NCBI GenBank assembly: GCA_022447665.1
Contig: JAKVAQ010000022.1
Location: 1-64,000, forward strand
Source: Crocinitomicaceae bacterium
Lineage (GTDB): Bacteria > Bacteroidota > Bacteroidia > Flavobacteriales_D > Crocinitomicaceae
Direction: 5' to 3'
Length of the DNA: 64,000 nt
Shown here: in pieces, positions 1 to 64,000 of the stretch
How positions within the stretch are numbered: position 1 is the stretch's first letter
Layout: each line of letters starts with the position of its first letter
Notes under the pieces: generated by a model
The model's input: only the letters and a program-made list of their open reading frames with translations
The model's database searches: none
Told to the model about the DNA's origin: nothing
Translations under genes and position numbers: made by a program

Positions 1-264
1 CAAGATGGATTCATGCAATTAAACTTAGGTACGTATATTAAATATGGTGCCTTTACAGCGGGTGCATGGTGGAGAGCAAGAGATGCATTTATCTTAACCG
101 TTGGAATTGACGCAGGTACATTCAGATTCGGTTATAGTTATGATATTACGATTTCACCACTTACAAATGCTAGTGGTGGATCACACGAACTTTCACTTGG
201 CTTAAACTTTAGCTGTAAAAAGCCAGTTAAGAAATTTAGAACGATCTCTTGTCCTTCGTTCTAA
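1..264 (+). CDS. Type IX secretion system membrane protein, PorP/SprF family (C-terminal end only)
   Basis: The reading frame is open from the first base and gives the last 87 residues of a gene that starts before the window. It has the alternating hydrophobic/aromatic strands of an outer-membrane barrel. It ends with the glycine-rich 'SGGSHELSLGL' strand and a 'FRTISCPSF' tail, a combination that is typical of PorP/SprF C-termini. Family members sit in the outer membrane and work with type IX secretion and, in gliding species, with SprB-type adhesins. Such genes often follow giant gliding-motility-type adhesin genes, so the missing upstream gene may be one; this is inference. The ATG at 13 is internal and not the start. 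Confidence 0.85.
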   Translation, partial: QDGFMQLNLGTYIKYGAFTAGAWWRARDAFILTVGIDAGTFRFGYSYDITISPLTNASGGSHELSLGLNFSCKKPVKKFRTISCPSF

Positions 265-383
265 GAAGAAACGTTTATAGAGTTGAAATGAAAAAAACTA
301 CATTACTCTATTAAACTTTGGGGTGGTACCCAACATTCTGACTTAACCTAGTTAATAGGAATGATTTTCTTTGTTTTGGTTTG

Positions 384-417
384 CAAAAAGGGTTACGGTT
401 TCCGATAGCCCTTTTTG
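384..417 (+). terminator. Rho-independent terminator after the PorP/SprF gene
   Basis: CAAAAAGGG at 384-392 pairs perfectly with CCCTTTTTG at 409-417. A short inner CGG/CCG pairing lies in the 16-nt loop, and a T-rich run follows. It stands 120 bp after the PorP/SprF stop and before the next start at 440. Being nearly symmetrical it might act in both directions, but only the + side has an upstream gene to end. Confidence 0.7.
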
Positions 418-426
418 TTTTTCTTG

Positions 427-434
427 TACTTTTG
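427..434 (+). promoter_or_regulatory. Bacteroidota -7 box (TACTTTTG)
   Basis: TACTTTTG fits the Bacteroidota -7 consensus TAnnTTTG and ends 5 nt before the ATG at 440. No TTG at the expected -33 distance was found, because that region is taken by the terminator hairpin. The leader would be very short. This box supports the ATG at 440 over the alternative TTG at 371. Confidence 0.4.
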
Positions 435-439
435 TCCGC

Positions 440-916
440 ATGAAACAAATTAGTCAAGAGAACCTCGTAAATGCAGTTAATCATATTCACGGATTAGATG
501 ATGAAGGACTGGACAAGTTCATTGAAAAGTACGCTATTGGCCAACCTAACTTAATTGGCTATGTATTGCAAGCCGGCGAGGAATTTCAAAATGAAACCTT
601 GGCTAATTATTCTCTGTACTATTTCGCTATTATTATGAAGTCAATAGAAGAAGCAGCGATAGAGTTAAAAGAGATTTCTGTAGAAGATATAGACAACTTT
701 CAAGAACCCTTTTTAATAGCTTTAGATGAGGCGTTTAAGAAAGAAAGTGAAGAAGCCTTATTCGAATTAGTAAGTCAACCAGTTCTTCAGCAATTCCTAG
801 CAGAAGATTTAACCCAAGAAGATGAGAATGGCGTAAGTCTTGATGATACTACAATTAATCAACTCTTTATTGTGCTTCACGGTACAGTTGGTTTGATTAA
901 TTCTGTTCACGCCTAG
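440..916 (+). CDS. Uncharacterised small acidic protein
   Basis: A 158-residue cytosolic protein with no signal peptide or membrane segment. I do not recognise the family. It is rich in Glu/Asp and leucine and looks all-helical ('MKSIEEAAIELKEI', 'FLIALDEAFKKESEEALFELV'). An in-frame TTG lies further upstream at 371, but it would put a terminator hairpin inside the coding region, so I chose the ATG at 440, which has a -7 box just ahead. The stop is only 3 nt before the ATG of the GT87 gene, so the two are probably cotranscribed. Confidence 0.65.
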   Translation: MKQISQENLVNAVNHIHGLDDEGLDKFIEKYAIGQPNLIGYVLQAGEEFQNETLANYSLYYFAIIMKSIEEAAIELKEISVEDIDNFQEPFLIALDEAFKKESEEALFELVSQPVLQQFLAEDLTQEDENGVSLDDTTINQLFIVLHGTVGLINSVHA

Positions 917-919
917 GAA

Positions 920-2131
920 ATGAAGCGTTTCTGGAGCAGCGCTACTACTGGAGAAAGAACACTCTTTATAATTTTGTGTCTTTTCTTTCTCGTAGTATTT
1001 CTTTCTGAATACGTTAACGGAAGATTTTGGCTCAATGATTTTAGAGTTTATTATGATGCGGCAGGCGCCCTGCTGAACGGTGAAACTATTTATGGTGAAG
1101 CTTTTGGTTTATCATCAGGGTTTTATAAATATGCCCCTATTGCTTTGTTGCCATTTATCCCATTTAATTTATTGTCTTTTGAAACAGCGGCTATTATATT
1201 TTACTTCATCCTATCGGGTTGCTACTTATTGTCCGTTTTCTACATTCCTAGCCGAATAAATTCATTACTTGGTCTACATGATCAATCCGGAAAACGCTAT
1301 TGGACTTTTCTATTATTTAACTTCTTAATTATTGCAAGTCATTGCCATAGGGAGCTCCACTTGGGAAATATTAATATAATACTTCTCATATTGGCTTTTA
1401 CAGCCTATTATTCATATCAAAAAGGTGGAATTTACCTATCCGCAGTGCTTATCGGTATCATCGTATTATTCAAACCACATTTTGTGATTATTCTTTTACT
1501 ACTAGCCCTTTGGCAAAAATGGAAAGTGCTTTTTACAGCTTTTGGGGTCTTGGTGGTAGGACTTTTGTTGCCTGTTCTTTGGTTAGGTGTAGACGGTAAT
1601 TTTTCGATGCTAGGTGAGTGGGGCGGAACGATGCTAGGACATAGTGAAAATCTAGAAGGTTCAGTGAATACCATTTATTTCTACCCGGTAAAAATCTACA
1701 ATACATTTCGAGGAGGTGATTCAGCAAATCTAATTGCCCTTGCTTCTGTTTTGTTGGCCGGTGTAGTTTCACTTATTACTCACTTCAGGTTTTTTGGCAA
1801 GGCAGATGGGAAAATTGAAAAAGAAAGACTTTTCATGTATGAGTTTTTCGTTGTGTTAGCATTAATTCCCTCTTTATCTGTTACCGATACGGAACACTTT
1901 GTATTGGCTTTGCCATTAATAGTGTACTCTCTCTTAAAATTTTCAAAATCAAACTCCATCTTTTTTAAGCTGTTCTTTGTTTTTGCATGTTTCCTCTATG
2001 GTGGAGATTGGGGAGACCTCATGGGAGATTTTAGTAAGGTTATGAGAGGGTACGGTTTACTAGGTCTTGGAAATGTTTTGATCATTATTACTTCCATTCA
2101 TTTCTATAAGGTAAAAAAGAGCGTCGCATAA
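920..2131 (+). CDS. GT87-family (DUF2029) integral membrane glycosyltransferase
   Basis: A 403-residue multi-pass membrane protein with about ten hydrophobic segments. The N-terminal loop after the first segment carries 'NDFRVYYDAAGALLNGETIYG' (from about residue 39) followed by 'FYKYAP' (68-73). This is the arrangement seen in GT87/DUF2029 enzymes, GT-C fold mannosyl- or arabinosyltransferases that use polyprenyl-phosphate sugars on the outer side of the inner membrane. D40 and D46 are candidate catalytic or metal residues by analogy. The acceptor cannot be told from the sequence; an envelope or secreted glycoprotein glycan is plausible. It follows the small acidic protein by 3 nt. Confidence 0.8.
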   Translation: MKRFWSSATTGERTLFIILCLFFLVVFLSEYVNGRFWLNDFRVYYDAAGALLNGETIYGEAFGLSSGFYKYAPIALLPFIPFNLLSFETAAIIFYFILSGCYLLSVFYIPSRINSLLGLHDQSGKRYWTFLLFNFLIIASHCHRELHLGNINIILLILAFTAYYSYQKGGIYLSAVLIGIIVLFKPHFVIILLLLALWQKWKVLFTAFGVLVVGLLLPVLWLGVDGNFSMLGEWGGTMLGHSENLEGSVNTIYFYPVKIYNTFRGGDSANLIALASVLLAGVVSLITHFRFFGKADGKIEKERLFMYEFFVVLALIPSLSVTDTEHFVLALPLIVYSLLKFSKSNSIFFKLFFVFACFLYGGDWGDLMGDFSKVMRGYGLLGLGNVLIIITSIHFYKVKKSVA

Positions 2132-2179
2132 AAAATGAACCTTTCTTTCCAACTGATGTACTAGTCCAAAATCAAGGAC

Positions 2180-2893
2180 ATGAAATCAGTTTTTACATTT
2201 TTATTGCTAGGCGGAGTTTTAACTTCTTTTTCCCAAACCAAGAGAATTGCCTACTTAAGTCATAGTGGTTCATTAGATGCGTTTGAAATTCAAGGTGGTG
2301 ACTCATTTGGTTTACCTCCAATGACTATTGATTCTTTGATATTTATAAATGATACCACGCTTGTACAAGTTTCTTCTATTGGAGGAGATTGGCATGTTCA
2401 AAAAGATACAATGATTAACCATCCCTTGCTTTTAGATGAAAATATTGATGTAGATAGCATGAAGTATTATTACCGGGGAGATGATACGAAATTTGTGGGA
2501 TTTGAATCATCAAGAAAATGCGGGGCTATTAATACTACTACTGGAATTCAAGAAAGCTCAGTTGAAGTTCAGCATAATTTAGATTACGATTCTGCGGGTT
2601 CAGACGATACGCTAGTTCCTCTTCAGAAGAAAGAAATATTCGATGTAGCTCCAAAGGAAAAACCTTTCGATTTTAATGTAGATATACGTGACACAATGTA
2701 TGTCGATACTTTAGTAAAACCTAAGGAGTCTATCATATCAAGACAGAAGTATAAAAAGAATGAAATAATACCTGTTGGGTTTCCTTCGGACGCGGATGGA
2801 GGTCTATTTTTTAGATGGACTGTTGGAGTGCTCTTTGCTTTTTCGTTTTTGTTTTTCGTTTTCTTAAACTATCGTCAATCAAAATTGGTCTAG
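2180..2893 (+). CDS. Uncharacterised secreted protein with C-terminal membrane anchor
   Basis: 237 residues. It has an N-terminal signal peptide (about 1-19, ending SFSQ), a long polar periplasmic body rich in Asp and Ser, and one membrane helix near the C-terminus (about 212-231) followed by a short basic tail (YRQSKLV). This predicts a periplasmic domain tethered by its C-terminus. No family was recognised. It ends 6 nt before the next gene, a multi-pass membrane protein, so the two likely form one unit. ATG at 2180 starts directly with the signal peptide. Confidence 0.7.
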   Translation: MKSVFTFLLLGGVLTSFSQTKRIAYLSHSGSLDAFEIQGGDSFGLPPMTIDSLIFINDTTLVQVSSIGGDWHVQKDTMINHPLLLDENIDVDSMKYYYRGDDTKFVGFESSRKCGAINTTTGIQESSVEVQHNLDYDSAGSDDTLVPLQKKEIFDVAPKEKPFDFNVDIRDTMYVDTLVKPKESIISRQKYKKNEIIPVGFPSDADGGLFFRWTVGVLFAFSFLFFVFLNYRQSKLV

Positions 2894-2899
2894 AGAGAA

Positions 2900-4042
2900 A
2901 TGAAATATTTTAGCACTTGGGGAATATTCGCGTCCTTAGGATTCATTTTCTTTCTGCCTTTTCCATATTTTTTAATCAGTTTTTGGAGCGATTTACTAAA
3001 GGCATTATTTAACCCTATTTGCGAAGGAATTCTCGCTACTATACAACCTGATATGCGCTATTTAGGTATAGAATCAGACAGCGCTGGTATGTGGATTTGG
3101 TTAGGGTTAATTTCGGTATTTGCCGCTAGCATTACTTTGATTTTCTTTCGTAGAATTAAATTAAGTAAGGTATATAATTGGCATTATGCAACGGTAGCCT
3201 ACTTTTTGGCCTTTATTCTAATTAAGTATGGATTCGATAAGCTTTTATTGAATCAGTTTTATTTTCCAGAACCTAATATCCTGCACACTAGAGTAGGGCA
3301 GATGGATAAAAGTCTCCTTTATTGGTCAAGTATGGGTTCAAGTCCAGTCTACAGTATTTTTTCAGGTTTAGTGGAGATTATTCCTGGAATATTACTCTTA
3401 TTTCGAAGAACAAGAGCCTTCGCAGGATTTATAGCAATGCTCGCTTTTACAAACGTATTGGCGATAAATATCGGTTTTAATGTGGATGTAAAACTTTTAA
3501 GTTCTGTTCTTCTCTTCATGAGTATTTATATCTCATTTCCGTTTTTAGTACTCATCAAACGGCTGATTATTTCTCCGAATCAATTTACCCGTATGTCACT
3601 TAAGCCAAGAGTTATAAAGGACTATAAGTGGTATTCTGGAATTAAGGTGTTACTCATCTTTTTACTTCTTGTTGAAGTTATAGGTCCTTTTACGTTGAAG
3701 TCAGAAAATATTTATTTGGAAGAACTAGCGGGTACCTATTTAGTAGAAGTTTATGGAGAAGATTTTAAGCAAGTACCAAAATACATTCATCTTCATTCTA
3801 AAGGGTATTTAATCGTTGAATACTATAACGATTTCATGGAGGATTATGAGATGAAAATTAATGCTGATTTTATTCAATTACGTAAGGGTCAAGAAGTAAA
3901 TGAATTGAAGTATATTCGAGAAGGTGATGTTCTTGTTCTTACATCCAACTCGGAAAATTCGATGCTGTTTTTTAGAGGAAGGAAAATGAACAATGAACTT
4001 TTACCTTTGAGTCAAAACCGTTTTCAATGGGTTGCTTATTGA
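2900..4042 (+). CDS. Multi-pass membrane protein, DoxX-like
   Basis: 380 residues with about seven or eight membrane segments in the first 280 residues, then a soluble C-terminal part (about 285-380). The segment 'YFLAFILIKYGFDKLLLNQF' and the later 'GLVEIIPGILLLFRRTRAFAGFIAMLAF' resemble DoxX/SURF4-like four-helix membrane proteins, but the similarity is by eye. Function unknown; DoxX-like proteins are sometimes linked to quinone or thiosulfate metabolism. It sits 6 nt after the C-anchored secreted protein. Its 3' end overlaps the convergent beta-helix gene by 7 bp. Confidence 0.6.
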   Translation: MKYFSTWGIFASLGFIFFLPFPYFLISFWSDLLKALFNPICEGILATIQPDMRYLGIESDSAGMWIWLGLISVFAASITLIFFRRIKLSKVYNWHYATVAYFLAFILIKYGFDKLLLNQFYFPEPNILHTRVGQMDKSLLYWSSMGSSPVYSIFSGLVEIIPGILLLFRRTRAFAGFIAMLAFTNVLAINIGFNVDVKLLSSVLLFMSIYISFPFLVLIKRLIISPNQFTRMSLKPRVIKDYKWYSGIKVLLIFLLLVEVIGPFTLKSENIYLEELAGTYLVEVYGEDFKQVPKYIHLHSKGYLIVEYYNDFMEDYEMKINADFIQLRKGQEVNELKYIREGDVLVLTSNSENSMLFFRGRKMNNELLPLSQNRFQWVAY

Positions 4043-5403
4043 TGAATTAGACTCCAATCAAAACCATCTATTGAAGTACCCTTGGGTTTGTTTTTTCCTC
4101 TTACTTTATTCCCATATTCAAAATGGTTTTCTCCTTTAATTTTATACTTCCCACGTAAGAATTTCGACTTTACAATTTCGTTTCCAATGAAGTTTTGACT
4201 TGTAGCGCTTTTTTTGGAGGTGATAATGATTCCATACCCATCAACATAGTTCCGAATAAAGGTGTTATAAGGTCCGTTTAAACCATGTGAGGCATCTATT
4301 ATTATGTTACCACATCTATTATTGTCTAATAAATTACAGTAAACATAATTACCATGTAATGTAATTTCTCCTGCAGAACCAGAAGGCAAGCGAACATCTT
4401 CCCAATACGGATTTGAAGACGTATTATTAGAAAATACGTTTCCGTTAGCACCGGCTTGTAATAGCATAGAATGCCTCAAATGCTCAAATGTGTTTCCTTG
4501 AATTAAACATTCACCGGAGGCAAACTGGCAAGCTATACCATAAGCTTTACCGCCAGAACCATAGCTATGCCCATCCTTGAAGAAAGAGTCTATAATCTCA
4601 CAATTATTGGCAAATTCAAGCCGAACATGGGCATAATTGCACGAATAGCTTTTCACATCCTTAACCCATGAATTTACTGTAAATCTAAAGTGAATATTAT
4701 CAGTTTGAGTCTTGGTTGGATCCTCCCTTGTAATGGTCATGGATTCTATACCTACATTTTCATTCATATCGAGTAAAACTACCTTTGGATTATTTTCTAA
4801 TAGATAATCGCGCCTTGTAGGACTTTTGAGTTTAATCCTTGTTCCTTCAAGGGATTCTACTTGAACAATCTGTCCGGTCTTCCCTCTAGCCCAAGATGAA
4901 TAAACTTTATCGTGGTCATTGTCAATAATTCTAATCCAGTTTCCTGCTTCTATTTTCGAATTAGGAGTCACCTCAATAAATTCATCTCCTTTTTTAATTG
5001 ATTCGGTGATCAGTAAAGTGTCTTTCGTTTGTTTTCCAACAGTTTGAATACAATGCGAGCTACCATTTAAGTTGAATTTAAATCTTGATTTTTCAGCATC
5101 CGCCCCTTTCAAAACGGTATTAGAAGGTAATGTAATCGGCTTCTGAAAGTAGTAGGTCCCCTCAGGAAAATATATAACCAAAGGCTCTTCTTTACATTCT
5201 TTTAGCACTTTCTTTATAATCTCGTCATTACCAGGTTTTCCATCATTCAATCCACCTACCTCAAGAAAGTTAATCTCATTGGTTGGAAACATTCTCTTTC
5301 CCTGCATTCCTGCAAGCGACCAATCGGTAAATCTACTGGGATCAAATTGCTGTGACCAAGAATGAATGGAGAGTAAAAGAAAAAATAGAATTGAAATTCT
5401 CAT
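4036..5403 (-). CDS. Secreted right-handed beta-helix protein (pectate-lyase-like superfamily)
   Basis: 455 residues with a signal peptide (about 1-17, SWSQ). After it comes a 'VGGLNDGKPGNDEIIKKVL...IYFPEGTYYFQKPITLPSNTVLKGA' type segment, the usual N-terminal cap of pectate-lyase-3/glycosyl-hydrolase-28-like beta-helices. Many short Asn-rich rungs follow (NNCEIIDSFF, GNTFEHL, NVFSNNTSS, NFIGNEIV). These folds bind or cleave polysaccharides. No definite catalytic set is visible, so lyase activity is unproven. No C-terminal T9SS sorting domain is seen. It starts 3 nt after the DUF2461 gene stop and is probably cotranscribed with it. Confidence 0.75.
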   Translation of the reverse strand: MRISILFFLLLSIHSWSQQFDPSRFTDWSLAGMQGKRMFPTNEINFLEVGGLNDGKPGNDEIIKKVLKECKEEPLVIYFPEGTYYFQKPITLPSNTVLKGADAEKSRFKFNLNGSSHCIQTVGKQTKDTLLITESIKKGDEFIEVTPNSKIEAGNWIRIIDNDHDKVYSSWARGKTGQIVQVESLEGTRIKLKSPTRRDYLLENNPKVVLLDMNENVGIESMTITREDPTKTQTDNIHFRFTVNSWVKDVKSYSCNYAHVRLEFANNCEIIDSFFKDGHSYGSGGKAYGIACQFASGECLIQGNTFEHLRHSMLLQAGANGNVFSNNTSSNPYWEDVRLPSGSAGEITLHGNYVYCNLLDNNRCGNIIIDASHGLNGPYNTFIRNYVDGYGIIITSKKSATSQNFIGNEIVKSKFLRGKYKIKGENHFEYGNKVRGKNKPKGTSIDGFDWSLIHQ

Positions 5404-5406
5404 TGG

Positions 5407-6066
5407 CTACATAGCCTTAGCAAAGAAATCCATTACAGGTTTTTGAGCTAAATAGGCTTTTTCTAAAGTATCCATCAAATTTGAATCCAAAACTATCTCC
5501 GGATCAAATTGCGCAAACCAGTAGAATTGTTTGTTGTAAATCAAATCAAACTTCTCAGCCTCTTCCTTAAAATCTCTTACAATCTTATTTTTCTCACCTC
5601 TCATTTCTCCATACAAGTCTTTGAAGTCTTCATCAGAAAGTAGCTTTTCCACTTTTTTCTGATGCTTCGCAAGTTGTTCACGAATATTATAAAGTTGGTC
5701 TTTGTCTGGCTGGTAGACTCCGCCATAGACTCTAAAATGTTCTGGGTTCGTTTCGATGTATAAACCAGGGAAGGCTTTGTCTTTTTTACCGTTTGGCGAA
5801 ATAATAGCTGAGCGATTTATTTTATAAGGACTTTTGTCCTTTGAAAATCGAATATCTCGATTAATTCTAAAGATGGCATCCTTATGCGTAATCTGGATTG
5901 ACTTATCGTGTTTTTGAATTCGCTCTATCAAAGCATTCACGAAGTCTTCAAAAGGCTTTTTCACTGAAGTTTCGTAACGTTTTCTATTTACATCAAACCA
6001 ATCCTTATGGTTATTCCCTGCGAGTTCAATGAAAAAATTAAGAAAGTCTTCGTCAAAATACTTCAT
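5407..6066 (-). CDS. DUF2461 family protein
   Basis: 219 residues, soluble, with no signal peptide. It has the DUF2461/TIGR02453 signature: N-terminal 'FFIELAGNNHKDWFDVNRKRYE', then 'IFRINRDIRFSKDKSPYKINRSAIIS' and 'PGLYIETNPEHFRVYGGVYQP'. Full length for the family. The molecular role of the family is not established. It is followed at 3 nt by the beta-helix gene; the ATG at 6066 has the near -7 sequence TAACTTTA upstream on the minus strand. Confidence 0.85.
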   Translation of the reverse strand: MKYFDEDFLNFFIELAGNNHKDWFDVNRKRYETSVKKPFEDFVNALIERIQKHDKSIQITHKDAIFRINRDIRFSKDKSPYKINRSAIISPNGKKDKAFPGLYIETNPEHFRVYGGVYQPDKDQLYNIREQLAKHQKKVEKLLSDEDFKDLYGEMRGEKNKIVRDFKEEAEKFDLIYNKQFYWFAQFDPEIVLDSNLMDTLEKAYLAQKPVMDFFAKAM

Positions 6067-6125
6067 GTTGTGTGTTTGGAATTAAAGTTAATAATTATAC
6101 TCTTGTCGGTTGAGAATAGAAATAA

Positions 6126-7778
6126 TTACTCTAAGCTATACGCATCATATTTTAAATTCCCTTCAAGGTAAGTTTGAACCACGAAACTATTTAGAACCTC
6201 TTCTTCGCTTACTTCCATAATATCTTGTGATAGAATTACAAAATCGGCATATTTCCCTTTTTCTAATGAGCCTTTCTCGTGGTGCTCAAAGTTCGAAAAT
6301 GCGGGCCATATAGTCATTCCTAGTAGAGCTTCTTCTCTAGTCAGGGCTTCTGAAGAATAAAACCCTTCTTTTGGATGACCTTCATGATCTTTTCTAAAAA
6401 CTGCCGCATAAAAAGTATAGATCGGGTTAATGTGTTCCACTGGAAAATCAGTACCTAAAACTATCTTCCCATACTTCTCTAAAAGAGTCTTATAAGCATA
6501 TGCTCCTTTTATCCTGTCTTTCCCTAATCTATCTTCAGCCCACCGCATATCAGAAGTACAATGAGTAGGCTGCACTGATGGTACAATTCCATAATTCAGG
6601 AAGTAATCAAAATCAGCTTCATTAATCACCTGAGCATGCTCAATTTTCCATCGATGATCTGAAACACCTTCTAACACTTCAGCATAAATTTCTAATAGTG
6701 TTCTATTCGCCTTATCTCCTATACAGTGCGTATTTACTTGGTACTCTAATTCCAAAGCGAGCTCACAAATCTCTTTAATCTCAATGGCTTCTTGAAGCAG
6801 AAAACCAGAGTTGGCAGTATCATCTGAATAAGGCTCTAGCAAGCAGGCGCCTCGAGAACCGAGGGCTCCATCGGCAAGAATCTTAAACGAGCGAATGTGT
6901 AAATTCCCTGTTTTAAAAATTCCATTCTCCATAGCCCAATCTAAGTTCTCTTCATCTGGAAATAGCATAGCGTAGTTTCTTATTTCGAGTGCTTCACTCG
7001 AGTACAAATCAACAAATAGAGCTCTGTCTTCTGGACTTAAACCGGCGTCATTCAATGATGTTAGTCCTACTTCGTAAAAGTCTTTTTGTGCTAATTGAAG
7101 TAATTCTTCTTTTTCAGAATCTGGCATTATTGGCATAGCGCGACTTACAGTATCAAAAGCATTGTCCAATAAAATACCAGTAAGTCTTCCATCAATCACT
7201 TCAATATAACCTCCTTCAATAGTGGTTTCAGTGGTTATTCCTGCAATTTCAAGTGCTTTAGCATTGGCAAGCGCTGCATGACCATCAACTCTTCTAATGA
7301 GCACGGGTATGTCAGGGAATAATGTATTGAGTTCAGTATTGTTAGGGAAAGTAGCGTCTTTCCATAAGGTTTGATCCCAGCCTCTTCCAGTAATATAGTT
7401 CGTATTTCTTTCTTCTTGAAATGCTTTAATTCTCTCTACGACCTCATTAAACGAAGTCGCACCAATTAGATCTACCTGATTCTTTGTCTGAGCATAACCT
7501 AGGAAGTGGCAATGTCCATCATGGAATCCGGGGTATACCGGTTTTTTTTCTAGGTCTATGACATTATCACAGCTGTATCCATTCAGAATCTCACGTTCAG
7601 CGCCAATATCAATGATTTTTCCATCCTTGATAGCCATTGCTGGGAAAATGTTAAAGTTTTTATCACAGGTATAAATCTTCCCATTATGTAAAATTGTATC
7701 GGCAGTTTTAGTTTGATAGCATCCCAGTAAAACTAGCGTTAAGAGAAGTGTCAAGAAGCTTTTGAAGGTCTTTTCCAT
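6126..7778 (-). CDS. Lipoprotein amidohydrolase, YtcJ-like (Amidohydro_3)
   Basis: 550 residues. A lipobox with C20 (LVLLGC) predicts a lipid-anchored envelope protein. The metal-site motifs of the amidohydrolase superfamily are all present: HxH at H89/H91 (PGFHDGHCH), K299 in 'FKILADGALGSRGA', H351 (NTHCIGDKANR), H381 (IEHAQV) and D444 (LGTDFPVE). This is the YtcJ/AepA branch, whose substrates are mostly unknown N-acyl or cyclic amides. Its first 28 bp overlap the end of the upstream membrane-protein gene in another frame, which suggests translational coupling. ATG at 7778 begins directly with the lipoprotein signal. Confidence 0.85.
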   Translation of the reverse strand: MEKTFKSFLTLLLTLVLLGCYQTKTADTILHNGKIYTCDKNFNIFPAMAIKDGKIIDIGAEREILNGYSCDNVIDLEKKPVYPGFHDGHCHFLGYAQTKNQVDLIGATSFNEVVERIKAFQEERNTNYITGRGWDQTLWKDATFPNNTELNTLFPDIPVLIRRVDGHAALANAKALEIAGITTETTIEGGYIEVIDGRLTGILLDNAFDTVSRAMPIMPDSEKEELLQLAQKDFYEVGLTSLNDAGLSPEDRALFVDLYSSEALEIRNYAMLFPDEENLDWAMENGIFKTGNLHIRSFKILADGALGSRGACLLEPYSDDTANSGFLLQEAIEIKEICELALELEYQVNTHCIGDKANRTLLEIYAEVLEGVSDHRWKIEHAQVINEADFDYFLNYGIVPSVQPTHCTSDMRWAEDRLGKDRIKGAYAYKTLLEKYGKIVLGTDFPVEHINPIYTFYAAVFRKDHEGHPKEGFYSSEALTREEALLGMTIWPAFSNFEHHEKGSLEKGKYADFVILSQDIMEVSEEEVLNSFVVQTYLEGNLKYDAYSLE

Positions 7779-9238
7779 AATATAAATATGCTGATAATTA
7801 ATAAGAGGTCAACGCCCATTTTATAACGGACAACAGCTCCATGAATAGGAACGGTCCATCCAATTATTAATGCTACAAATAAGGCCGAATACAAAAAGTA
7901 AAAGAGCTTATATTTCTCCTCAATGCCTAGCCTTCTTCGTTCTATCAACGCTAAGATAAACACCCCAATCAATATTAAGTTGCTCATAAAAGCGAGGTGT
8001 TTGAGCGCTGAACCGTTATCCCAGGGAAAAGGGCGAATTAGTGCAGAACTCAATGCTGATGGAATAGACGTGATTAGATTTAAGGAAGAATAGTCAATTC
8101 TTTTTTGCTCAAAATAACTATTACTAGGAGGTTGAACCAAATACTTTTCATAAGCCTTATCTCCTGATGGAATTTCGAATGTGTAGAATTCACTTTGACC
8201 AAAAAGCTTGTATTCACCGGGTGTTTCCTTAATCACATTTATTGAATCTGTGCCGATTCTAAAGTTTTGAAAGTACTTGAAGTCAAATGCACAGAAAGAA
8301 GAGTCAGTGACAAAAAAAATTCCCCCACGCCCAACATTAATAAGGTCCTTTTGCTTGTAAGATATTTTCTCAACGAGATTAATTTCAGAGGGGGCATTGC
8401 AGAGAAAAACAAATCCTCCAATCGATAATATTCCAAAAATTAAAACACCATTTTTTCTAGCGTAATCAATTTTGTGTAGTATAAAAATGAGACTGGTAGC
8501 CATAAGTACAAGTCCCACATAAGGCTTATTCCATCCTAAGAGCAGTCCACCTATGAGTATCAGTAAAGAATAAGGAATAGGTTTCTTTTTCCAATTAAAG
8601 AGTCCAAATAAAAATACGCCCGACGCAAGAACCAAAATGGCTTCCTTACTAATACCAGATCCCCAAAAAGCTACGGATGGAAAAGCGACAAGAGTATAAA
8701 AGAATAACTCCTTTCGTAGTACCAAATGTGAAATGCTTTTATAGATCAGTATGAGACCAAAATAGCTAATGAAAGAAAAACACAAAGCGTGAACGTATGG
8801 AGAGTTGAATGAGAAAAAATGAATTAGGGAGTTAATACGAATGATTAGGCGATTATCATTAATTAAATCTCCATTATTGCTGGTGGTCCAAATATTAGTT
8901 TGCTCTAATAAATCGTGAAAAATATTGGGATCAAGTTCTCCAAAGCCAAATAATAATTTCAAATATTCCCCTGGATGGGATTTTGCCAATTGATTCAGAA
9001 CAGCGCCATCTTTGAAAAATTCATGAGCATCACCTGATAAATGTCCATTCCCGTAAAAATAAGTGAAGATGAGCACAAAAATCACTGAAAAACTGCTCTT
9101 TAAACCCAATCCAATGAGTATATTCTTTTTACTCAATTTGAACCAATTTGAACCTCTTGAGAAGGCATAAGAACCAAGTAGTAAAAGAATTATGAAAATG
9201 AAAATGCTCAAGAGATTTAGTTTGGCTTTCTTTTTCAA
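7751..9238 (-). CDS. Uncharacterised multi-pass membrane protein (possible GT-C-like or polymer-biosynthesis protein)
   Basis: 495 residues with roughly ten membrane helices and one long soluble loop (about residues 285-385). The block 'FFYTLVAFPSVAFWGSGISKEAILVLASGVFLFGLFNWKKKP' resembles the middle of EpsG-like or oligosaccharide-polymerase-type membrane proteins, but no family could be assigned. The first periplasmic loop has an Asp (LSGDAHEFFKDG) in a position like GT-C enzymes. It overlaps the downstream amidohydrolase start by 28 bp and is divergent from purL. Confidence 0.65.
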   Translation of the reverse strand: MKKKAKLNLLSIFIFIILLLLGSYAFSRGSNWFKLSKKNILIGLGLKSSFSVIFVLIFTYFYGNGHLSGDAHEFFKDGAVLNQLAKSHPGEYLKLLFGFGELDPNIFHDLLEQTNIWTTSNNGDLINDNRLIIRINSLIHFFSFNSPYVHALCFSFISYFGLILIYKSISHLVLRKELFFYTLVAFPSVAFWGSGISKEAILVLASGVFLFGLFNWKKKPIPYSLLILIGGLLLGWNKPYVGLVLMATSLIFILHKIDYARKNGVLIFGILSIGGFVFLCNAPSEINLVEKISYKQKDLINVGRGGIFFVTDSSFCAFDFKYFQNFRIGTDSINVIKETPGEYKLFGQSEFYTFEIPSGDKAYEKYLVQPPSNSYFEQKRIDYSSLNLITSIPSALSSALIRPFPWDNGSALKHLAFMSNLILIGVFILALIERRRLGIEEKYKLFYFLYSALFVALIIGWTVPIHGAVVRYKMGVDLLLIISIFILWKRPSKAS

Positions 9239-9306
9239 AAGTAGGCATTGTTGAAAAATACCTATTACTCGTTAAGAACTAATCGCATTCAAAGGGTTAA
9301 TATGAT

Positions 9307-9314
9307 TAATTTTG
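9307..9314 (+). promoter_or_regulatory. -7 box (TAATTTTG) for purL
   Basis: TAATTTTG matches TAnnTTTG and lies 20 nt before the ATG at 9335. No TTG at the -33 distance was found. The position favours 9335 as the purL start over the in-frame TTG at 9248, which lies upstream of the box. Confidence 0.45.
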
Positions 9315-9334
9315 TGGCAACATTAAATGCACTT

Positions 9335-11566
9335 ATGGAAACCAGTAACCAAACGTTGGCAACCGTTGAACAAGCCGTAGAACTAGGTTTATTACCTGAA
9401 GAATTTGATTTAATCAAAGAAATCCTTGGGAGAACTCCAAACTTCACTGAAGTATCGATTTACTCGGTAATGTGGAGTGAGCACTGCTCTTACAAGAATT
9501 CAATTAAGTGGTTAAAAACGCTTCCAAAAGAAGGTCCACATATGTTAGTAGAGGCAGGAGAAGAAAATGCAGGTCTCGTAGATTTAGGAGACGGTTTAGC
9601 GTGTGCATTTAAAATTGAATCACATAACCACCCGAGTGCAATTGAACCTTATCAAGGCGCTGCAACAGGAGTTGGTGGAATTAACCGTGACATCTTTACC
9701 ATGGGTGCGCGTCCAATTGCACAGCTAAACTCATTAAGATTTGGTGATATTGCTAGAGATAAAACCAAATGGTTAGTAGAAGGTGTGGTAAAAGGAATTG
9801 GTGATTATGGTAACTCATTCGGTGTTCCGATTGTTGGAGGAGAAGTTTTCTTTGATGAGTCTTACAATCAGAATCCGCTGGTGAATGCTTTCTCTGCAGG
9901 TATTCTTGAAGGTGATATGATTTCTGCTACTGCAACAGGACCAGGAAATCCTGTTTATATTGTAGGTTCTGCTACTGGTAAAGATGGAATTGCAGGTGCG
10001 GCTTTCGCATCAAAAGATATTACGGAGGATTCAGCTGATGATTTACCTTCTGTACAGGTAGGTGACCCATTCCAAGAAAAATTATTACTTGAAGCGACGC
10101 TAGAATTAGCGAAAACAGATGCCGTAGTTGGTATGCAAGATATGGGTGCCGCTGGTATCACATGTTCTACGTGTGAAATGAGTGCTGCGGGTGAAGTAGG
10201 GATGGAAATTGATTTAAGTAAAGTTCCTACGCGTCAAGAGAACATGAAAGACTGGGAAATTCTTCTTTCAGAGTCGCAAGAGCGTATGCTAGTTGTAGTT
10301 GAAAAAGGAAAAGAAAGTATAGTAGAATCTATTTTTGAAAAATGGGATTTACATGCTGAAGAAATAGGTGTCGTTACCGATACAGGATGGATCAACTATC
10401 ACATGAATGGTGAAAAAGTTGCTTCAGTTCCAGCGGAGTCTCTAGTACTTGGAGGAGGAGCACCTGTTTATGATAGAGAATACAAAGAACCAGCATACTA
10501 CGAAGAGTATAAGAAATTCAAAATTGATGATGTTGCCGAACCAAGAGATTTGGTAGATGTAGCCGTTTCATTGATCAAAAATCCGAATATCGCATCGAAG
10601 CGTTGGGTATATGAACAATACGATTCAATGGTAGGAACGAAGACTATGACGACCAATCGTCCTTCGGATGCCGGAATTGTAAATATTAAGGGAACGAACA
10701 AAGCTATCGCTATGACAGTTGATTGTAATAGCCGTTATGTTCATGCTGATCCTCAGCTAGGAGCGCAAATTGCAGTTTCTGAGGCAGCTCGAAATATTGT
10801 TTGTTCAGGTGGTATCCCTTCGGCAGTAACGAACTGTTTGAACTTCGGAAATCCATACAATCCAGAATCGTACTGGCAATTTGTTGGTGCGGTAACAGGA
10901 ATGGGTGAAGCATGTAGAAAATTCAATACTCCTGTAACAGGTGGAAACGTTTCTTTCTACAATCAATCCGTTATTGATGGTAAAGAAGAACCAGTATTTC
11001 CAACGCCAACAATCGGAATGATTGGGGTTGTTCCGGACAAGTCAAAAATCATGACACTTGATTTTAAATCGAAGGGTGATTTGATTTTCATTGTGGGTGA
11101 ATCTAAAGATGACATCTCAAGTTCAGAATACCTAGTTTCTTACCACGGAGTTAAAAAATCACCGGCACCAAGTTTTGATTTAGAGAAGGAATTTGAACTT
11201 CAAGAAACGATCAAAGGTCTTATCGCCGATCGTCATATTAATGCAGCGCATGACTGTGCGGATGGAGGTTTATTCATCACATTATTAGAAATGGCAATGG
11301 CCAATGATCTAGGGTTTGATATAGTTACTGATGCTGAAATTAGAGAGGATGCTTTCTTATTCGGTGAGGCTCAAAGTAGAGTAGTAGTGGCAGTAAATGA
11401 AGATCAAGAAGATGAGTTCCTAGAGTTCATGATGAGACAAAAAGTACCTTACACATTGTTAGGTCATGTAACCAAAGGAAAAGTTGTCGTTGATGATTTA
11501 CACTATGGCTTCGTTAATGAGTTGAAAGATATTTATGACAATGCCTTAGCTAAAGCCTTAGCTTAA
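9335..11566 (+). CDS. purL: Phosphoribosylformylglycinamidine synthase subunit PurL (short form)
   Basis: Catalyses the ATP-dependent amidation of FGAR to FGAM in purine synthesis, with PurQ supplying ammonia and PurS bridging them. 743 residues from this start, the usual size of the short (Bacillus-type) PurL. Two AIRS-like halves are visible. Key motifs: WSEHCSYK (47-54), SHNHPS (96-101), the P-loop-like [10 protein letters not shown] (106-115), and in the second half '[10 protein letters not shown]' and 'AHDCADGGL'. PurS is encoded 45 kb away in this window (54274-54525); PurQ was not found here. I chose ATG 9335 because a -7 box lies just upstream and the extra N-terminal residues of longer forms are not family-like. 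Confidence 0.95.
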
Positions 11567-11569
11567 CCT

Positions 11570-13801
11570 ATGAAGCATCTTTTTCTGGTCCTACTTCTAC
11601 TTCCAATTCTTGGGATTTCTCAAGAGTCGTGGGAAGATTTTACCGGAAAAGAAAGAGCGTTTTTCTACCATATTTCAAGAAAAACGGAGAACCTAAACGC
11701 AGAAATTTTTCCGCTTTTTGAATATACGGATTCTATTCCCTATATCAATGATACCTTGCCTGATTACAAGTATGTTGAGAAGAAAATTGTTCGTTATCCT
11801 GAACGATTAGTATTTCATACTGATCAGTTGGCAAGAAAGTCGGTTGGGTTAGTAAGTGATCTGGCCAGCAAGTTTGCCCTTTGGGAGCTTGATGCAGTCC
11901 TGCATTATAGAAATACAAACTCTATGGAGGATAAGACCTTGAAAGATAAACTTAAGGTCTATAACCAATATGTTTTGGAAGAGGTGCCGCAGTCGGCTGT
12001 GAGAACACTGTCGGGAGGGGAGTTCGTTTTAGAAAAATCCTTGCAGGGTTATTATTCGCCGAGTTTAACGATAGGTGATAAAAAAGCGGCTATTGCAAAT
12101 TCGAGCTTTTCATTGAGTGACCAAACACTAATTCTTAACTCGCTTATGATCGCGCAACAAAAGTATGTTGAGGTAAGAACAAGAGAGATAATGAAGGTAT
12201 TTGGTGTGGAACCTGAAGTGTTTAGAAATTTTCTCTCGGCTACCGGCGATGGTGATAATTGGAGTGAAATAGAAGCTGGTTTTAAAACCCCTTACAATCG
12301 TTCATTACCGGATGATATTGCCTTATTTAACTTCGAAACAGAAGTGCTCACTCAGGAAAAATCTGAAATCGATTACGTATCGGTTAAGTCTGTAACAAAT
12401 AGAACGGTAACCACGAGTGCATCAGAGAAAACAATGCTTCATTTTGACGTGGCAGGTTATCATCCAGAACGTCAAACAACTTTGGTTATTCAAAAAGGGG
12501 ATCGTTCCTACATTTTATATGGAAAAAATGAACACCGTCTAGTTTCTCCAGACTCCACTTATGGTGAAGGAGCGACTTACTGGCGATTAATGTGGGAATT
12601 AGAGAATATTCATATCGCAGAACTTAAAGAAAATCTTTACGGGAAACGCGGTTATGAACATTGGATAGATGTATATGAAAAGAGGATCGAAGGTACCTTG
12701 CTTCAAATCAAAAAAACAGAGTACAAGCTAGACCAATTACGACGTAAACCGAATCCTCCGCCTAAGATGAAGAAAAAGAAAATCAAAAAGAAAAACTTAG
12801 GGAATTCGGATCAAGACGGTCAAGGTCACCCAACTGGAGCAATGACAAAGCTCGATAAACAGCGAAATGCAACTCAAAAAAGGTTGGTAGAATTAAATAG
12901 CTTACTTGAAAATGAGAAGCGTATCCTGGAGAAGCTCAAGAAAGAGATGGAAGAAGCCTATTTTATTTTGGTGAAGTACGAAACTTTATTGGATAAAATG
13001 CAAAAGAATATGGGGTATGCTGTGATGGAGTATGAACGCGAAAATGATATGTTCATATTCAAAGACGGAGCTACTTTTAATTACCGAACTCAAGACTTTA
13101 CTTTCCCGCCAACGCAGCGTGCAGAAGCTTTTCAAGTTTTACATATTACATTCGGAAAATCTGTTTTTGCTACTGCCGTAGAGGAAAACTTTGTACACAT
13201 GAGTCAAGCCTATGTGGCAAAGAAACAGGAGCATGCCTACAAAAAGGTTATTCGGGATTACGATGCCGCTGGTACTTTCACCAACAGCGATTCAATTCAA
13301 ACTATGGAATTGTTTAAAGCGCTTATGCGTAAAGGAGTTGAACTAAATATTTCCGCATACGCAGGAGGAATTTTAGGCGGGAATAATGGGGAGTATTTTA
13401 GAGACTCAACGATGATGCCTTCAAATTACCAAAAGGAAAATACGGCAAAAGCATCGGTGATTGAATACTTTGGTACCTATGGAGCGCATGTAGACCTTCA
13501 AGTTACTTTCTGGAGAAATGGAATGCTTCCTTTCGATTATTCAGGCTATGAAAAAGGATATCTAAAAGCCAATAAAAAAGATGCTCGAATTAATAGAATA
13601 GACTATTTAACTGGTGTTATAGCCAAGCAAATGGCACTTGCGTGGATTGAATCACTCAAAACCAAAGCGCAAGAATGGATCGAGGATAGCGGAGATCGCT
13701 TAAGAATTATGACCAAGCTTACCACCGCTAAAATCAAAAAAGTAAAATTCTTAAACGGTCAAGTAGAAGTTCCTGTTAAGGTGATTGAACCTACAAATTA
13801 A
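11570..13801 (+). CDS. Uncharacterised secreted coiled-coil protein
   Basis: 743 residues with a signal peptide (about 1-17, LGISQ), starting 3 nt after the purL stop. No family recognised. The middle (about 360-480) is a predicted coiled coil rich in Lys, Glu and Leu, interrupted by a Pro/Lys patch 'PNPPPKMKKKKIKKKNLGN' that is strikingly basic for a secreted protein. The remainder is mixed alpha/beta with no membrane segment. Operon position with purL looks like simple adjacency rather than function. It might bind a polyanion in the periplasm or on the surface; that is a guess. Confidence 0.65.
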   Translation: MKHLFLVLLLLPILGISQESWEDFTGKERAFFYHISRKTENLNAEIFPLFEYTDSIPYINDTLPDYKYVEKKIVRYPERLVFHTDQLARKSVGLVSDLASKFALWELDAVLHYRNTNSMEDKTLKDKLKVYNQYVLEEVPQSAVRTLSGGEFVLEKSLQGYYSPSLTIGDKKAAIANSSFSLSDQTLILNSLMIAQQKYVEVRTREIMKVFGVEPEVFRNFLSATGDGDNWSEIEAGFKTPYNRSLPDDIALFNFETEVLTQEKSEIDYVSVKSVTNRTVTTSASEKTMLHFDVAGYHPERQTTLVIQKGDRSYILYGKNEHRLVSPDSTYGEGATYWRLMWELENIHIAELKENLYGKRGYEHWIDVYEKRIEGTLLQIKKTEYKLDQLRRKPNPPPKMKKKKIKKKNLGNSDQDGQGHPTGAMTKLDKQRNATQKRLVELNSLLENEKRILEKLKKEMEEAYFILVKYETLLDKMQKNMGYAVMEYERENDMFIFKDGATFNYRTQDFTFPPTQRAEAFQVLHITFGKSVFATAVEENFVHMSQAYVAKKQEHAYKKVIRDYDAAGTFTNSDSIQTMELFKALMRKGVELNISAYAGGILGGNNGEYFRDSTMMPSNYQKENTAKASVIEYFGTYGAHVDLQVTFWRNGMLPFDYSGYEKGYLKANKKDARINRIDYLTGVIAKQMALAWIESLKTKAQEWIEDSGDRLRIMTKLTTAKIKKVKFLNGQVEVPVKVIEPTN

Positions 13802-13821
13802 TTGCAAACAAAGTACATTGA

Positions 13822-13890
13822 GTGACATGCTGAGTATATCGAAGTACCTGTCGACCGCGTGCGCATGAAGCTGTAGCGGTGGCGCAAATG
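13822..13890 (+). repeat. REP-like intergenic element
   Basis: The segment 'GACATGCTGAGTATATCGAA' (from 13824) and the GTCGACCGCGTGCGCATG that follows resemble the dispersed 'GTCATGCTGAGC...TCGAAG' intergenic repeats known from many bacterial genomes. The stretch is clearly more GC-rich than the flanks and has no reading frame of note. Only one copy is in the window, so repetition is inferred. A 10-bp palindrome (CGTAATTACG) follows at 13920-13929. Confidence 0.35.
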
Positions 13891-13999
13891 CCCAGTTAAA
13901 TGTATTGTGACTTCGATCTCGTAATTACGGGACCACCATTAAATCAACGAATCCTTTTTCAAGTTCAATCAATATTTAGTTCTCCCGATTAAAAAACAT

Positions 14000-14007
14000 T
14001 AAATTTG
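14000..14007 (+). promoter_or_regulatory. -7 box (TAAATTTG) for the tatC operon
   Basis: TAAATTTG fits TAnnTTTG and ends 7 nt before the tatC ATG, so the leader would be very short. No TTG lies at the expected -33 distance. It would drive tatC, the DUF5686 gene and lptB. Confidence 0.4.
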
Positions 14008-14014
14008 CGCTTCA

Positions 14015-14809
14015 ATGGAAGAACAAGGGGATAGAATGCCATTTTTAGCTCATCTTGAGGAATTGAGATGGCGATTAATGAAAGCGGTGATTGCCATTTT
14101 AGTATGTGCGATTGTTATTTTCATATTCACTGAAACCCTTACGCAAGTTCTCTTCTTGAATATGGCAGAAACAGATTTTCCTATCTTCCGATTTTTCTGC
14201 TGGGCCTTTAATATTTGTGTAGATAAAATCGCCATTGATTTTCAAAGTATTGAGCTAACAGGGCAGTTCACCACGAATTTGATGATGTCCATATTGGGCG
14301 GAGTAATCGTGGCCTTCCCATTTATCTTTTATCAAATTTGGGCATTTGTAAAGCCTGGATTAAAAGACCGTGAGAAAAAGATGGCGAAAGGAATCGTTTT
14401 CTATGTATCCCTTCTGTTTTTTGTTGGTGTTTCTTTTGGCTATTGGATTGTTGCTCCCTTATCGGTTCAATTCTTTGGAAATTGGAAAATGGTAGATGCA
14501 ATTTCCAATACGATCACCATCAATTCTTACTTAAAAACTATTACCAATACCGTGTTTTTAACAGGGATCTTTTTCTTGTTGCCTATCATTATTTACATGT
14601 TTTCAAAGCTCGGGATTGTAACTGCAGCTTTCCTTAAAAAGTTCAGAAAACATGCTTATGTCGGAGTTCTAATTCTGGCGGCGGTAATTACACCACCGGA
14701 TATTTTTACGCAACTTGTTGTGACCTTACCCATTGTCGGACTCTACGAAGTAGGTATCTTTATAGCTAAGCGAATTGAGAAACAACGTTATCAAGATTCG
14801 TTAACCTAA
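14015..14809 (+). CDS. tatC: Twin-arginine translocase subunit TatC
   Basis: Inner-membrane receptor of the Tat pathway, which exports folded proteins carrying RR signal peptides. 264 residues with six membrane helices. Family motifs: N-terminal 'MPFLAHLEELRWRL' (conserved Glu for signal-peptide binding), 'FPFIFYQIWAFVKPGL', and 'ITPPDIFTQ' near the C-terminus. Full length. TatA/TatB are not encoded in the window. It is the first gene of a tight run with the DUF5686 gene (10-nt gap) and lptB (5-nt gap). Confidence 0.95.
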   Translation: MEEQGDRMPFLAHLEELRWRLMKAVIAILVCAIVIFIFTETLTQVLFLNMAETDFPIFRFFCWAFNICVDKIAIDFQSIELTGQFTTNLMMSILGGVIVAFPFIFYQIWAFVKPGLKDREKKMAKGIVFYVSLLFFVGVSFGYWIVAPLSVQFFGNWKMVDAISNTITINSYLKTITNTVFLTGIFFLLPIIIYMFSKLGIVTAAFLKKFRKHAYVGVLILAAVITPPDIFTQLVVTLPIVGLYEVGIFIAKRIEKQRYQDSLT

Positions 14810-14819
14810 CTTAACCGCC

Positions 14820-17288
14820 TTGAGTCGAATTACCTTGCTTATATTGCTGCTGGCTTCCAGTTTTGCTTTGCATAGTCAGGTTGCCATAACTGGAGTTGTG
14901 GTGGACTCTACCACACGCACACCTATTCCTTACGCTAAAATTCGAACAAATGTAGAAGGCGTTAATGCTATCGCCAATCCAGAGGGTCATTTTACGATTA
15001 ATAGCGCCTTGCCTATTGATACGCTAAACATTTCAAGCCTTGGCTATTACAACGCGATGAGAATTGAACATTTTGATGATCAACACACCATAACTATCGT
15101 TCTAAATTCAAAGGCAAAGAATTTAAATACAGTCGTAATTAATCCTAAAGAAAACCCGGCCTTTAAGGTATTGCGAGGAGTTGATGAGAATCGAGATAAA
15201 AACAATCCAGATAACCTTACCGCCTACGAGTGCGAGATTTACTCTAAAATGCAGTTCGACATTAATAATATGTCAGAGAAATTTGAGGATCGGAAGATCT
15301 TTAATAAAATGGATTTTATTATGGATTATGTAGACTCTACGGATGGGGAGAAATACCTTCCTGTAATGCTTACTGAGTCCATTTCAGACTTCTATTATAA
15401 AAGTGGTCCTAGTCAGCGTAAAGAGGTGTTAAAGGCCACGCGATTAACCGGTATCGATAACTTACAGTTGGACCGCTTTACTGGTGATATGTACCAAATG
15501 GTAAACGCCTATGATAATTATATCGCGGTATTTAATAAAGAGTTCGTGAGTCCAATAGCATCAAGCGGTAAGCTTTTTTACAAGTATTATTTAATGGAGA
15601 ATGATACCATTAACGATCGTGCTTTTTACCATATCGTTTTTAAGCAAAAACGAAAAGGAGATTTAGTGTTTAATGGTGAAATGTGGATTGATACAGAGTC
15701 GTATGCATTGAAACGAATTGTGGCCACGATTCCGGAAGATGTTAACCTAAATTATGTGACTGATTTTTCTGTTAAACAAGAGTTTGACTTAATGAACGAT
15801 ACCCTTTGGATGTTGGTCCAAGATGATGTTGAAGGAAATTTTGACGCCTTTGAAAATTGGGAAAAGAGTCCGCTAATGGGAGTCACAATTCATAAACATT
15901 CAAGTCGAAAAGATTATATGATTGATGATTTAAAAGCTTTTGAATTTTACGTTTCAGATATTGTACTGGAAGACTCTGCCAAATTAATGGATGATGCTTT
16001 TTGGGAGGAGAATCGTCATGATGAGTTAACCGAAGAAGAAGCGGACGTGATTACCATGGTTGATTCATTGAAGAAAAATCGCCGCTACAAGTTATTAGAG
16101 AATGTAATGTACGCTGGTTATACAGGTTTTTGGCGTTGGGGACCAGTAGAGTTAGGAAACGCTTTCTCGTTGTACAATAGAAATGTAATTGAAGGGCACC
16201 GCTTTATGTTTTCGGCAAGAACTTCTAATCGTTTCTCCAAGCGTTTGGAATTGAATGGATTCTTAATTTATGGCACAGCCGATCGCGAGTGGAAATACGG
16301 CGGCTCTATTCGTTATAAAACCAAAAACAATCCACGTGAAATGCTCCGGATTGCCTACAGAAAACGAATCGATCAATTGGGTCTTTCATCCTCCCTAGGA
16401 GATATTGGAAATTCATTTACAACACTTTTCACGGCTGGACCTCTGGACAAATTAACCATGGTAAACCTAGGATCTATTTCGTTTGAAAAAGATTGGAATT
16501 TTGACATGCGCACCTTTAATGCAGTGGAGTGGAAGCGCTTTTTACCTTTGGGTTCTTCAGATTATCGTCGGGTTAATCCGGATGGAGACACCATGAATGT
16601 TGGAAGCGTAACTTCATTTGAAATTCGCAATCAAATTATGTACACGAAAGATGAGCGTTTCCTTTCTGGTCAGTTTGATCGTTTCTCACTGGGTTCTATT
16701 TACCCGATTATTTCCTTAACGCATACCTGGGGATTTCGAGGAGTATTAGGAAGTGAATACGATTTTCATCGGTTAGATTTGGTCCTTGACCATCGTCCAC
16801 GTTTGGGTTTCTGGGGAAGATTGCAGTATAGCATTTATGCGGGTAAAGTTTTTGGAACAGTGCCCTATCCGTTTCTTCAAATCCATCAAGGGAATGAAAC
16901 ATTCTATTTACAAGGGAATACCCCCAATCTCATGAACTATTATGAATTCATTTCTGATGAATGGGTGGGAATTAATTTTGAGCATCATTTACAAGGCCTA
17001 ATCTGGGATAGAGTTCCATTGATTCGCAAGTTAGCATTGAGAACGGTATACGGGGCTAAAGCCGTTGTGGGGCGATATAATACCAAGCATAATTCAGAGT
17101 TGATATTGCCTTTTTATTCGCACGCATTTACTTCTCCGTACTATGAGGCAAGCGTTGGACTAGAAAATATTTTAAAGTTTATACGAGTTGATGCAATTTG
17201 GCGTTTATCGTACAGAGACCACGTAGATTTATACGGCGATCCGATTAATAATTTCGGAGTTAAGTTTACTTTTACGGCAGATTTTTAG
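14820..17288 (+). CDS. DUF5686 family outer-membrane protein with N-terminal carboxypeptidase-regulatory-like domain
   Basis: 822 residues, started by a TTG 10 nt after tatC; no ATG fits as well and the signal peptide (about 1-19) begins at once. Residues about 21-105 are a CarboxypepD_reg-like beta-sandwich ([21 protein letters not shown]...INSLGYY-type ending). The rest matches DUF5686: '[14 protein letters not shown]', '[14 protein letters not shown]', '[16 protein letters not shown]' and a C-terminal region of amphipathic strands that looks like a beta-barrel. The function of the family is not settled. Location between tatC and lptB fits an envelope role. Confidence 0.8.
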
Positions 17289-17293
17289 AGCGA

Positions 17294-18064
17294 ATGAAGT
17301 TAAGAACCGACAATATCAAGAAATCCTATAAAGGCCGTCAGGTGGTTAAAGGAGTATCGGTTGAGGTAAACCAAGGAGAGATTGTAGGGTTGTTAGGCCC
17401 TAATGGTGCTGGGAAAACTACTTCGTTTTATATGATTGTTGGTTTGGTAAGTCCGAATGAAGGAAAAGTTTTCTTAGACGATACGGACATCACCACAAAA
17501 GCCATGTACAAGCGGGCTCAAATGGGGATTGGGTATTTACCGCAGGAGGTTTCTGTTTTTAGAAAGCTATCGGTAGAGGACAATATCATGACCATTTTAG
17601 AACTTACGGAGAAAGATAAAACCAAGCGTAAAGAAAAGCTCGAGCAGCTTTTAGATGAATTTGGTTTACAACATGTGCGTAAGAATCTAGGGCAAAGCCT
17701 TTCTGGAGGGGAGAAGCGAAGAACAGAAATCGCACGTGCTTTAGCTACTGAGCCTAAATTTATTCTATTGGATGAGCCTTTTGCTGGGGTGGATCCAATT
17801 GCGGTGGAAGATATTCAAACCATTGTTGCCCAATTAAAGGACAGAAATATTGGGGTTCTGATCACCGATCACAATGTGCAAGAAACATTGTCCATTACAG
17901 ATAGAACGTATCTTCTGTTTGAAGGGTCGATTCTTAAAGAAGGAACGGCTGAAGAGCTGGCGGCTGATGAAATGGTACGTAAGGTATACCTAGGGAAGAG
18001 TTTTGAGCTTCGGAAAAAGAATTACGGAACTCAAGAAGTAGATAACGATACTGAGGTAGAGTAG
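17294..18064 (+). CDS. lptB: LPS export ABC transporter ATP-binding protein LptB
   Basis: ATPase that powers LptFG extraction of lipopolysaccharide from the inner membrane. 256 residues. Walker A GPNGAGKT (35-42), Q-loop Q84, signature LSGGE (136-140), Walker B ILLDE (157-161) and H-loop H193 are all intact. '[18 protein letters not shown]' is typical of LptB rather than of other ABC ATPases. It is the last gene of the tatC run. The acidic C-terminal tail (about 245-256) is an extension beyond the E. coli protein. Confidence 0.93.
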
Positions 18065-18106
18065 GACTTGTTCATCGACCGGAGTCAAGATGTTCTTATT
18101 GAAAAT

Positions 18107-18295
18107 TCAAAAATTATAACGGATATAATTGTCAATCCAGATTACGAGTCCGATAATGATAAGGGCGAGAATAGTGAAAATAACACCAATAACGGCCAAT
18201 TTTGGATGTCGATTAACTCCAGGATTATAATCATAAGGACCTTTTGATGGATCATCGTTTATTCCCTCAATTAATCTTGTCCACCATTTTTTCAT
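18107..18295 (-). CDS. Small single-pass membrane protein
   Basis: 62 residues: a polar N-terminal half (MKKWWTRLIEGINDDPSKGPYDYNPGVNRHPKL) and one strong membrane helix (about 34-54). No family recognised. The composition, ATG start and a stop that does not collide with lptB argue that it is real, although a gene this short could be spurious. It lies alone on the minus strand, convergent with lptB and divergent from the next + gene. Confidence 0.55.
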   Translation of the reverse strand: MKKWWTRLIEGINDDPSKGPYDYNPGVNRHPKLAVIGVIFTILALIIIGLVIWIDNYIRYNF

Positions 18296-18332
18296 TGGTC
18301 AATTAAGGTACAATTTTTGTTGTTTCTATTGC

Positions 18333-19418
18333 ATGATCGCATTCCCAAAATCCATTTTACTGGGGTTAATCCTCTGTATGGCAAGTTTTTCTTTTGCCAA
18401 TCATTACCGTGATATTGCCAAGAAATATGATGTAAACCCACCAAGTTTGGAGTGGGGGTATCCAGCGCAATTTTTAGAGTTCGATTCTACCATTAAAGCC
18501 ATCATTTATTTAAAAGAAGATTTAGCCGATTTACACAAGCTTGATGATAGAACTTATGTGGCTGAACCAACAGAAGAAAATGCGAAGATTATTCAGAATT
18601 TTTCTGCAAGTTGGGATTTGTTATCGGAAAATCAAATTGATATTTCGGCATGGAGTTATGTTATTATAGCTGATTCTAATATTACGTCACAACTATTTTA
18701 TGATTTTTTAATTTTCTTATCAGATCAGATTCCTGTTAAAGCATATATATTTGGGGAAGAAGGAAAGTACTTTAAGGGGTATATTCCTGCTCAATTTCCA
18801 GAAATCCCACCACCTCCTGCCTTTACAAGAAGAATTCTCAGCATTAATCAAAATTCGCAATCAGAGATAATGATGAGCGGGGAAATTATCGATCAGAGAG
18901 AAATATCGAAGAACTGTCTTCATTATTTCACGGCTAATTTTTTGAGTCTATTAAACTATGATCTCGTACAGTATCGTGAGCTAAACATGGAAGCTCTTAT
19001 TAATGAAAAAAAAATCCTTTCGAACATTCAAGGTTATGCACAAACCGATACATCATTTTTGAAAGTTAGGAGAAAGCAAATCAATGATAAAATTCGATTG
19101 TTAAAGGTATTTGGTAGAATTAAGATCGCAGATTACGCAAATGTGGTTATCAAATGGTCGCGACCTCCTCTCAGAGATTTATTTAAAGTCTTCAGCCAAT
19201 ACAATAAAGGTTTATATCTATCAAAAGATTTTCTGTCAGAATCTAATTTTGGAAAATCATATTACGAACTCTATAACAACCAGAGTTCAGAGGATGAAAG
19301 AAATCTAATTGGGATGTCATTGGACGATAAAGTTTTTTTTCAACACGCCTTTTATATTGAAGAGCCAGAACTAGTTCCACCACCACCAATCAGTGTTGAA
19401 GAGGTATTAGGTGAATAA
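18333..19418 (+). CDS. Uncharacterised secreted protein
   Basis: 361 residues with a signal peptide (about 1-22, SFSFAN). No recognisable domain. Mixed alpha/beta, with proline runs 'PEIPPPPAF' near residue 155 and 'EPELVPPPPIS' near the C-terminus. No sorting domain, lipobox or membrane segment after the signal peptide. It faces the next gene (on the minus strand) with a 1-nt gap between stops. Confidence 0.6.
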   Translation: MIAFPKSILLGLILCMASFSFANHYRDIAKKYDVNPPSLEWGYPAQFLEFDSTIKAIIYLKEDLADLHKLDDRTYVAEPTEENAKIIQNFSASWDLLSENQIDISAWSYVIIADSNITSQLFYDFLIFLSDQIPVKAYIFGEEGKYFKGYIPAQFPEIPPPPAFTRRILSINQNSQSEIMMSGEIIDQREISKNCLHYFTANFLSLLNYDLVQYRELNMEALINEKKILSNIQGYAQTDTSFLKVRRKQINDKIRLLKVFGRIKIADYANVVIKWSRPPLRDLFKVFSQYNKGLYLSKDFLSESNFGKSYYELYNNQSSEDERNLIGMSLDDKVFFQHAFYIEEPELVPPPPISVEEVLGE

Positions 19419-19419
19419 A

Positions 19420-20460
19420 CTACCTCCCCGTCACCTGAATCTTAAGTTGAAAAGTACCTGTGGTTAATCCATCTGCACCAGCAATACCAATCACTACACG
19501 ATATGGATTTTGAATGGCATTAAGCTTTACAGAACGGGTATGATCTTGCGTTTTTCCTTTCTTCGGATAATCCCATTTATGGTCGGCCTCACAACTTACG
19601 CAGCTCGAAACGTCTGGCGGATAAACATCTTTAGTGGTTCCATCCTGGTAAGCATATAAGCTCATGTTTGCTTTTTTATCATCAGGTATAAGCGTGATTA
19701 ACATATCCGAATAAGGCGGTAATTCGGTAACAAAGAAAATATGATTTCCTGAAAATTTTGAGTTTTGAGTACCAGGGAAACATGCCATTGAGCTTCTTGC
19801 CGCCCAAGTCATATCATAGATTTTACAACCTTCAGCTAAATCGCCAGTGTACGTAATTACTTTACCTTTTTCAGAAGCTGCTGAGTAAATTTTCAATGGC
19901 TCCTGTTTATCGCTATTATCAACACGCGATACCAAATCAATTTCAATGGTAAAATCACCTTTTACCAAATCAGCTGGGCCACTTACCCCAATGAAAATAT
20001 TGTATCCATTATTAATAGAGTTAAACTCAATACTTCTAGTGTGGTCTTGTGTTTTTCCTTTTTTTGGATAGTCCCATTTATGATCAGCCTCGCACGAAAC
20101 ACAAGAGGATAAATCTGGAACGACAGAAAAGTTGGTAGTGCCCACTTGGTAGCCATATAGTGAAAAGTTAGCTTTTTTATCTTTCGGAATTAAACGAACA
20201 GTTACCTCCGAATAAGCAGGAATTTCGAACATATATAATACATGATTCCCTCTAAACTTTGTGTTCTGTGTGCCCGGAAAGCAGGCTATTGAACTTCGTG
20301 AAGCCCATGTTAAATCATCAATTTTAGCACCATCTTCCATTTTACCATCAACACTAGTGACGGCATTTGGCGTTGCGTCAATTTTTGTTACGTTATCAGG
20401 GAGTTGAGCAAAAGCTGCATTAAATACGAGTAAGAAGCTAAGAATCAAAGTTGTTTTCAT
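19420..20460 (-). CDS. Secreted protein of two tandem Cys-motif domains
   Basis: 346 residues from the ATG at 20460, which starts the signal peptide (about 1-18, AAFAQ); the longer ORF begins with an unlikely basic extension. The mature part is a duplication: about 40-179 and 206-346 align along their whole length. Each unit has 'CFPGTQN.KF.GNH', then a 'DKKAN.SLY.YQ.GTT' strand, then 'SSCVSCEADHKWDYPKKGK' (118-136 and 285-303) and 'TQDHTRS'. Three cysteines per unit plus the His/Asp-rich loop suggest disulfides or metal binding. The overall build resembles PPC-type (bacterial pre-peptidase C-terminal) beta-sandwiches, but I do not recognise the family. Confidence 0.65.
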   Translation of the reverse strand: MKTTLILSFLLVFNAAFAQLPDNVTKIDATPNAVTSVDGKMEDGAKIDDLTWASRSSIACFPGTQNTKFRGNHVLYMFEIPAYSEVTVRLIPKDKKANFSLYGYQVGTTNFSVVPDLSSCVSCEADHKWDYPKKGKTQDHTRSIEFNSINNGYNIFIGVSGPADLVKGDFTIEIDLVSRVDNSDKQEPLKIYSAASEKGKVITYTGDLAEGCKIYDMTWAARSSMACFPGTQNSKFSGNHIFFVTELPPYSDMLITLIPDDKKANMSLYAYQDGTTKDVYPPDVSSCVSCEADHKWDYPKKGKTQDHTRSVKLNAIQNPYRVVIGIAGADGLTTGTFQLKIQVTGR

Positions 20461-20548
20461 ACCAGAAGTTTTGTTGATTCCTAAATTTAATGAACGGAGA
20501 AGACTTCGGGTAATAAAAGCCATATTTTTTTAATTCTCAGAGAATCAA

Positions 20549-21673
20549 TTAATGGCGTTTCAATTTTAATAGAGGTGCTTCGATAAATCGATAGCTTAAC
20601 CCAGCCAATATTATCGTTCCACTAACTCCCAGTATGAAGTAGGTAAACACATGCATATTAATGAACCAGCCTTGAGCCTCGAAAAGTATATTCAACAGAA
20701 AGAACACAACTAAATGGTACATGTATAAGCCATAGGAGATTTTACCTAGATAATTGAATGGTTTGATTTTCCCCAGCTTAATCAATGAATGGTCACCGCG
20801 AATTTGATCAAGAATAATAAATCCAAAAAACAGACTTAAGACAAACCGTTCAAAAACAACGAGTTCCCCTTTAAAAATAATGTTCTTTCCTAAACAAAAC
20901 CCGAACCCTAGAATGTAAATTAGAATTACGCCGAGTTTAGGAATCGTCTTAATTTTCTCAAGCCATTTTTTTCCTTCAAATAATGACCAGCCAATAAAAG
21001 CTCCCGTTAAAATATCTTGAAATACTGAAATAGTATGATAGTAAATCACCTTTTCATCTTCCCAAAATGCGTATCGAAAAGCAAATGCTCCCAGGTACAT
21101 CACCAAAATTAAGTAGGGTAAATACTTCTTGCCGATATTAAAAATCAATAGGAAAATTACTCCCCAAAACAAATAGAACTGTTCTTCAACCGCAACACTC
21201 CAAGGACTGGTAAGAAAATTAGCAGGGTCATTTCCTCCTAGGCTAATTTCATTGAAATTTGTTAAAAAAAGAGAATAGTAGACGATGTTGTGTGAAGAGG
21301 AAAATCCTTCAAGAATCAAAGGGAAAAGAATAAAACCTATAAATCCGATGATGAAGTACAATGGCCATATTCGTAGAATCCTTCGTTGAAAAAAACGTAA
21401 AACATTAAACTTTCCTTTTTGGTGTTGCTCGTTAAGAATTAAATTGGTGATTAAAAAGCCACTCAGTACAAAAAAGAAGTTAACACCAAGTCTTCCTTTA
21501 TCGGTAAGTCCTAAATATTTCTGAAAGAGAGCGTTTTGTGAAATCCCTTGAAAATAACCATTTACCTCCCTGAAATAGTGGAATACCAGTACAGAAAATG
21601 CTGCTAGAAAACGAAGCGCATCTAAATTTTCAAAATAAACTCTTTTCAATTTTGTCTTCGATGCTTCGCTCAA
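20549..21673 (-). CDS. Acyltransferase 3 family membrane protein (OafA/YrhL-like)
   Basis: 374 residues with about ten membrane helices. N-terminal 'LDALRFLAAFSVLVFHYF' carries the conserved R21 and H32, followed by 'FFVLSGFLI' (about 67-75) and 'SPWSVAVEEQFYLFW'. These are hallmarks of acyltransferase-3 enzymes, which O-acetylate or otherwise acylate sugars of LPS, capsule or peptidoglycan across the inner membrane. No C-terminal SGNH domain is fused. The acceptor is unknown. Confidence 0.9.
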   Translation of the reverse strand: MSEASKTKLKRVYFENLDALRFLAAFSVLVFHYFREVNGYFQGISQNALFQKYLGLTDKGRLGVNFFFVLSGFLITNLILNEQHQKGKFNVLRFFQRRILRIWPLYFIIGFIGFILFPLILEGFSSSHNIVYYSLFLTNFNEISLGGNDPANFLTSPWSVAVEEQFYLFWGVIFLLIFNIGKKYLPYLILVMYLGAFAFRYAFWEDEKVIYYHTISVFQDILTGAFIGWSLFEGKKWLEKIKTIPKLGVILIYILGFGFCLGKNIIFKGELVVFERFVLSLFFGFIILDQIRGDHSLIKLGKIKPFNYLGKISYGLYMYHLVVFFLLNILFEAQGWFINMHVFTYFILGVSGTIILAGLSYRFIEAPLLKLKRH

Positions 21674-21687
21674 ATCTTTACTTTCCT

Positions 21688-21695
21688 TAATTTTG
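21688..21695 (+). promoter_or_regulatory. -7 box (TAATTTTG) for the L-2-hydroxyglutarate oxidase gene
   Basis: TAATTTTG fits TAnnTTTG, 18 nt before the TTG start at 21714. No TTG at -33 distance. Its position supports that start codon. Confidence 0.4.
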
Positions 21696-21713
21696 TAATC
21701 AAATTTAAAGAAA

Positions 21714-22955
21714 TTGGAAGATTCAACTCTTTTTGACGTAGCAATTATTGGAGGTGGTATTGTAGGAACAGCTACCCTTTATAAACTTCAAAAGCGTAAT
21801 CCAGAATTACGTATCGTTTTAATTGAAAAAGAAAAGAGCTTAGCGGCTCACCAAACAGGGCACAACTCTGGTGTAATTCACTCAGGTTTGTATTATACTC
21901 CTGGCTCACTTAAAGCGCGTAACTGTGTTAAGGGAAGAAAGGAGCTAGTAGCCTTTGCCCAGGAGCATGGTGTAGATCATGATGTTTGTGGTAAAGTGGT
22001 GGTGGCTACAGATGAAAAGGAATTACCATACCTAGATAAGATTTTCAATATTGGTTTAGAGAACGGTATTGAAGGAATCAAAAAAATCAATAGTGAAGAA
22101 ATCAAAGAACACGAACCTTTTGTAGAAGGTATTGCTGGAATTTGGGTGCCTGTTACTGGGATTATTGATTTTGTTGGAGCTACGAATAAAATGGCTGAGC
22201 TTGCTGTTCAACAACAACCAGAAAGTAAAGTTGAATTAGGGCAGAAAGTAATAGCCGTTAACAATAAAGAAGATCACCATGAGGTGGTGACGGAAGGAAA
22301 AGTCTTCAAAACGCGTAAATTGATTTTCTGTGGTGGCTTACACGCAGATCGTTTAGCACGCATGGATGATGTGAAATTGAAAGAAAAAGTAGTTGGGTTT
22401 AGAGGTGATTATTACGAGCTAACAGAGAAAGCAAAGCATAAAGTAAAGAACTTAATCTATCCTGTTCCTAATCCTGATTTCCCCTTCTTAGGAGTGCACT
22501 TTACGCGTATGACCAATGGAGAAACAGAGTGTGGACCAAATGCCGTATTTACATTTAAGCGGGAAGGATACTCCAAAACAGCATTCTCTTTAAAAGATAC
22601 TTGGAGTGCTTTAACGTATGGAGGAACTTGGAAGCTCTTCTTTGGAAATATTAAATTCGGAATTAACGAGTATCGTAGAGCATTTTCGAAGCGTTTGTTC
22701 TTAAAGACTTTACAACGTATGATTCCTTCTTTAGAGATGGATGATTTAAAACCAGGCCGTTCGGGTGTTCGTGCTCTTTTGTTACGTCCTGATGGAGATA
22801 CACGTGATGATTTTAGAATTGAGCATTTGAATGATAGTATTCATGTTTTAAACGCTCCTTCTCCTGCCGCAACAGCTTCTTTGGCCATTGGTGAACAAAT
22901 TGCTGAAATGGCAGAAGAGAAGTTTGGTTTAAAGATGGATAGAGTAGAGGCTTAA
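21714..22955 (+). CDS. lhgO: L-2-hydroxyglutarate oxidase
   Basis: FAD-dependent DAO-family enzyme that oxidises L-2-hydroxyglutarate to 2-oxoglutarate, usually feeding electrons to the membrane quinone pool. 413 residues. Dinucleotide motif GGGIVG at 13-18, then 'HQTGHNSGVIHSGLYY' (46-61), the LhgO/YgaF-type flavin segment, and a C-terminal 'GRSGVRALLLRPDGDTRDDF' region. The start is a TTG; no ATG lies between the -7 box and the FAD motif. Its stop shares a TTAA with the convergent SRPBCC gene. Confidence 0.9.
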   Translation: MEDSTLFDVAIIGGGIVGTATLYKLQKRNPELRIVLIEKEKSLAAHQTGHNSGVIHSGLYYTPGSLKARNCVKGRKELVAFAQEHGVDHDVCGKVVVATDEKELPYLDKIFNIGLENGIEGIKKINSEEIKEHEPFVEGIAGIWVPVTGIIDFVGATNKMAELAVQQQPESKVELGQKVIAVNNKEDHHEVVTEGKVFKTRKLIFCGGLHADRLARMDDVKLKEKVVGFRGDYYELTEKAKHKVKNLIYPVPNPDFPFLGVHFTRMTNGETECGPNAVFTFKREGYSKTAFSLKDTWSALTYGGTWKLFFGNIKFGINEYRRAFSKRLFLKTLQRMIPSLEMDDLKPGRSGVRALLLRPDGDTRDDFRIEHLNDSIHVLNAPSPAATASLAIGEQIAEMAEEKFGLKMDRVEA

Positions 22956-23374
22956 GATTTCTCGCTCAATTCTTTCAAGGCCTTATTCATATCGTTAAAG
23001 CCTTTTATAGTGTCTTCCTTTACTTTTTTAAGAATTGGCCCAGACAAGATTCCTGAAAATTTTTCGGAGTGAATTAGTGTGGTAGTCCCATCATTATTAG
23101 AGATGAACTCAAATTGATGTTGTCCGTCAAAAATTCCTGGGATGAATAGATTTCCTTTCCAAACGAATTTTTTGTTTTGAGCATATTCTAAAACGCGTGA
23201 CTTGAACTTCATTCCATTCAATACAACCTTGATTTTATTTCCAACCGCTACATCACCTGTTAGGGATTTTATAAACGGGTTCCAAGAAGAATAATTCTTG
23301 AAGTCTGAGAAGATTTTCCAGATTTTCTCTGGTGTCGCGTTGATTTTGATTTCTGTTTTAATTGACTTTTCCAT
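22952..23374 (-). CDS. SRPBCC domain-containing protein
   Basis: 140 residues forming one START-like helix-grip domain: 'IKINATPEKIWKIFSDFKNYSSWNPFIKSLTGD', then strands with 'WKGNLFIPGIFDGQHQFEF' and a long C-terminal helix. Such proteins bind small hydrophobic ligands; the ligand is unknown. It lies 62 bp after the Crp-like gene on the same strand and may be under its control; that is inference. The upstream region has GAACTTTG, one base from a -7 box. Confidence 0.85.
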   Translation of the reverse strand: MEKSIKTEIKINATPEKIWKIFSDFKNYSSWNPFIKSLTGDVAVGNKIKVVLNGMKFKSRVLEYAQNKKFVWKGNLFIPGIFDGQHQFEFISNNDGTTTLIHSEKFSGILSGPILKKVKEDTIKGFNDMNKALKELSEKS

Positions 23375-23436
23375 TTGTTTTATTGTTAATTTAAAACAAA
23401 GTTCAGGAGAAAGCCATCTCGTCCTCTTGACTTAAA

Positions 23437-24006
23437 TCAAGAAGTTTTATTTTTTCGAATTCGGCTTAAGGTTTCTGGAGACATGCCCATCATGGAAGCC
23501 AAGTATTGAAGAGGAACTTGATTAAATATCTCTTTGTTTTGTTCAAAAAGTGCATCGTATTTTTCCTCAGCACTCATTGACAACTGCTGATAAACTCTAT
23601 CTTCTAAAATCATGAAACATTTGGCCAAAAAGAGCTTCTCTAGCTTATTCCATTCGGGAACATGTTTACCAATATTATTATAGTCCTCTTTACTTATGGC
23701 ATATGTGGTGGCATCGGATAAAGCCTGTATATTCCACCTCGCTGGCTGATCAAAAACAAGACTGGCTAAATCAGTTAACATATATCCTGGACCGGAAATC
23801 CACTGAGTTATATCTTTTGTCCCAGATTCTCGCGATACCCTAAAATATCCAGAACTAACAAAGCTGAGTTTATTGCAATAATGATCTTTTTTGCAGAAAA
23901 AATCTCCTTTTTGATAATTGATTGGAGTAAAGGCATTCACTACTTTGGTCAATTCATCTTTTGGAATTCCAAAATAGGAGGTAATGTATGTTTCTAATTC
24001 TTGCAC
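23437..24006 (-). CDS. Crp/Fnr family transcriptional regulator
   Basis: 189 residues: N-terminal cyclic-nucleotide-binding-like beta roll (about 15-115; 'YQKGDFFCKKDHYCNKLSFVSSGYFRV') and C-terminal helix-turn-helix (about 160-186; 'VPLQYLASMMGMSPETLSRIRK'). This is the Bacteroidota cNMP-type group, whose members often lack the conserved cAMP-binding Arg/Ser. No Fnr-type cysteine cluster is visible. The start is a GTG that overlaps the upstream gene's TAG (TAGTG), indicating translational coupling to the outer-membrane barrel gene. Confidence 0.88.
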   Translation of the reverse strand: MQELETYITSYFGIPKDELTKVVNAFTPINYQKGDFFCKKDHYCNKLSFVSSGYFRVSRESGTKDITQWISGPGYMLTDLASLVFDQPARWNIQALSDATTYAISKEDYNNIGKHVPEWNKLEKLFLAKCFMILEDRVYQQLSMSAEEKYDALFEQNKEIFNQVPLQYLASMMGMSPETLSRIRKNKTS

Positions 24007-24494
24007 TAAAGCGTTTTGAAATTATAGGATAAACCAATGCCCAAATAAAAACTTAAACGTTTTCCACCGTATCTATCCCAACCGTAAGAATATCCTAAAT
24101 CTGAATTCAATACGAGTTGATCGCCTAAAGTGAATGTTCGCCCATAGCCTCCACGCCATAAGTATCCGCTAAAGAATAATGTACCTACCTTTAAATGTGC
24201 ACCTACAGTCTGGAAAATGTAATTTCTATTAAAGTTATATGTTCCCCTTAACTTCAAAGGGAGTCCGAGTGCTCCAGGAAAAACATTGATTCCTGTTCCG
24301 AGGCCAAAGGTGAATTTAGGATGTAGGCTAAAATTTATTTCTTGTTCTAAAAATACAAAGGGACGTTCTTTTGCATAAGATCCGAGGTGATAAAAGCTGA
24401 CATCAACTAGGGTTCTTCCGCTAATACTCTTCTCGTTTTGAGCTTTTGCGCTGATTCCAAAGAATAAAGTCAATATTAAAACAATCTTATTCAT
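24006..24494 (-). CDS. Small outer-membrane beta-barrel protein
   Basis: 162 residues with a signal peptide (about 1-18, SAKAQ) and alternating-hydrophobicity strands to the end ('FTFGLGTGINVF', 'YIFQTVGAHLKVGTLFFSGYLWRGGYG', 'LSFYLGIGLSYNF'). The last strand ends with aromatic residues as expected of a BAM substrate. No family assigned. It overlaps the upstream beta-helix gene by ATGAATAA and the downstream Crp gene by one base, so the three are likely translated together. Confidence 0.65.
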   Translation of the reverse strand: MNKIVLILTLFFGISAKAQNEKSISGRTLVDVSFYHLGSYAKERPFVFLEQEINFSLHPKFTFGLGTGINVFPGALGLPLKLRGTYNFNRNYIFQTVGAHLKVGTLFFSGYLWRGGYGRTFTLGDQLVLNSDLGYSYGWDRYGGKRLSFYLGIGLSYNFKTL

Positions 24495-25375
24495 CAGCTC
24501 CTGCGTTTAAAGTTCCACTATCTCTTAAATCTCCATCAAAGTCAGTTGAGGGGTAAACTGTAAGTCCAGCGCAATAGCCCATCGCTGTTGAACCAGAAGT
24601 CAAATGAAGATCACCATTCGTTGCATCAACGAAATTAGAGCTGGATGACTCAAATAAATTAGAGTACACACTATCCAATTCATAAAATTCACGGATGTAA
24701 TTCTCTTCCTCGTTTACAGCATAGTTCCCATATATCTCAACTCTTGTAGTAGGTTCGAATAGTTCAGAAACGTATATAGAATAGTTTTCTCTACTCACAA
24801 TTGTATTGAACCGAATTATAACAACATCATTATGATAGTCCTCATTTCCAAGACTGGCCATTGCAATACCATAGGAATTATAAGCCAGGAAATTATTTTC
24901 AATGATTAAGCTATCATTTCCTGGATGATTTGAGTAATACATTATGCCGTTTTTAGGAACGCCAATGATTTTATTTCCTCCTACATATCCTGAACTACGC
25001 ACACTAATACCATTTCCAAAAGGCTGATCAGCTCCTATAAATGTATTTCCTTCAATATGTACATTCTTGCCTTTCCAATAAATTCCATGATGGGGTTGTC
25101 CCATTGCAGCGCCGGTTTGTGAGGTCGCCATATTTTCAAAAGTGCAATTAATTATGGTACCATTTGGAGCTCTTTCATGACTATCAACTCCGTTGAAACC
25201 TATGTCTTTGAAAGAACAGTTTTCAATCCAAACGTGGTCTGCCTCACCATTAAATCCAACTTTAATTCCGTCTAGTTTACTATTAGTGAATGTGCAGTTT
25301 CGAACTGTGACATAATCAGCGTTAGAAATCAATAAGGAGCAATGAGATAATGAATATCCAAGTTAGCTTTTGCAT
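24487..25375 (-). pseudogene. Broken secreted right-handed beta-helix protein gene
   Basis: The 281-residue frame from a TTG at 25332 encodes beta-helix rungs ('ADYVTVRNCTFTNSKLDGIKV', 'VHIEGNTFIG', 'SLIIENNFLAYN') and a C-terminal 'DFDGDLRDSGTLNAGADE' typical of such proteins. It has neither a signal peptide nor an N-terminal cap. Just upstream, an ATG at 25375 in a different frame starts a perfect signal peptide, MQKLTWIFIISLLLIDF, which runs into a stop after 17 codons. The simplest reading is an out-of-frame deletion that removed the N-terminal cap and joined signal peptide to mid-helix. A sequencing indel alone would not restore the missing cap. Confidence 0.6.
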
Positions 25376-25391
25376 GGATTAAAAGTAAAAG

Positions 25392-26399
25392 CTATTGAAC
25401 AATCAGATTGGTATTCTTAACATTTCCGGATTGATCTTCGAAGTTGATGACATACATTCCGGCTTCCAAATTTGAAATATCAATGAACTCATTTTCCACA
25501 CTTAGGATAGAGCTTTGTACGAGGCTTCCTACTGAAGAGTATATCTTGATTTCTGAATTGATCTTTGCATTTTTAATAATGAAGCTCTCATTAGTAGGGT
25601 TCGGATAAATGGTTACAGGTTCGCTTTCTTCTTCCATCCCTAAATCATCGGGTAAAAGATAAGTAATTCCTGCTTCCAGGAATGCCACTGTATTTGCTTG
25701 ATTATCGATTAAAGCGGGGTCAAATAAGGTGGTCATCACATTATTTAAATCCTCTGTATAATGAAACATCGTAATTTCATTAGCTAGTGCATAAGCGTCA
25801 GGTCCCATTTCGTAAAAGTTAATACCTCCGGTTCTGGGTGTAACCCCATCTACCCACCAATGTGTAGCGAAAGACCATAAAATCGAGTCTTTGAATGTAG
25901 TTGAAGGCGTGCCTGCAGAAAGATCCACTTGAGAAACTCCAAGACTTCCGTCATCGCCATAGCTTTGAATATTATATGATTCAATTCCCATGTGGTCGTA
26001 AGCGAAGTCTCCTGAAGTCAGCATATCTGGCGGCGTATTAAATACCTCAAATAGCATATCAGATCCAATGATCCAAATCGGTTTTTCTTCTATGATATAA
26101 TCAATTATTTCACCGTTACCCGAAGCCGTAGCATCACCATTCCATAGCTGTAAACCTGAACCATCTGTTGAACAATACCAGATTACCAGATCGTAATTTA
26201 AAAGTTCGTCAGAGGTAGGCGAGGTGCCTCCTACATCAGAAATATTGTAATAATCATATCCAGAATAGATTGAAGCGTTTAAGGCGTTCTTAATAGAATC
26301 GGAATTCTGTGTAATGTAATCGTTGTCGTCAACAAGAAGGATTTCTTGAGACCATGCAATTTGCGTAAATAGAATGCTTAGAAGTAGAAGTCTGTTCAT
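25392..26399 (-). CDS. T9SS cargo protein with type A C-terminal sorting domain
   Basis: 335 residues: signal peptide (about 1-17, AWSQ), a body of about 240 residues starting 'EILLVDDNDY' that looks like an alpha/beta 'GATase-like' fold ('DLVIWYCSTDG', 'KPIWIIGSDMLFEV'), and a type A sorting domain from about residue 262 ('VTIYPNPTNESFIIKN...' to 'NTNLIVQ'). The sorting domain directs export through the type IX system and attachment to or release from the cell surface. The activity of the body is unknown. It heads the minus-strand run that includes the broken beta-helix gene, the barrel and the Crp gene. Confidence 0.8.
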   Translation of the reverse strand: MNRLLLLSILFTQIAWSQEILLVDDNDYITQNSDSIKNALNASIYSGYDYYNISDVGGTSPTSDELLNYDLVIWYCSTDGSGLQLWNGDATASGNGEIIDYIIEEKPIWIIGSDMLFEVFNTPPDMLTSGDFAYDHMGIESYNIQSYGDDGSLGVSQVDLSAGTPSTTFKDSILWSFATHWWVDGVTPRTGGINFYEMGPDAYALANEITMFHYTEDLNNVMTTLFDPALIDNQANTVAFLEAGITYLLPDDLGMEEESEPVTIYPNPTNESFIIKNAKINSEIKIYSSVGSLVQSSILSVENEFIDISNLEAGMYVINFEDQSGNVKNTNLIVQ

Positions 26400-26402
26400 A
26401 GG

Positions 26403-26436
26403 AATTTAATATCGTCGCTTTTAAAGATATTAAATT
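26403..26436. promoter_or_regulatory. Perfect 11-bp inverted repeat
   Basis: AATTTAATATC (26403-26413) is matched exactly by GATATTAAATT (26426-26436) with a 12-nt spacer. It fills the 50-bp gap between the TonB-dependent receptor stop and the start of the T9SS cargo gene on the minus strand. The right arm overlaps TATCTTTA, a near match to the -7 box. It could be an operator or an AT-rich transcript hairpin; no U-run follows. Confidence 0.5.
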
Positions 26437-26449
26437 GCCACTTCATTTC

Positions 26450-28870
26450 CTATTGGCCACCGCCGGTTCTTCCGTCTTCTTCTTCTAATCCTGTTTTTCT
26501 GTTTCTAGAACCTTTAATTGTTTTAGAACCGAAGTTATAGTTCACGTTAAAGGCAAATTGACGGCTTTCCCAACCACCAGTTCCCCAGATATAAAGGTCC
26601 CCATAAGTCATATCAGCTCGCCATGGTGATGTGAAAAATACATCTTGCATGGCAGCACGAAGCACCAGTCTATCCTCGAAGAATTTTTTCTCCAAAGCAA
26701 TATTTAATGACCCCATACTTTGAGTTACGTATGTACCGCCCCAAACACTCGGTGAACTGAACCATCCAGAGAATTCTAATTTGAATCCACCTTTCAAAAG
26801 AAAAGAACTTTGTGCAAATCCACTTACTGTTTGCTGTGTTAGTTCTGTAAATTTCTCATCATTTGCAGTGTACTTCGCATAGAATGCATCAATTCCGACA
26901 TATACATTCCACCACTTATTAATAGTTAAAGGAATACTAAGTCCAAAACTAATAATGTCCTGATCGGCAACGTTTCTAGTGGTGATAAAACTTCTGTCAA
27001 ACCCAAGAGTATCTGTTACTTCAGCTGAGAAGTCACTGATATGGCTATAGCTGATTGAAGTAGTGAAACGGTAAGCAAAAGTATGCGAGAGTTTAAAGTT
27101 ATCAGTGTATTGCGGTTGTAAAAATGGATTTCCTTGTCTAAAAGAAAGCTCATCTGATTGCGATACAAATGGATTTAATGATTGATAGTTCGGACGTTGA
27201 ATTCTTCTACTATATGTTAATGAGAACATGTTCATCATGTTCGGAACAAAAGTAATTCCACCACTTGGAAATAGATTTCCATAAGTTCTTTTAACGCGGT
27301 CTAATTCGTTTTCTTGAGTACTTGTAAGTATTCCTTGTGAAATGGTGTATTCATAACGTAATCCCCCTTGAATTGACCACTTACGATTCAAGTTTTGCGC
27401 ATAATTAATATAGCCTGCATTGATGTTTTCAGAATAAACAAATTGATTACTTCTATCCGTATTTAAAATATCCTCTCCACCTATGACATCAAAAAACTCG
27501 AAGTTATTATCAGTAGTTACTAATGAGTACTTAACTCCGGCAGAAAACTTCCCTTTAAATAGGTTTTGACTATAGTCCATTTTGGCAGTTGCAATATCTA
27601 TGGATGTTGGTGTATTCATTCTGTAGATATTCGAGAATAATTCAGTGCCCAATTGCCCATCTTGATAAATATTTGGTTGAAAAGCATCAGCGATTCTATC
27701 ATAAACAGCATAGTCAAGGTCTATTGTAAGTTCATGCCCGAGGGTATCAGCAAATCGATAGTTGAGGTTACCCGCCACCTGGTAGTTTCTTCCTTCAGTA
27801 TTATTTTCAGAAACTAATTTCTGTTGTATGTAGTTTACTGAATCGGCAAAGATGTTAGTAATAGACTCCGTGGTTCCGTCGGTGCTTTGATAGTATCCAG
27901 TTGCTAAGAAACCAAAGGTATGTTTATCATTAGCGAAAAAGTCAACTCCTACTTTAGCATTATTTCCTTGACGATTCCATAAGTTATCCGTGCGCTGATT
28001 ATAGTTTACATCATTTTGATTTCTCTCAAAAATCATGAACATACCACTGTTTCCACCATTACCGCTGTACATTCCGTAAATATTGAATTTTTTGGTTCTG
28101 TGGTTAAGACTCAATCCACCGTTGTATCGATGATTCCATCCGTAGCTATAACCAGCATTTAAACTACCGTTTGTACCAATACTTTGATCGCGTTTAAGGA
28201 TGATGTTTATGATACCGGCATTACCGGCAGCATCATACTTAGAAGAAGGTTGAGTGATTATTTCAATTTTATCAATATCAGAAGCTTGGAGCGATTTCAA
28301 GAAGTTAATCATATCCTCACCAGCGAGATAAGAAGCCTTGTTGTCAATGTAAAACTGAACGCCTGATTTTCCTTCAAGTATAATGTTGTTGTTATTGTCA
28401 ATGATTACACCAGGTGCTTTTCGGAGCAAATCGAAACCGTTAGACCCTGTAGAATTAACCGTGTTGGCCACATTAAACACTGTTCTGTCTGGTTGTACTT
28501 CTACAATCGGTCTTATTTGCGTAACAGTTACTACGTCCATTACTTCTTGATTAGGCTCCATTTCTATTGATGCCATTTCAATGATAGAATTTTCTAAATC
28601 AAAAGGTTCAGAATTATACTGCATTTGCCCCATGGCTTTCGCCGATAAATAATAGTTTCCAGGTAAAATTCCCATTAAACTATAGTTTCCTAAAGAGTCA
28701 GTGTATCCGGCTTTTACAAGAGATGAGTCTGAAGTTGATTTCACCATTACTGTGGCAAACTCAATAGGACCTTCTTGTCCGAGTATTTTTCCTTTTACTC
28801 CGCCAATTTCTTGAGCATAAGATAATTGACATACGATTAAAAATAGGGTTAGAGAGAGTAAGTGTCGCAT
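26450..28870 (-). CDS. TonB-dependent receptor, outer membrane beta-barrel family
   Basis: 806 residues. Signal peptide (about 1-19, LSYAQ); a carboxypeptidase-regulatory-like domain (about 22-105, 'GGVKGKILGQEGPIEFATVMVKS'); a plug domain (about 115-230) with 'GFDLLRKAPGVIID' and 'IDKIEIITQPSSKYDAAGNAGIINIILK'; then a long beta-barrel of the OMP_b-brl_3 kind to the C-terminus. This architecture is common in Bacteroidota for uptake or peptide-linked receptors, and lacks a neighbouring SusD-like lipoprotein, so a polysaccharide-utilisation role is unlikely. The substrate is unknown. The C-terminus has a short Gly/Arg/Glu tail beyond the last strand. Confidence 0.85.
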   Translation of the reverse strand: MRHLLSLTLFLIVCQLSYAQEIGGVKGKILGQEGPIEFATVMVKSTSDSSLVKAGYTDSLGNYSLMGILPGNYYLSAKAMGQMQYNSEPFDLENSIIEMASIEMEPNQEVMDVVTVTQIRPIVEVQPDRTVFNVANTVNSTGSNGFDLLRKAPGVIIDNNNNIILEGKSGVQFYIDNKASYLAGEDMINFLKSLQASDIDKIEIITQPSSKYDAAGNAGIINIILKRDQSIGTNGSLNAGYSYGWNHRYNGGLSLNHRTKKFNIYGMYSGNGGNSGMFMIFERNQNDVNYNQRTDNLWNRQGNNAKVGVDFFANDKHTFGFLATGYYQSTDGTTESITNIFADSVNYIQQKLVSENNTEGRNYQVAGNLNYRFADTLGHELTIDLDYAVYDRIADAFQPNIYQDGQLGTELFSNIYRMNTPTSIDIATAKMDYSQNLFKGKFSAGVKYSLVTTDNNFEFFDVIGGEDILNTDRSNQFVYSENINAGYINYAQNLNRKWSIQGGLRYEYTISQGILTSTQENELDRVKRTYGNLFPSGGITFVPNMMNMFSLTYSRRIQRPNYQSLNPFVSQSDELSFRQGNPFLQPQYTDNFKLSHTFAYRFTTSISYSHISDFSAEVTDTLGFDRSFITTRNVADQDIISFGLSIPLTINKWWNVYVGIDAFYAKYTANDEKFTELTQQTVSGFAQSSFLLKGGFKLEFSGWFSSPSVWGGTYVTQSMGSLNIALEKKFFEDRLVLRAAMQDVFFTSPWRADMTYGDLYIWGTGGWESRQFAFNVNYNFGSKTIKGSRNRKTGLEEEDGRTGGGQ

Positions 28871-29025
28871 AGCATTAGTATCAACACAAAGTTCAGTTGA
28901 AAGTTTCGACTAGCAATATTTATTCTCTAAACGTATGTTAAAGAAAGTTAAGCGGTGTTAAATCAGGATATGAATAAAAAGCGATTCAAGGAGAGCGAGT
29001 TATTCTTGACAAACGGTAATTTCGA

Positions 29026-30489
29026 TTATCTATGCTTCCAGCTAGACTTATGTAAATCAAGCGGTGTTTCAACAGCTTCTTTCATTAAATGATCAAAAAG
29101 GGCTTTTGCTCCTGTAGCAGCATCTTCCGAAATCTCTTCTTTTAGGTACTCAGGTTCATAATGATCTTCTACGAAATTAATGGTAAAGCTTCCATTTCTG
29201 AACTCCTCATGGTTTAATACGAAACGGCAAAAACCATTTGTGGTGCTAAAGCCTGCTATTTCATAATTATTCAACCCTTCGATTGATTTTTCAATAGCCT
29301 CATTTCGATCCTTTCCATAAACGATTAATTTTGAGATCATTGGATCGTACATTAAAGGAATTGTTCCTCCTTCTTCATATCCATCATCTACTCTTATACC
29401 AATTCCTTTGGGATGTTTATAATGAACTATTTTTCCTAAGTCAGGTAAGAAGTTGTTTTCTGGATCTTCTGCATAAATACGAATCTCTATGGCATGACCT
29501 TCTAGCTTGATGTCTTCTTGTTTGTAAGAAAGTTCTTCTCCACGTGCTACTTTTATTTGTTCTTCTACTAAATCAAGGCCAGTGGTAAGCTCTGTAACGG
29601 GGTGTTCAACCTGAAGGCGTGTGTTCATTTCGAGGAAGTAAAAGTTCTTGTCTTTGTCTAATAAGAACTCGACAGTACCAACACCTTCGTAATTACACGA
29701 ACGCGCCACATTAATAGCAGATTCACCAATTTTAGCTCTCAATTTTGCATCTACCACTGGGCTAGGTGCTTCTTCGATCACCTTCTGGTGTCTTCTTTGT
29801 ACAGAACATTCTCTTTCATTCAAATGAACAATATTTCCGTGTTGATCGGCAATAATTTGAATTTCTATATGCTTTGGCTGTTGAACAAACTTTTCAATAA
29901 AAACAGCTCCATTTCCAAATGAATTAATTGCTTCCGAGGTTGCTCTTTCAAATTGCTCTTCAAATTCGTCTTCATTCTCAACCACACGCATTCCCTTTCC
30001 ACCACCTCCGGCAGAAGCTTTTACAAGCACTGGATATCCAATCCCTTTTGCAATTTCTTTTCCAGACGCAACATCTGTTAGGGCCTCGTCTGTTCCAGGA
30101 ACTAGAGGAACGTCAAACTTTTTAACGGCTTGTTTGGCGTCAATTTTATCTCCCATCACATTGATTGCCTCAATAGAAGGACCTATAAATTTGATGCCAG
30201 CATTGGCTACCGCTTCGGCAAAAACAGCATTTTCAGACAAGAATCCGTAGCCCGGGTGAATTCCTTCAGTTCCTGTAATCTTGGCTACTTCTAATATTTT
30301 ATCAATGTTCAAATAAGACTCACTAGGCGCTGGTTCTCCTATGCAATAAGCTTCGTCTGCAAATTTCACAAAAGGTGCTTCTTCGTCTGCAGTACTGTAA
30401 ACAGCAACGGTTTGAATGTTTAATCGCTTAAGCGTTTTCATGATTCTCAGAGCGATCTCTCCTCTATTTGCAATAAGAACTTTTTTCAT
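29026..30489 (-). CDS. accC: Biotin carboxylase subunit (acetyl-/acyl-CoA carboxylase)
   Basis: Carboxylates biotin on its carrier protein using ATP and bicarbonate. 487 residues: N-terminal 'MKKVLIANRGEIALRIMKTLK', ATP-grasp lid GGGGKGM (161-167), 'NERECSVQRRHQKVIEEAPSP' and 'FLEMNTRLQVEHPVTE'. Slightly longer than E. coli AccC (about 449), with a C-terminal helical extension seen in acyl-CoA (propionyl-type) carboxylases. No biotin carrier or carboxyltransferase gene is next to it, so whether it serves acetyl-CoA or propionyl-CoA cannot be decided. It starts 9 nt after the tamB stop. Confidence 0.88.
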   Translation of the reverse strand: MKKVLIANRGEIALRIMKTLKRLNIQTVAVYSTADEEAPFVKFADEAYCIGEPAPSESYLNIDKILEVAKITGTEGIHPGYGFLSENAVFAEAVANAGIKFIGPSIEAINVMGDKIDAKQAVKKFDVPLVPGTDEALTDVASGKEIAKGIGYPVLVKASAGGGGKGMRVVENEDEFEEQFERATSEAINSFGNGAVFIEKFVQQPKHIEIQIIADQHGNIVHLNERECSVQRRHQKVIEEAPSPVVDAKLRAKIGESAINVARSCNYEGVGTVEFLLDKDKNFYFLEMNTRLQVEHPVTELTTGLDLVEEQIKVARGEELSYKQEDIKLEGHAIEIRIYAEDPENNFLPDLGKIVHYKHPKGIGIRVDDGYEEGGTIPLMYDPMISKLIVYGKDRNEAIEKSIEGLNNYEIAGFSTTNGFCRFVLNHEEFRNGSFTINFVEDHYEPEYLKEEISEDAATGAKALFDHLMKEAVETPLDLHKSSWKHR

Positions 30490-30498
30490 AGTATTGTT

Positions 30499-33400
30499 TT
30501 ACTCTTCTTCTTCGTTTTCAGTATCATCCTCTTCTGGAGGTAAAGGAACTTTTTGATTGGTAACGGATTTTTCAACGGGAACCTTGTTCTCTTTTCGCCT
30601 AAAGATATTAAGGAATCTTTGAAGTAGTTTAAAATCTTTGCTTGTATTAAATGTTTCTTCATAATGAAAACTTACCCCTTGCGTAAATGGAGCGCCATTG
30701 GCGTCGTTCCCTTGGTTGGTTTCATTGAAGAAATTTAGCGTAAACGTTCCGTCGTCATTTAATCGGTATTCCACATTAACATCACCCACGATTTCACTTG
30801 TACTTGATTCTTCTGTGCCTTCTCCATTTTCTTCACTACCACTTGCATATCCTAAACTTGTAGTAATGGTGATACGATCATTAATTTGACGTGACACACC
30901 TACAGAATTACTCCCGCCGCCTAGATCCGCCGTAATAGAGGTGTTTCCAGAGATGTTTCCGAGGAGACCGTTAATTTGATCTTCCACAACGGAGGTGATT
31001 AATTCACCACTATAAGCCGCACTCTTCCCAGGTATGGCAAAAAAGCGTTCAAGTAAGAATAAGGCGAAAAACTGTTTGTTCACTTCATCTTGATTTTGCG
31101 AAATACTCGCTAACGCATCTTGGCCAGCTTCATCCGCTTCAGGAGCAATTAATTTGAACTCAATATGAGGAGCCATCAATGTTTCTGACATTAGTAATTG
31201 ACCATAAACAAAGTCTTTTCGATTAGATCGGTCAGCATTTCCTAAAGGCATAATAGGTTCTAGCGTAACATAGCGTTCAAAACTCGCAGTAATATCAATT
31301 AAAGCATCGTATGGACTCCCGGTCCAACGTATGGTGCTACCAGGTTGAAGTGCGAAGGCCTCTTTCTTTACATTACTTAAGTTCATATCATAGGAACCTT
31401 TGTTTATCGTGTAGTCCCCGTACATGGCCATTTCACCGTATTCATCCATGCTAATTGCAATTTCACCCTTACCGTCGGTTACCTCAATTTGATCTTCGAG
31501 CACAGGGTCAAAGACAATGTTCAGTTTGGCAGCCTTATTCACATGGAATTTCATATCTAGTTTTAGTCCTGTTGATTCAACTTCAGCTGTTTCTAAGTTA
31601 GTACTCGATTCAGGGCGAGGAACGATGGTGTCAAAAATGATAAAGGATTCATCTGATAGATCAGCCGTTCCGTAAAGAGGCAACGTAACATTTGTACCTG
31701 CTTTAGTGGTGGCATCAACGGTAATCTCAGTTAGATCATCAAATCCAAATATGTTTACAAAACCAGTAACGTAGGCTTTCCCATAGTAGTAATCTCCTTC
31801 TTTATACTCGGTATCCATTACGAGGAATTTTGGAGTTCTACGCGGGTTATCCATGTCCATGGTAATATCATAGTTCCATGAGCCCCAATCGGTATGCTGG
31901 ATGGACATTACAACTTCAGCTTCGTTGTTCTCTTGATCTTTTAACTTAAGGTGATCTGTGTAAATTAATCCGTTCAAGAAGTTAATAGGTCCATCTGCAG
32001 CGAAGAATACATTGAACATCGGTACCTTAACCTTGGTTTGGATTAAATCTAAGTGTCCAATTATAGCGGGATTAGTGATTTCTCCGGTAACATCGAGTTT
32101 ACCATTTAAGAATCCTGAGATATCCGTATAAAGCTCCTCATCTTCAAAAGCGCTAAAAAATCCAATGTCAGTTTTGTTAAAGATTAGCACGGCTTCAAGA
32201 TTCTCCAATTCTTTTGCGACAAAATAATTCCCTATAAACTGGAAAGTTTCTTTACCGTCACGTGCCAGTGTGCCATCAAAAGAAACACTTTCATCATTTT
32301 GATTGTATCCGTTCCAGATTTTTATATCACCAACCTCTCGATAGTTCAGTTCTAACTGGTCAATCTTACTGTCCGATTTTAACTTAAAGGAATTATAAAC
32401 GTCGGCTAAACCACCATCGATATTTAGAATTCCACCCAAAACGATATCTCCACCTAAAAGTGAGTTAAGGTTGGCCAAATTAAAATCATGAACTACAAAG
32501 TCTAACCAATCATTGGGGTTTTCTGATACTTTCCCATCGAGTTTTACATAATGGTCCTCATCCTCTTGAAGTATGAAATTAGTAATGTCCAAGATTTTAT
32601 CCGCGTAGAGTATTTTAGAGTCTGGATTGATGGTCCATTTATTATCTCTGACGTGGAAGAAGGAAGGTTCGAAGTTGGTAAGTATTGATCCATCTTCTTG
32701 AAAACCAGTAGTGAAGGCAAATAAACCTGGTTTTATTTTATCAACACCATTGTATCCCGCGTTTGTAAATATTTCATTCTCTTTGATGTAGCCATCAACA
32801 TAGAGGTTCTTAAGTCGTAAACTGTCGTTAGGTTTGGCAAATGCAACGTGATACAGCATGTTCGCCTTGTCTTCATTAAATCGATTAGCAATATCGATTC
32901 CTAAAAATTCCACACCTGAATAAAGAATTCGTTCACTGTTAAATGATAATTCTAGTTCTTTCCTTCCTAAGCTATAGCTTGAAGTAATCTTAGAGTTCGG
33001 TTCAACATAAAGTGCTGTGTCTACAAATTGTAAAATAGGGTTGATATCTTTCAAAACAATCTCAGCCCTAAAATGGTCGCTACTGGTTTCTGGAATATCT
33101 TGAGGATTGAAAACATTGTTGAGTACATACGATAATTGCGTTTCAAGTACACTTGTAATGTTTAAAAAATCGATCTTCCCTGTTACTTCTCCATCGATAT
33201 AGTCGCTCTTAAGGATGATTTGGTCATTTTCTTCTCCTCTAACCATGTCCAAGGCAAATTGCTCAAGGGCGATTTGGTTTTCAGGAGTGTGGTAATACCA
33301 GTCGAGCATACGAAGGCTACCCTCCATTTTATTTATGTCAGTGCCATGGAGATTAGAGACTAATTGACCAGTTAGCCAAATACCAACATTCGTGTCTAAT

Positions 33401-35025
33401 AGTAAAATTTCGGTCAAGTTAACGGTATCTATAGTCACTCCCATATTGAATTCCATGTCTCCATTTAAGTCAATGGTTCCTTCACCTGCCATCATGAGAT
33501 TTGGGTCTCTCACATCTATATCAAAGTCAACAATATTTTGGTGAAAGCGTCCTTCAGAAACAGTAAGGTTATGGTAATCATACTTGAGGATTTCTAGGTC
33601 GTTAAATATCCCATTAAAACTTACATCCATAGTTTCAGGGCTAAACCCTCTACCATGAAAGCTCAGGTGTCCATCGACTAATCCAAGAGCATCACTTCCT
33701 GTTAGCGCTTCAAAATGGAAGTTTTGAATCACAATCTGCTCGTCACCATAAGAACCGGTAAGTGGATGATAAACGAATTCTCCCTCAGCATCCTTGTAGA
33801 ACTTCAGTTCATCGTTTAAAATAATATTACCTAATCCGCTATATAAATCTGCATCAACTACAAATTCATTAATAGAACCAATAAAATGGGCATTTTCTAG
33901 TCGAATTAAATTTGCTTTTGCAAGCTCATCACCTACTTGAAATTTACCATCGTTTTCTTCTATCCAAGGGCTTAGATTTAAGTTACGGATATCTGATACA
34001 CTTGTTCTAAAGAATGTCAACTCCTCGTGAAATATCAATTCTTCATGTTCCAAGTTAGGAATAACAAAGTCTCCCTTAATCACAGTAGTGTCAAGCAATG
34101 AGAGGTGTAAATCATTTATCTCCATTCCATGAATTGGACCGTTTACATCTAGATTATGAAGGTTAATATCATCATCCATTCCCCAAATTTGTGGAACGAA
34201 ATAAGCTACATCCTCCAATGCAATTTTGCTATCCATCAATCCACCCTTAAAGTGAACATCATTTAAAAAGTCTTTAAAACCTTCAGGACCTGTTGGTGTT
34301 TCCAATGCCAGGTAGGGTGCAAATAGGTACGAATTATTCAGTGCTAAATGCAAATCTGTAAGACTTATTTTTTGTGGGGAATACAAAGCTTTTGCGTCGA
34401 GATTTGCTAAGATTAATCCACTTTGATCTTTTGTTCTTAAGTCATCTATGTTTACTAAAATGGCGTCTCCTATAATAGTCATATCCGAGAATTTTCCGCT
34501 CAAGTTGGTAAAATTGAGATGTGAGAAATCAATACCATTCTTGACTCTCGGAGCGTTTTCGTCATCGTAGAGAAAGTTGATATTGTTGAGCGTAATTTGC
34601 TCTACATTTAGTTTAAAAGATGAAGTACTTGTATCTTTTTCTTTTGTTGACTTGAAGGCATCTAGAATGTATTGAAAATTCAAGGTAGAATCTCCTTCAT
34701 ACTTTCTTAGGTAAGTGTAGGTATCGTTAATAGAAACATTAGATAATGTATACTCATTCTCGCTGAGGTTCCAATCTCCAATTTCAACTTTGATTTCTTT
34801 AGAGTAAAGTAGCGTGTCCTGACGGCTATCTTCAAGGTAGATTCCTTCCAAGTAAATATCATCAAAGAATACAATATCTACCTTGTTGATGTGTACTTCT
34901 GTTCCGATTTTTTTCTCGAGGTAATTAGCTGCTTGTTGAGCTAACCACGTCTGGAACCATGAGGTTCTTATGGCGAGAACTACGAAGATTAATAGCACGA
35001 GAACAAGTTCAATGATGACGTGCAA
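30499..35025 (-). CDS. tamB: Translocation and assembly module protein TamB
   Basis: Large AsmA/TamB-like protein, anchored in the inner membrane and spanning the periplasm as a beta-taco thought to carry phospholipids to the outer membrane. 1508 residues: N-terminal membrane helix (about 2-20), thousands of bases of repetitive beta-strand, and the conserved TamB (DUF490) C-terminal region ('GKGEIAISMDEYGEMAMYGDYTINKGSYDMNL', 'IRWTGSPYDALIDITASF'), then an acidic tail. The listed start is a TTG. The frame stays open upstream without ATG, and a plausible basic lead (KLLKILKGLGRF) precedes it, so the true start may be the ATC at 35067. TamA is not in the window. Confidence 0.88.
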   Translation of the reverse strand: MHVIIELVLVLLIFVVLAIRTSWFQTWLAQQAANYLEKKIGTEVHINKVDIVFFDDIYLEGIYLEDSRQDTLLYSKEIKVEIGDWNLSENEYTLSNVSINDTYTYLRKYEGDSTLNFQYILDAFKSTKEKDTSTSSFKLNVEQITLNNINFLYDDENAPRVKNGIDFSHLNFTNLSGKFSDMTIIGDAILVNIDDLRTKDQSGLILANLDAKALYSPQKISLTDLHLALNNSYLFAPYLALETPTGPEGFKDFLNDVHFKGGLMDSKIALEDVAYFVPQIWGMDDDINLHNLDVNGPIHGMEINDLHLSLLDTTVIKGDFVIPNLEHEELIFHEELTFFRTSVSDIRNLNLSPWIEENDGKFQVGDELAKANLIRLENAHFIGSINEFVVDADLYSGLGNIILNDELKFYKDAEGEFVYHPLTGSYGDEQIVIQNFHFEALTGSDALGLVDGHLSFHGRGFSPETMDVSFNGIFNDLEILKYDYHNLTVSEGRFHQNIVDFDIDVRDPNLMMAGEGTIDLNGDMEFNMGVTIDTVNLTEILLLDTNVGIWLTGQLVSNLHGTDINKMEGSLRMLDWYYHTPENQIALEQFALDMVRGEENDQIILKSDYIDGEVTGKIDFLNITSVLETQLSYVLNNVFNPQDIPETSSDHFRAEIVLKDINPILQFVDTALYVEPNSKITSSYSLGRKELELSFNSERILYSGVEFLGIDIANRFNEDKANMLYHVAFAKPNDSLRLKNLYVDGYIKENEIFTNAGYNGVDKIKPGLFAFTTGFQEDGSILTNFEPSFFHVRDNKWTINPDSKILYADKILDITNFILQEDEDHYVKLDGKVSENPNDWLDFVVHDFNLANLNSLLGGDIVLGGILNIDGGLADVYNSFKLKSDSKIDQLELNYREVGDIKIWNGYNQNDESVSFDGTLARDGKETFQFIGNYFVAKELENLEAVLIFNKTDIGFFSAFEDEELYTDISGFLNGKLDVTGEITNPAIIGHLDLIQTKVKVPMFNVFFAADGPINFLNGLIYTDHLKLKDQENNEAEVVMSIQHTDWGSWNYDITMDMDNPRRTPKFLVMDTEYKEGDYYYGKAYVTGFVNIFGFDDLTEITVDATTKAGTNVTLPLYGTADLSDESFIIFDTIVPRPESSTNLETAEVESTGLKLDMKFHVNKAAKLNIVFDPVLEDQIEVTDGKGEIAISMDEYGEMAMYGDYTINKGSYDMNLSNVKKEAFALQPGSTIRWTGSPYDALIDITASFERYVTLEPIMPLGNADRSNRKDFVYGQLLMSETLMAPHIEFKLIAPEADEAGQDALASISQNQDEVNKQFFALFLLERFFAIPGKSAAYSGELITSVVEDQINGLLGNISGNTSITADLGGGSNSVGVSRQINDRITITTSLGYASGSEENGEGTEESSTSEIVGDVNVEYRLNDDGTFTLNFFNETNQGNDANGAPFTQGVSFHYEETFNTSKDFKLLQRFLNIFRRKENKVPVEKSVTNQKVPLPPEEDDTENEEEE

Positions 35026-35098
35026 AAATCGGCCGAGTCCTTTGAGTATTTTCAGTAGTTTTGTGATCGCTAAATCTTTGTTGCTAAAATAGGAAAAA

Positions 35099-36118
35099 AT
35101 GGTCGGTAAAGTGGTTAATATTCTTGCAATTGAATCGTCTTGTGATGATACTTCAGCGGCTGTAATTCAGAATGAAAAAATTCTTTCAAACTATATCGCA
35201 AATCAAGAGATTCATAGTAAGTTTGGAGGAGTGGTGCCTGAGTTAGCATCACGTGCTCATCAACAAAATATTGTTCCGGTTGTAGAAGAGGCATTGAAAA
35301 AGGCAGCAATGACCAAAGAAGAGCTTGATGCCATAGCCTTTACAATTGGTCCAGGTTTATTAGGGTCGTTAATTGTTGGAGCGAGCTATGCAAAAGGATT
35401 AGCCATGTCATTAGATATACCTATGATTGGTGTGAATCACATGAAAGGGCATATAATGGCTCATTTTATTGATCAAGACAAGCCTAAACCTTCCTTTCCT
35501 TTTATTTGCCTAACCGTTAGTGGTGGTCATACCCAGTTGGTGCATGTGAAGTCTTATTCAAATATGGAAGTAATTGGTAGTACTATAGATGATGCAGCTG
35601 GAGAGGCGTTTGATAAGGCTGCTAAAATAATGGGGTTGCCATATCCTGGAGGCCCTTTAATCGATAAGTATGGTAAAGATGGAGATATTGAAAAGTATGA
35701 ATTTCCAATCTCAAGCTTGCAGGGATATGACTTTTCATTTAGCGGATTAAAAACGAGTATACTCTATTTCTTGCAGAAGGAAATGAAAAAGAATCCTGAT
35801 TTTATTAAAGAGAATATGAGTGATATATGTGCAAGTTATCAGCACACAATTATCAAAACTTTATTCAAAAAACTGATTAAAGCTTCTAAAGACTTAGGCA
35901 TTAAAGATATCGCAATTGCCGGTGGGGTTTCTGCCAATTCTTATTTACGATCAGAACTTGAAAGAGTAGGTGAGAATAGAGGTTGGAATACCTTCATTCC
36001 TGAATTTCAATACTGTACCGATAATGCCGGTATGATTGCCATAGCAGGCTATCATCAGTTTTTGGCAGGTGAGTTCACTTCTTATGATGCTGCTCCTCAA
36101 GCAAGATTACCGCTCTAA
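35099..36118 (+). CDS. tsaD: tRNA N6-adenosine threonylcarbamoyltransferase TsaD
   Basis: Transfers the threonylcarbamoyl group to A37 of ANN-decoding tRNAs (t6A), together with TsaB and TsaE. 339 residues, full length. 'ILAIESSCDDTSAAV' (8-22), the metal-binding His pair H114/H118 in HMKGH, 'SGGHTQLVHV', 'DDAAGEAFDKAAKIMGLPYPGGP' and the C-terminal 'CTDNAGMIA' (metal Asp) are all present. It is divergent from tamB, an arrangement I know from other Bacteroidota. Its ATG lies 73 bp from the annotated tamB start. Confidence 0.95.
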   Translation: MVGKVVNILAIESSCDDTSAAVIQNEKILSNYIANQEIHSKFGGVVPELASRAHQQNIVPVVEEALKKAAMTKEELDAIAFTIGPGLLGSLIVGASYAKGLAMSLDIPMIGVNHMKGHIMAHFIDQDKPKPSFPFICLTVSGGHTQLVHVKSYSNMEVIGSTIDDAAGEAFDKAAKIMGLPYPGGPLIDKYGKDGDIEKYEFPISSLQGYDFSFSGLKTSILYFLQKEMKKNPDFIKENMSDICASYQHTIIKTLFKKLIKASKDLGIKDIAIAGGVSANSYLRSELERVGENRGWNTFIPEFQYCTDNAGMIAIAGYHQFLAGEFTSYDAAPQARLPL

Positions 36119-36508
36119 TTATTTAGCGATAAGTTCTTTCAGATAAGATTCTAGTTTTTGCTTGCTTTCAGCCTTCATGGCAATGTAAGTCGTGGTTTTT
36201 TTGTCATGGTTTTTCTCCACAATCGTACCACAGCCCATTGTTCTTTTTTCAATATGGTTTTCGGTATCTTCTAAAACCTTGTCAAAGAGGTGCATTAATT
36301 GAATTTCCTCCTCATCAATAAGAGATACTGTTTTTGCTTCTCCTCCGGAGTATTCACCAGAAGAACTCTCTTCCTTCGTAACAGGATCGTAACTCAATTT
36401 ACTGTGATCTAATGAATAAGAATTGTTACTTCCATCAATATAAGTAATAGTATGGTGTCCTGCGTGCAGCATTGTTATGCTGAATAATATTGATAGTAAT
36501 GTTGTCAT
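36119..36508 (-). CDS. Uncharacterised small secreted protein
   Basis: 129 residues with a signal peptide (about 1-16, LHAG). The body is charged, with an acidic helix (DEEEIQLMHLFDKVLEDTENHIEKR) and one central 'GCGTIVEKNHDKK'. No family recognised. Its stop directly abuts the tsaD stop (convergent). It lies 21 bp downstream of lon on the same strand, so it may be transcribed with lon. Confidence 0.6.
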   Translation of the reverse strand: MTTLLSILFSITMLHAGHHTITYIDGSNNSYSLDHSKLSYDPVTKEESSSGEYSGGEAKTVSLIDEEEIQLMHLFDKVLEDTENHIEKRTMGCGTIVEKNHDKKTTTYIAMKAESKQKLESYLKELIAK

Positions 36509-36529
36509 TTTTTTAGAACTTGATTCAAC

Positions 36530-38977
36530 TTAGCTTATGTCTTTTGCTTTCTTCACTTTTTGTTTTAACAGGGCAATATCCAATACTTCATCCATCGTAT
36601 CAACGTAGTGGAACTTTAATCCTTTGATGTATTTTTCTTTGATATCTAAAACATCCTTTTTATTCTTAGAACAGAGAATAATTTCTTTTATCTCTGCTCT
36701 TCTTGCTGCAAGGATTTTTTCTTTGATTCCTCCAACTGGTAATACAGATCCTCTTAAAGTAATCTCACCTGTCATTGCAATTTTAGCTCTTACTTTTCTT
36801 TGTGTGAAAGCTGAAGCAATGGCCGTCATCATTGTAATTCCCGCGGAAGGTCCATCTTTAGGAGTGGCCCCTGCCGGAATATGAACATGTACATCCCATT
36901 TGTCAAATAGCTCTGGCTTAATTCCTAATAAATCAGCATTGGCCTTTAAGTATTTGTGCGCAAGTACTGCAGATTCTTTCATTACATCTCCCAAGTTACC
37001 AGTTAATGTAAGTTGGCCTTTACCTTTTGTTAAGCTAGTTTCTATATATAAAATTTCACCTCCAACCTGTGTCCAAGCCAATCCAGTTACTACGCCAGCG
37101 AAATCATTACCAATATATTTGTCCTTCCCATGAGCAGGTCCAAGAATTGTTTCGAGTTCCTTCGAAGAAATCGCGGTGGTGTACTTTTCTTTCATGGCAA
37201 TTTGCTTAGCTCTATTTCTAATGAGTTTAGCAATTGTTTTTTCTAGTCCACGAACCCCACTTTCACGGGTGTAATCTTCTATAATTCGTTCAAGTACAGA
37301 CTTGCTTAGGGTAACATCTTTTTTAGAGATACCATGTTCTTTTAGCTGTTTTGGTATAAGGTGACGTTTTGCAATTTCTACCTTCTCGTCAATCATATAT
37401 CCGTTTACCTCGATAATCTCCATTCTGTCTCGGAGTGGACCTTGAATGGTACTCAAATTATTTGCTGTGGCAACAAAAAGAACATTTGATAAATCGTAGT
37501 CAAGTTCTACGAAATTATCGTTGAAGGCATGATTCTGTTCAGGATCCAATACTTCTAATAAAGCAGAAGAAGGATCACCAGAATGACCTTTTCCCATTTT
37601 ATCAATTTCATCCAATACAAAAACAGGATTAGAAGTACCGGCTTTTTTTAAATTTTGAATTACTCTACCTGGCATGGCTCCAATGTAGGTTTTACGATGT
37701 CCTCTTATTTCGGCTTCATCGTGTAATCCACCCAAGGACATTCTAACGTACTTGCGTCCTAATGCTTCTGCAATTGATTTTCCTAATGAAGTTTTACCTA
37801 CGCCAGGAGGTCCGTATAAACAAAGAATAGGAGATTTTAAATCACCTTTCATTTTAAGGACAGCCAAGTATTCAAGAATTCTCGTTTTTACTTTTTCTAA
37901 TCCAAAATGATCCCTTTCTAAGATTTTATTGGCTCTTTTGAGGTTGAAATTGTCTTTTGAATGTTCTCCCCATGGTAGGTCAAGAAGTAAATCCAAATAG
38001 TTCAGTTGCACCCCATATTCAGCGCCCTGGGGATTCATTCGTTTTAGTTTACTTAACTCCTTTTCAAAAGTCTTTTGAACCTTCTTACTCCATTTTTTCT
38101 CTTCAGCACGTTTTGTAAGATCATCAATTTCGCCTGTAATGGGATTGTTTCCTAGCTCTTCTTGAATAGTGCGCATTTGTTGGTTCAAGAAATATTCACG
38201 TTGTTGACGATCAATATCCACCTTCACCTTGCTTTGGATTTCATTCTTCATACTCAACATTTTGAGCTCTTTGGAAAGTTCTCCAATTACAATTTCTATT
38301 CTTCTCGCAATATCTGTTATTTCAAGTATGTTTTGTTTTGAGGCAATATCTGAGCTCAAATTTGAAGCAATAAAGTTTACCAAGAAAGTAGGACTTTCAA
38401 TGTTCTTTATGGCGAAGCCCGCTTCACTAGGAACATTAGGAGACTCCTTGATGATTCGTTGCGCTAAATCTTTCATTGTACCTACTAAGGCTTGACTTTT
38501 CTCGGATTTAGTATCCATACGAACATCATGCAGGCCTTCAATTTCAGCGACAAAATAAGGATCGTCTTTTACGAATTGCTTAACTTGAAATCTCCTTTTT
38601 CCTTGAATTATGATTGTTGTGCTACCATCAGGCATTTTTAATCGCTTAATGATATGCGCAACAGTTCCAATTTTATTTAAATCTTCATAAACCGGACTTT
38701 CAACTGATGCTTTTAGTTGAGAAACAACACCAATTGTTTTATTAGAATTGTACGCATCTTCGATCAGTTTTACTGATTTAGCTCTACCAATAGTAATTGG
38801 AATTACAACACCAGGAAACAAAACATTATTTCTTAGAGCTAAAATTGGAAGAGTTTCTGGAACATCTTCTTTATTCAGGTCATCTTCTTCTTGTTCTGAA
38901 ATTAATGGAATAAATTCTGGTTCATTCTCACCAATACCAGATAATATGAATAGGTCGTCTATTTTTTTCTCAGACAT
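36530..38977 (-). CDS. lon: ATP-dependent protease Lon
   Basis: Cytosolic AAA+ serine protease that degrades damaged and regulatory proteins. 815 residues. N-terminal substrate-binding LON domain (about 43-240; '[19 protein letters not shown]'), coiled-coil, AAA+ module with Walker A GPPGVGKT (389-396), Walker B VFVLDE (452-457), and a C-terminal protease domain with S711 (PKDGPSAG) and K752 (GGIKEK) as the Ser-Lys dyad. LonA type, no membrane segment. The first 40 residues are an acidic lead that is common in Bacteroidota. No heat-shock operator was recognised upstream. Confidence 0.96.
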
Positions 38978-39089
38978 AATTTACACGTTAGGGACAAAAT
39001 GTCACATTCTTCAACACTGAATCTGAATTTTTTGCTGATTTCAGACTAAAATTCAAGATTCTTCTTAACTCTTAAATAAACGACAATCC

Positions 39090-40220
39090 CTATGCCAAGT
39101 TGTATAAATGTGACAAAATTGATTTATCTACGTCAGTCAGTTCTTTCTTGCGACGACTCATCATGTTTTCTGCAACCTCAAAAGCTTTCTCTAGCATAAA
39201 CTTTGGGCTTTCATCTCTACCGCCCCAAGAAAATGAAGCAATGTGTTTTGGTGGAAATCCCCCGCCAAAAATATTAGAAGAAACACCAACAGATGTGGCT
39301 GTGTTTAACATTGTATTGATTCCTGTTTTCGAATGGTCGCCCATTATGACACCACAAAACATAACATCGGTTTTTTCAAGCTGCTCAGTTTCATAATTAT
39401 AAAGCTTAACCTTTCCGTAATTGTTTTTTAGATTCGACGTATTTGAATCTGCCCCAAAGTTGCACCATTCACCTACGATTGAATTCCCTAAGAAACCATC
39501 ATGTCCTTTGTTCGAGAATCCATGGAAAATGGAATTGGAAACTTCTCCTCCAATTTTACAATACGGTCCAATTGTAGTTCCTGTATATATTTTTGCTCCC
39601 ATTTTAAGCGTGGCATTTTCACATAATGCAAAAGGTCCGCGCACTAGAGACCCTTCCATAATCTCCGCATCTTTACCAATATAAATTGGGCCGTCTACGG
39701 CATTCAGGATCGAGAAATTCACGCTCGCGCCTTCTTCTACAAATATGGGGTGCTCTCCAGCCGTTTGATTTGTGGCGTTTAGTTTATTTGAAACTCTTCC
39801 TTCAGTGATTCTTTTGAAATCCAAACTAATAGCCTGGTGATTGTTCTCGAAGATATCCCAAAGGTGATTTATTACAATCATTTCAACCCCGTCATGATTA
39901 ATTCTGGTATTACCATTTCCCTTTTGAGCGACAAATTCTTCATTAACATAAAGAGAAGAGTTTTCCTCTAGACTCAATACTAGTTTCGCTAACTCCTTTG
40001 AAGGCTTAATGTTGCCTGCAAGTTTTATGTCAGCGTTAATCTTCTCGTATTTAATCTGAATATAATCTTCCGTTTCATAACCAAACTCAATAACATTCAG
40101 CAATGAAATCCATGATTCGGCGATTGTAGTTATACCAATTCTTAAATCAGCAACTGGTCTTGTAAGCGTAAGTGGAGCCAGTGCCTTATGCTTGCCATTA
40201 TCTGTGAAAAGTACTTTCAT
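39090..40220 (-). CDS. GlmU-like sugar nucleotidyltransferase/acetyltransferase family protein
   Basis: 376 residues. The N-terminus 'MKVLFTDNGKHKALAPLTLTRPVADLRIG' is the reduced nucleotidyltransferase-like domain of the Bacteroidota TIGR03991 family. The C-terminal half (about 170-350) is a left-handed beta-helix of hexapeptide repeats ('IYIGKDAEIMEGSLVRGPFALCENATLKMGAKIYTGTTIGPYCKIGG'). It is thought to have a role like GlmU in UDP-GlcNAc metabolism, but the N-terminal domain has no classical GlmU pyrophosphorylase motif, so activity is uncertain. It lies 64 bp downstream of rpmE2, separated by a terminator. Confidence 0.82.
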   Translation of the reverse strand: MKVLFTDNGKHKALAPLTLTRPVADLRIGITTIAESWISLLNVIEFGYETEDYIQIKYEKINADIKLAGNIKPSKELAKLVLSLEENSSLYVNEEFVAQKGNGNTRINHDGVEMIVINHLWDIFENNHQAISLDFKRITEGRVSNKLNATNQTAGEHPIFVEEGASVNFSILNAVDGPIYIGKDAEIMEGSLVRGPFALCENATLKMGAKIYTGTTIGPYCKIGGEVSNSIFHGFSNKGHDGFLGNSIVGEWCNFGADSNTSNLKNNYGKVKLYNYETEQLEKTDVMFCGVIMGDHSKTGINTMLNTATSVGVSSNIFGGGFPPKHIASFSWGGRDESPKFMLEKAFEVAENMMSRRKKELTDVDKSILSHLYNLA

Positions 40221-40233
40221 CTAAATCGAATTC

Positions 40234-40264
40234 AAAAAAAAAGCCTCCCATAATGGAAGGCTTT
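40234..40264 (-). terminator. Rho-independent terminator after rpmE2
   Basis: On the minus strand AAAGCCT (from 40264) pairs with AGGCTTT (to 40240), with further CCAT/ATGG pairing inside. It is followed by a run of nine T on the minus strand (A run at 40234-40242 on the plus). It lies between the L31 stop and the GlmU-like start, so the latter needs its own promoter or read-through. Confidence 0.85.
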
Positions 40265-40284
40265 CGAATATAACGATTAATTTC

Positions 40285-40542
40285 TTATTTCTTAAGATTC
40301 TTACCGTATCTGCTTTTGAATTTGTCAATTCTACCAGCGGTATCGACTAATTGCATTTTACCAGTAAAGAATGGGTGTGAGCTAGAAGAGATTTCTAGTT
40401 TTACTAACGGGTACTCGTTACCATCTTCATGTTGGATAGTGTCCTTAGAAGGAGCGCATGAACGAACTAACATAGTTTCACCATTCGACATGTCTTTAAA
40501 AACAACTAATCTGTAATTATCTGGATGTATTCCTTGTTTCAT
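40285..40542 (-). CDS. rpmE2: 50S ribosomal protein L31 type B
   Basis: 85 residues of the zinc-free type B L31: '[28 protein letters not shown]', '[19 protein letters not shown]', '[19 protein letters not shown]'. The CxxC zinc pair of type A is missing, as expected for B. The gene stands alone with its own -7 box and terminator. Confidence 0.96.
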
Positions 40543-40583
40543 GATACAATCAATTTTAATTCTAAATTTCCCAAACGGGAGCG

Positions 40584-40591
40584 CAAAGTTA
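40584..40591 (-). promoter_or_regulatory. -7 box (TAACTTTG) for rpmE2
   Basis: CAAAGTTA on the plus strand reads TAACTTTG on the minus strand, 41 nt before the rpmE2 ATG. A TTG lies 27 nt further upstream, slightly too far for the usual -33 spacing. A ribosomal protein gene with an exact -7 box is a good internal reference for the promoter form of this genome. Confidence 0.5.
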
Positions 40592-40649
40592 CACTTTTTT
40601 TGAATAATATAAATATTTCAACAAAATAAATTATTTCCTAAAGCGTATG

Positions 40650-40657
40650 TAACTTTG
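40650..40657 (+). promoter_or_regulatory. -7 box (TAACTTTG) for the beta-helix lipoprotein gene
   Basis: TAACTTTG, an exact TAnnTTTG match, 14 nt before the ATG at 40672. It is divergent from the rpmE2 box, 58 bp away. No clear TTG at the -33 distance. Confidence 0.45.
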
Positions 40658-40671
40658 TAGTCAAGTTATAA

Positions 40672-42048
40672 ATGAGGTCAAAAATAACCATATCTTCTTT
40701 ATTAGCTCTAGTTCTACTATTGTCTTTTTCGTGCAATAAGAACAAGAACTTCACTGTGAACCACCTGGATTTTGATCAGGATACTGTACTCTTTGACACT
40801 GTCTTTACGACAGTAGGGTCCACAACACAGACGTTTAAGATCTACAATAACAACCCAGGGAAAATTAACATTGATGAAATTGAGCTAATGGGTGGGGAGT
40901 CGTCACCTTTTAGAATTAATGTGGACGGAATTTCAGCAGATTACCTTGAAGATGTGGAAATTCGAGGGAGAGATTCCTTGTTTTCATTTGTCGAAGTAAC
41001 CTTGGAAGTGAATAATACAACGAACCCTTTAATTATTGAAGATTCAGTTCGTTTTCTTACCAATGGTCTTAATCAATACATGCATTTGGCGGTATGGGGC
41101 CAGGATGCCTATTTTCACAATAACGAAATTGTTTCGGGAACATGGATGAATGATAAACCTCATGTACTCTATGGAATTGTTGCAGTGGGATTTCCAGGGC
41201 TAGACTCTAATTTGAACCTGACCATTCCAGCGGGAACAGATATTTATGCACACAAAGATTCTAGATTGTTAGTCTACAAGAGTTCAATTGATATTCAAGG
41301 CGAGTTAAATAATGAAGTTACTTTTCGGGGAGATCGCTTAGAGTCGTATTATGATGATATTGCTGGTCAATGGTACGGTGTACATTTAATTGAAGCACAA
41401 ACGAGTACGATAAATTATGCGATCATTAAGAATGGTTCGGTCGGTGTGCAGGTGGATAGCACTATGTCACCAAACACGCTTACCATGACCAATACCATTA
41501 TTAACAACTCTCAGTTTTATAATTTACTGGCCGTAGCTGGACCAAATATAACCATAGAGAATTGTTTAATGGGAGATGCCGGACTAACTTCGGTTTTCTT
41601 ATTTGCAGGGGGAGAATACCATTTCAATCATTGCAATATCGTTAACTATTGGACTGGGGGCAGAGGTGGACCTGGCTTATTAATGAGAAATTGGTTTGAA
41701 TCTGATAACGTTATCTATTCTAGAAATATCGTAAATTCTGAATTTCAGAACTGCGTGTTTTATGGCAATTCAGATAAGGAATGGACAGTGGATACCGTGG
41801 ATGCCACAGTTATGGACTTTGAGGTTTTATATAACCTTATTAAACGCGATGAAACTTATGACTATTCGAACTATTCAAATATAGTTTGGAATAGTGATCC
41901 GTTGTTTACAGATCCCTTTAATCTTGATTTTACATTTGATACAGATTCGCCATTGAATAATGCTGGCACACCAAGCTTCGTTACATCGGATATAAAAGGA
42001 ATAGCAAGAAATATTTCCACGCCTGACATTGGTTGCTACGAAAACTAG
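40672..42048 (+). CDS. Beta-helix lipoprotein with choice-of-anchor-Q-like C-terminus
   Basis: 458 residues. Lipobox with C21 (LSFSC) predicts a lipid-anchored protein. An Ig-like N-terminal part (about 30-140; 'FDTVFTTVGSTTQTFKIYNNNPGKINIDEI') is followed by parallel beta-helix rungs (about 185-360; 'INYAIIKNGSVGVQV', 'LTMTNTIINNSQFYN', 'ITIENCLMGD'). The ending 'DPLFTDPFNLDFTFDTDSPLNNAGT' through 'DIGCYEN' is the usual choice-of-anchor Q closing. The role is unknown; possibly surface glycan binding. The stop overlaps the next gene's stop in a CTAG. Confidence 0.78.
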   Translation: MRSKITISSLLALVLLLSFSCNKNKNFTVNHLDFDQDTVLFDTVFTTVGSTTQTFKIYNNNPGKINIDEIELMGGESSPFRINVDGISADYLEDVEIRGRDSLFSFVEVTLEVNNTTNPLIIEDSVRFLTNGLNQYMHLAVWGQDAYFHNNEIVSGTWMNDKPHVLYGIVAVGFPGLDSNLNLTIPAGTDIYAHKDSRLLVYKSSIDIQGELNNEVTFRGDRLESYYDDIAGQWYGVHLIEAQTSTINYAIIKNGSVGVQVDSTMSPNTLTMTNTIINNSQFYNLLAVAGPNITIENCLMGDAGLTSVFLFAGGEYHFNHCNIVNYWTGGRGGPGLLMRNWFESDNVIYSRNIVNSEFQNCVFYGNSDKEWTVDTVDATVMDFEVLYNLIKRDETYDYSNYSNIVWNSDPLFTDPFNLDFTFDTDSPLNNAGTPSFVTSDIKGIARNISTPDIGCYEN

Positions 42049-42380
42049 TTCACTTGAATAGTTCTGGTTGTGGTTTGAACATCACCTAGCAAAGAGAAGT
42101 CATTGTAAGCATTCAATATGACAGTGTAAGTACCAGGAATTGTGAAGGTATGCGTAAATTGGTTGTCGCTCCATCCCATAGCGTTCTCTGGAGCTCCTAC
42201 AGGTCCTTCCATAAAGAATTCATGTGAAATTGTTTTTTTAGAGCAGTTCATGTTTATCGTAACTGGAGTTCCAACTGTAGGGTTCTCATTATCAATTTCC
42301 ATGCAAGGAATAGGGTCCTTGCTACATGAAGCAAATATTAATGCTAATAAGAATATGAAGTAAACCTTTTTCAAACGCAC
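42045..42380 (-). CDS. Small PKD-like lipoprotein
   Basis: 111 residues: lipobox with C19 (IFASC) and one Ig/PKD-like domain ('PTVGTPVTINMNCSKKTISHEFFMEGP', 'FTHTFTIPGTYTVILNAYNDF'). The 'FTIPGTYTVIL' pattern is the PKD signature. Likely an anchored surface or periplasmic binding domain of unknown ligand. It has its own -7 box at 42400-42407. Confidence 0.7.
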   Translation of the reverse strand: MRLKKVYFIFLLALIFASCSKDPIPCMEIDNENPTVGTPVTINMNCSKKTISHEFFMEGPVGAPENAMGWSDNQFTHTFTIPGTYTVILNAYNDFSLLGDVQTTTRTIQVN

Positions 42381-42399
42381 TTAAAATCGTTTAACGCAT

Positions 42400-42407
42400 C
42401 AAAAATA
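42400..42407 (-). promoter_or_regulatory. -7 box (TATTTTTG) for the PKD-like lipoprotein gene
   Basis: CAAAAATA on plus reads TATTTTTG on minus, 19 nt before the ATG at 42380. A TTG (CAA at 42423-42425) lies 15 nt upstream of it, a little closer than usual. Confidence 0.4.
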
Positions 42408-42436
42408 TGAAATGTTTGCTCACAAATAAAATGCCA

Positions 42437-43057
42437 TTAAAGAAACTTAGGTTCAGATTTGAACAGGAATAGGTCTAGAATCATCAATGGTCTTGCAAAA
42501 AATTCCCTCCAATGAAACCCACCTGTTCTCCGTCTTACATCCCGTGCATTGTAGGCTACAGCGTCAATCAAGTGATAATTTGCAATGAATATGGCGCGCT
42601 TATTATGGAATTCTTGGCTTACTATAATCAAAGAGGTACAGTTGAAAACTTTTTTTGCTCTTACAACTGAGTCAAGGGTTCTGAACCCGGCATAATCTTT
42701 AATTATTACCTCTTTTGATACTCCTAAATCAATAAGATAATTTTCCATATCACTTGTTTCATCGTAGGATTTAATATGGTTGTCTCCACTTACTATTATT
42801 GAGTCTACCTTTCCTTTTAAGTAAAGTTCAGCTGCAGCTTCCATTCTGTATTTAAAGTACAAATTTGTGCCACTTGGTCCATCTTTGATTGTTCCAAGAA
42901 CTAGAGCGTATTTTTTCTTAGGTACATTATTTATATCATCGAATAATTGAGCACTATTGGCGTTCGCGACCCAAATATTACTTAGAATCAAGAATAAAAC
43001 ACCGCTAAGAAAGGACCCTCTTATTACGAGTTTTTTAAGATTTCTTTTTGCTTGCAT
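42437..43057 (-). CDS. SanA/YdcF-like (DUF218, ElyC family) membrane protein
   Basis: 206 residues from the ATG at 43057; a longer frame starts at a TTG with no basis. It has an N-terminal membrane anchor (about 11-30) and a DUF218 domain: '[47 protein letters not shown]', '[35 protein letters not shown]'-type and '[19 protein letters not shown]'. Relatives such as E. coli SanA and ElyC affect envelope barrier and peptidoglycan precursor handling. The chemistry is not known. It is divergent from the sigma factor gene. Confidence 0.85.
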   Translation of the reverse strand: [206 protein letters not shown]

Positions 43058-43173
43058 GGTTAAAAATAGGTACCAAGTTTCCAAAATAGAACGATATCCT
43101 AATTTTCCAGAGAGCCGATTTATTATATGTAAGAACTTGATTATTAAGTGAAAAATCCATGCAATAATTACAA

Positions 43174-43246
43174 ATCTATCACGTTAGTAGATTATGGCAA
43201 GGTAATTGTCTAGATTTAATTGTAACCAATTGTGCAAGGTTGGTTA
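43174..43246. promoter_or_regulatory. Dyad-rich regulatory region upstream of the sigma factor gene
   Basis: Two inverted repeats lie in the divergent gap. AATCTA (43174-43179) pairs with TAGATT (43189-43194), 9-nt spacer. TAACCAA (43223-43229) pairs exactly with TTGGTTA (43240-43246), 10-nt spacer. A further TAGATT occurs as a direct copy at 43211-43216. The right dyad overlaps TATAAT at 43245-43250, 31 nt before the ATG at 43282. I read this as one or two operators for the sigma gene, or as the target of its own product. Confidence 0.45.
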
Positions 43247-43281
43247 TAATAAGTGCAAAGGAAATTAAAACCAAACAAATT

Positions 43282-43866
43282 ATGTCAGTAAACCCTATTT
43301 ACCACCATACGGAGGACAAGTTGAGGCAGGAGCAACTGTGGGTGAAACGAGCGAAGGAGGATCCACGTGAGTTTGAACCGTTGTATAGTAAATATCATGA
43401 GCAAATTTTTAGGTACATCTACCAAAGAATGGATGATAAAGAATTAGCAGGAGACATCACTAGTCAGGTGTTTTTAAAGGCTATGAATAATCTCCATCGC
43501 TATGAATTTAGAGGTGTCCCGTTTGCATCTTGGTTATACCGGATTGCCAAAAGCGAATTATATCAGTCGTTTAGAGATAAAAAAGCGCAACGAACTGTGA
43601 ATGTTGATAGCATGAATATGTTCGAAATGATTGAAGAGATGGAAGAGGACGACTCTCAAATTAATCGAAAGAAATTACTTGAAGTGATTAAACTCTTAAA
43701 AGAAGAAGAAATTCAACTTATTGAGATGAGATATTTTGAAAAAAGATCATTCAGAGAAATTGGAGAGATATTAGAAATAACTGAGAACAATGCAAAGGTG
43801 AAATCACATCGTATTGTACTTAAAATGAAAAAACTCTTTTTTAAAGAAACAAAGCGAAGAGCCTAA
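43282..43866 (+). CDS. RNA polymerase sigma factor, sigma-70 family (ECF-like)
   Basis: 194 residues from the ATG at 43282 (an upstream in-frame GTG start is less likely). Region 2: 'REFEPLYSKYHEQIFRYIYQRMDDKELAGDITSQVFLKAMNNLHRYEFRGVPFASWLYRIAKSE' (about 30-100). Region 4: 'LLKEEEIQLIEMRYFEKRSFREIGEILEITENNAKVKSHRI' (about 140-180). The two-domain build is that of extracytoplasmic-function factors. It is followed after 30 bp by a membrane protein in the usual place of an anti-sigma factor. Confidence 0.9.
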   Translation: MSVNPIYHHTEDKLRQEQLWVKRAKEDPREFEPLYSKYHEQIFRYIYQRMDDKELAGDITSQVFLKAMNNLHRYEFRGVPFASWLYRIAKSELYQSFRDKKAQRTVNVDSMNMFEMIEEMEEDDSQINRKKLLEVIKLLKEEEIQLIEMRYFEKRSFREIGEILEITENNAKVKSHRIVLKMKKLFFKETKRRA

Positions 43867-43896
43867 AATTTAGTGAATTAAGTTAATTTTTAGATA

Positions 43897-44676
43897 ATGA
43901 AAAATATAAAGTTTAACGTTGACCGCCCAGAAATTACCTCAGAGGAAATTATGGGTAAACAAAATTTCGAAGAGGTACTGGCTGGTCACAGATTTATGAA
44001 GAAGCCGTTTTATAAAAGTTCCTGGTTTATTGGAACCGCGGGATTAGCTTCTCTGGGTTTGATTGTAGGTGGAGCATTATCCTTTAAACTTGAGTCCGAT
44101 GTATCAATGGAGGGAGATGAGTTGGCAATAGTGAACGAAGGAGTGCCTCCCGAACAGGACAATATAATTCCGATAGGAAATTATCTCAGCCTAACCTTTA
44201 ATAGTGAAAGAGAGACACATGAAGAAATTGATAATGAAGATTTAATAGAGTATGACGAAATAACTACGCTAGTTGATGAAGTAATAGAAGAAGAGATACT
44301 TGTTCCAAATCAAGAAGAACCAGTAGAGGATGTTGTTGAAGAAGTAGTCGAGAGTCCTAAGAAATTTAATCGTTTAGATCTTCACCCTAGAATTTCTGGA
44401 AGAATAAATGGAAATATCACTAAAGAAGAACTTTTTGATGAAGAAGGATTGGTTACAGCTACAGATGTAGAAGTGGTTTCATTCGAGCTACACATAATTG
44501 ATGGAAGTGGGGGACGTGTATATGTTCAGACGGGCCATGAATTAAGTGAAGAAATGAAAAATTCTATCTTAAATGCTGAACCAGGACAAACTATCTATTT
44601 TGAGAAAATTAGAGGCGTTTCAGAAAGTGGTGTAGAAGTTGGATTAAATCCTCTCCGTTACACTATTCTCCGATAA
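43897..44676 (+). CDS. Single-pass membrane protein with C-terminal GldM-like domain (possible anti-sigma factor)
   Basis: 259 residues. A cytosolic N-terminus of about 42 residues, one membrane helix (about 43-62), a long acidic linker (about 68-155), and a periplasmic domain (about 162-258). That domain reads 'PRISGRINGNITKEEL', 'VEVVSFELHI', 'GQTIYFEKIRGVSESG', 'LNPLRYTIL', which resembles the last domain of the T9SS motor protein GldM/PorM. The short N-terminus could hold the sigma factor, but it has no zinc-finger (HxxxCxxC) anti-sigma motif. Gene order says anti-sigma; the domain says T9SS. Both are inference from pattern. Confidence 0.6.
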   Translation: MKNIKFNVDRPEITSEEIMGKQNFEEVLAGHRFMKKPFYKSSWFIGTAGLASLGLIVGGALSFKLESDVSMEGDELAIVNEGVPPEQDNIIPIGNYLSLTFNSERETHEEIDNEDLIEYDEITTLVDEVIEEEILVPNQEEPVEDVVEEVVESPKKFNRLDLHPRISGRINGNITKEELFDEEGLVTATDVEVVSFELHIIDGSGGRVYVQTGHELSEEMKNSILNAEPGQTIYFEKIRGVSESGVEVGLNPLRYTILR

Positions 44677-44717
44677 ACCAAGTGCTTCTTAATTAACGGT
44701 TTATTAATTCTAAATCC

Positions 44718-44748
44718 TTGGATTGCTTCATCTTTTGTCCTAACTTTG
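44718..44748 (+). promoter_or_regulatory. Complete Bacteroidota promoter TTG-N20-TAACTTTG
   Basis: TTG at 44718-44720, a 20-nt spacer and TAACTTTG at 44741-44748 make the best full -33/-7 promoter in the window. It lies 43 nt upstream of the first barrel gene start at 44792, so that gene can be transcribed apart from the sigma operon. Confidence 0.65.
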
Positions 44749-44791
44749 AGCGGTTGTAGCAAACGTATTGTTTTAAAGCCTGAAGCTTAGA

Positions 44792-45730
44792 GTGTTACAA
44801 ATATTAATCCTTGTAGCAGGTGCCCATTTTTCATGGGCTCAACCCACTAATTTTACGAAAAGTGACCATTGGCGTCATCAGCGTAAAGAAATAATCTTTG
44901 GTATTGGGGCATCCAACTTTTTAGGAGATTTAGGAGGATTAAATAGGATTGGATCTGATTATACACCACTTGATATGGAGTGGCCCCTAACCCGTCCTTC
45001 TGGTCATTTTGCCTATAGATACCGTTTCCGTCCATTGTGGGCAAGGAAAAGTATTATTCAATACGGTTTATTACACGGAGATGATAAACTAACAAATGAG
45101 CCAAGTAGAAACTATAGAAACTTAAGGGTAAGAACTCATTTATTTGAGTTCTCGCAACATATTGAGTTTATTCTATTCAATAATGAGCAATTCGGAAAGC
45201 GCTATAAAATCTGGGGTTTAAAGGGTATGGGTAATAAGAATGACATATGGTATGTGTTTTCAGGCTTTACGGTTTTTGGATATATACCACAAGGTCCTGG
45301 TGATGGAGGATGGACTAATCTAAGGCCTCTAAATACAGAAGGACAAGGTTTGCCGGGAGGTCCGGATCGTTATGGAATTGTGAATTATGGGATTCCATTC
45401 GGGATGGGATATAAAATAGGTATAGACGCGCTATGGAGAATGTCATTTGAGCTCAGTTATACGAAAACCTTTACGGATTATTTGGATGATGTTTCTGGAG
45501 TTTATTGCAATAACGTAGCTATTGAATCGGTCTATGGAGGCACATCAGCTTATTTTGCAGGTCCGTCTTCGGGTGAATTTGCAACTTGGACGGATACTGG
45601 ATAAATGAGAGGAGACTCTAAGCAAAAGGATGCTTACTTATTTTTTAATGTAAGTTTCATTCATAATATTGTTTATAAACGATCAAAAAAATTGAAATTT
45701 CAATATCGCTCAGGGAAACCTCGTTACTAG
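44792..45730 (+). pseudogene. Outer-membrane barrel (DUF6089/PorG-like) gene with in-frame stop
   Basis: The frame codes 270 residues and stops at TAA 45602-45604. The same frame then continues 'MRGDSKQKDAYLFFNVSFIHNIVYKR...' to TAG 45728-45730. The next gene, a paralog, has 'GKSRGNPDQMDAYTFINISLIRNIVYKK' at this point, so a Lys AAA has become TAA and the last barrel strand is cut off. Shared signatures: 'FTKSDHWRHQRKEIIFGIGASNFLGDLGG' and 'RPLNTEGQGLPGGPD'. The signal peptide ends at SWAQ; the start is GTG 44792, or possibly CTG 44780. It may be dead, readthrough-dependent or a sequence error. Confidence 0.7.
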
Positions 45731-45795
45731 ATCCCGTTTATTGCTTCTTTTTAACCCTTTACTCGATAGTAATGAGCGAACAAATATAGATTTCC

Positions 45796-45803
45796 TATGT
45801 TTG
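45796..45803 (+). promoter_or_regulatory. -7 box (TATGTTTG) for the second barrel gene
   Basis: TATGTTTG fits TAnnTTTG and ends 21 nt before the GTG at 45825, which it supports as the start. No TTG at the -33 distance. Confidence 0.45.
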
Positions 45804-45824
45804 TATCAACTACAAAACCTAGGC

Positions 45825-46730
45825 GTGAAGAAACTACTTTCAATTCTTTTTATTTCAGGATCAACATTATTGGCTCAGCACTCTCATTTCACAAAAAATG
45901 ACCATTGGAGAACTCAAAACAAAGAATTCATCCTTGGGATAGGAACGAGTAATTTACTAGGAGATTTAGGAGGAAGAGATCGGCTAGGAAAAATCAATTC
46001 TTTGGCTGATTTAGAGACTTCATTGTTCAGACCAGCAGGGCATTTTGGTTTCCGATTTCGACTATTACCATTTCTTTCAACTACTAGTATGTTCCAATAC
46101 GGTTGGCTAGAAGGAGATGATGATTTAACAAATATTCCTAATCGACGATATAGAAATATAAATACAAGGACTCATCTTTTTGAATTTACCCAAAGGGTGG
46201 AGCTATTATTGTACTGTAAAGAGAATTTTGGTAAACGGTTCAAACGACCTGGGTTGAAAGGGTTGCGTGCTAAAAATGATGCTCTGTATCTGTTTTCAGG
46301 AATTTCGGTTTTTGGATTTATTCCGCAAGGTAAATATGAAGGTACTTGGCGAAATTTGAGACCTTTAAATACAGAAGGACAAGGACTAGCAGGAGCTCCA
46401 GACCCTTATAAAGAATATAGCTTTGGTATACCAATAGGAATTGGATATAAAGTTGGCTTGAATGGTTACTGGCGAATGAGTTTTGAAATATCATTGACTA
46501 AAACCTTCACTGATTATTTGGATGATGTTTCGGGAGTATATTACGATAATAATCAAATTGAACAAGCGTATGGGACGGCTGCCGCTTATTTTGCCGATCC
46601 CTCTAATGGCGCATTTCGAGAATGGACAGAACCAGGTAAATCACGCGGGAATCCTGATCAGATGGACGCTTACACGTTCATTAACATAAGTTTGATTAGA
46701 AACATCGTTTACAAAAAGCGTGATTACTAG
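45825..46730 (+). CDS. Outer-membrane beta-barrel protein (DUF6089/PorG-like), intact paralog
   Basis: 301 residues from a GTG that starts the signal peptide (about 1-19, LLAQ). 'FTKNDHWRTQNKEFILGIGTSNLLGDLGG' resembles the start of DUF6089 proteins, the group that includes the T9SS outer-membrane protein PorG; that link is my reading and needs a profile search. Amphipathic strands continue to an aromatic end (IVYKKRDY). It is a tandem copy of the preceding gene, roughly half of the residues being identical, and the one that keeps its last strand. Its position after a sigma/anti-sigma-like pair makes it a candidate regulon member. Confidence 0.72.
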   Translation: MKKLLSILFISGSTLLAQHSHFTKNDHWRTQNKEFILGIGTSNLLGDLGGRDRLGKINSLADLETSLFRPAGHFGFRFRLLPFLSTTSMFQYGWLEGDDDLTNIPNRRYRNINTRTHLFEFTQRVELLLYCKENFGKRFKRPGLKGLRAKNDALYLFSGISVFGFIPQGKYEGTWRNLRPLNTEGQGLAGAPDPYKEYSFGIPIGIGYKVGLNGYWRMSFEISLTKTFTDYLDDVSGVYYDNNQIEQAYGTAAAYFADPSNGAFREWTEPGKSRGNPDQMDAYTFINISLIRNIVYKKRDY

Positions 46731-46789
46731 CAGTAATTAACTGCTTCGAATATTTTTTCACAAATTCTCGATTTCTTCTTGGGATGGAT

Positions 46790-46797
46790 TAATTTTG
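46790..46797 (+). promoter_or_regulatory. -7 box (TAATTTTG) for the pyrD run
   Basis: TAATTTTG, an exact TAnnTTTG match, ends 10 nt before the pyrD ATG at 46808. It would drive pyrD, the HMG-CoA lyase gene and the DUF2807 gene. Confidence 0.45.
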
Positions 46798-46807
46798 TAC
46801 CATCATT

Positions 46808-47839
46808 ATGTACAAACTGATCACCCGACCATTCCTTTTTCTTTTTGATCCTGAATCCGTTCATCATTTTACATTTAAAATGTTGAGGTTTAGTTCTAAA
46901 ATTCCAGGTTTACGCGCTATCCGGCGAGCTCGCTACAACTACCAGGATAAAAAACTGGAAAGAGAATTATTTGGACTTAAATTCAAAAACCCTGTTGGTA
47001 TAGCAGCAGGTTTCGATAAGAACGCTGTTCTTCTAAATGAATTAGAAGATTTTGGTTTTGGATTTTTAGAAGTTGGTACAGCAACGCCTAAACCTCAGGT
47101 TGGAAATGAGCGTCCTCGACTTTTTAGATTAAAATCTGATCAAGGGATAATTAACAGAATGGGGTTTAATAACGACGGTGCGGTTGCTATTGCAGAGCGT
47201 TTAAAAAATCGCAAAACGAATATCATCATTGGTGGAAATATTGGTAAGAATACTGCCACTCATAACGATGATGCAAAACCAGATTACATATTCAATTTTA
47301 ATACGCTGCACCCTTACGTAGATTATTTTGTTGTGAATGTAAGTTGTCCAAATATTGGAGACATTAAGAAACTTCAGGATAAGGATTTTTTAGTAGATTT
47401 ATTGGGTACCCTTAACGATATAAACAAGAAAACAGATAACCCAAAACCGATCCTCTTAAAAATCGCTCCAGATTTGACGGACGAGATGTTGGATGAAGTT
47501 ATAGAGATTGTTGAAGAAACTAATATTGCAGGTGTTGTAGCAACGAACACTACCACTTCTAGAGCGAATTTAAAGGCTTCTGAAAGTCAATTGAATTCAA
47601 TTGGTAATGGAGGTTTGAGTGGAAAACCTTTAAAAGAAAGAAGTACAGAAGTGATTAAGTATTTGGCTGATAAGTCAAATAAAGCCTTTCCAATAATAGG
47701 TGTAGGCGGAATTCACTCTGAAGAAGATGCTTTAGAGAAAATTAAAGCAGGTGCAGATTTAGTTCAGGTGTATACTGGGTTCGTATATGAGGGTCCAGGT
47801 TTAGTGAAAAGAATAAATAAAAGAATAGTCAATGGTTAA
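46808..47839 (+). CDS. pyrD: Dihydroorotate dehydrogenase, class 2 (quinone-dependent)
   Basis: Fourth step of pyrimidine synthesis: dihydroorotate to orotate, with electrons passed to membrane quinone. 343 residues. The hydrophobic N-terminal helices (1-40; '[16 protein letters not shown]') that touch the membrane define class 2. The catalytic base is S179 in NVSCPN (177-182), and FMN-binding 'GFDKNA' (68-73) and 'GVGGI' are intact. It overlaps the HMG-CoA lyase start by 8 bp. Confidence 0.95.
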
Positions 47840-48686
47840 GATTGTAGAATGCCCCAGAGATGCCATGCAAGGATTGCATGATTTTATTCCGACTGAGGTA
47901 AAATCTGCATACATCAATCAACTTTTAAAGGTGGGTTTCGATACAATTGACTTTGGGAGCTTTGTGTCTCCAAAAGCCATTCCTCAATTAGCAGATACTG
48001 CAGATGTTCTATCGCGACTTGACCTAGGAAATACAAAATCAAAATTATTGGCAATTGTAGCCAATAAAAGGGGGGCTGAAGATGCCTGTAATTTTGAGGA
48101 AATCGACTATTTAGGTTTCCCTTTTTCAATATCAGAAGAATTTCAAAAAAGAAACATAAACTCTAGTATTCAAGGGTCATTAAAAACTGTAGAAAAGATT
48201 CAGAATTTATGTATTAAGCATAAAAAGAAATTGGTTTGTTACATTTCCATGGCTTTTGGAAACCCTTATGGCGAAAAATGGGATGTTGACGTAGTGGCTA
48301 ATTGGTCACGAAGACTGAGTAAAGATTATGGTGCAGAGATTATAGCGCTTTCAGATACTATAGGGGTTTCAAACCCAGAGAATATTGATTATCTATTTAA
48401 AGGCTTGATTAATGAGTTACCTAACGTAGAATTTGGTGCTCATCTTCATTCTACACCTGATAAAATTTACGAAAAAGTGAAAGCTGCTTACGAGGCAGGC
48501 TGTAAACGATTCGATGGTGCAATAAAAGGTTTTGGCGGTTGTCCTATGGCAATGGATGAATTAACAGGTAATATGCAAACCGAAACAATACTTGATTATT
48601 TTAACCAAATTAATGTTGGCACTAACCTTGATGATGAGGAGTTTAATAAATCATTAAAATTAGCGTTGAACGTATTTCCTAATTAA
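47832..48686 (+). CDS. Hydroxymethylglutaryl-CoA lyase
   Basis: Splits HMG-CoA to acetyl-CoA and acetoacetate in leucine breakdown. 284 residues, a TIM barrel of the DRE-metallolyase group. '[10 protein letters not shown]' gives the catalytic R9 and metal D10 (usual 'VGPRDGLQ'), 'HLH' at 204-206 binds metal, and '[17 protein letters not shown]' (235-251) is the signature loop with C237. The 8-bp overlap with pyrD points to coupled translation; no pathway link is known. Other leucine-degradation genes are not in the window. Confidence 0.9.
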
Positions 48687-48691
48687 CCAGT

Positions 48692-49372
48692 ATGAAAACT
48701 TTACTAAGCACTCTAATCCTTCTTTATTCAATCGCATCTTTTGCAGGTGAATTTGAAGTAAAACTAGATGATTTTACTGAATTGAAGGCTAGAGGTAATT
48801 ATAAGGTAACACTTAAAAAAGGCGAAGAAAATGTTGCCAGAATTATTAATAACGATCCTGAGGTAGATGATGAGAAGTTTGAACTTGAAGTTGAAGGAAA
48901 TGTGCTAGAGGTTAAGATTAAAGGAGATATCGCTAAAGAAAGAGATGTTGAGATCATAATCACCTATAAAACTCTGCATGCGATTGAGTCTTACAGAGGA
49001 TGTTGGTTGGTTGCTGAAGATGTTTTAGAAGGTGACGCAATAACCTTAAAAGTAGATACAGGAGGAAAAATAAAGGCAGGAGTTAATACAAAGTCTTTAA
49101 CCTGCAAAATCTTAAGTGGAGGTAGCATTAGAGTGAAGGGAAGCGCTGACTTTGCAGAGTACTCTATCTCGGCTGGTGGAACAATTGGAGCGATAGATGT
49201 TGATTGTCCAAATACCTTAGCGAAAGTTAAAGCCGGTGGAGAAGTTATTTGTACTGCAAATGATAAATTAGAAATCAAGATCACTACAGGAGGAACGGTT
49301 AGTTATAAGGGGAATCCAAAAGAACTAAAAGAAAAAGTTCTCGGTGGAACAGTTGAGAAGCTTAAGGACTAA
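48692..49372 (+). CDS. Head GIN domain protein (DUF2807), putative auto-transporter adhesin
   Basis: 226 residues with a signal peptide (about 1-18). The body is a stack of beta rungs typical of DUF2807: 'FTELKARGNYKVTLKKGEEN', 'VKIKGDIAKERDVEIIITYKTLHAIESYRGC', 'ISAGGTIGAIDVDCPNTLAKVKAGGEVICT'. It starts 5 nt after the HMG-CoA lyase stop. The function of the family is unclear; many are secreted or periplasmic. Confidence 0.85.
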   Translation: MKTLLSTLILLYSIASFAGEFEVKLDDFTELKARGNYKVTLKKGEENVARIINNDPEVDDEKFELEVEGNVLEVKIKGDIAKERDVEIIITYKTLHAIESYRGCWLVAEDVLEGDAITLKVDTGGKIKAGVNTKSLTCKILSGGSIRVKGSADFAEYSISAGGTIGAIDVDCPNTLAKVKAGGEVICTANDKLEIKITTGGTVSYKGNPKELKEKVLGGTVEKLKD

Positions 49373-49380
49373 ATCTTAAT

Positions 49381-49388
49381 TATATTTG
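49381..49388 (+). promoter_or_regulatory. -7 box (TATATTTG) for the MBL hydrolase gene
   Basis: TATATTTG fits TAnnTTTG, 15 nt before the ATG at 49404. A TTG lies 25 nt upstream of it (49353-49355), slightly beyond the usual spacing. The box supports ATG 49404 over the in-frame TTG at 49386, which lies within the box. Confidence 0.45.
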
Positions 49389-49403
49389 GGGAAAAAATTC
49401 TCC

Positions 49404-50258
49404 ATGACTTTACATCCAATTGAAACAGGAAATTTCAAGCTAGATGGCGGCGCCATGTTCGGTGTTGTTCCAAAATCTATTTGGCAAAGAACTAACCCTG
49501 CAGACGAGAACAATATGTGTTCTTGGGCTATGCGTTGTTTACTCATTGAAAATGGAGATCAACTGATTCTCGTTGACACAGGAATAGGCAATAAGCAATC
49601 TGATAAATTCTTTAGTTATTATTATTTATTCGGAAACAAATCATTAAAAACTTCTATTGAAGAGAAAGGGTTCTCGATTGATCAAGTAACCGATGTGATT
49701 TTGACACATTTACACTTCGATCATTGTGGTGGTGCTATCACAAAGAATCAAAATGGAACCTTCGAACCCTTTTTCAAAAATGCCACTTATTGGAGCAATG
49801 AACGTCATTGGAAATGGGCTACAGAGCCAAACCCTAGAGAAAAAGCTTCCTTCCTAAAAGAGAACATATTGCCAATACAAGAGAGTGGACAACTCAAGTT
49901 TATCGAACGTTCTGAAGATTACTTTACGAAAAACGTATTTGAAGGAATTGACTTTTTATTTGCGGATGGTCACACAGAATCTCAAATGCTACCGGTACTT
50001 AATTACAAGGACAAAAAGATAGTTTTTATGGCAGACCTTTTACCAAGCGTTGGTCACATACCACTTCCTTATGTTATGGGGTATGATACACGGCCTCTTA
50101 TTACGCTGGGAGAGAAGGAAATATTTTTGAAAAAGGCTGCAGATGAGAACCTTATTCTTTTTTTAGAACATGATTTTGACAATCAATGCTGCACTGTTAA
50201 ACATACTGAAAAAGGAGTTCGATTAGACCAAACCTTTGACCTCCAAGAAATTTTATAG
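49404..50258 (+). CDS. MBL-fold metallo-hydrolase
   Basis: 284 residues, cytosolic. THLHFDHCGG (101-110) supplies the dinuclear metal ligands H102, H104, D106 and H107; a later His ('DGHTESQ') and the Asp in 'VFMADLLPSVGHI' and the His of 'LEHDFDNQ' complete the set. Overall it resembles the lactonase/AttM-like subgroup ('LVDTGIGNK', 'ADGHTESQMLPVL'), but the substrate cannot be told. Confidence 0.88.
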   Translation: MTLHPIETGNFKLDGGAMFGVVPKSIWQRTNPADENNMCSWAMRCLLIENGDQLILVDTGIGNKQSDKFFSYYYLFGNKSLKTSIEEKGFSIDQVTDVILTHLHFDHCGGAITKNQNGTFEPFFKNATYWSNERHWKWATEPNPREKASFLKENILPIQESGQLKFIERSEDYFTKNVFEGIDFLFADGHTESQMLPVLNYKDKKIVFMADLLPSVGHIPLPYVMGYDTRPLITLGEKEIFLKKAADENLILFLEHDFDNQCCTVKHTEKGVRLDQTFDLQEIL

Positions 50259-50320
50259 GCGGCTACTGACTTTAACGCATTATTTTCTTATTTTGTAATC
50301 AAATTACTAACCCTAATGTT

Positions 50321-51805
50321 ATGAACAAGTACATCATTGAAATCTTAAAAGTTCAGAGCTCTGTAATTCTTCCAGGATTAGGTGCTTTGATGGTCGCTAG
50401 CACTAAGACTGGTAAGGTAGTCTTTAATGCACACTTAAAATTTAATGATGGTAGTTTAGCAAAATTCATAGCGGAGAAAGAAGGGGTAGATAAACAAGAG
50501 GCAGAAAATAAAGTAGCTAAATGGATTCGTGAAATAGAAGCGGAGTTAGGTAAAGGGAATAAGTTCGAGATATTTGAATTTGGACATTTTTTCACGAATA
50601 AAGATGGTGCTGTAGATTTCGAAATGGCAGGAGGTACTAAAATTGAGGTTGAAGAGAAACCCAAAGTGACTCCAGCAAAAGCAGAATCTAAAAAAGAAGA
50701 ACCTAAAAAGGAAACTCCAAAAAAAGAGGAGCCTAAAAAGGTTGAGCCGAAAAAAGAAACTAAACCAGCTGCCACTAAAAAAGAAGAAACAAAGGTTGCG
50801 CCTAAGAAAGAAGACGTAAAGCCAAAGAATACATTAACGCCTAAATCCGAATCTAAGAAAGAAGAGGATAAAAAAGCTTCGCCTTCGACTCCTCCCAAAA
50901 AGGTGGAAGAAACAAAAGCAGCCGTAGACAAAAAAGCAACGGAAAGAAAGAAAGATTCTACGCCAAAGATACCAGTAGCTGGAGCAAGTGCAGGTGAATC
51001 TAAACAAGAGAAGAATACTTTCGTTCCTAAAAAGGATGCTAAGGCTGAGCCTAAAAAAGATGAGCCTAAGAAGGATGATAAAGCCGCTACAGTAATTGCT
51101 GGAGCTGAAGCAGCAACTCAGGCGGATATCAAGGAGAAATACAAGAAGTCGAATTCAAAAACCAACAAAAAAACTGAAAAGCCTAAAAAGGAAAAGAAGG
51201 AAAAAGGTGAGAAGAAAAAGAAGAGTAGAGTTGGCCTTTGGATACTGTTGATTATACTGGCTGGAGGTGTTACGGCTGGATATTTCTATAGAAATGAAAT
51301 TGAAGATTTCTTATTCACTGGTGTTGGTGACGATGGGCATGGAGAGGACGATACTCATGGCGACGAAGTAGCTACAGGAGATGATCATGCAGATTTAGCA
51401 ATGATGGAATCTGATACCACAGCGAATGGGGAAGAGGGAATGATAGATGAAAATGCTGAAGAATCTTCAGAGGAAATGACTGAAGAGGTTGGTGAAGAAA
51501 CCACTGAAGAGGTCCAAGAAGAAGTGGTCGAGGAGGTAGTGGAAGAAACTCCAGTTACAACGAATAATTCTTCTCCAGGAGGTAGTTATCACTTAATAGG
51601 GAATGCTTTTTCAGATAAGAGTAATGCTGAAAATTATGTAAGCATGATGAGTGGTAAAGGGTATTCAGCGCAAATTTTAGGTCGTTTTGATAATCTATAC
51701 CTCGTTGCAATAAAGTCGTTTGACTCTAGATCTGCAGCGAATAGCGGTTTATCTGGCGTAAGTGCTGATGCGCCTGATGCATGGGTATTTAAATACGCGA
51801 AGTAA
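50321..51805 (+). CDS. HU/CCDC81-like domain protein with membrane helix and C-terminal SPOR domain
   Basis: 494 residues. N-terminal HU-CCDC81-type domain (about 1-110; 'IIEILKVQSSVILPGLGALMVASTKTGKVVFN', 'FEIFEFGHFFTN'), then a 190-residue Lys/Glu/Pro repeat linker (about 111-300), a single membrane helix (about 304-323), an acidic periplasmic stretch, and a SPOR domain (about 421-494; 'YHLIGNAFSDKSNAENYVSMMSGKGYSAQIL'). SPOR domains bind denuded peptidoglycan at the division site. So a cytosolic DNA-binding-like domain is tethered to septal wall. This domain order recurs in Bacteroidota; its job is not settled. Confidence 0.85.
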   Translation: MNKYIIEILKVQSSVILPGLGALMVASTKTGKVVFNAHLKFNDGSLAKFIAEKEGVDKQEAENKVAKWIREIEAELGKGNKFEIFEFGHFFTNKDGAVDFEMAGGTKIEVEEKPKVTPAKAESKKEEPKKETPKKEEPKKVEPKKETKPAATKKEETKVAPKKEDVKPKNTLTPKSESKKEEDKKASPSTPPKKVEETKAAVDKKATERKKDSTPKIPVAGASAGESKQEKNTFVPKKDAKAEPKKDEPKKDDKAATVIAGAEAATQADIKEKYKKSNSKTNKKTEKPKKEKKEKGEKKKKSRVGLWILLIILAGGVTAGYFYRNEIEDFLFTGVGDDGHGEDDTHGDEVATGDDHADLAMMESDTTANGEEGMIDENAEESSEEMTEEVGEETTEEVQEEVVEEVVEETPVTTNNSSPGGSYHLIGNAFSDKSNAENYVSMMSGKGYSAQILGRFDNLYLVAIKSFDSRSAANSGLSGVSADAPDAWVFKYAK

Positions 51806-51916
51806 ATCCGCACAGGTTAAACTTCTGATATCTGCTGTTTAGCCAGCTAATAGATTGATTCGTAGAGTTTTTTGAATTATTAATCCATTCCATTTTATTC
51901 GGAGAGTTTAATACCC

Positions 51917-51924
51917 TATCTTTG
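51917..51924 (+). promoter_or_regulatory. -7 box (TATCTTTG) for the SulP gene
   Basis: TATCTTTG, an exact TAnnTTTG match, 23 nt before the ATG at 51948. No TTG in the -33 window. Confidence 0.45.
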
Positions 51925-51947
51925 CCGACTTTTAATAGTACGTGGCA

Positions 51948-53561
51948 ATGCGCAAAATATTTAACTCCTTCACCTTTAAACCTAAAGATGATATACTAAG
52001 TGGACTAACAGTTGCGCTGGCTCTTGTTCCAGAGGCTGTAGCCTTTGCCTTCGTTGCGGGAATAGATCCTCTAGTTGGACTTTATGGTGCTTTCATGATG
52101 GGACTAATTACCTCGTTATTTGGTGGACGTCCAGGAATGATTTCAGGTGCTACAGGAGCTATGGCAGTAGTCATGGTACACATGATTCAAAAAGGAAATG
52201 AAGTAGGAGATAATCTTGCCACACCAGTTGATAATCTTGGTTTACAGTGGTTGTTTATTACCCTTTTAATAGTGGGCCTTATTCAAATTTCAGCTGGATT
52301 TCTTCGTCTAGGAAAATTTGTTAGACTAATTCCACATCCAGTTATGATGGGGTTTGTAAATGGTTTGGCCATAGTAATTTTTCTTTCGCAATTAGGGATG
52401 TTCAAAGAAACGGTAGGTGGAGAAAAGGTTTGGCTTACAGGAAATGAATTATGGCTTATGCTTGGTCTTGTAGCCCTAACCATGGGCATAATGTTCGGTT
52501 TACCAAAACTCACCAAAAAGTTACCTTCTGCACTTATTGCCATAGTTGTTGTGGCGTGCATAACCATATTTGGTGGAATTGAAGTAAGTACTGTAGGGTC
52601 ATTCATTAGAGATGGAGGAGGTTCTGGTCTTGAAGGTTCATTACCAACGTTTCAAAGTCAAATTTTTGGGGTTTTTGATACTATGTCAGGCCACTGGGGT
52701 CTAATTATTTCAACAGCATTTTTACTTGCAGCAGTTGGATTAATTGAATCTTTAATGACCTTAAATCTAGTTGATGAATTAACAGATTCTAGAGGTTCTG
52801 GAAATAGAGAATGTGTAGCACAAGGTAGTGCCAATTTATTAAACGGATTATTCGGGGGAATGGGCGGTTGTGCTATGATTGGTCAATCTATTATTAACGT
52901 TAAGTCAGGAGGTAGAGGTAGATTATCAGGTCTAGTTGCGGCAGTAGCTTTATTATGTTTTATACTCTTCGGAGCAGGTTTAATTGAGCAGATTCCAATC
53001 GCTGCTTTAGTAGGGGTTATGTTCATGGTGGTGATTGGAACTTTTGCTTGGAGCAGTTTCAGAATATTGAATAAAATTCCTGTGGCGGATGCTGTGGTTT
53101 TAATAACTGTTTCAGCGATTACCGTTTGGATGGATTTAGCTATTGCCGTTATAGCTGGTGTTATCATGTCAGCACTCGTATTTGCTTGGAAGAACGCAAC
53201 AATGATTCGTGCTAGAAAAAGAATCAAGGAAGACGGGACTAAGGTGTACGAAATTTGGGGTCCATTATTTTTTGGATCGGTTCAAACCTTCAATTCAAAA
53301 TTTAAAATTCAAGACGACCCTGAGCGTGTAGAGCTTGATTTCATTGAGTCTCGCGTTAGTGATCATTCAGGAATTGAAGCGATTAAAAATTTAGCGGATA
53401 AGTACATTGACGCAGGTAAAAAAATTAGACTTACGCATTTAAGTCCGGAGTGCAAAGTGCTTTTATTAAAGGCGGATCCTAAGTTTAAGGATATGATAGA
53501 GACCTCTATCGACGATCCACGTTATCATGTGGTTACAGATTTGATGGATAGCGAGGTTTAA
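51948..53561 (+). CDS. SulP family inorganic anion transporter
   Basis: 537 residues from ATG 51948 (a GTG two codons upstream is possible). About eleven to twelve membrane segments with the family signatures 'LVGLYGAFMMGLITSLFGGRPGMISGATGAM' and 'GGMGGCAMIGQSIINVKSGGRGRLSGL', then a C-terminal STAS domain (about 430-537; 'VELDFIESRVSDHSGIEAIKNLADKY'). SulP proteins move sulfate, bicarbonate or other anions. No carbonic anhydrase is fused or adjacent, so the anion is open. The stop shares TTAA with the convergent gene. Confidence 0.93.
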   Translation: MRKIFNSFTFKPKDDILSGLTVALALVPEAVAFAFVAGIDPLVGLYGAFMMGLITSLFGGRPGMISGATGAMAVVMVHMIQKGNEVGDNLATPVDNLGLQWLFITLLIVGLIQISAGFLRLGKFVRLIPHPVMMGFVNGLAIVIFLSQLGMFKETVGGEKVWLTGNELWLMLGLVALTMGIMFGLPKLTKKLPSALIAIVVVACITIFGGIEVSTVGSFIRDGGGSGLEGSLPTFQSQIFGVFDTMSGHWGLIISTAFLLAAVGLIESLMTLNLVDELTDSRGSGNRECVAQGSANLLNGLFGGMGGCAMIGQSIINVKSGGRGRLSGLVAAVALLCFILFGAGLIEQIPIAALVGVMFMVVIGTFAWSSFRILNKIPVADAVVLITVSAITVWMDLAIAVIAGVIMSALVFAWKNATMIRARKRIKEDGTKVYEIWGPLFFGSVQTFNSKFKIQDDPERVELDFIESRVSDHSGIEAIKNLADKYIDAGKKIRLTHLSPECKVLLLKADPKFKDMIETSIDDPRYHVVTDLMDSEV

Positions 53562-54208
53562 AGCTCATACACCCTCAATCCAATCTTTGTTCTTTCCGCT
53601 CCAAGTGTTTTGGAAATAAATTGAAGCTGATCAAAATAGAGCGCATCTATTTCAATTTCATCAATGTATTGATAAGCATAATTTGGACTTCCATCTAAAA
53701 AAACACCTACACCATTAATCAGAAAATCTGGTAAACGAACCACCTTATTATAATTGGCCATATCTTCTTCAGTGAATTTTGTGATACTCCTTAAATAGGG
53801 GAGATACAACATTTTATTGGAAAGGAAAGTCTGTTTGTCTAATTTCAAACCTTCCCAATTCATACTATCTAATGCAGCAATGAATTTCTCACTTAAAGGA
53901 TCAATTATAGCAGTGTTTTTTACTGATGTCTTTTCCATTTTATCAGCACTCCAATTATCCTGAAATTTTAAGGTGATGACAATGGAGTCTGCTTGTGCCC
54001 GCCTTCTTATAGCAGAAGTTCTATTCATTGTAGTGAACGTGTCCCTGTAAACCCATATTAATGAGGTGTCAGAATCAAAACGCCACAATCCATCTTTTGA
54101 TTTTTGGAGCTCTTTAAGCTTTGATGCGCATACTTCTTTGGCCGAATCTTGGGCAATTCCATTTAGGCTCAGAAATAAAATTAATAAGACGAGGTAACGC
54201 ATAACCAT
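53558..54208 (-). CDS. Uncharacterised secreted protein
   Basis: 216 residues with a signal peptide starting at the ATG 54208 or two codons later (MRYLVLLILFLSLNGIAQ). The longer frame to 54337 would run into purS and begins with an unlikely sequence. No family recognised; 'LINGVGVFLDGSPNYAYQYIDEIEIDALYFDQLQFI' near the C-terminus is the most structured part. It could be part of a purS unit, 65 bp downstream. Confidence 0.6.
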   Translation of the reverse strand: MVMRYLVLLILFLSLNGIAQDSAKEVCASKLKELQKSKDGLWRFDSDTSLIWVYRDTFTTMNRTSAIRRRAQADSIVITLKFQDNWSADKMEKTSVKNTAIIDPLSEKFIAALDSMNWEGLKLDKQTFLSNKMLYLPYLRSITKFTEEDMANYNKVVRLPDFLINGVGVFLDGSPNYAYQYIDEIEIDALYFDQLQFISKTLGAERTKIGLRVYEL

Positions 54209-54273
54209 TGAGTTATGAATCAGACGAATTGGCAATTCGATAGTTGCCGATAAAAATAAAGAATGGGAGTACC

Positions 54274-54525
54274 CTATGCTTCTTCGATCTCGAATGTGTA
54301 CTGCTCCATAATTTGATTTACCAGGAGCTTTTTGCAAGCATCTTCAGTTTTAGCTATAGCCTCTTCTTTAGATCCTGCCTCAATGAATAAACGAATGTGC
54401 TTTCCAATTCTAACGTTAGAGATTTCAGGTAAACCTAAGTTCTCCATTGATTGACTAACTGCTTTTCCTTGAGGATCAAGAAGAGCATCTAAAGGCATTA
54501 CATCTATTTCAGCTTTGAATTTCAT
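54274..54525 (-). CDS. purS: Phosphoribosylformylglycinamidine synthase subunit PurS
   Basis: 83 residues, the full size of PurS: 'MKFKAEIDVMPLDALLDPQGKAVSQSMENLGLPEISNVRIGKHIRLFIEAGSKEEA' begins like the family (typical '...V.P...vlDPqG.Av...L..LG...v..vr.GK'). It links PurL and PurQ in the short-form FGAM synthase, matching the short PurL at 9335-11566. The 17 bp at its start overlap the pssA end. Confidence 0.92.
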   Translation of the reverse strand: MKFKAEIDVMPLDALLDPQGKAVSQSMENLGLPEISNVRIGKHIRLFIEAGSKEEAIAKTEDACKKLLVNQIMEQYTFEIEEA

Positions 54526-55288
54526 TTTTTTTCGGCTTTACTAAGAGCGACAAAACTACATATAAAATGATGATGAGAGGAAGTGCCCACCACAATAAAG
54601 TTATCAAAAGAATTAGCGAAATTGTTAAAAAGATATAGCGGATCTCATTCCCTTTCCATTTGAAATTTTTGATTTTCAAAGCAAATAACGGAAGCTCAAC
54701 GACCATTAATACAGAGAGTAAAATTGTTATAATTGATAAGCCATATGGGTTGAAAATAGTATTTTCTAAAATGGTCTTTTCGATAGAAGAGTGAGCGAAA
54801 TAAGGCAGAATTGGAAGTGAGGCAACAAATATTGTCATTGCTGGAGTAGGTAAACCAATAAAGGAATCATTTTGACGAGTATCCAAGTTAAATTTGGCTA
54901 ACCTAAAAAGAGCAAAAATTGGAATAATTAAACCTATTAATGGAAACAATGCGTAAACGTCAGTGTCTGTTCTTTCAATTGCATATAAAGTATATTCACT
55001 AGTTCTTTCGACAGTGTATTTACTTTGAGCAAGTTCATAAACAATTATCCCCGGGGCAACACCAAAAGTAACCATGTCTGCCAAAGAATCCAGTTGTTTG
55101 CCTAATTCCCCTTGAACCTTTAAAAGTCTTGCCACAAAGCCATCTAGAAAGTCTAAAATGGCAGATATAAAAATAAAGAAAGGCGCAAAAAATATATGAC
55201 CGTTCAAGGTGAAGATAATAGCCAGAATTCCACCCACCAAATTACCGGCTGTGAATAGATGTGGAATTAACTTTTTAATGGCCAACAT
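54509..55288 (-). CDS. pssA: CDP-diacylglycerol-serine O-phosphatidyltransferase
   Basis: Makes phosphatidylserine, the precursor of phosphatidylethanolamine. 259 residues from ATG 55288. It contains the full CDP-alcohol phosphatidyltransferase motif DGxxAR(x8)GxxxDxxxD, read as 'DGFVARLLKVQGELGKQLDS' followed by LAD, and about seven to eight membrane helices. Its last 17 bp overlap purS, so the two are likely transcribed together. Confidence 0.92.
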   Translation of the reverse strand: MLAIKKLIPHLFTAGNLVGGILAIIFTLNGHIFFAPFFIFISAILDFLDGFVARLLKVQGELGKQLDSLADMVTFGVAPGIIVYELAQSKYTVERTSEYTLYAIERTDTDVYALFPLIGLIIPIFALFRLAKFNLDTRQNDSFIGLPTPAMTIFVASLPILPYFAHSSIEKTILENTIFNPYGLSIITILLSVLMVVELPLFALKIKNFKWKGNEIRYIFLTISLILLITLLWWALPLIIILYVVLSLLVKPKKNEIQS

Positions 55289-55356
55289 GAGCACAAAATT
55301 GCCTAAAATATTTTGATCCGAATAATTTTTGCTTGAACAACCATCCTTATTCTATG

Positions 55357-55368
55357 TTTTACGTAAAA
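55357..55368. promoter_or_regulatory. 12-bp perfect palindrome in the pssA/porV-like divergent gap
   Basis: TTTTACGTAAAA is a perfect palindrome. It lies in the 175-bp gap between the pssA start and the PorV-like start, 95 bp before the latter. It is followed by AATCCT (55386-55391) and AGGATT (about 55410-55415), a second weaker dyad. It could be an operator for either gene. Confidence 0.35.
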
Positions 55369-55463
55369 AGTAAGTAAGGAATTTAATCCTGAAACAACAA
55401 TTAAATTAAAGGATTTGCGTTTAGAACTTGTTTGAATTTTATTCGTAAATTTATTTAATCTAT

Positions 55464-56582
55464 ATGCGTTTTAAGCTCACATTTCTCCTCACACTTCTTA
55501 TCTCCCTGAATTCGATAGGGCAAGGTGATTTAGCTCCCAAATATTCCAATGAATTTTTATCCATTGGTGTAGGTGCGGCGGCTTTGGGTCAGTCCAATTC
55601 GGTTGTGGCAGGTGTGAATGATGTAACTGCGGGTTATTGGAACCCTGCAGGACTTACAGGGGTTACTGACTTTATGCAAATTGGTGCAATGCATGCTGAG
55701 TACTTCGCCGGAATAGCCAATTATGACTACATCGGGATAGCAAAGCCTATAGATGACATGAGCACTGCAGGTTTTTCATTTATCCGATTGGGAGTGGATG
55801 ATATTCCAAATACGACTCAACTTATTGATCCGGGCACGGGGGCAATCGATTACGATAACATTACACTTTTTTCAGTAGGAGATTACGCCTTTCTTTTCTC
55901 ATATGCTCGAAAAACTCCAATTGAAGGACTGAGTGTTGGAGGAAATTTTAAGGTAATTTATCGACATGTTGGAGATTTTGCGCGATCGTGGGGATTTGGA
56001 CTGGATGCGGCAGCACAATACCAACTTAACGATAAGTGGAGATTTGGTGCGGTTGTACGTGATGTGACCTCTACATTTAACGCTTGGTCTTATTCTTTGG
56101 ATGATCAAATAATTGAAACTTTCGAACAAACAGGAAATGAAATTCCTCAAAACGGATTGGAATTAACCTTGCCAAAAATCATATTGGGATCTCAATTTAA
56201 AACAAATATTGTCAAAGAGTTTTATGTGGCGACTGAATTAAATGTTGATCTGAATACTGATGGTAGACGTAACGTATTGATACGTACGGACCCAATTTCA
56301 ATAGATCCACACATGGGACTTGAACTAGGTTATGGTAAATGGGTAGCGCTCCGAGCGGGTATCGGGAATTTTACCTTCGTTAAAAATCCAGACTTAACCG
56401 AATCCTTGACTTTTCAACCAAATGTTGGAATTGGTGTAGGATTTAAAGGAATAAATATTGATTATGCATTTACAGATATTGGAGATGCTTCTGTTGCGCT
56501 TTATTCTCATATATTCTCTCTACGATTTAAACTAACCGACCCTCGAACAAAAGATGAGGGCGTTCCATCCCTCAATGAATAG
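55464..56582 (+). CDS. PorV/PorQ-family outer-membrane protein (PorV2-like, T9SS)
   Basis: 372 residues with a signal peptide (about 1-20, SIGQ). 'EFLSIGVGAAALGQSNSVVAGVNDVTAGYWNPAGLTGV' near the N-terminus is the PorV/FadL-like signature, and amphipathic strands run to 'SHIFSLRFKL'. PorV shuttles T9SS cargo to the PorU sortase on the cell surface. Here the 3' end overlaps the following C25 gene by 8 bp (ATGAATAG), which argues that they act together. I call it PorV2-like rather than the core PorV on this context and on its divergence; that split needs a profile search. Confidence 0.78.
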   Translation: MRFKLTFLLTLLISLNSIGQGDLAPKYSNEFLSIGVGAAALGQSNSVVAGVNDVTAGYWNPAGLTGVTDFMQIGAMHAEYFAGIANYDYIGIAKPIDDMSTAGFSFIRLGVDDIPNTTQLIDPGTGAIDYDNITLFSVGDYAFLFSYARKTPIEGLSVGGNFKVIYRHVGDFARSWGFGLDAAAQYQLNDKWRFGAVVRDVTSTFNAWSYSLDDQIIETFEQTGNEIPQNGLELTLPKIILGSQFKTNIVKEFYVATELNVDLNTDGRRNVLIRTDPISIDPHMGLELGYGKWVALRAGIGNFTFVKNPDLTESLTFQPNVGIGVGFKGINIDYAFTDIGDASVALYSHIFSLRFKLTDPRTKDEGVPSLNE

Positions 56583-59500
56583 AATTCTTGTAATTATATC
56601 GTTTTTATTATTGGGCATCTCTCACGCACAGCAAGGAAATGATTGGATTAATTACAGTCAGAATTACTATTCATTCAAGATTTACGAAGACGGAGTTTAC
56701 AAGATAGATTACGCCACTATGAGTGCAGCGGGTCTGCCTTTGTCGTCTCTTTCTCCTGATGATTTTCAGGTTTTTGGCTTCATGGAAGAGCAGGATATTT
56801 ATGTTGAAGATGGGGGAGATGGAACGTTCGACCCGGGTGATTATATCGTATTTGAAGCTCACAAAAACAACACTTGGCTGGACTCTTTGATGTACGATGA
56901 TCCTGATGACGTGCTCAATAAATACTATCCACTGTACAACGATACGATCAACTACTATTTAACTTGGAACACGGCTGGAGCAAATGAACGTATGGCTGAA
57001 TCAGCAGATATAAGCTTTGCATCGTATACGCCTCAACCTTACATCAGAAAAACGGTTTTTGTTGAAGAGCATGCAAGTTACCTCCAAGGTTATATTCAAA
57101 ATGGCATGTCTAATGCTACCTATGTTGATGGAGAGGGCTGGTCAAGTAACCGCATAAGTGCTACGGGAACGACAAATTACAAAGATCATAACTTAAACAC
57201 GCCAAATATATATACAGGGGCTGGCGCTGAACCTGCAAAGGTTGTAGCAAATGTTTGTGGAGCATCAAACGCTTCTTATGTAATAGGAGCAGGAGGAAAT
57301 CACCACGTTGAAGTTCAGTATGGTACTAGCTTAATTACAGCGGTTGATACGATTTATTCAGCTTATGAGCACAAAAAATTAGAATTTGAAATTCCTGTTT
57401 CTGACCTGGCTGGATCAGTCACGAGAATACGCTACCAGCTAGTCGCGGATCTTCCAGTAGCTTCAGATTTTCAATCTGTACCCTATACAGAAATTACCTA
57501 CTCAAGAAATTTAAACCTTTTAAGCACAAGCTATTTTGAAGGTACAGTTGCCTACAATTCTTCCGAGTCTAAAACAAGATTTGATTTTACCAATTTTACA
57601 TCCACAGCACCGTGGTGCTTAATCAGGGATGCGGAGGGTAATGTTATGAAGTGTCCTGTAATAAATTCTGCGGGAACCTTTCAAGTAATTGTACCCAATG
57701 CTGTATCGGGTACTTCTCAAAATCTCAAAATCTTTGATGAGAGTGAAATTCAAAGTGTTTCAACCCTCAGTCCAATTAATGGAACCGGTTCATTTACAGA
57801 CTACTCTTCTTACAATTTTGAAGAGGCTTATATCATCATTTCTCATAAAAATATATGGACTTCAGCAACAGAATATGCGACTTACAGACAAAGTGTAGCG
57901 GGAGGAAGTCATAATGTTGTGCTTTTAGATATAGATGAACTTTATCATCAATTTGGTGGAGGCGTTGAAAAACATGTTATGGGGATTCGATACTTGGTAA
58001 AGTTCGCTTATGAGACAGCGACATTAAAACCTAAGTATCTATTCTTGCTTGGAAAAGGGGTAAGGGAGTCGACCGAGAGTATTCCTACAGGAGGAGGTAC
58101 TCGTGTAGGAGGCTTGGCTTATAATATGTGCTTAATACCAACTTTCGGCTATCCGGCGAATGATGTTCTTATAACTAACAACCTTTCAGGTAATGAATGG
58201 GATCCCTTATTACCTACGGGAAGGCTAGCAGCATCAACTAACACAGAAGTTTTATTGTATTTAGATAAGGTTATTGAATTTGAAACAGAGCAAGATCCTT
58301 CAAGCATTTATTCCGTCGATGATAAACTTTGGCAAAAGCAAGTACTGCACTTTGGAGGTGGGGCGAATGCCACCGAGCAAAGTCAGTTTAAAAATTATTT
58401 AGAGAACTATGAGTCGATGATTGAGGGACCCGATTTCGGTGGTAATGTTACCGCATTTTATAAGACAGTGTCCGATCCTATCGACCCGGTTACCCTCTAC
58501 GAAGTGAATGATTACATCAATAGCGGTGTTTCAATAATGACCTTTTTTGGTCACGCTTCGGCAGATGGTTTTGACCAAAATGTTGATGATCCAGCGAATT
58601 GGGAAAATGAAGGTAAATATCCTTTGGTCATAGGAAATGCCTGTCTAACAGGTAATATTTTCGAGCCAAATAACCTAAGTACTTCAGAGGAGTTTGTAAT
58701 GATCGAAGACAAAGGAGCTATTGCATTTCTAGCCAATGTTAAGCAGGCATATTCGAGTTCGCTAAACGTATACTCTGAAAATTTGATGAGAGAAATTACG
58801 CAAAACTCTTATGGCGAATCTATAGGAGTGCAAATTCAACGAAATATTGATGCTCTTCAAAGTCCAATGATGTCATTTGGAAATTTCAATGTTATGATGC
58901 AAATGACGCTGCATGGTGATCCAGCATTGAAAATTAATCCACATGAGCGTCCGGAATTAGAAATTAATGAATCAAGTTTCTTTATAACACCTGATGTTGT
59001 TGATCTAACGGTGGATTCAATTGATGTGAATGTAGTTCTTTATAACCTGGGTAAATCTGCTACGGACACTTTTGGAATTGAAGTAAGAAGATTTTTTCCA
59101 AACGGCGGAGGTGACAGTTTATATACCAAGCAGATTTTTGGAATTGATTATATCGATACGATTGTCTTTACCATTCCATTTTATGCCAATGATGCAATAG
59201 GTATAAATGAATTTGAGGTACGCGTTGATCAACCAAGTTTTGTAGACGAACAATATGACGAGGTTGGTAATAATATGCTTTCAAGGCAAGTAATTTTTGA
59301 TGTGGATGGCATTTACCCGGTTTATCCTTACGAATACGCTATTGTTCCAAACGATACCATCACGCTCAAAGGTTCAACGGTAAACCCGTTTGCTGAGATA
59401 GCAACATATAGATTTGAAATAGATACTACAGATACCTTCGATAGTCCTGAGCATCGGTTTGCTCTAGTAACATCTCTTGGAGGAGTAATTGAGGTAGATT

Positions 59501-61725
59501 TTAATGATTGGATATTGTCGGGCTCTGGAACGCCAAGCGAGCTAATACTTGAGGATAGTGTTGCTTATTTTTGGAGAACAGCACTAGTTGGCGATGATTC
59601 TACCTATTATATTGAAAGTTCTTTTCAGCATATAAATGGAAGAACTGGATGGGGTCAAGATCATTTCTATCAATTTAAAAACAACCAGCATTCATTTTTG
59701 GATTATAATAGAATAGCTAGAAAAAGACTGTTTGGAGATTCATTTAAAACCATTAATTGTGATGTTTATGGAAATGCTAACACATGGCTTGAATTTGCAT
59801 TTACACTTATTCAAATTGATGGGGAGCTAGCAGAATATAACTTCTGTGGTACAAACCCTCAACTTTTTGTTGCAGTAATAGATCCATTTACTTTAGAACC
59901 TTGGGGTACTTATTATGACGATGGAACAACAATTCACAATCCTACTCATGATTTTGGGAATCAAAACAGTAATGGAGCATGTCGACCACGAGTTGAGTAT
60001 CATTTTGGCTTCGCTCAAAATAGCCCAACGCAAATGGCTTCATTCCAGAACATGGTTGAAAATGAAATTCCAGATAGCCATTACGTACTTATTTATACTT
60101 CTAGATATGCGAATTACACGGAATGGGATGCTGTTTATCCTGATGCATACACGGTCTTTGCAAATCTAGGATCAGATAGTATAGCACCTGGAAAGCCAGA
60201 CGTGCCGTTTATAGGATTCTATAAGCAAGGTAATCCAGATTCATATCATGAAGTATACGCCAACGACATTAATGATTTTATTCGATTAGAAGACACTTTA
60301 TGGGGCTTTGATTTCTTCGGTAATGAAAGATCAACAGTTATCGGTCCAGCACAGAGTTGGGATAAACTCTATTGGAAACAAGATCCTTTAGACGCTTCTG
60401 GCCAAGATTCCACTATTTTAAGAGTTTACGGACGCACCTATTCGGGCGCAGAAACTTTAGTAATGTCTCAACCTTTCACAGCTAATGATTCAATCATCAA
60501 TCTAGGTTCATATATTGATGTAAATACTTATCCAATGATCCGATTAGAGTCTGAATTGTGGGATACTATAGGGTTTTCGCCTGCTCAAGTTGATCGATGG
60601 CATGTTCTTTATACTCCTGTTCCTGAGGCGGCATTGGACGGATCAGCTGGAGTATTCTGGTTGCCAAGTGATACTTTGTATGAAGGACAAGAAATTGCAG
60701 TAGCCTTTGATGTAAGAAACATTAGTAACCTTCCTATGGACTCTCTTTTAATTAATTACTGGATTGAGGATGCCGAACATAACCTAATTCCAATTTCTTA
60801 TCCTCGTCAAGATTCTCTTAGAGTAGGCGAGACTATAAAAGATACCATTACTTTACCTACGGTATCATATGGAGGCTATAATAGTCTGTGGGTAGAGGTG
60901 AACCCTTATATTTCATCATCAATAAAAGACCAACCCGAGCAGTATCACTTTAATAATATTGGTCAAATACCTTTTTATACGATTGTAGATGAAGAAAATC
61001 CTATACTCGACGTTACTTTCAATGGACAGCATTTATTGAATGGTGATATAATAGATCCGCAGTCACAATTGGTAATCACTCTTAAAGATGAGAATCCTTA
61101 TTTAATTATGGATGCCATTACAGATACTGCAAATTTTGGCATCTATTTAACTGATCCGAATGGTACGCAAAGAAGATTGAATTTCCTTAATAATCTGGGC
61201 GAAGAGGAAATGCAGTGGATTCCAGCTAATCCAGGAAATTTAAAATTTCAAATAATTAAAGATTTTAATCTTATCCAGGATGGAACCTATAGACTACTAG
61301 TTCAAGGAGTAGACAGATCGGGAAACCTTTCTGGTGATTTAGATTACGAAATTGAATTCGAGATTGATCAAACGCCGAGTGTCACGCATTTAATGAATTA
61401 TCCAAATCCATTTAGCACAAGTACTCAATTTGTATTTACCCTTACAGGAACTCAAATACCAGATGAGTTTACCATCCAAATTCTTACAATTTCAGGAAAA
61501 ATTGTCCGTGAAATCACTGTTGATGAACTAGGCCCTATTCAAATAGGCCGTAATATAACAACCTTTGCTTGGGACGGAACAGATGAGTACGGAGATATAC
61601 TGGCAAATGGAGTATACTTATACCGTGTGATCACCAAAATAAACGGTGAAAGTCTAGAACATCGAGAATCTGGAGCAGACCAATACTTTACAAAAGAGTT
61701 TGGTAAGATGTATATCATTCGTTAG
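56575..61725 (+). CDS. Giant C25 (gingipain-type) peptidase, putative T9SS sortase PorU2-like
   Basis: 1716 residues from ATG 56575 (the longer frame adds seven codons inside the PorV-like gene). Signal peptide about 1-19 (SHAQ). A Peptidase C25 domain (about 415-790) shows a His-Cys dyad at H660 (FFGHAS) and C690 (GNACLTG), with 'YLFLLGKGVRES' and 'PANDVLITNN' before it. After it come several Ig-like beta-sandwich regions, then an ending with 'MNYPNPFSTSTQFVF' (about 1605 on), which is FlgD-Ig/T9SS-C-terminal-like. Classical PorU is shorter (about 1100-1300). Sortase or protease activity is inferred from the dyad and the PorV partner. Confidence 0.8.
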   Translation: MNRILVIISFLLLGISHAQQGNDWINYSQNYYSFKIYEDGVYKIDYATMSAAGLPLSSLSPDDFQVFGFMEEQDIYVEDGGDGTFDPGDYIVFEAHKNNTWLDSLMYDDPDDVLNKYYPLYNDTINYYLTWNTAGANERMAESADISFASYTPQPYIRKTVFVEEHASYLQGYIQNGMSNATYVDGEGWSSNRISATGTTNYKDHNLNTPNIYTGAGAEPAKVVANVCGASNASYVIGAGGNHHVEVQYGTSLITAVDTIYSAYEHKKLEFEIPVSDLAGSVTRIRYQLVADLPVASDFQSVPYTEITYSRNLNLLSTSYFEGTVAYNSSESKTRFDFTNFTSTAPWCLIRDAEGNVMKCPVINSAGTFQVIVPNAVSGTSQNLKIFDESEIQSVSTLSPINGTGSFTDYSSYNFEEAYIIISHKNIWTSATEYATYRQSVAGGSHNVVLLDIDELYHQFGGGVEKHVMGIRYLVKFAYETATLKPKYLFLLGKGVRESTESIPTGGGTRVGGLAYNMCLIPTFGYPANDVLITNNLSGNEWDPLLPTGRLAASTNTEVLLYLDKVIEFETEQDPSSIYSVDDKLWQKQVLHFGGGANATEQSQFKNYLENYESMIEGPDFGGNVTAFYKTVSDPIDPVTLYEVNDYINSGVSIMTFFGHASADGFDQNVDDPANWENEGKYPLVIGNACLTGNIFEPNNLSTSEEFVMIEDKGAIAFLANVKQAYSSSLNVYSENLMREITQNSYGESIGVQIQRNIDALQSPMMSFGNFNVMMQMTLHGDPALKINPHERPELEINESSFFITPDVVDLTVDSIDVNVVLYNLGKSATDTFGIEVRRFFPNGGGDSLYTKQIFGIDYIDTIVFTIPFYANDAIGINEFEVRVDQPSFVDEQYDEVGNNMLSRQVIFDVDGIYPVYPYEYAIVPNDTITLKGSTVNPFAEIATYRFEIDTTDTFDSPEHRFALVTSLGGVIEVDFNDWILSGSGTPSELILEDSVAYFWRTALVGDDSTYYIESSFQHINGRTGWGQDHFYQFKNNQHSFLDYNRIARKRLFGDSFKTINCDVYGNANTWLEFAFTLIQIDGELAEYNFCGTNPQLFVAVIDPFTLEPWGTYYDDGTTIHNPTHDFGNQNSNGACRPRVEYHFGFAQNSPTQMASFQNMVENEIPDSHYVLIYTSRYANYTEWDAVYPDAYTVFANLGSDSIAPGKPDVPFIGFYKQGNPDSYHEVYANDINDFIRLEDTLWGFDFFGNERSTVIGPAQSWDKLYWKQDPLDASGQDSTILRVYGRTYSGAETLVMSQPFTANDSIINLGSYIDVNTYPMIRLESELWDTIGFSPAQVDRWHVLYTPVPEAALDGSAGVFWLPSDTLYEGQEIAVAFDVRNISNLPMDSLLINYWIEDAEHNLIPISYPRQDSLRVGETIKDTITLPTVSYGGYNSLWVEVNPYISSSIKDQPEQYHFNNIGQIPFYTIVDEENPILDVTFNGQHLLNGDIIDPQSQLVITLKDENPYLIMDAITDTANFGIYLTDPNGTQRRLNFLNNLGEEEMQWIPANPGNLKFQIIKDFNLIQDGTYRLLVQGVDRSGNLSGDLDYEIEFEIDQTPSVTHLMNYPNPFSTSTQFVFTLTGTQIPDEFTIQILTISGKIVREITVDELGPIQIGRNITTFAWDGTDEYGDILANGVYLYRVITKINGESLEHRESGADQYFTKEFGKMYIIR

Positions 61726-61889
61726 TGTCGGATTCCCCTCGTATAATTGTAAATTCCCCTTCCTAAATTATTAAAATCCTAAGTGATTGAAAACATCTTA
61801 TTTCATATGTTAAGAATTTGTTATCAAAATCGGCAACCCTTTGATTATTAGGTCGTCTTTTTTGTGAAAAGCTATCTAACCTTAACATC

Positions 61890-62243
61890 ATGAAAAATTT
61901 ATTATTGATCTGCTGTGCCCTATTCATAGCAGGCCATGCCTATTCTCAAACTACCCCGAAAGAGAAGTGGGCTGTGTTTATTGTTGATGGACTTTCTGGT
62001 CCGGAACAGTGTCGTTTTGTTGATACCGAAATGAGAAAAATCGACAAAGTTATAATCTCGAGAATGGATATTCCAACATCGCGTTACCTAATTCAATTTT
62101 ACGATGATGCTCCGTTCAACGAGACTTGGTTCTCCACAAAGTTTTTGTCTTGGGGACTAACCATACACTGTTATGCAGAAGGCTATACTGGTCTTAGAGA
62201 GGCATTAGGAATTACTAAAGAAGGTTGTATAGAAACCAAATAA
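61890..62243 (+). CDS. Uncharacterised small secreted protein
   Basis: 117 residues with a signal peptide (about 1-19, AYSQ) and four cysteines (two in the signal, two or more after: 'QCRFVDTEMRKIDKVI', 'TIHCYAEGYTGLREALGITKEGCIETK'). No family recognised; the size and 'VDTEMRKIDKV' helix suggest a small alpha/beta fold. It precedes the giant repeat protein by 11 nt and may be cotranscribed with it. Confidence 0.6.
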   Translation: MKNLLLICCALFIAGHAYSQTTPKEKWAVFIVDGLSGPEQCRFVDTEMRKIDKVIISRMDIPTSRYLIQFYDDAPFNETWFSTKFLSWGLTIHCYAEGYTGLREALGITKEGCIETK

Positions 62244-62254
62244 TCCCCGAATTA

Positions 62255-64000
62255 ATGAAAAAATTAGCGATACTATTTTTGACTTTCGGTGTGATATCAT
62301 TTGAAGGTCTTTATGCTCAAGTTACTGCTGGTGATTGTTCCTCAGCCATTAATATTTGTTCTGACGCAGGTTTTGCCGTAGATCCCTCTGGTTTTGGTGC
62401 AGTTGATGAACTTGGAGATGGTTTTACTACTGGTTTAATTTCAAATCCATCAACCAATCCAAATATCGTTGCTGCAACGGGCTTACCGAATGCTGGTTGT
62501 CTTCTTTCCGGAGAATTGAACAGTACGTGGATGATAATTAACATTGCCACTGATGGTGTATTAGAATTTTCAATGGGTACAGGTGGAACCTTTAATTGTT
62601 TTGATTGGATTATGTGGTCATATGACCCTGCCACTACTTGTGGTGACATAATAGGCGATGCACACCCTCCTGTTGCTTGTAATTGGAATGGTGCATGTAA
62701 TGGAATTACAGGTATGGCTGGTGGGCCTTTAGGTACTGCATTGCCTGCTGGCGCGGATCAATCAGATTTTGAAGATGCGATGAATGTGTCTTGCGGCGAC
62801 CAATATATCATATGCTTTTCTAATTTTAGTTCTGCTGTAACAACCGTTCCTTTGAATTTTTTCGGAACTGCCTCAATTTCATGTACAACATTTATTCCAA
62901 TTACTGTTAATGACACTACGATTTGTCCTGGTTCTTGCGCTACTTTAACGGCAGAAGGAGGAGACACCTACACATGGGCGTTTAGTCCTGACTTATCAGC
63001 AACAGATGTTGCAACGGTTGATGCATGTCCACCGGCGGTTCCTGGTGTTTACACTTATGATGTAACTGGAACGGGAGCCTGTGGAACCGGTACTGCAACT
63101 GCAACAGTCACTGTATTGGATGGAGCTGATCCTCTTTGTTCTTGTACGATTACTGATTTTAGTACATTGATTTCTGCTTGCGACCCTGCAACAGGAGCTT
63201 ATGGCGCATCAGGTTCGATTTCTTTTATTGGAGCACCTACAACGGGTACTTTAATTGTAGAAGACTGCGATGGTAATCAGCAGTCTTTCACGCCTCCATT
63301 TACATCTCCAACAGTGTATGATTTGACTGGGCTCGATCCTGATGGCGGGCCTTGCGATATATCCGTCTACTTCTCAGACGATCCCTCCTGTACCCAGACG
63401 ATTCCGTACACAGCACCTTTTTGTCCATGTAATATTGATTTATTCACCGCTAATATAAATCCGTGCGATCCTTTTACCGATACGTATATGTTAGATGGAA
63501 CGGTTGAGTTCACCTCACCTCCGACCTCGGGTACGTTAATTATTGAGGTGGACAATGGAACAACCGTTTATGATACCATTATAACTTTACCATTCGCGAG
63601 TCCGGAAACATGGAGTATTTCTGGTATTCCTTCAGATGGTGCGGCCTCAACGGTAACTGTTTATTTTACGGATGATGCGGGTTGTACGAATTCTATCGCT
63701 TACACTGCGCCAGTATCTTGCTTATGCCCAGCTGATATTGGATCCTTTACGGCCAACCTAATTGGCGATAGTCCGAATGATTACGTGCTGTGCTTTGGTG
63801 ACGCTATAGATATTGTGAGTAACGATGATTACACGCTTCCAGATGATGTTAGTGATCCATTAATTACATATGATCCAGGTATTTCATGGCTTGTTTATTC
63901 ATGTCCACCTTCGGTTGGATTAGTGCCAAGTGTTGATCCTCTGGAAGATGTTGCACTCGATCCATGTTTAGAGACAATAATTAGTACCGAAGATTTATAT
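62255..64000 (+). CDS. Giant modular secreted protein, start only (runs off the window)
   Basis: An ATG at 62255 opens a frame with no stop through base 64000 (582 codons). Signal peptide about 1-22 (GLYAQ). The first domain (about 25-220) has the 'GDCSSAINICSDAGFAVDPSGFG' start of large Bacteroidota adhesins. Then come repeats of about 95-99 residues beginning at 63137, 63422 and 63719, each with 'CxC.I..FTA..NPCDP', '.PPTSGTLIIE' and 'YFTDDAGCT.SIAYTAPVS'-type strands. These fit the giant T9SS cargo proteins that end in a gliding-motility C-terminal domain; the C-terminus lies outside the window. Confidence 0.75.
   Translation, partial: MKKLAILFLTFGVISFEGLYAQVTAGDCSSAINICSDAGFAVDPSGFGAVDELGDGFTTGLISNPSTNPNIVAATGLPNAGCLLSGELNSTWMIINIATDGVLEFSMGTGGTFNCFDWIMWSYDPATTCGDIIGDAHPPVACNWNGACNGITGMAGGPLGTALPAGADQSDFEDAMNVSCGDQYIICFSNFSSAVTTVPLNFFGTASISCTTFIPITVNDTTICPGSCATLTAEGGDTYTWAFSPDLSATDVATVDACPPAVPGVYTYDVTGTGACGTGTATATVTVLDGADPLCSCTITDFSTLISACDPATGAYGASGSISFIGAPTTGTLIVEDCDGNQQSFTPPFTSPTVYDLTGLDPDGGPCDISVYFSDDPSCTQTIPYTAPFCPCNIDLFTANINPCDPFTDTYMLDGTVEFTSPPTSGTLIIEVDNGTTVYDTIITLPFASPETWSISGIPSDGAASTVTVYFTDDAGCTNSIAYTAPVSCLCPADIGSFTANLIGDSPNDYVLCFGDAIDIVSNDDYTLPDDVSDPLITYDPGISWLVYSCPPSVGLVPSVDPLEDVALDPCLETIISTEDLY

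Follow-up and report, generated by a model that had tools for sequence, protein, structure and literature searches.

In F. psychrophilum, the ECF/anti-sigma pair THC0290_1774/1773 was proposed by its authors to read the SM6 promoters (PMC9723704). Like the promoter described here, the SM6 promoters are of ECF type with a CGT -10 box, and they precede a PorG homolog, gldN, porU and an ECF sigma/anti-sigma pair (PMC9723704). The system differs in its host, a Flavobacterium, and in its targets, with no gldJ named in the text; THC0290_1773 is not described as bearing a GldM domain, the pairs being compared by description (PMC9723704). SigP of Porphyromonas gingivalis is likewise an ECF sigma factor driving T9SS genes (PMC4800418, PMC7712824), but, compared by description, it is activated by PorX/PorY, has no listed downstream anti-sigma gene and has another proposed motif. 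A possibly similar way of working is seen in CnrH/CnrY of Cupriavidus metallidurans, where CnrY, a class II minimal anti-sigma factor encoded beside the ECF sigma gene, has a short two-helix cytoplasmic stretch and a single membrane helix (PMC7406223); it differs from the protein described below in phylum and sensing parts, and the likeness claimed is one of layout, not of sequence. Only 6% of Bacteroidetes ECF sigma factors have a neighbouring class I anti-sigma domain, and the survey that found this raised the question of how the others are regulated (PMC7406223).

The window analysed here is a stretch of 64,000 nucleotides from a Crocinitomicaceae bacterium (assembly GCA_022447665.1, contig JAKVAQ010000022.1, positions 1 to 64,000, forward strand), and the module under study spans 43174-46730, with all genes on the + strand. 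We propose, with a probability of about 0.55, that it encodes a switch, made up of a sigma factor and a membrane partner, which is coupled to the machine for type IX secretion and gliding. The partner is best read as a putative CnrY-like minimal membrane anti-sigma factor, tied to T9SS by a borrowed GldM domain. For F. psychrophilum, an ECF/anti-sigma pair acting on T9SS genes has been proposed before; what looks new is the GldM-type sensor and the minimal, modular partner, and a literature search found no publication joining an anti-sigma factor with GldM. The locus is a candidate answer to two questions: how T9SS supply is matched to assembly state outside P. gingivalis, and how the remaining ECF sigma factors are regulated. 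A minimal partner, possibly of less than 70 residues, is easily overlooked, and one clade adds a putative sensor that is a copy of a domain of the secretion motor. The cell may match machine supply to machine state through such a sigma switch.

The sigma factor gene and its promoter region

43195..43208, +, TGGCA-N6-TTG with sigma-54-like -24/-12 spacing, equally spaced in relatives
43221..43248, +, ECF-type promoter TGTAAC-N16-GTTATA (-35 element 43221-43226, -10 element 43243-43248), conserved family-wide before the sigma gene and found also before gldJ
43282..43866, +, ECF sigma factor, 194 aa (Pfam/NCBIfam; start from the conserved N-terminus)

The earlier note on this DNA had assigned the first gene to the sigma-70 family. 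Its product was confirmed as an ECF sigma factor, with regions 2 and 4 both present (Pfam Sigma70_r2 3e-13 and r4 1e-7, both above cut-off) and a score of 74.5 bits against TIGR02937 (cut-off 42.9). The conserved N-terminus placed the start at ATG 43282 and not at 43240. The same genome also encodes a paralog of this sigma factor, accompanied by a mini partner of its own.

The description of the upstream region as dyad-rich did not hold: five six-base inverted repeats were counted against 3.4 expected, and dyads were rejected as a separate feature because 27% of shuffles reach that count. The best inverted repeat, ATTGTAACCAA/TTGGTTATAAT, is formed by the ECF promoter's own -35 and -10 elements. 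The TGGCA-N6-TTG element was present at the same spacing before the sigma gene in 13 of the 80 loci scanned, including all closest relatives, and RpoN is encoded in the genome itself. This sigma-54-like element suggests a possible second input to the sigma switch. The leader hairpin of relatives, taken from four loci, had no Rfam match.

The membrane partner and its periplasmic domain

43897..44676, +, membrane partner of 259 aa and candidate anti-sigma factor; its place right after the sigma gene is conserved
43897..44022, +, cytoplasmic candidate sigma-binding part, residues 1-42, the only part common to all architectures
44035..44085, +, membrane helix, residues 47-63 (AlphaFold model and hydrophobic stretch in the alignment)
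44374..44673, +, PorM/GldM D4-type periplasmic domain, residues 160-259 (Pfam, profile, AlphaFold and Foldseek)

The gene order is conserved in relatives across the Crocinitomicaceae, a marine and freshwater family. The partner gene lies directly behind the sigma gene in 74 of the 80 named loci, and three more stop at a contig edge behind the sigma gene. At the gene level the protein has the attributes of an anti-sigma factor, namely its place behind the sigma gene, a cytoplasmic N-terminus, a single membrane helix and joint conservation. The AlphaFold model placed helices at residues 15-21 and 24-32, followed by a membrane-length helix at 47-63 (pLDDT about 72-80), which bears out the single-pass topology claimed before. 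Two short cytoplasmic helices in about 42 residues before the membrane helix correspond to the class II layout and not to the four helices of class I; no Pfam or NCBIfam match of the partner to class I anti-sigma domains (zinc or four-helix ASD, RskA/RseA type) was obtained.

Across lineages the constant part of the partner is ∼45 cytoplasmic residues and the membrane helix, with the motif [N/D]R-x(4)-S-x-x-I-x(4)-[Q/K][N/D]F within residues 1-42, where Arg10 and Phe24 are conserved. Depending on the lineage, the protein stops after the helix (<70 aa), gains D4 or carries a ZU5/coiled-coil region, in which case D4 is encoded as a separate secreted protein. The N-terminus and helix make up the whole partner at 13 loci where it has fewer than 70 aa and at 7 where it has 80-110 aa, and in one genome the partner is soluble with the motif kept. 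Because the reduced forms retain the N-terminus and the soluble form keeps its motif, this part is indispensable. That the mini forms carry no sensor, and that a few lineages have the sigma gene and show no partner, counts against the switch reading.

The same gene position is occupied by FecR-type regulators, and a minimal membrane-anchored tail would suit recruitment as well as inhibition; the sign of regulation is not readable from sequence. That the membrane protein is such a positive partner, delivering or activating the sigma factor so that its loss would silence the regulon, nevertheless appears improbable, as it has no FecR family match and as the few lineages with the sigma gene and no visible partner (G010, G029, G018 and L170) are easier to reconcile with an inhibitor than with an activator that is essential.

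The earlier note had likened the periplasmic end to the last domain of GldM, and both fold and sequence agreed with this. The predicted fold of residues 160-259 superposed on PorM/GldM D4 (PDB 6ey5, 6ey6, 7cmg, 6ey4) with Z 14.7 and an rmsd of 1.7 Å over 100 residues, and PorM/GldM chains reached 13-14.7, the best unrelated chain 6.4. All of the top seven Foldseek matches were PorM/GldM. The family profile had PorM as its only match in the PDB (E 0.002), and Pfam GldM_4th matched with E 1.5e-4, just under cut-off. In contrast to PorM/GldM, the domain here sits on a sigma-linked membrane protein that is without the GldL-binding membrane region and D1-D3. In 29 loci D4 forms part of the partner, and in 20 it is secreted on its own, from a gene of the same cluster; this pattern of fusion and fission argues for a joint function of D4 and partner. 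At the locus of one relative (L053) a GldK-like FGE-fold gene lies between the partner and D4 genes.

The periplasmic part of the long partner had no Foldseek match under E 0.001; a resemblance to ankyrin ZU5 (VIA match, Z 10.4 over 126 residues) is no more than suggestive. A phage-protein match of the whole partner (phmmer against the PDB, E 0.004) was rejected as composition-driven, since it starts in the acidic linker.

The promoter motif at gldJ and the candidate switch

The supposed link to T9SS gained support through an independent line, as the promoter motif of the sigma gene was also found before gldJ. It lies 15-65 nt before gldJ in all seven closest genomes, which have 3-8 motif matches each, gldJ among them. 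Of 24 further genomes that encode this sigma factor, 19 had the motif at gldJ and the remaining ones near-variants of it; of 7 genomes without the sigma factor, none had it. Among the named-locus genomes it preceded gldJ in 13 of 16, against 11 of 966 control genes (∼1%). None of the other core T9SS genes showed it, and a search of the genome itself gave 8 matches against 5 for the reversed-pattern control, only a slight excess. An early reading of the gene behind the motif as GldK was replaced by GldJ; gldJ is a gliding/T9SS track gene.

We infer from autoregulation and co-occurrence that this sigma factor probably recognizes the motif. The sigma gene and the gldJ motif co-occur along family lines, which may reflect no more than one or two evolutionary events. 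In two genomes, G001 and G023, the motif stands at gldJ and the sigma factor is represented by a distant relative only; because of these exceptions and of the paralogous sigma factor with a mini partner, another sigma factor might read it.

In the proposed switch, the first ∼42 residues of the partner, with their two short helices, would hold the ECF sigma factor in the manner of CnrY. The periplasmic end, in this clade a homolog of GldM/PorM D4, corresponds to the motor tip that touches the GldN/PorN ring or the track in T9SS, and may make a like contact itself. D4 of PorM bound PorN in a two-hybrid assay (PMC5790014) and was cross-linked to it through cysteines (PMC12421860), and such binding to GldN/PorN is known for PorM only (PMC5790014, PMC12421860). 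A changed availability or state of ring or track parts would alter the partner and free the sigma factor. The freed factor would then transcribe the operon that encodes it, and also gldJ, the gene for a structural component of the GldJ-K-N track. GldJ-K-N has been modelled as one track (PMC12635249).

A more specific version, a machine checkpoint, is somewhat doubtful. Here D4 of the partner would compete with the GldM motor for GldN or the GldJ-K-N track; the partner would thereby sense track that is free or stalled and let the sigma factor go, for the production of more GldJ, and the ∼45-residue core would represent a widespread minimal anti-sigma class of Bacteroidota that gains and loses sensors. 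Such a checkpoint would be a periplasmic counterpart of flagellar FlgM/FliA, made from a copy of a motor domain.

Among the other motif matches are those for a thioredoxin-like protein, for a predicted envelope protein and for a GldK-like paralog, which would suit an envelope-stress switch without a special T9SS tie, in which D4 is a reused Ig-like sensor of periplasmic misfolding and gldJ one of several envelope targets. The swapping of D4 for a ZU5/coiled-coil region or for nothing in many lineages fits this as well, and so does the sigma-54-like element, a type that drives chaperones and Lon in F. psychrophilum (PMC9723704). We regard it as unlikely, since no other target recurs across genomes as consistently as gldJ and since D4 matches PorM/GldM specifically.

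The PorG-like barrels and their neighbourhood

44741..44748, +, TAACTTTG, sigma-A-type -7 box before barrel 1 (consensus match)
44792..45604, +, barrel 1 (BAR1), PorG-like (Pfam/NCBIfam; single barrel of relatives)
45796..45803, +, TATGTTTG, sigma-A-type -7 box before barrel 2 (consensus match)
45825..46730, +, barrel 2 (BAR2), PorG-like paralog, 301 aa from GTG 45825, the likely start

Of the two tandem PorG-like barrels noted before, the family assignment stood: both share the DUF6089 family and the N-terminal LGDLGG motif with PorG (PG0189), although only BAR1 (29.0 bits) exceeded the Pfam cut-off of 23.2, with BAR2 at 17.2. The intactness of BAR1 and the tandem arrangement did not stand, as BAR1 has an in-frame TAA before the last strand, where the closest relative reads through, and nearly all relatives have one barrel. 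BAR1 is nearest to this single barrel (72% to that of L103). Against NCBIfam PorG the barrels scored 71.5 (BAR1) and 62.1 bits (BAR2), both below the equivalog cut-off of 130, whereas the true PorG elsewhere in the genome scored 168.7 bits and has the C-tail DICEMRGF. The C-tail cysteine of PorG is a periplasmic link to GldK/PorK (PMC12635249), and no cysteine was found in the last 40 residues of any of 47 barrels. The barrels were rejected as intact T9SS PorG on the score cut-off, the missing cysteine and the premature stop of BAR1.

In the proposed switch, a PorG-like barrel would form the outer-membrane end of the same pathway. This is the weakest step; the barrel is placed there by its conserved neighbourhood, and in the window a sigma-A-type box of its own precedes it (for TAACTTTG, chance about 0.13 per gap), with similar boxes before the barrels of the closest relatives. 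The ECF motif preceded 0 of 49 barrels and a sigma-A-type box 21 of 49, and the barrels were therefore rejected as sigma targets. Together with the stop in BAR1 and with pyrD and the next gene, which are conserved beside the locus as strongly as the barrel, this gives only slightly less than an even chance that the sigma/partner pair is real and the barrels are mere syntenic neighbours without a role in the switch, a reading compatible with the preferred one. On the other side, the barrels are of PorG type, and PorG is itself a partner of the T9SS. A barrel also follows the partner gene in 29/29 loci with a fused D4 domain, and in one genus that shows no partner a barrel still adjoins the sigma gene.

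The barrel, pyrD and an HMG-CoA-lyase-like gene form a syntenic block. A cultured species, Crocinitomix catalasitica ATCC 23190, also has the locus (L100).

The sigma factor and its modular partner

The window belongs to a genome of 4.06 Mb; among named organisms, its closest relatives are Crocinitomicaceae, for example Crocinitomix catalasitica and C. algicola. Between 43174 and 46730, all in one direction, it encodes an ECF sigma factor, a 259-residue single-pass membrane protein (the partner) and two PorG/DUF6089-like barrels.

Features of the locus
43221-43248, TGTAAC-N16-GTTATA-type promoter (ECF motif)
43282-43866 (+), ECF sigma factor
43897-44676 (+), partner, candidate anti-sigma factor
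44792-45604 (+), barrel 1
45825-46730 (+), barrel 2

The sigma-70-family assignment of the earlier note was confirmed and narrowed to the ECF type, with Pfam regions 2 and 4 both matched. The start was placed at ATG 43282 by family alignment, because the N-terminus MxxNPxYHxT is conserved. A scan of named genomes yielded 80 sigma loci, and the order sigma factor, partner, barrel and pyrD was conserved in most of these once annotated. The dyad-rich promoter region that had also been described did not stand out: the dyad count was within chance and the best dyad was the promoter itself. A different element, a conserved leader hairpin with the invariant loop CTGCAAG, precedes the sigma gene by about 45-100 nt in 47 of the 80 loci (relatives L102-L172) and is absent from the clade of the window. 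It showed compensatory changes at all six stem pairs, 93.5% pairing and a covariation of 0.883 vs 0.258 when shuffled; four loci searched against Rfam gave no match.

The partner occurs in four builds. Three further loci end at a contig edge, one has no called sigma gene, and in 2 of the 80 no partner was visible.

Partner builds among the sigma loci
Build 1, D4 (the last periplasmic domain of PorM/GldM) fused, as in the window: 29 loci
Build 2, long form, ~550 residues: 25 loci
Build 3, short form, 80-110 residues: 7 loci
Build 4, mini form, <70 residues, ending with the membrane helix: 13 loci

In 20 of the 25 long-form loci the same cluster encoded D4 on its own, in a secreted protein of about 135 residues. 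In one relative (L053) the partner gene and the D4 gene are separated by a gene for a GldK-like protein with the FGE fold. All builds share the motif [N/D]R-x4-S-x2-I-x4-[QK][ND]F, located N-terminal to the membrane helix, and in one genome it was kept in a soluble 77-residue protein. Our reading is that the partner may bind the sigma factor through its cytoplasmic segment and would inhibit it, with the periplasmic part as an exchangeable sensor. In a published survey, only 6% of the ECF factors of Bacteroidetes had a class I anti-sigma domain encoded next to them (PMC7406223), which makes an alternative anti-sigma class plausible. In the model, the partner's two helices (15-21 and 24-32) resemble the pair with which CnrY wraps its sigma factor (PMC7406223).

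A sigma paralog (38% identical) is encoded outside the window at C15:95119 (L244:1605-2153) of the same genome and in other Flavobacteriales families (L294-L296). Behind it lies a mini membrane protein of ~68 residues from a related family, which the partner N-terminal profile also detects. In Brumimicrobium-like genomes (L154:8890-9702; also L148 and L161) the gene after the switch encodes a choice-of-anchor J protein with a T9SS type A sorting domain, which was checked by profile in L154. Behind the sigma and partner genes in L118, L123, L151, L155, L165 and L173 lie varied small secreted proteins, some of them not members of the D4 family, whose mature N-termini share a motif of the form GTIxVxK.

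The GldM-type domain of the partner

The earlier likeness to the last domain of GldM was supported by several searches. Pfam GldM_4th matched the partner with 22.8 bits, below the cut-off of 24.6, and a PDB search with a profile of 44 relatives returned PorM chains only (E 0.002). Residues 160-259 were modelled by AlphaFold with a pLDDT of 91-98, and the best seven Foldseek matches of this model were all PorM or GldM. VIA gave a Z of 14.7 against PorM (rmsd 1.7 Å over 100 residues) and 13.0 against GldM, while the next, unrelated chain reached 6.4. The predicted fold indicates that the GldM-type domain is real. D4 of PorM contacts PorN (PMC5790014; PMC12421860); the domain on the partner may touch GldN or another track part. 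No paper in the literature collection searched mentions both 'anti-sigma' and 'GldM', and the GldM-type sensor and the minimal modular partner class appear to be new. On contig C23 of the same genome (L245:1697-8268), gldM-like and gldN-like genes each occur twice, and the two gldM copies flank genes for two secreted proteins of ~139 residues.

The ECF motif upstream of gldJ

Nine close species shared TGTAAC-N16/17-[AG]TTATA upstream of the sigma gene, with diverged spacers and CGTAAC in one of them; CGTTAT variants were found throughout the family. A genome-wide pattern search of the genome containing the window and six close relatives gave 3-8 sites per genome, and in all seven one site lies just before the same gene, gldJ, of the gliding/T9SS track. 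NCBIfam placed it as GldJ with 375.9 bits (cut-off 458.2) for a partial piece cut off by the locus edge. In further genomes of the order, the motif preceded gldJ in 19 of 24 that encode the sigma factor and in none of seven that do not; near-variants were recognised by eye in the remaining five of the 24. The probability is near 3e-4 with relatedness ignored, but the true weight is lower because the sigma factor is distributed along family lines. The motif also preceded gldJ in 2 of 5 genomes of the order with only a distant paralog, and in 13/16 named-locus genomes vs 11/966 control genes. This sigma factor is the inferred reader of the motif. In gliding Bacteroidota, GldJ, GldK and GldN are modelled to form a single moving track (PMC12635249), which, with the PorM-PorN contact, places both the sensor domain and the target with the best support in the same machine. 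An ECF sigma/anti-sigma pair serving T9SS genes was already proposed in F. psychrophilum from mapped promoters (PMC9723704), and SigP serves T9SS genes in P. gingivalis (PMC4800418); gldJ as predicted target in Crocinitomicaceae is new. A second recurrent site, in four of the seven genomes, is upstream of a gene for a protein of ~1140 residues that contains the motif GSISRGVTVGN (C9:102319, L246:3523-6942, in the genome containing the window; L183, L185 and L196 in relatives).

The PorG-like barrels

The barrels had been called PorG-like, and PorG/DUF6089-like matches were indeed obtained, but a true PorG identity was rejected: scores were about half of the NCBIfam cut-off, and all 47 barrels compared lacked cysteine among their 40 C-terminal residues. 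This C-tail cysteine was shown to be necessary in true PorG, which a disulphide links to GldK (PMC12635249), and a true PorG carrying it is encoded on contig 12 of the same genome. Of the two, barrel 1 is closer (72%) to the one barrel that other species have and is either decaying or misread, because an in-frame stop precedes its last strand; barrel 2 is intact and more diverged. Among 49 barrels scanned, no ECF motif was found upstream and 21 had a sigma-A-type box. The barrel may take part in the switch. A further pair of tandem PorG-like barrels was seen at L288 (G010), behind a sigma gene with no visible membrane partner.

Follow-up and report, generated by a model that had tools for sequence, protein, structure and literature searches.

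PorV2-PorU2, a putative second pair of type IX attachment genes in a Crocinitomicaceae bacterium, and its distribution among relatives

Introduction

Bacteroidota export many of their proteins via the type IX system. Two of its components, PorU and PorZ, are described in excerpts of PMC11285876 as retaining their tails, and excerpts of PMC5562754 report that they bind PorV and PorQ. A review, in the part available to us (PMC10202324), suggests that such tails are shielded by cognate PorV-like barrels. PorZ is built from beta-propellers, as stated in an excerpt of PMC8545088. By profile score, existing NCBIfam names, each qualified as putative, already cover both proteins of the locus described here, PorV2 (NF052325) and PorU2 (NF052324). 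An apparent mention of "PorV2" in PMC10994853 was discarded: no such protein figures in the excerpted text, and it probably arose from "PorV" followed by reference mark 23.

The locus lies in a window (the whole stretch of DNA analysed, 64,000 nucleotides) from contig JAKVAQ010000022.1 of the Crocinitomicaceae bacterium assembly GCA_022447665.1. Its features are collected in Table 1.

Table 1. Position and support of features at the porV2-porU2 locus
Feature	Position	Strand	Description	Support
pssA-like gene	54509..55294	-	divergent conserved neighbour (context)	TIGR00473 113.8 bits; 15/21 loci
porV2	55464..56582	+	372-aa outer-membrane beta-barrel, PorV/PorQ family	NF052325 486.6 bits vs cut-off 325
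porU2	56575..61725	+	secreted peptidase of family C25, 1716 aa; putative second sortase of the type IX system	NF052324 725.9 bits vs cut-off 450
porV2 stop/porU2 start overlap	56575..56582	+	8 bp, ATGAATAG	read from sequence
PorU2 signal peptide, probable	56575..56628	+	MNRILVIISFLLLGISHA	judged by eye
C25 peptidase domain	57829..58932	+	residues 419-786	PF01364 178.7 bits
catalytic His660	58552..58554	+		H in 69/69 other PorU2
catalytic Cys690	58642..58644	+		C in 69/69 other PorU2
FAM3/ILEI-like domain, in PorU2-specific insert	59674..60252	+	residues about 1034-1226	strongest for about 1139-1213
CARDB-like Ig domain	60607..60990	+	residues about 1345-1472	model vs 3idu_B Z 12.9, rmsd 2.7, 110 aligned
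terminal Ig and C-terminal domain as in PorU	60991..61722	+	residues about 1473-1716

Results

Both genes score above the curated NCBIfam cut-offs, so the pair is not a chance resemblance; the NF052324 match spans residues 6-899 of PorU2. With the core models, PorU2 reaches 221.8 bits against NF033707 (PorU), below the cut-off of 420, and PorV2 45.6 bits against the PorQ model NF033711 (cut-off 220), while the core PorV model NF033710 (cut-off 250) gave no match to PorV2 at E<=0.01. The preliminary description of this locus had reported an 8-bp overlap between a PorV-like gene and the gene of a 1716-residue C25 peptidase with H660 and C690, several hundred residues longer than classical PorU. 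The overlap is confirmed, the residue numbers are exactly right and fall inside Peptidase_C25, and the genome's own core PorU has 1279 aa, PorU2 being longer by 437. Translation from an alternative upstream ATG at 56554 would yield 1723 aa instead of the 1716 obtained from the ATG at 56575. The overlap is no conserved signature, for the spacing differs between relatives: counted from the porV2 stop, the first porU2 ATG lies at -8 to +5 bp in 13 of 17 loci (our own included, with ATG 56575) and at -53, -50, +34 and +161 bp in the remaining four, a count that omits L034 and L035 because of their split frames. Upstream of the pair, pssA and purS are each conserved in 15 of 21 loci.

A profile search located core porU and porV, together, on another contig of the same genome. 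PorV2/PorU2 is thus a true second pair, as had been proposed, and appears from sequence to be an old paralogous version of the type IX attachment genes, present alongside the core set. The phylogenetic comparison of the C25 domain with PorU, also proposed earlier, gives a mixed answer. In a tree of 65 of 87 sequences, made by a quick method with no bootstrap, PorU (16 rows, SH-aLRT 100) and PorU2 (43 rows, SH-aLRT 98) form separate clades; L132-L135 and L155, which are PorU2-like and come from other classes, fall beside PorU, with an unsure place, and these five speak against a clean two-clade picture. Across the order, PorU2 is normally about 1.66-1.77 thousand residues long. Both genes are under strong constraint, dN/dS being 0.055-0.072 for four PorU2 pairs and, for PorV2, 0.023-0.036 in four pairs without PorU2 and 0.035 in one pair with it. 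The model of PorV2 (pLDDT 87.7) has as best PDB matches PorV (8gl6_F, E 2.9e-13; 6h3i_F) and then FadL, and a PorV/FadL-type barrel fold is predicted.

The alignment used for the catalytic dyad comprised 99 C25 matches less 14 (four copies of our own PorU2, two of our own PorU, four pieces of the frame-split L034 and L035 and four duplicate entries for genomes already included), that is 85, plus our own PorU2 and our own C25 cargo protein. The dyad proved to be kept in orthologues, with His and Cys in every other PorU2 aligned, and it is also present in 16/16 PorU. The surroundings of the site are another matter. D573, D720, L784, G792, E800, T824, D831 and R858 (numbering of our own PorU) occur in all 16 PorU, and F827 in 15, each of these PorU-specific residues being found in at most 10% of 70 PorU2. 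By alignment, PorU2 is thus without the residues that mark the PorU active site, a feature that is new as far as the literature was searched. Directly after the catalytic Cys, PorU2 reads CLTGN, the 745-aa C25 cargo of the same genome CNNGS and PorU CEFSR. An excerpt of PMC5562754 likewise gives the number C690 to the catalytic Cys of PorU from P. gingivalis, an agreement that we take to be a coincidence.

The extra ~600 residues of PorU2 form an insert that follows the peptidase and precedes the PorU-like tail; it includes a domain whose profile resembles FAM3/ILEI, again new within the literature searched. The FAM3/ILEI fold is a known sugar binder. In a scan at E<=10, PF15711 was found in 14 of 30 PorU2 family members (best 1.7e-8) and gave no match in the window's own PorU2; two orthologue copies, at 31.9 and 27.7, exceed the Pfam cut-off of 27, at the same aligned place. 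Against the PDB, an insert profile gave five matches in all, to POMGnT1 and FAM3 chains and all weak (E 0.12-1.6), and the FAM3/ILEI signal was absent in 7/7 core PorU scanned. Two of the three reported sugar contacts of POMGnT1, Asp179 and Arg207, align with Tyr1178 and Asp1209 of PorU2 in an alignment read by eye.

Profiles were required for PDB matches, the single PorU2 sequence giving nothing at E 0.01. A PorU2 profile matched residues 930-1147 of PorU (6za2) at E 1.3e-9, and a PorU2 model aligned with the same structure at Z 10.5, with an rmsd of 11.5 over 194 residues. From the Foldseek/VIA search with a 922-residue PorU2 model we used the CARDB and PorU rows alone; the top rows were chance matches to Ig chains (rmsd 28-78) and were rejected, and FAM3 was not among the rows, an absence that does not exclude a FAM3 fold. 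The tail (residues 1605-1716) is the best conserved stretch measured, with a mean pairwise identity of 0.51 versus 0.37 for the C25 domain (30 sequences). It scores 21.3 bits with the type A model TIGR04183, below the cut-off of 23 (core PorU tail, 25.4), and 25.3 bits with the FlgD_ig model, below the cut-off of 27.

We found that the two genes are separable, which is new as far as our literature search extends. From an order sample of 150 genomes, the 121 that are at least 90% complete were typed by hand and five with fragmentary calls omitted; the 116 classed genomes comprise 72 with both genes, 24 with PorV2 only and 20 with neither. PorU2 is often cleanly lost, being missing from its syntenic place in the seven loci viewed in family f1 and, beside pssA, in f17, and in f9 porV2 and porU2 lie apart in 5/5 genomes looked at. 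In a phylum sample, 8 of 33 PorU2 genomes have no PorV2 over the cut-off, and among distant genomes there are some that hold PorU2 but lack PorV2 or core PorU. When tail densities (types A and B) were set against gene content, no difference between genomes with PorU2 and those lacking it was seen in f1 (p 0.45 for type A) or in f9 (p 0.34); f9 genomes without both genes have 29 versus 43-49 type A tails per Mb (p 1e-5, kinship ignored, possibly one lineage). These counts are loose first-look candidates and were kept out of the evidence for the explanation that we favour.

As a cargo tail for PorU2, GCX_COOH (NF045639) was considered and rejected. It matches 26 of 150 genomes, 24 of which have PorU2 over the cut-off and one more a PorU2 fragment, and is absent from our own genome. 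When 23 matches were read as protein, a repeat-like stretch was followed by a C-terminus mostly like an ordinary type A tail, so the association with PorU2 says little. Downstream of porU2 in the present genome lie two type B proteins, of 1357 and 1072 aa. With an insensitive profile built from these two proteins, a same-strand type B tail downstream was seen only here among 38 PorU2 loci (1.6-11 kb each), and homologues of the two cargo genes were found in none of six relatives examined. The pair next to cargo, as pictured in the preliminary description, is therefore not a general arrangement. Of its "dedicated pair", the second pair is real and the dedication is weakened, since PorV2 is often present where PorU2 is missing, and the reverse is sometimes seen.

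Discussion

We favour, with a probability of about 60%, the reading that PorU2 is a surface cysteine peptidase/sortase with a separate specificity, docked by its retained tail and part of a PorV2-PorU2 pair. PorU2 would keep its C-terminal tail and be docked by it at the cell surface. Cys690 and His660 of the docked protein would then cleave, and perhaps transpeptidate, a set of cargo tails unlike that of core PorU, because the surroundings of the active site differ. The PorU2 genomes that show no PorV2 over the cut-off imply that PorV2 is not always the dock. More speculatively, the FAM3/ILEI-like domain in the insert might bind a glycan, perhaps the attachment acceptor, a task that in the case of PorU falls to a separate protein, PorZ. 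One could go further and envision a self-sufficient PorU2 whose own glycan-binding module presents the acceptor sugar, uniting the roles of PorU and PorZ in a single chain. PorV2 would join it in a second route of attachment, old enough to be common to several classes of the phylum and, in some lineages, capable of taking the place of core PorU; the cargo would be a class not yet separated from type A. We consider this elaboration a long shot.

The catalytic domain by itself would also suit an ordinary gingipain-like surface protease that keeps its tail, digests extracellular protein and sorts nothing. C25 is a fold of secreted proteases too, the A3 profile matching gingipain R (1cvr, E 1.8e-9) besides PorU (6za2, E 1.8e-16), and the motif after the catalytic Cys is nearer to that of the C25 cargo than to that of PorU. 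However, the N-terminal half, the terminal Ig and the tail are all PorU-like, the pairing with a PorV-type barrel is conserved in the order, and no part is better conserved than the tail, in contrast to tails that are cut off; we regard such a protease as rather unlikely. A better case, tentative and in part compatible with the favoured reading, can be made for a reading centred on PorV2, which would be a second barrel that shuttles or anchors some class of tails, with PorU2 as one dispensable client. The PorV2-only genomes with their syntenic gaps in f1 and f17 point that way, as do the equal constraint on PorV2 where PorU2 is missing and the fewer type A tails in f9 genomes without both genes, possibly one lineage. 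PorU2 is nevertheless found without PorV2 in the phylum sample and so is not merely its client.

That PorU2 replaces core PorU as sole sortase in some lineages seems improbable. It would fit four genomes of family f15 (G156, G238, G273 and G416, the pair-bearing contig of G416 being 3.34 Mb long), which have PorU2 and PorV2 over the cut-off and match the core PorU model weakly (E 1e-22 to 1e-39), although the core PorU scoring covered two candidates per genome. A home-made profile showed no type A tail in G416 or G156, 400 kb of each genome being covered; the PorU-bearing control G439 likewise showed none at a C-terminus in 400 kb except that of its own PorU. As to the version in which the pair is dedicated to the adjoining type B cargo, the two proteins downstream speak for it, but the adjacency is peculiar to this genome, type B tails occur in 150/150 genomes of the order sample whether or not PorU2 is present, and type B export is described in the available part of PMC10202324 as relying on PorP/SprF, not PorV. 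We hold it to be very improbable.

If the favoured explanation is true, a second phylum-wide sortase pair with other active-site surroundings would explain part of cargo sorting in Bacteroidota. Natural losses, which have left some genomes with PorV2 alone, some with PorU2 alone and some with no PorU, make the sorting question testable in close relatives, and a module of FAM3 type within a bacterial sortase would offer a biochemical handle on the acceptor.

Among described families, NF052324 and NF052325 are the nearest: both proteins lie far above the cut-offs, PorU2 has the length usual in its family, and our tests found no difference. The NF052324 model takes in the first ~880 residues of PorU2 only and so covers neither the insert nor the tail. 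Core PorU (NF033707; P. gingivalis PorU, 6za2) shares with PorU2 the N-terminal region, the C25 domain with its Cys/His dyad, the terminal Ig and the tail; PorU2 differs in scoring below the PorU cut-off, in missing the PorU-specific active-site residues and in its ~600-residue insert (CARDB-like and FAM3/ILEI-like). With core PorV and PorQ (NF033710, NF033711), PorV2 would share a FadL-type barrel, PorV being the best structural match of its predicted model. The insert has a weak profile and Pfam similarity to the FAM3/ILEI domain of the POMGnT1 stem, FAM3B and FAM3C, although the GlcNAc contact residues are not kept in PorU2 and the domain goes undetected in the window's own member. It is tempting to speculate that PorU2 resembles PorZ, the anionic-LPS carrier for PorU, in supplying the sortase with a glycan; PorZ would do so as a separate beta-propeller protein, whereas in PorU2 the candidate is a domain of FAM3 type within its own chain.

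Results

The PorV2-PorU2 pair of the window is a real second pair. Its two reading frames, which share the overlap ATGAATAG, have the coordinates and lengths given in the preliminary description (see table), and the proposal made there, of a second PorV/PorU-like pair beside the core set, is borne out by core porU and porV genes elsewhere in the source genome (4.06 Mb in 84 contigs, 99.98% complete). Three C25 genes are present in this genome: PorU2, a 745-aa cargo protein bearing a type A tail, and a core PorU of 1279 aa (NF033707, 1235 bits) with core PorV directly 3' of it (NF033710, 418.7 bits); PorQ lies apart from the latter two, on another contig. In the NCBIfam release of June 2026, PorV2 belongs to NF052325 (486.6 bits, cut-off 325) and PorU2 to NF052324 (725.9 bits, cut-off 450), whereas PorU2 falls below the cut-off of the core PorU model (221.8 vs 420 bits). 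The existence of these models indicates that both families are recognised by annotators. They are catalogued yet unstudied: the name "PorU2" occurs in no paper of the literature searched, which excludes most subscription journals, and queries for PorV2, for a PorU-like protein, homolog or paralog and for a second or paralogous PorU found no study of the pair among the listings and passages returned. Beyond the catalogued families, three findings are added: two genes that can separate, active-site surroundings that are altered, and a putative FAM3-like insert.

Features of the gene pair and of other loci in the source genome
Feature	Position	Strand	Length	Basis
porV2 ORF	55464-56582	+	372 aa	
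porU2 ORF	56575-61725	+	1716 aa	
C25 domain of PorU2	residues 419-786			Pfam
Insert domain of PorU2 with alpha/beta part	residues ~1034-1226			ILEI matches in relatives
CARDB-like domain of PorU2	residues ~1345-1472			predicted model: Z 12.9, rmsd 2.7, 110 residues
Two large type B tail proteins	62254 to window end, then L011:9226-17851		1357 and 1072 aa	
PorV-family barrel, contig C16	L014:4257-5333			NF033709, 138.9 bits
Neighbour of the C16 barrel	L014:5358-8936		at least 1192 aa	
PorV-family gene, contig C2	L015:3355-4182			80.9 bits

The source genome has at least 150 matches to type A tails and 47 to type B tails, 40 of them above cut-off. Two further PorV-family genes were seen in it. 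The barrel on C16 scores below the PorV and PorQ cut-offs and gives no match to the PorV2 model; the end of the protein adjoining it weakly matches PorZ (23.2 bits), and the two are possibly another pair of barrel and tailed protein. The gene on C2, also under its family cut-off, adjoins a 692-aa protein.

The distribution of the families shows that the pair is old and that its halves can be lost separately. Of 150 genomes of the order scored against the NCBIfam cut-offs, 92 carry PorU2 and 121 PorV2; comparison of both lists places PorV2 in all 92 PorU2 genomes, and in two PorU2 genomes (G023, G025) it occurs only as a fragment under cut-off. PorV2 stands without PorU2 in 24 genomes, counting non-fragmentary ones at least 90% complete. 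In family f1 the PorU2 site between PorV2 and a 410-aa gene is empty at all seven loci viewed (L066-L070, L083, L084), in f17 PorV2 lies beside pssA without PorU2, and in f9 the two genes are separated (5/5 genomes viewed). Across 395 genomes of the phylum, 257 scored above cut-off for core PorU, 68 for PorV2 and 33 for PorU2; the pair occurred together in 25, PorV2 alone in 43 and PorU2 alone in 8, six of which had no PorV2 better than E 1e-8 and two of which (G226, G384) had a match under cut-off. Core PorU was not found among the two candidates scored in each of four PorU2 genomes (G156, G238, G273, G416). Other classes contain PorU2-like proteins that are 1.6-2.0 thousand residues long and score below the cut-off. 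PorU2 is duplicated at one locus each in L131 and L125, and also in G273, G337 and G396; three f21 copies that were examined, at 1080-1345 aa, fall short of the usual length.

PorV2 remains constrained where PorU2 is missing (dN/dS 0.023-0.036 in four pairs, rough values with several dS above 1; two further pairs were saturated), and therefore has its own task in such genomes.

A scan of genome contigs yielded 20 loci with relatives of the pair, almost all of which carry the name Crocinitomicaceae or that of other Flavobacteriales; one is labelled Chitinophaga. Including the window, PorV2 lies 5' of PorU2 at 19 of 21 loci, the stretches at the other two (L030, L033) starting within PorU2. Upstream of the pair are a pssA-like gene (15/21; named from NCBIfam) and a purS-like gene (15/21), which we take to be purS from its sequence; the usual downstream neighbour is the 410-aa protein, on the opposite strand (12/21). 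The suggested link of the pair to adjoining cargo did not hold: none of six relatives, viewed up to 7.8 kb downstream, carries a homologue of the window's type B cargo, which among the loci viewed is peculiar to the window locus. In the source genome a small protein with an FCDKC motif (154 and 178 aa) comes after each of these two type B cargo proteins; in one relative (L156) its homologue lies directly 3' of PorU2 without any type B cargo.

A genome scan also returned GCX_COOH (NCBIfam) matches in L096-L115, to a stretch with a pattern like GFxAxxGSxFxAxI. These were rejected as a C-terminal GCx signal because, in most of the 23 proteins read, the stretch is followed by a tail resembling an ordinary type A one.

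Discussion

PorU2 and core PorU have the catalytic dyad in common and differ in the residues around it. Among 87 aligned C25 proteins, H660 and C690, described as intact from the start, are kept in 69/69 other PorU2, in 16/16 PorU and in the cargo C25. The surroundings in PorU are GHG...E and TCxFxxxD almost without exception, whereas PorU2 mostly shows FGH[AS] ahead of the Cys and GN-F-like residues behind it. From this difference we infer that PorU2 may prefer another substrate or acceptor than PorU. In a tree of 65 of the aligned rows, the 16 PorU and 43 PorU2 form separate clades (SH-aLRT 100 and 98, respectively); five PorU2-like rows from other classes fall beside PorU, with unsure placement.

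The extra ~600 residues of PorU2 are inserted ahead of the terminal Ig and the tail, since profiles of both ends match P. gingivalis PorU (PDB 6za2): the first 900 residues match 258-788, and the end of the last 922 matches 930-1147. Pfam gives a sub-threshold FlgD_ig match at the C-terminal end, and residues 795-1716 were modelled with pLDDT 87.8 and pTM 0.60. There is a fair case, from profile matches, for similarity of the insert to the FAM3/ILEI family (PF15711). Pfam ILEI matches 9 of 34 C-terminal segments at E<=1 (best 2e-7) and 14 of 30 isolated insert regions at E<=10 (best 1.7e-8); two orthologue copies, both in L131, score above the cut-off (31.9 and 27.7 vs 27), and the window's own PorU2 has no Pfam ILEI match. 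A search of every PDB sequence with the 30-member insert profile gave five matches up to E 10, at E 0.12 to 1.6, each to a chain of POMGnT1 or FAM3. In core PorU the domain was found in 0 of 7 proteins. GlcNAc binding is reported for the POMGnT1 stem and FAM3C (PMC9802357). The insert would share family similarity with these proteins, but two of the three reported contact residues differ by our alignment reading (Tyr1178 and Asp1209 in the window PorU2); sugar binding by the putative FAM3-like insert is a guess.

Of the parts of PorU2 measured, the C-terminal 112 residues are the best conserved: mean pairwise identity over 30 sequences is 0.51 for the tail and 0.37 for C25. When nine PorU2 are matched with nine PorU from the class, the values are 0.43 vs 0.34 for PorU2 and 0.39 for both parts of PorU. 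According to published work, PorU and PorZ retain their tails (PMC11285876) and bind PorV and PorQ, PorV shuttling cargo to PorU (PMC5562754). PorV2 shares the PorV/FadL barrel fold in its predicted model and, by analogy with the binding of PorV and PorQ by PorU and PorZ, PorU2 should dock into it by its tail.
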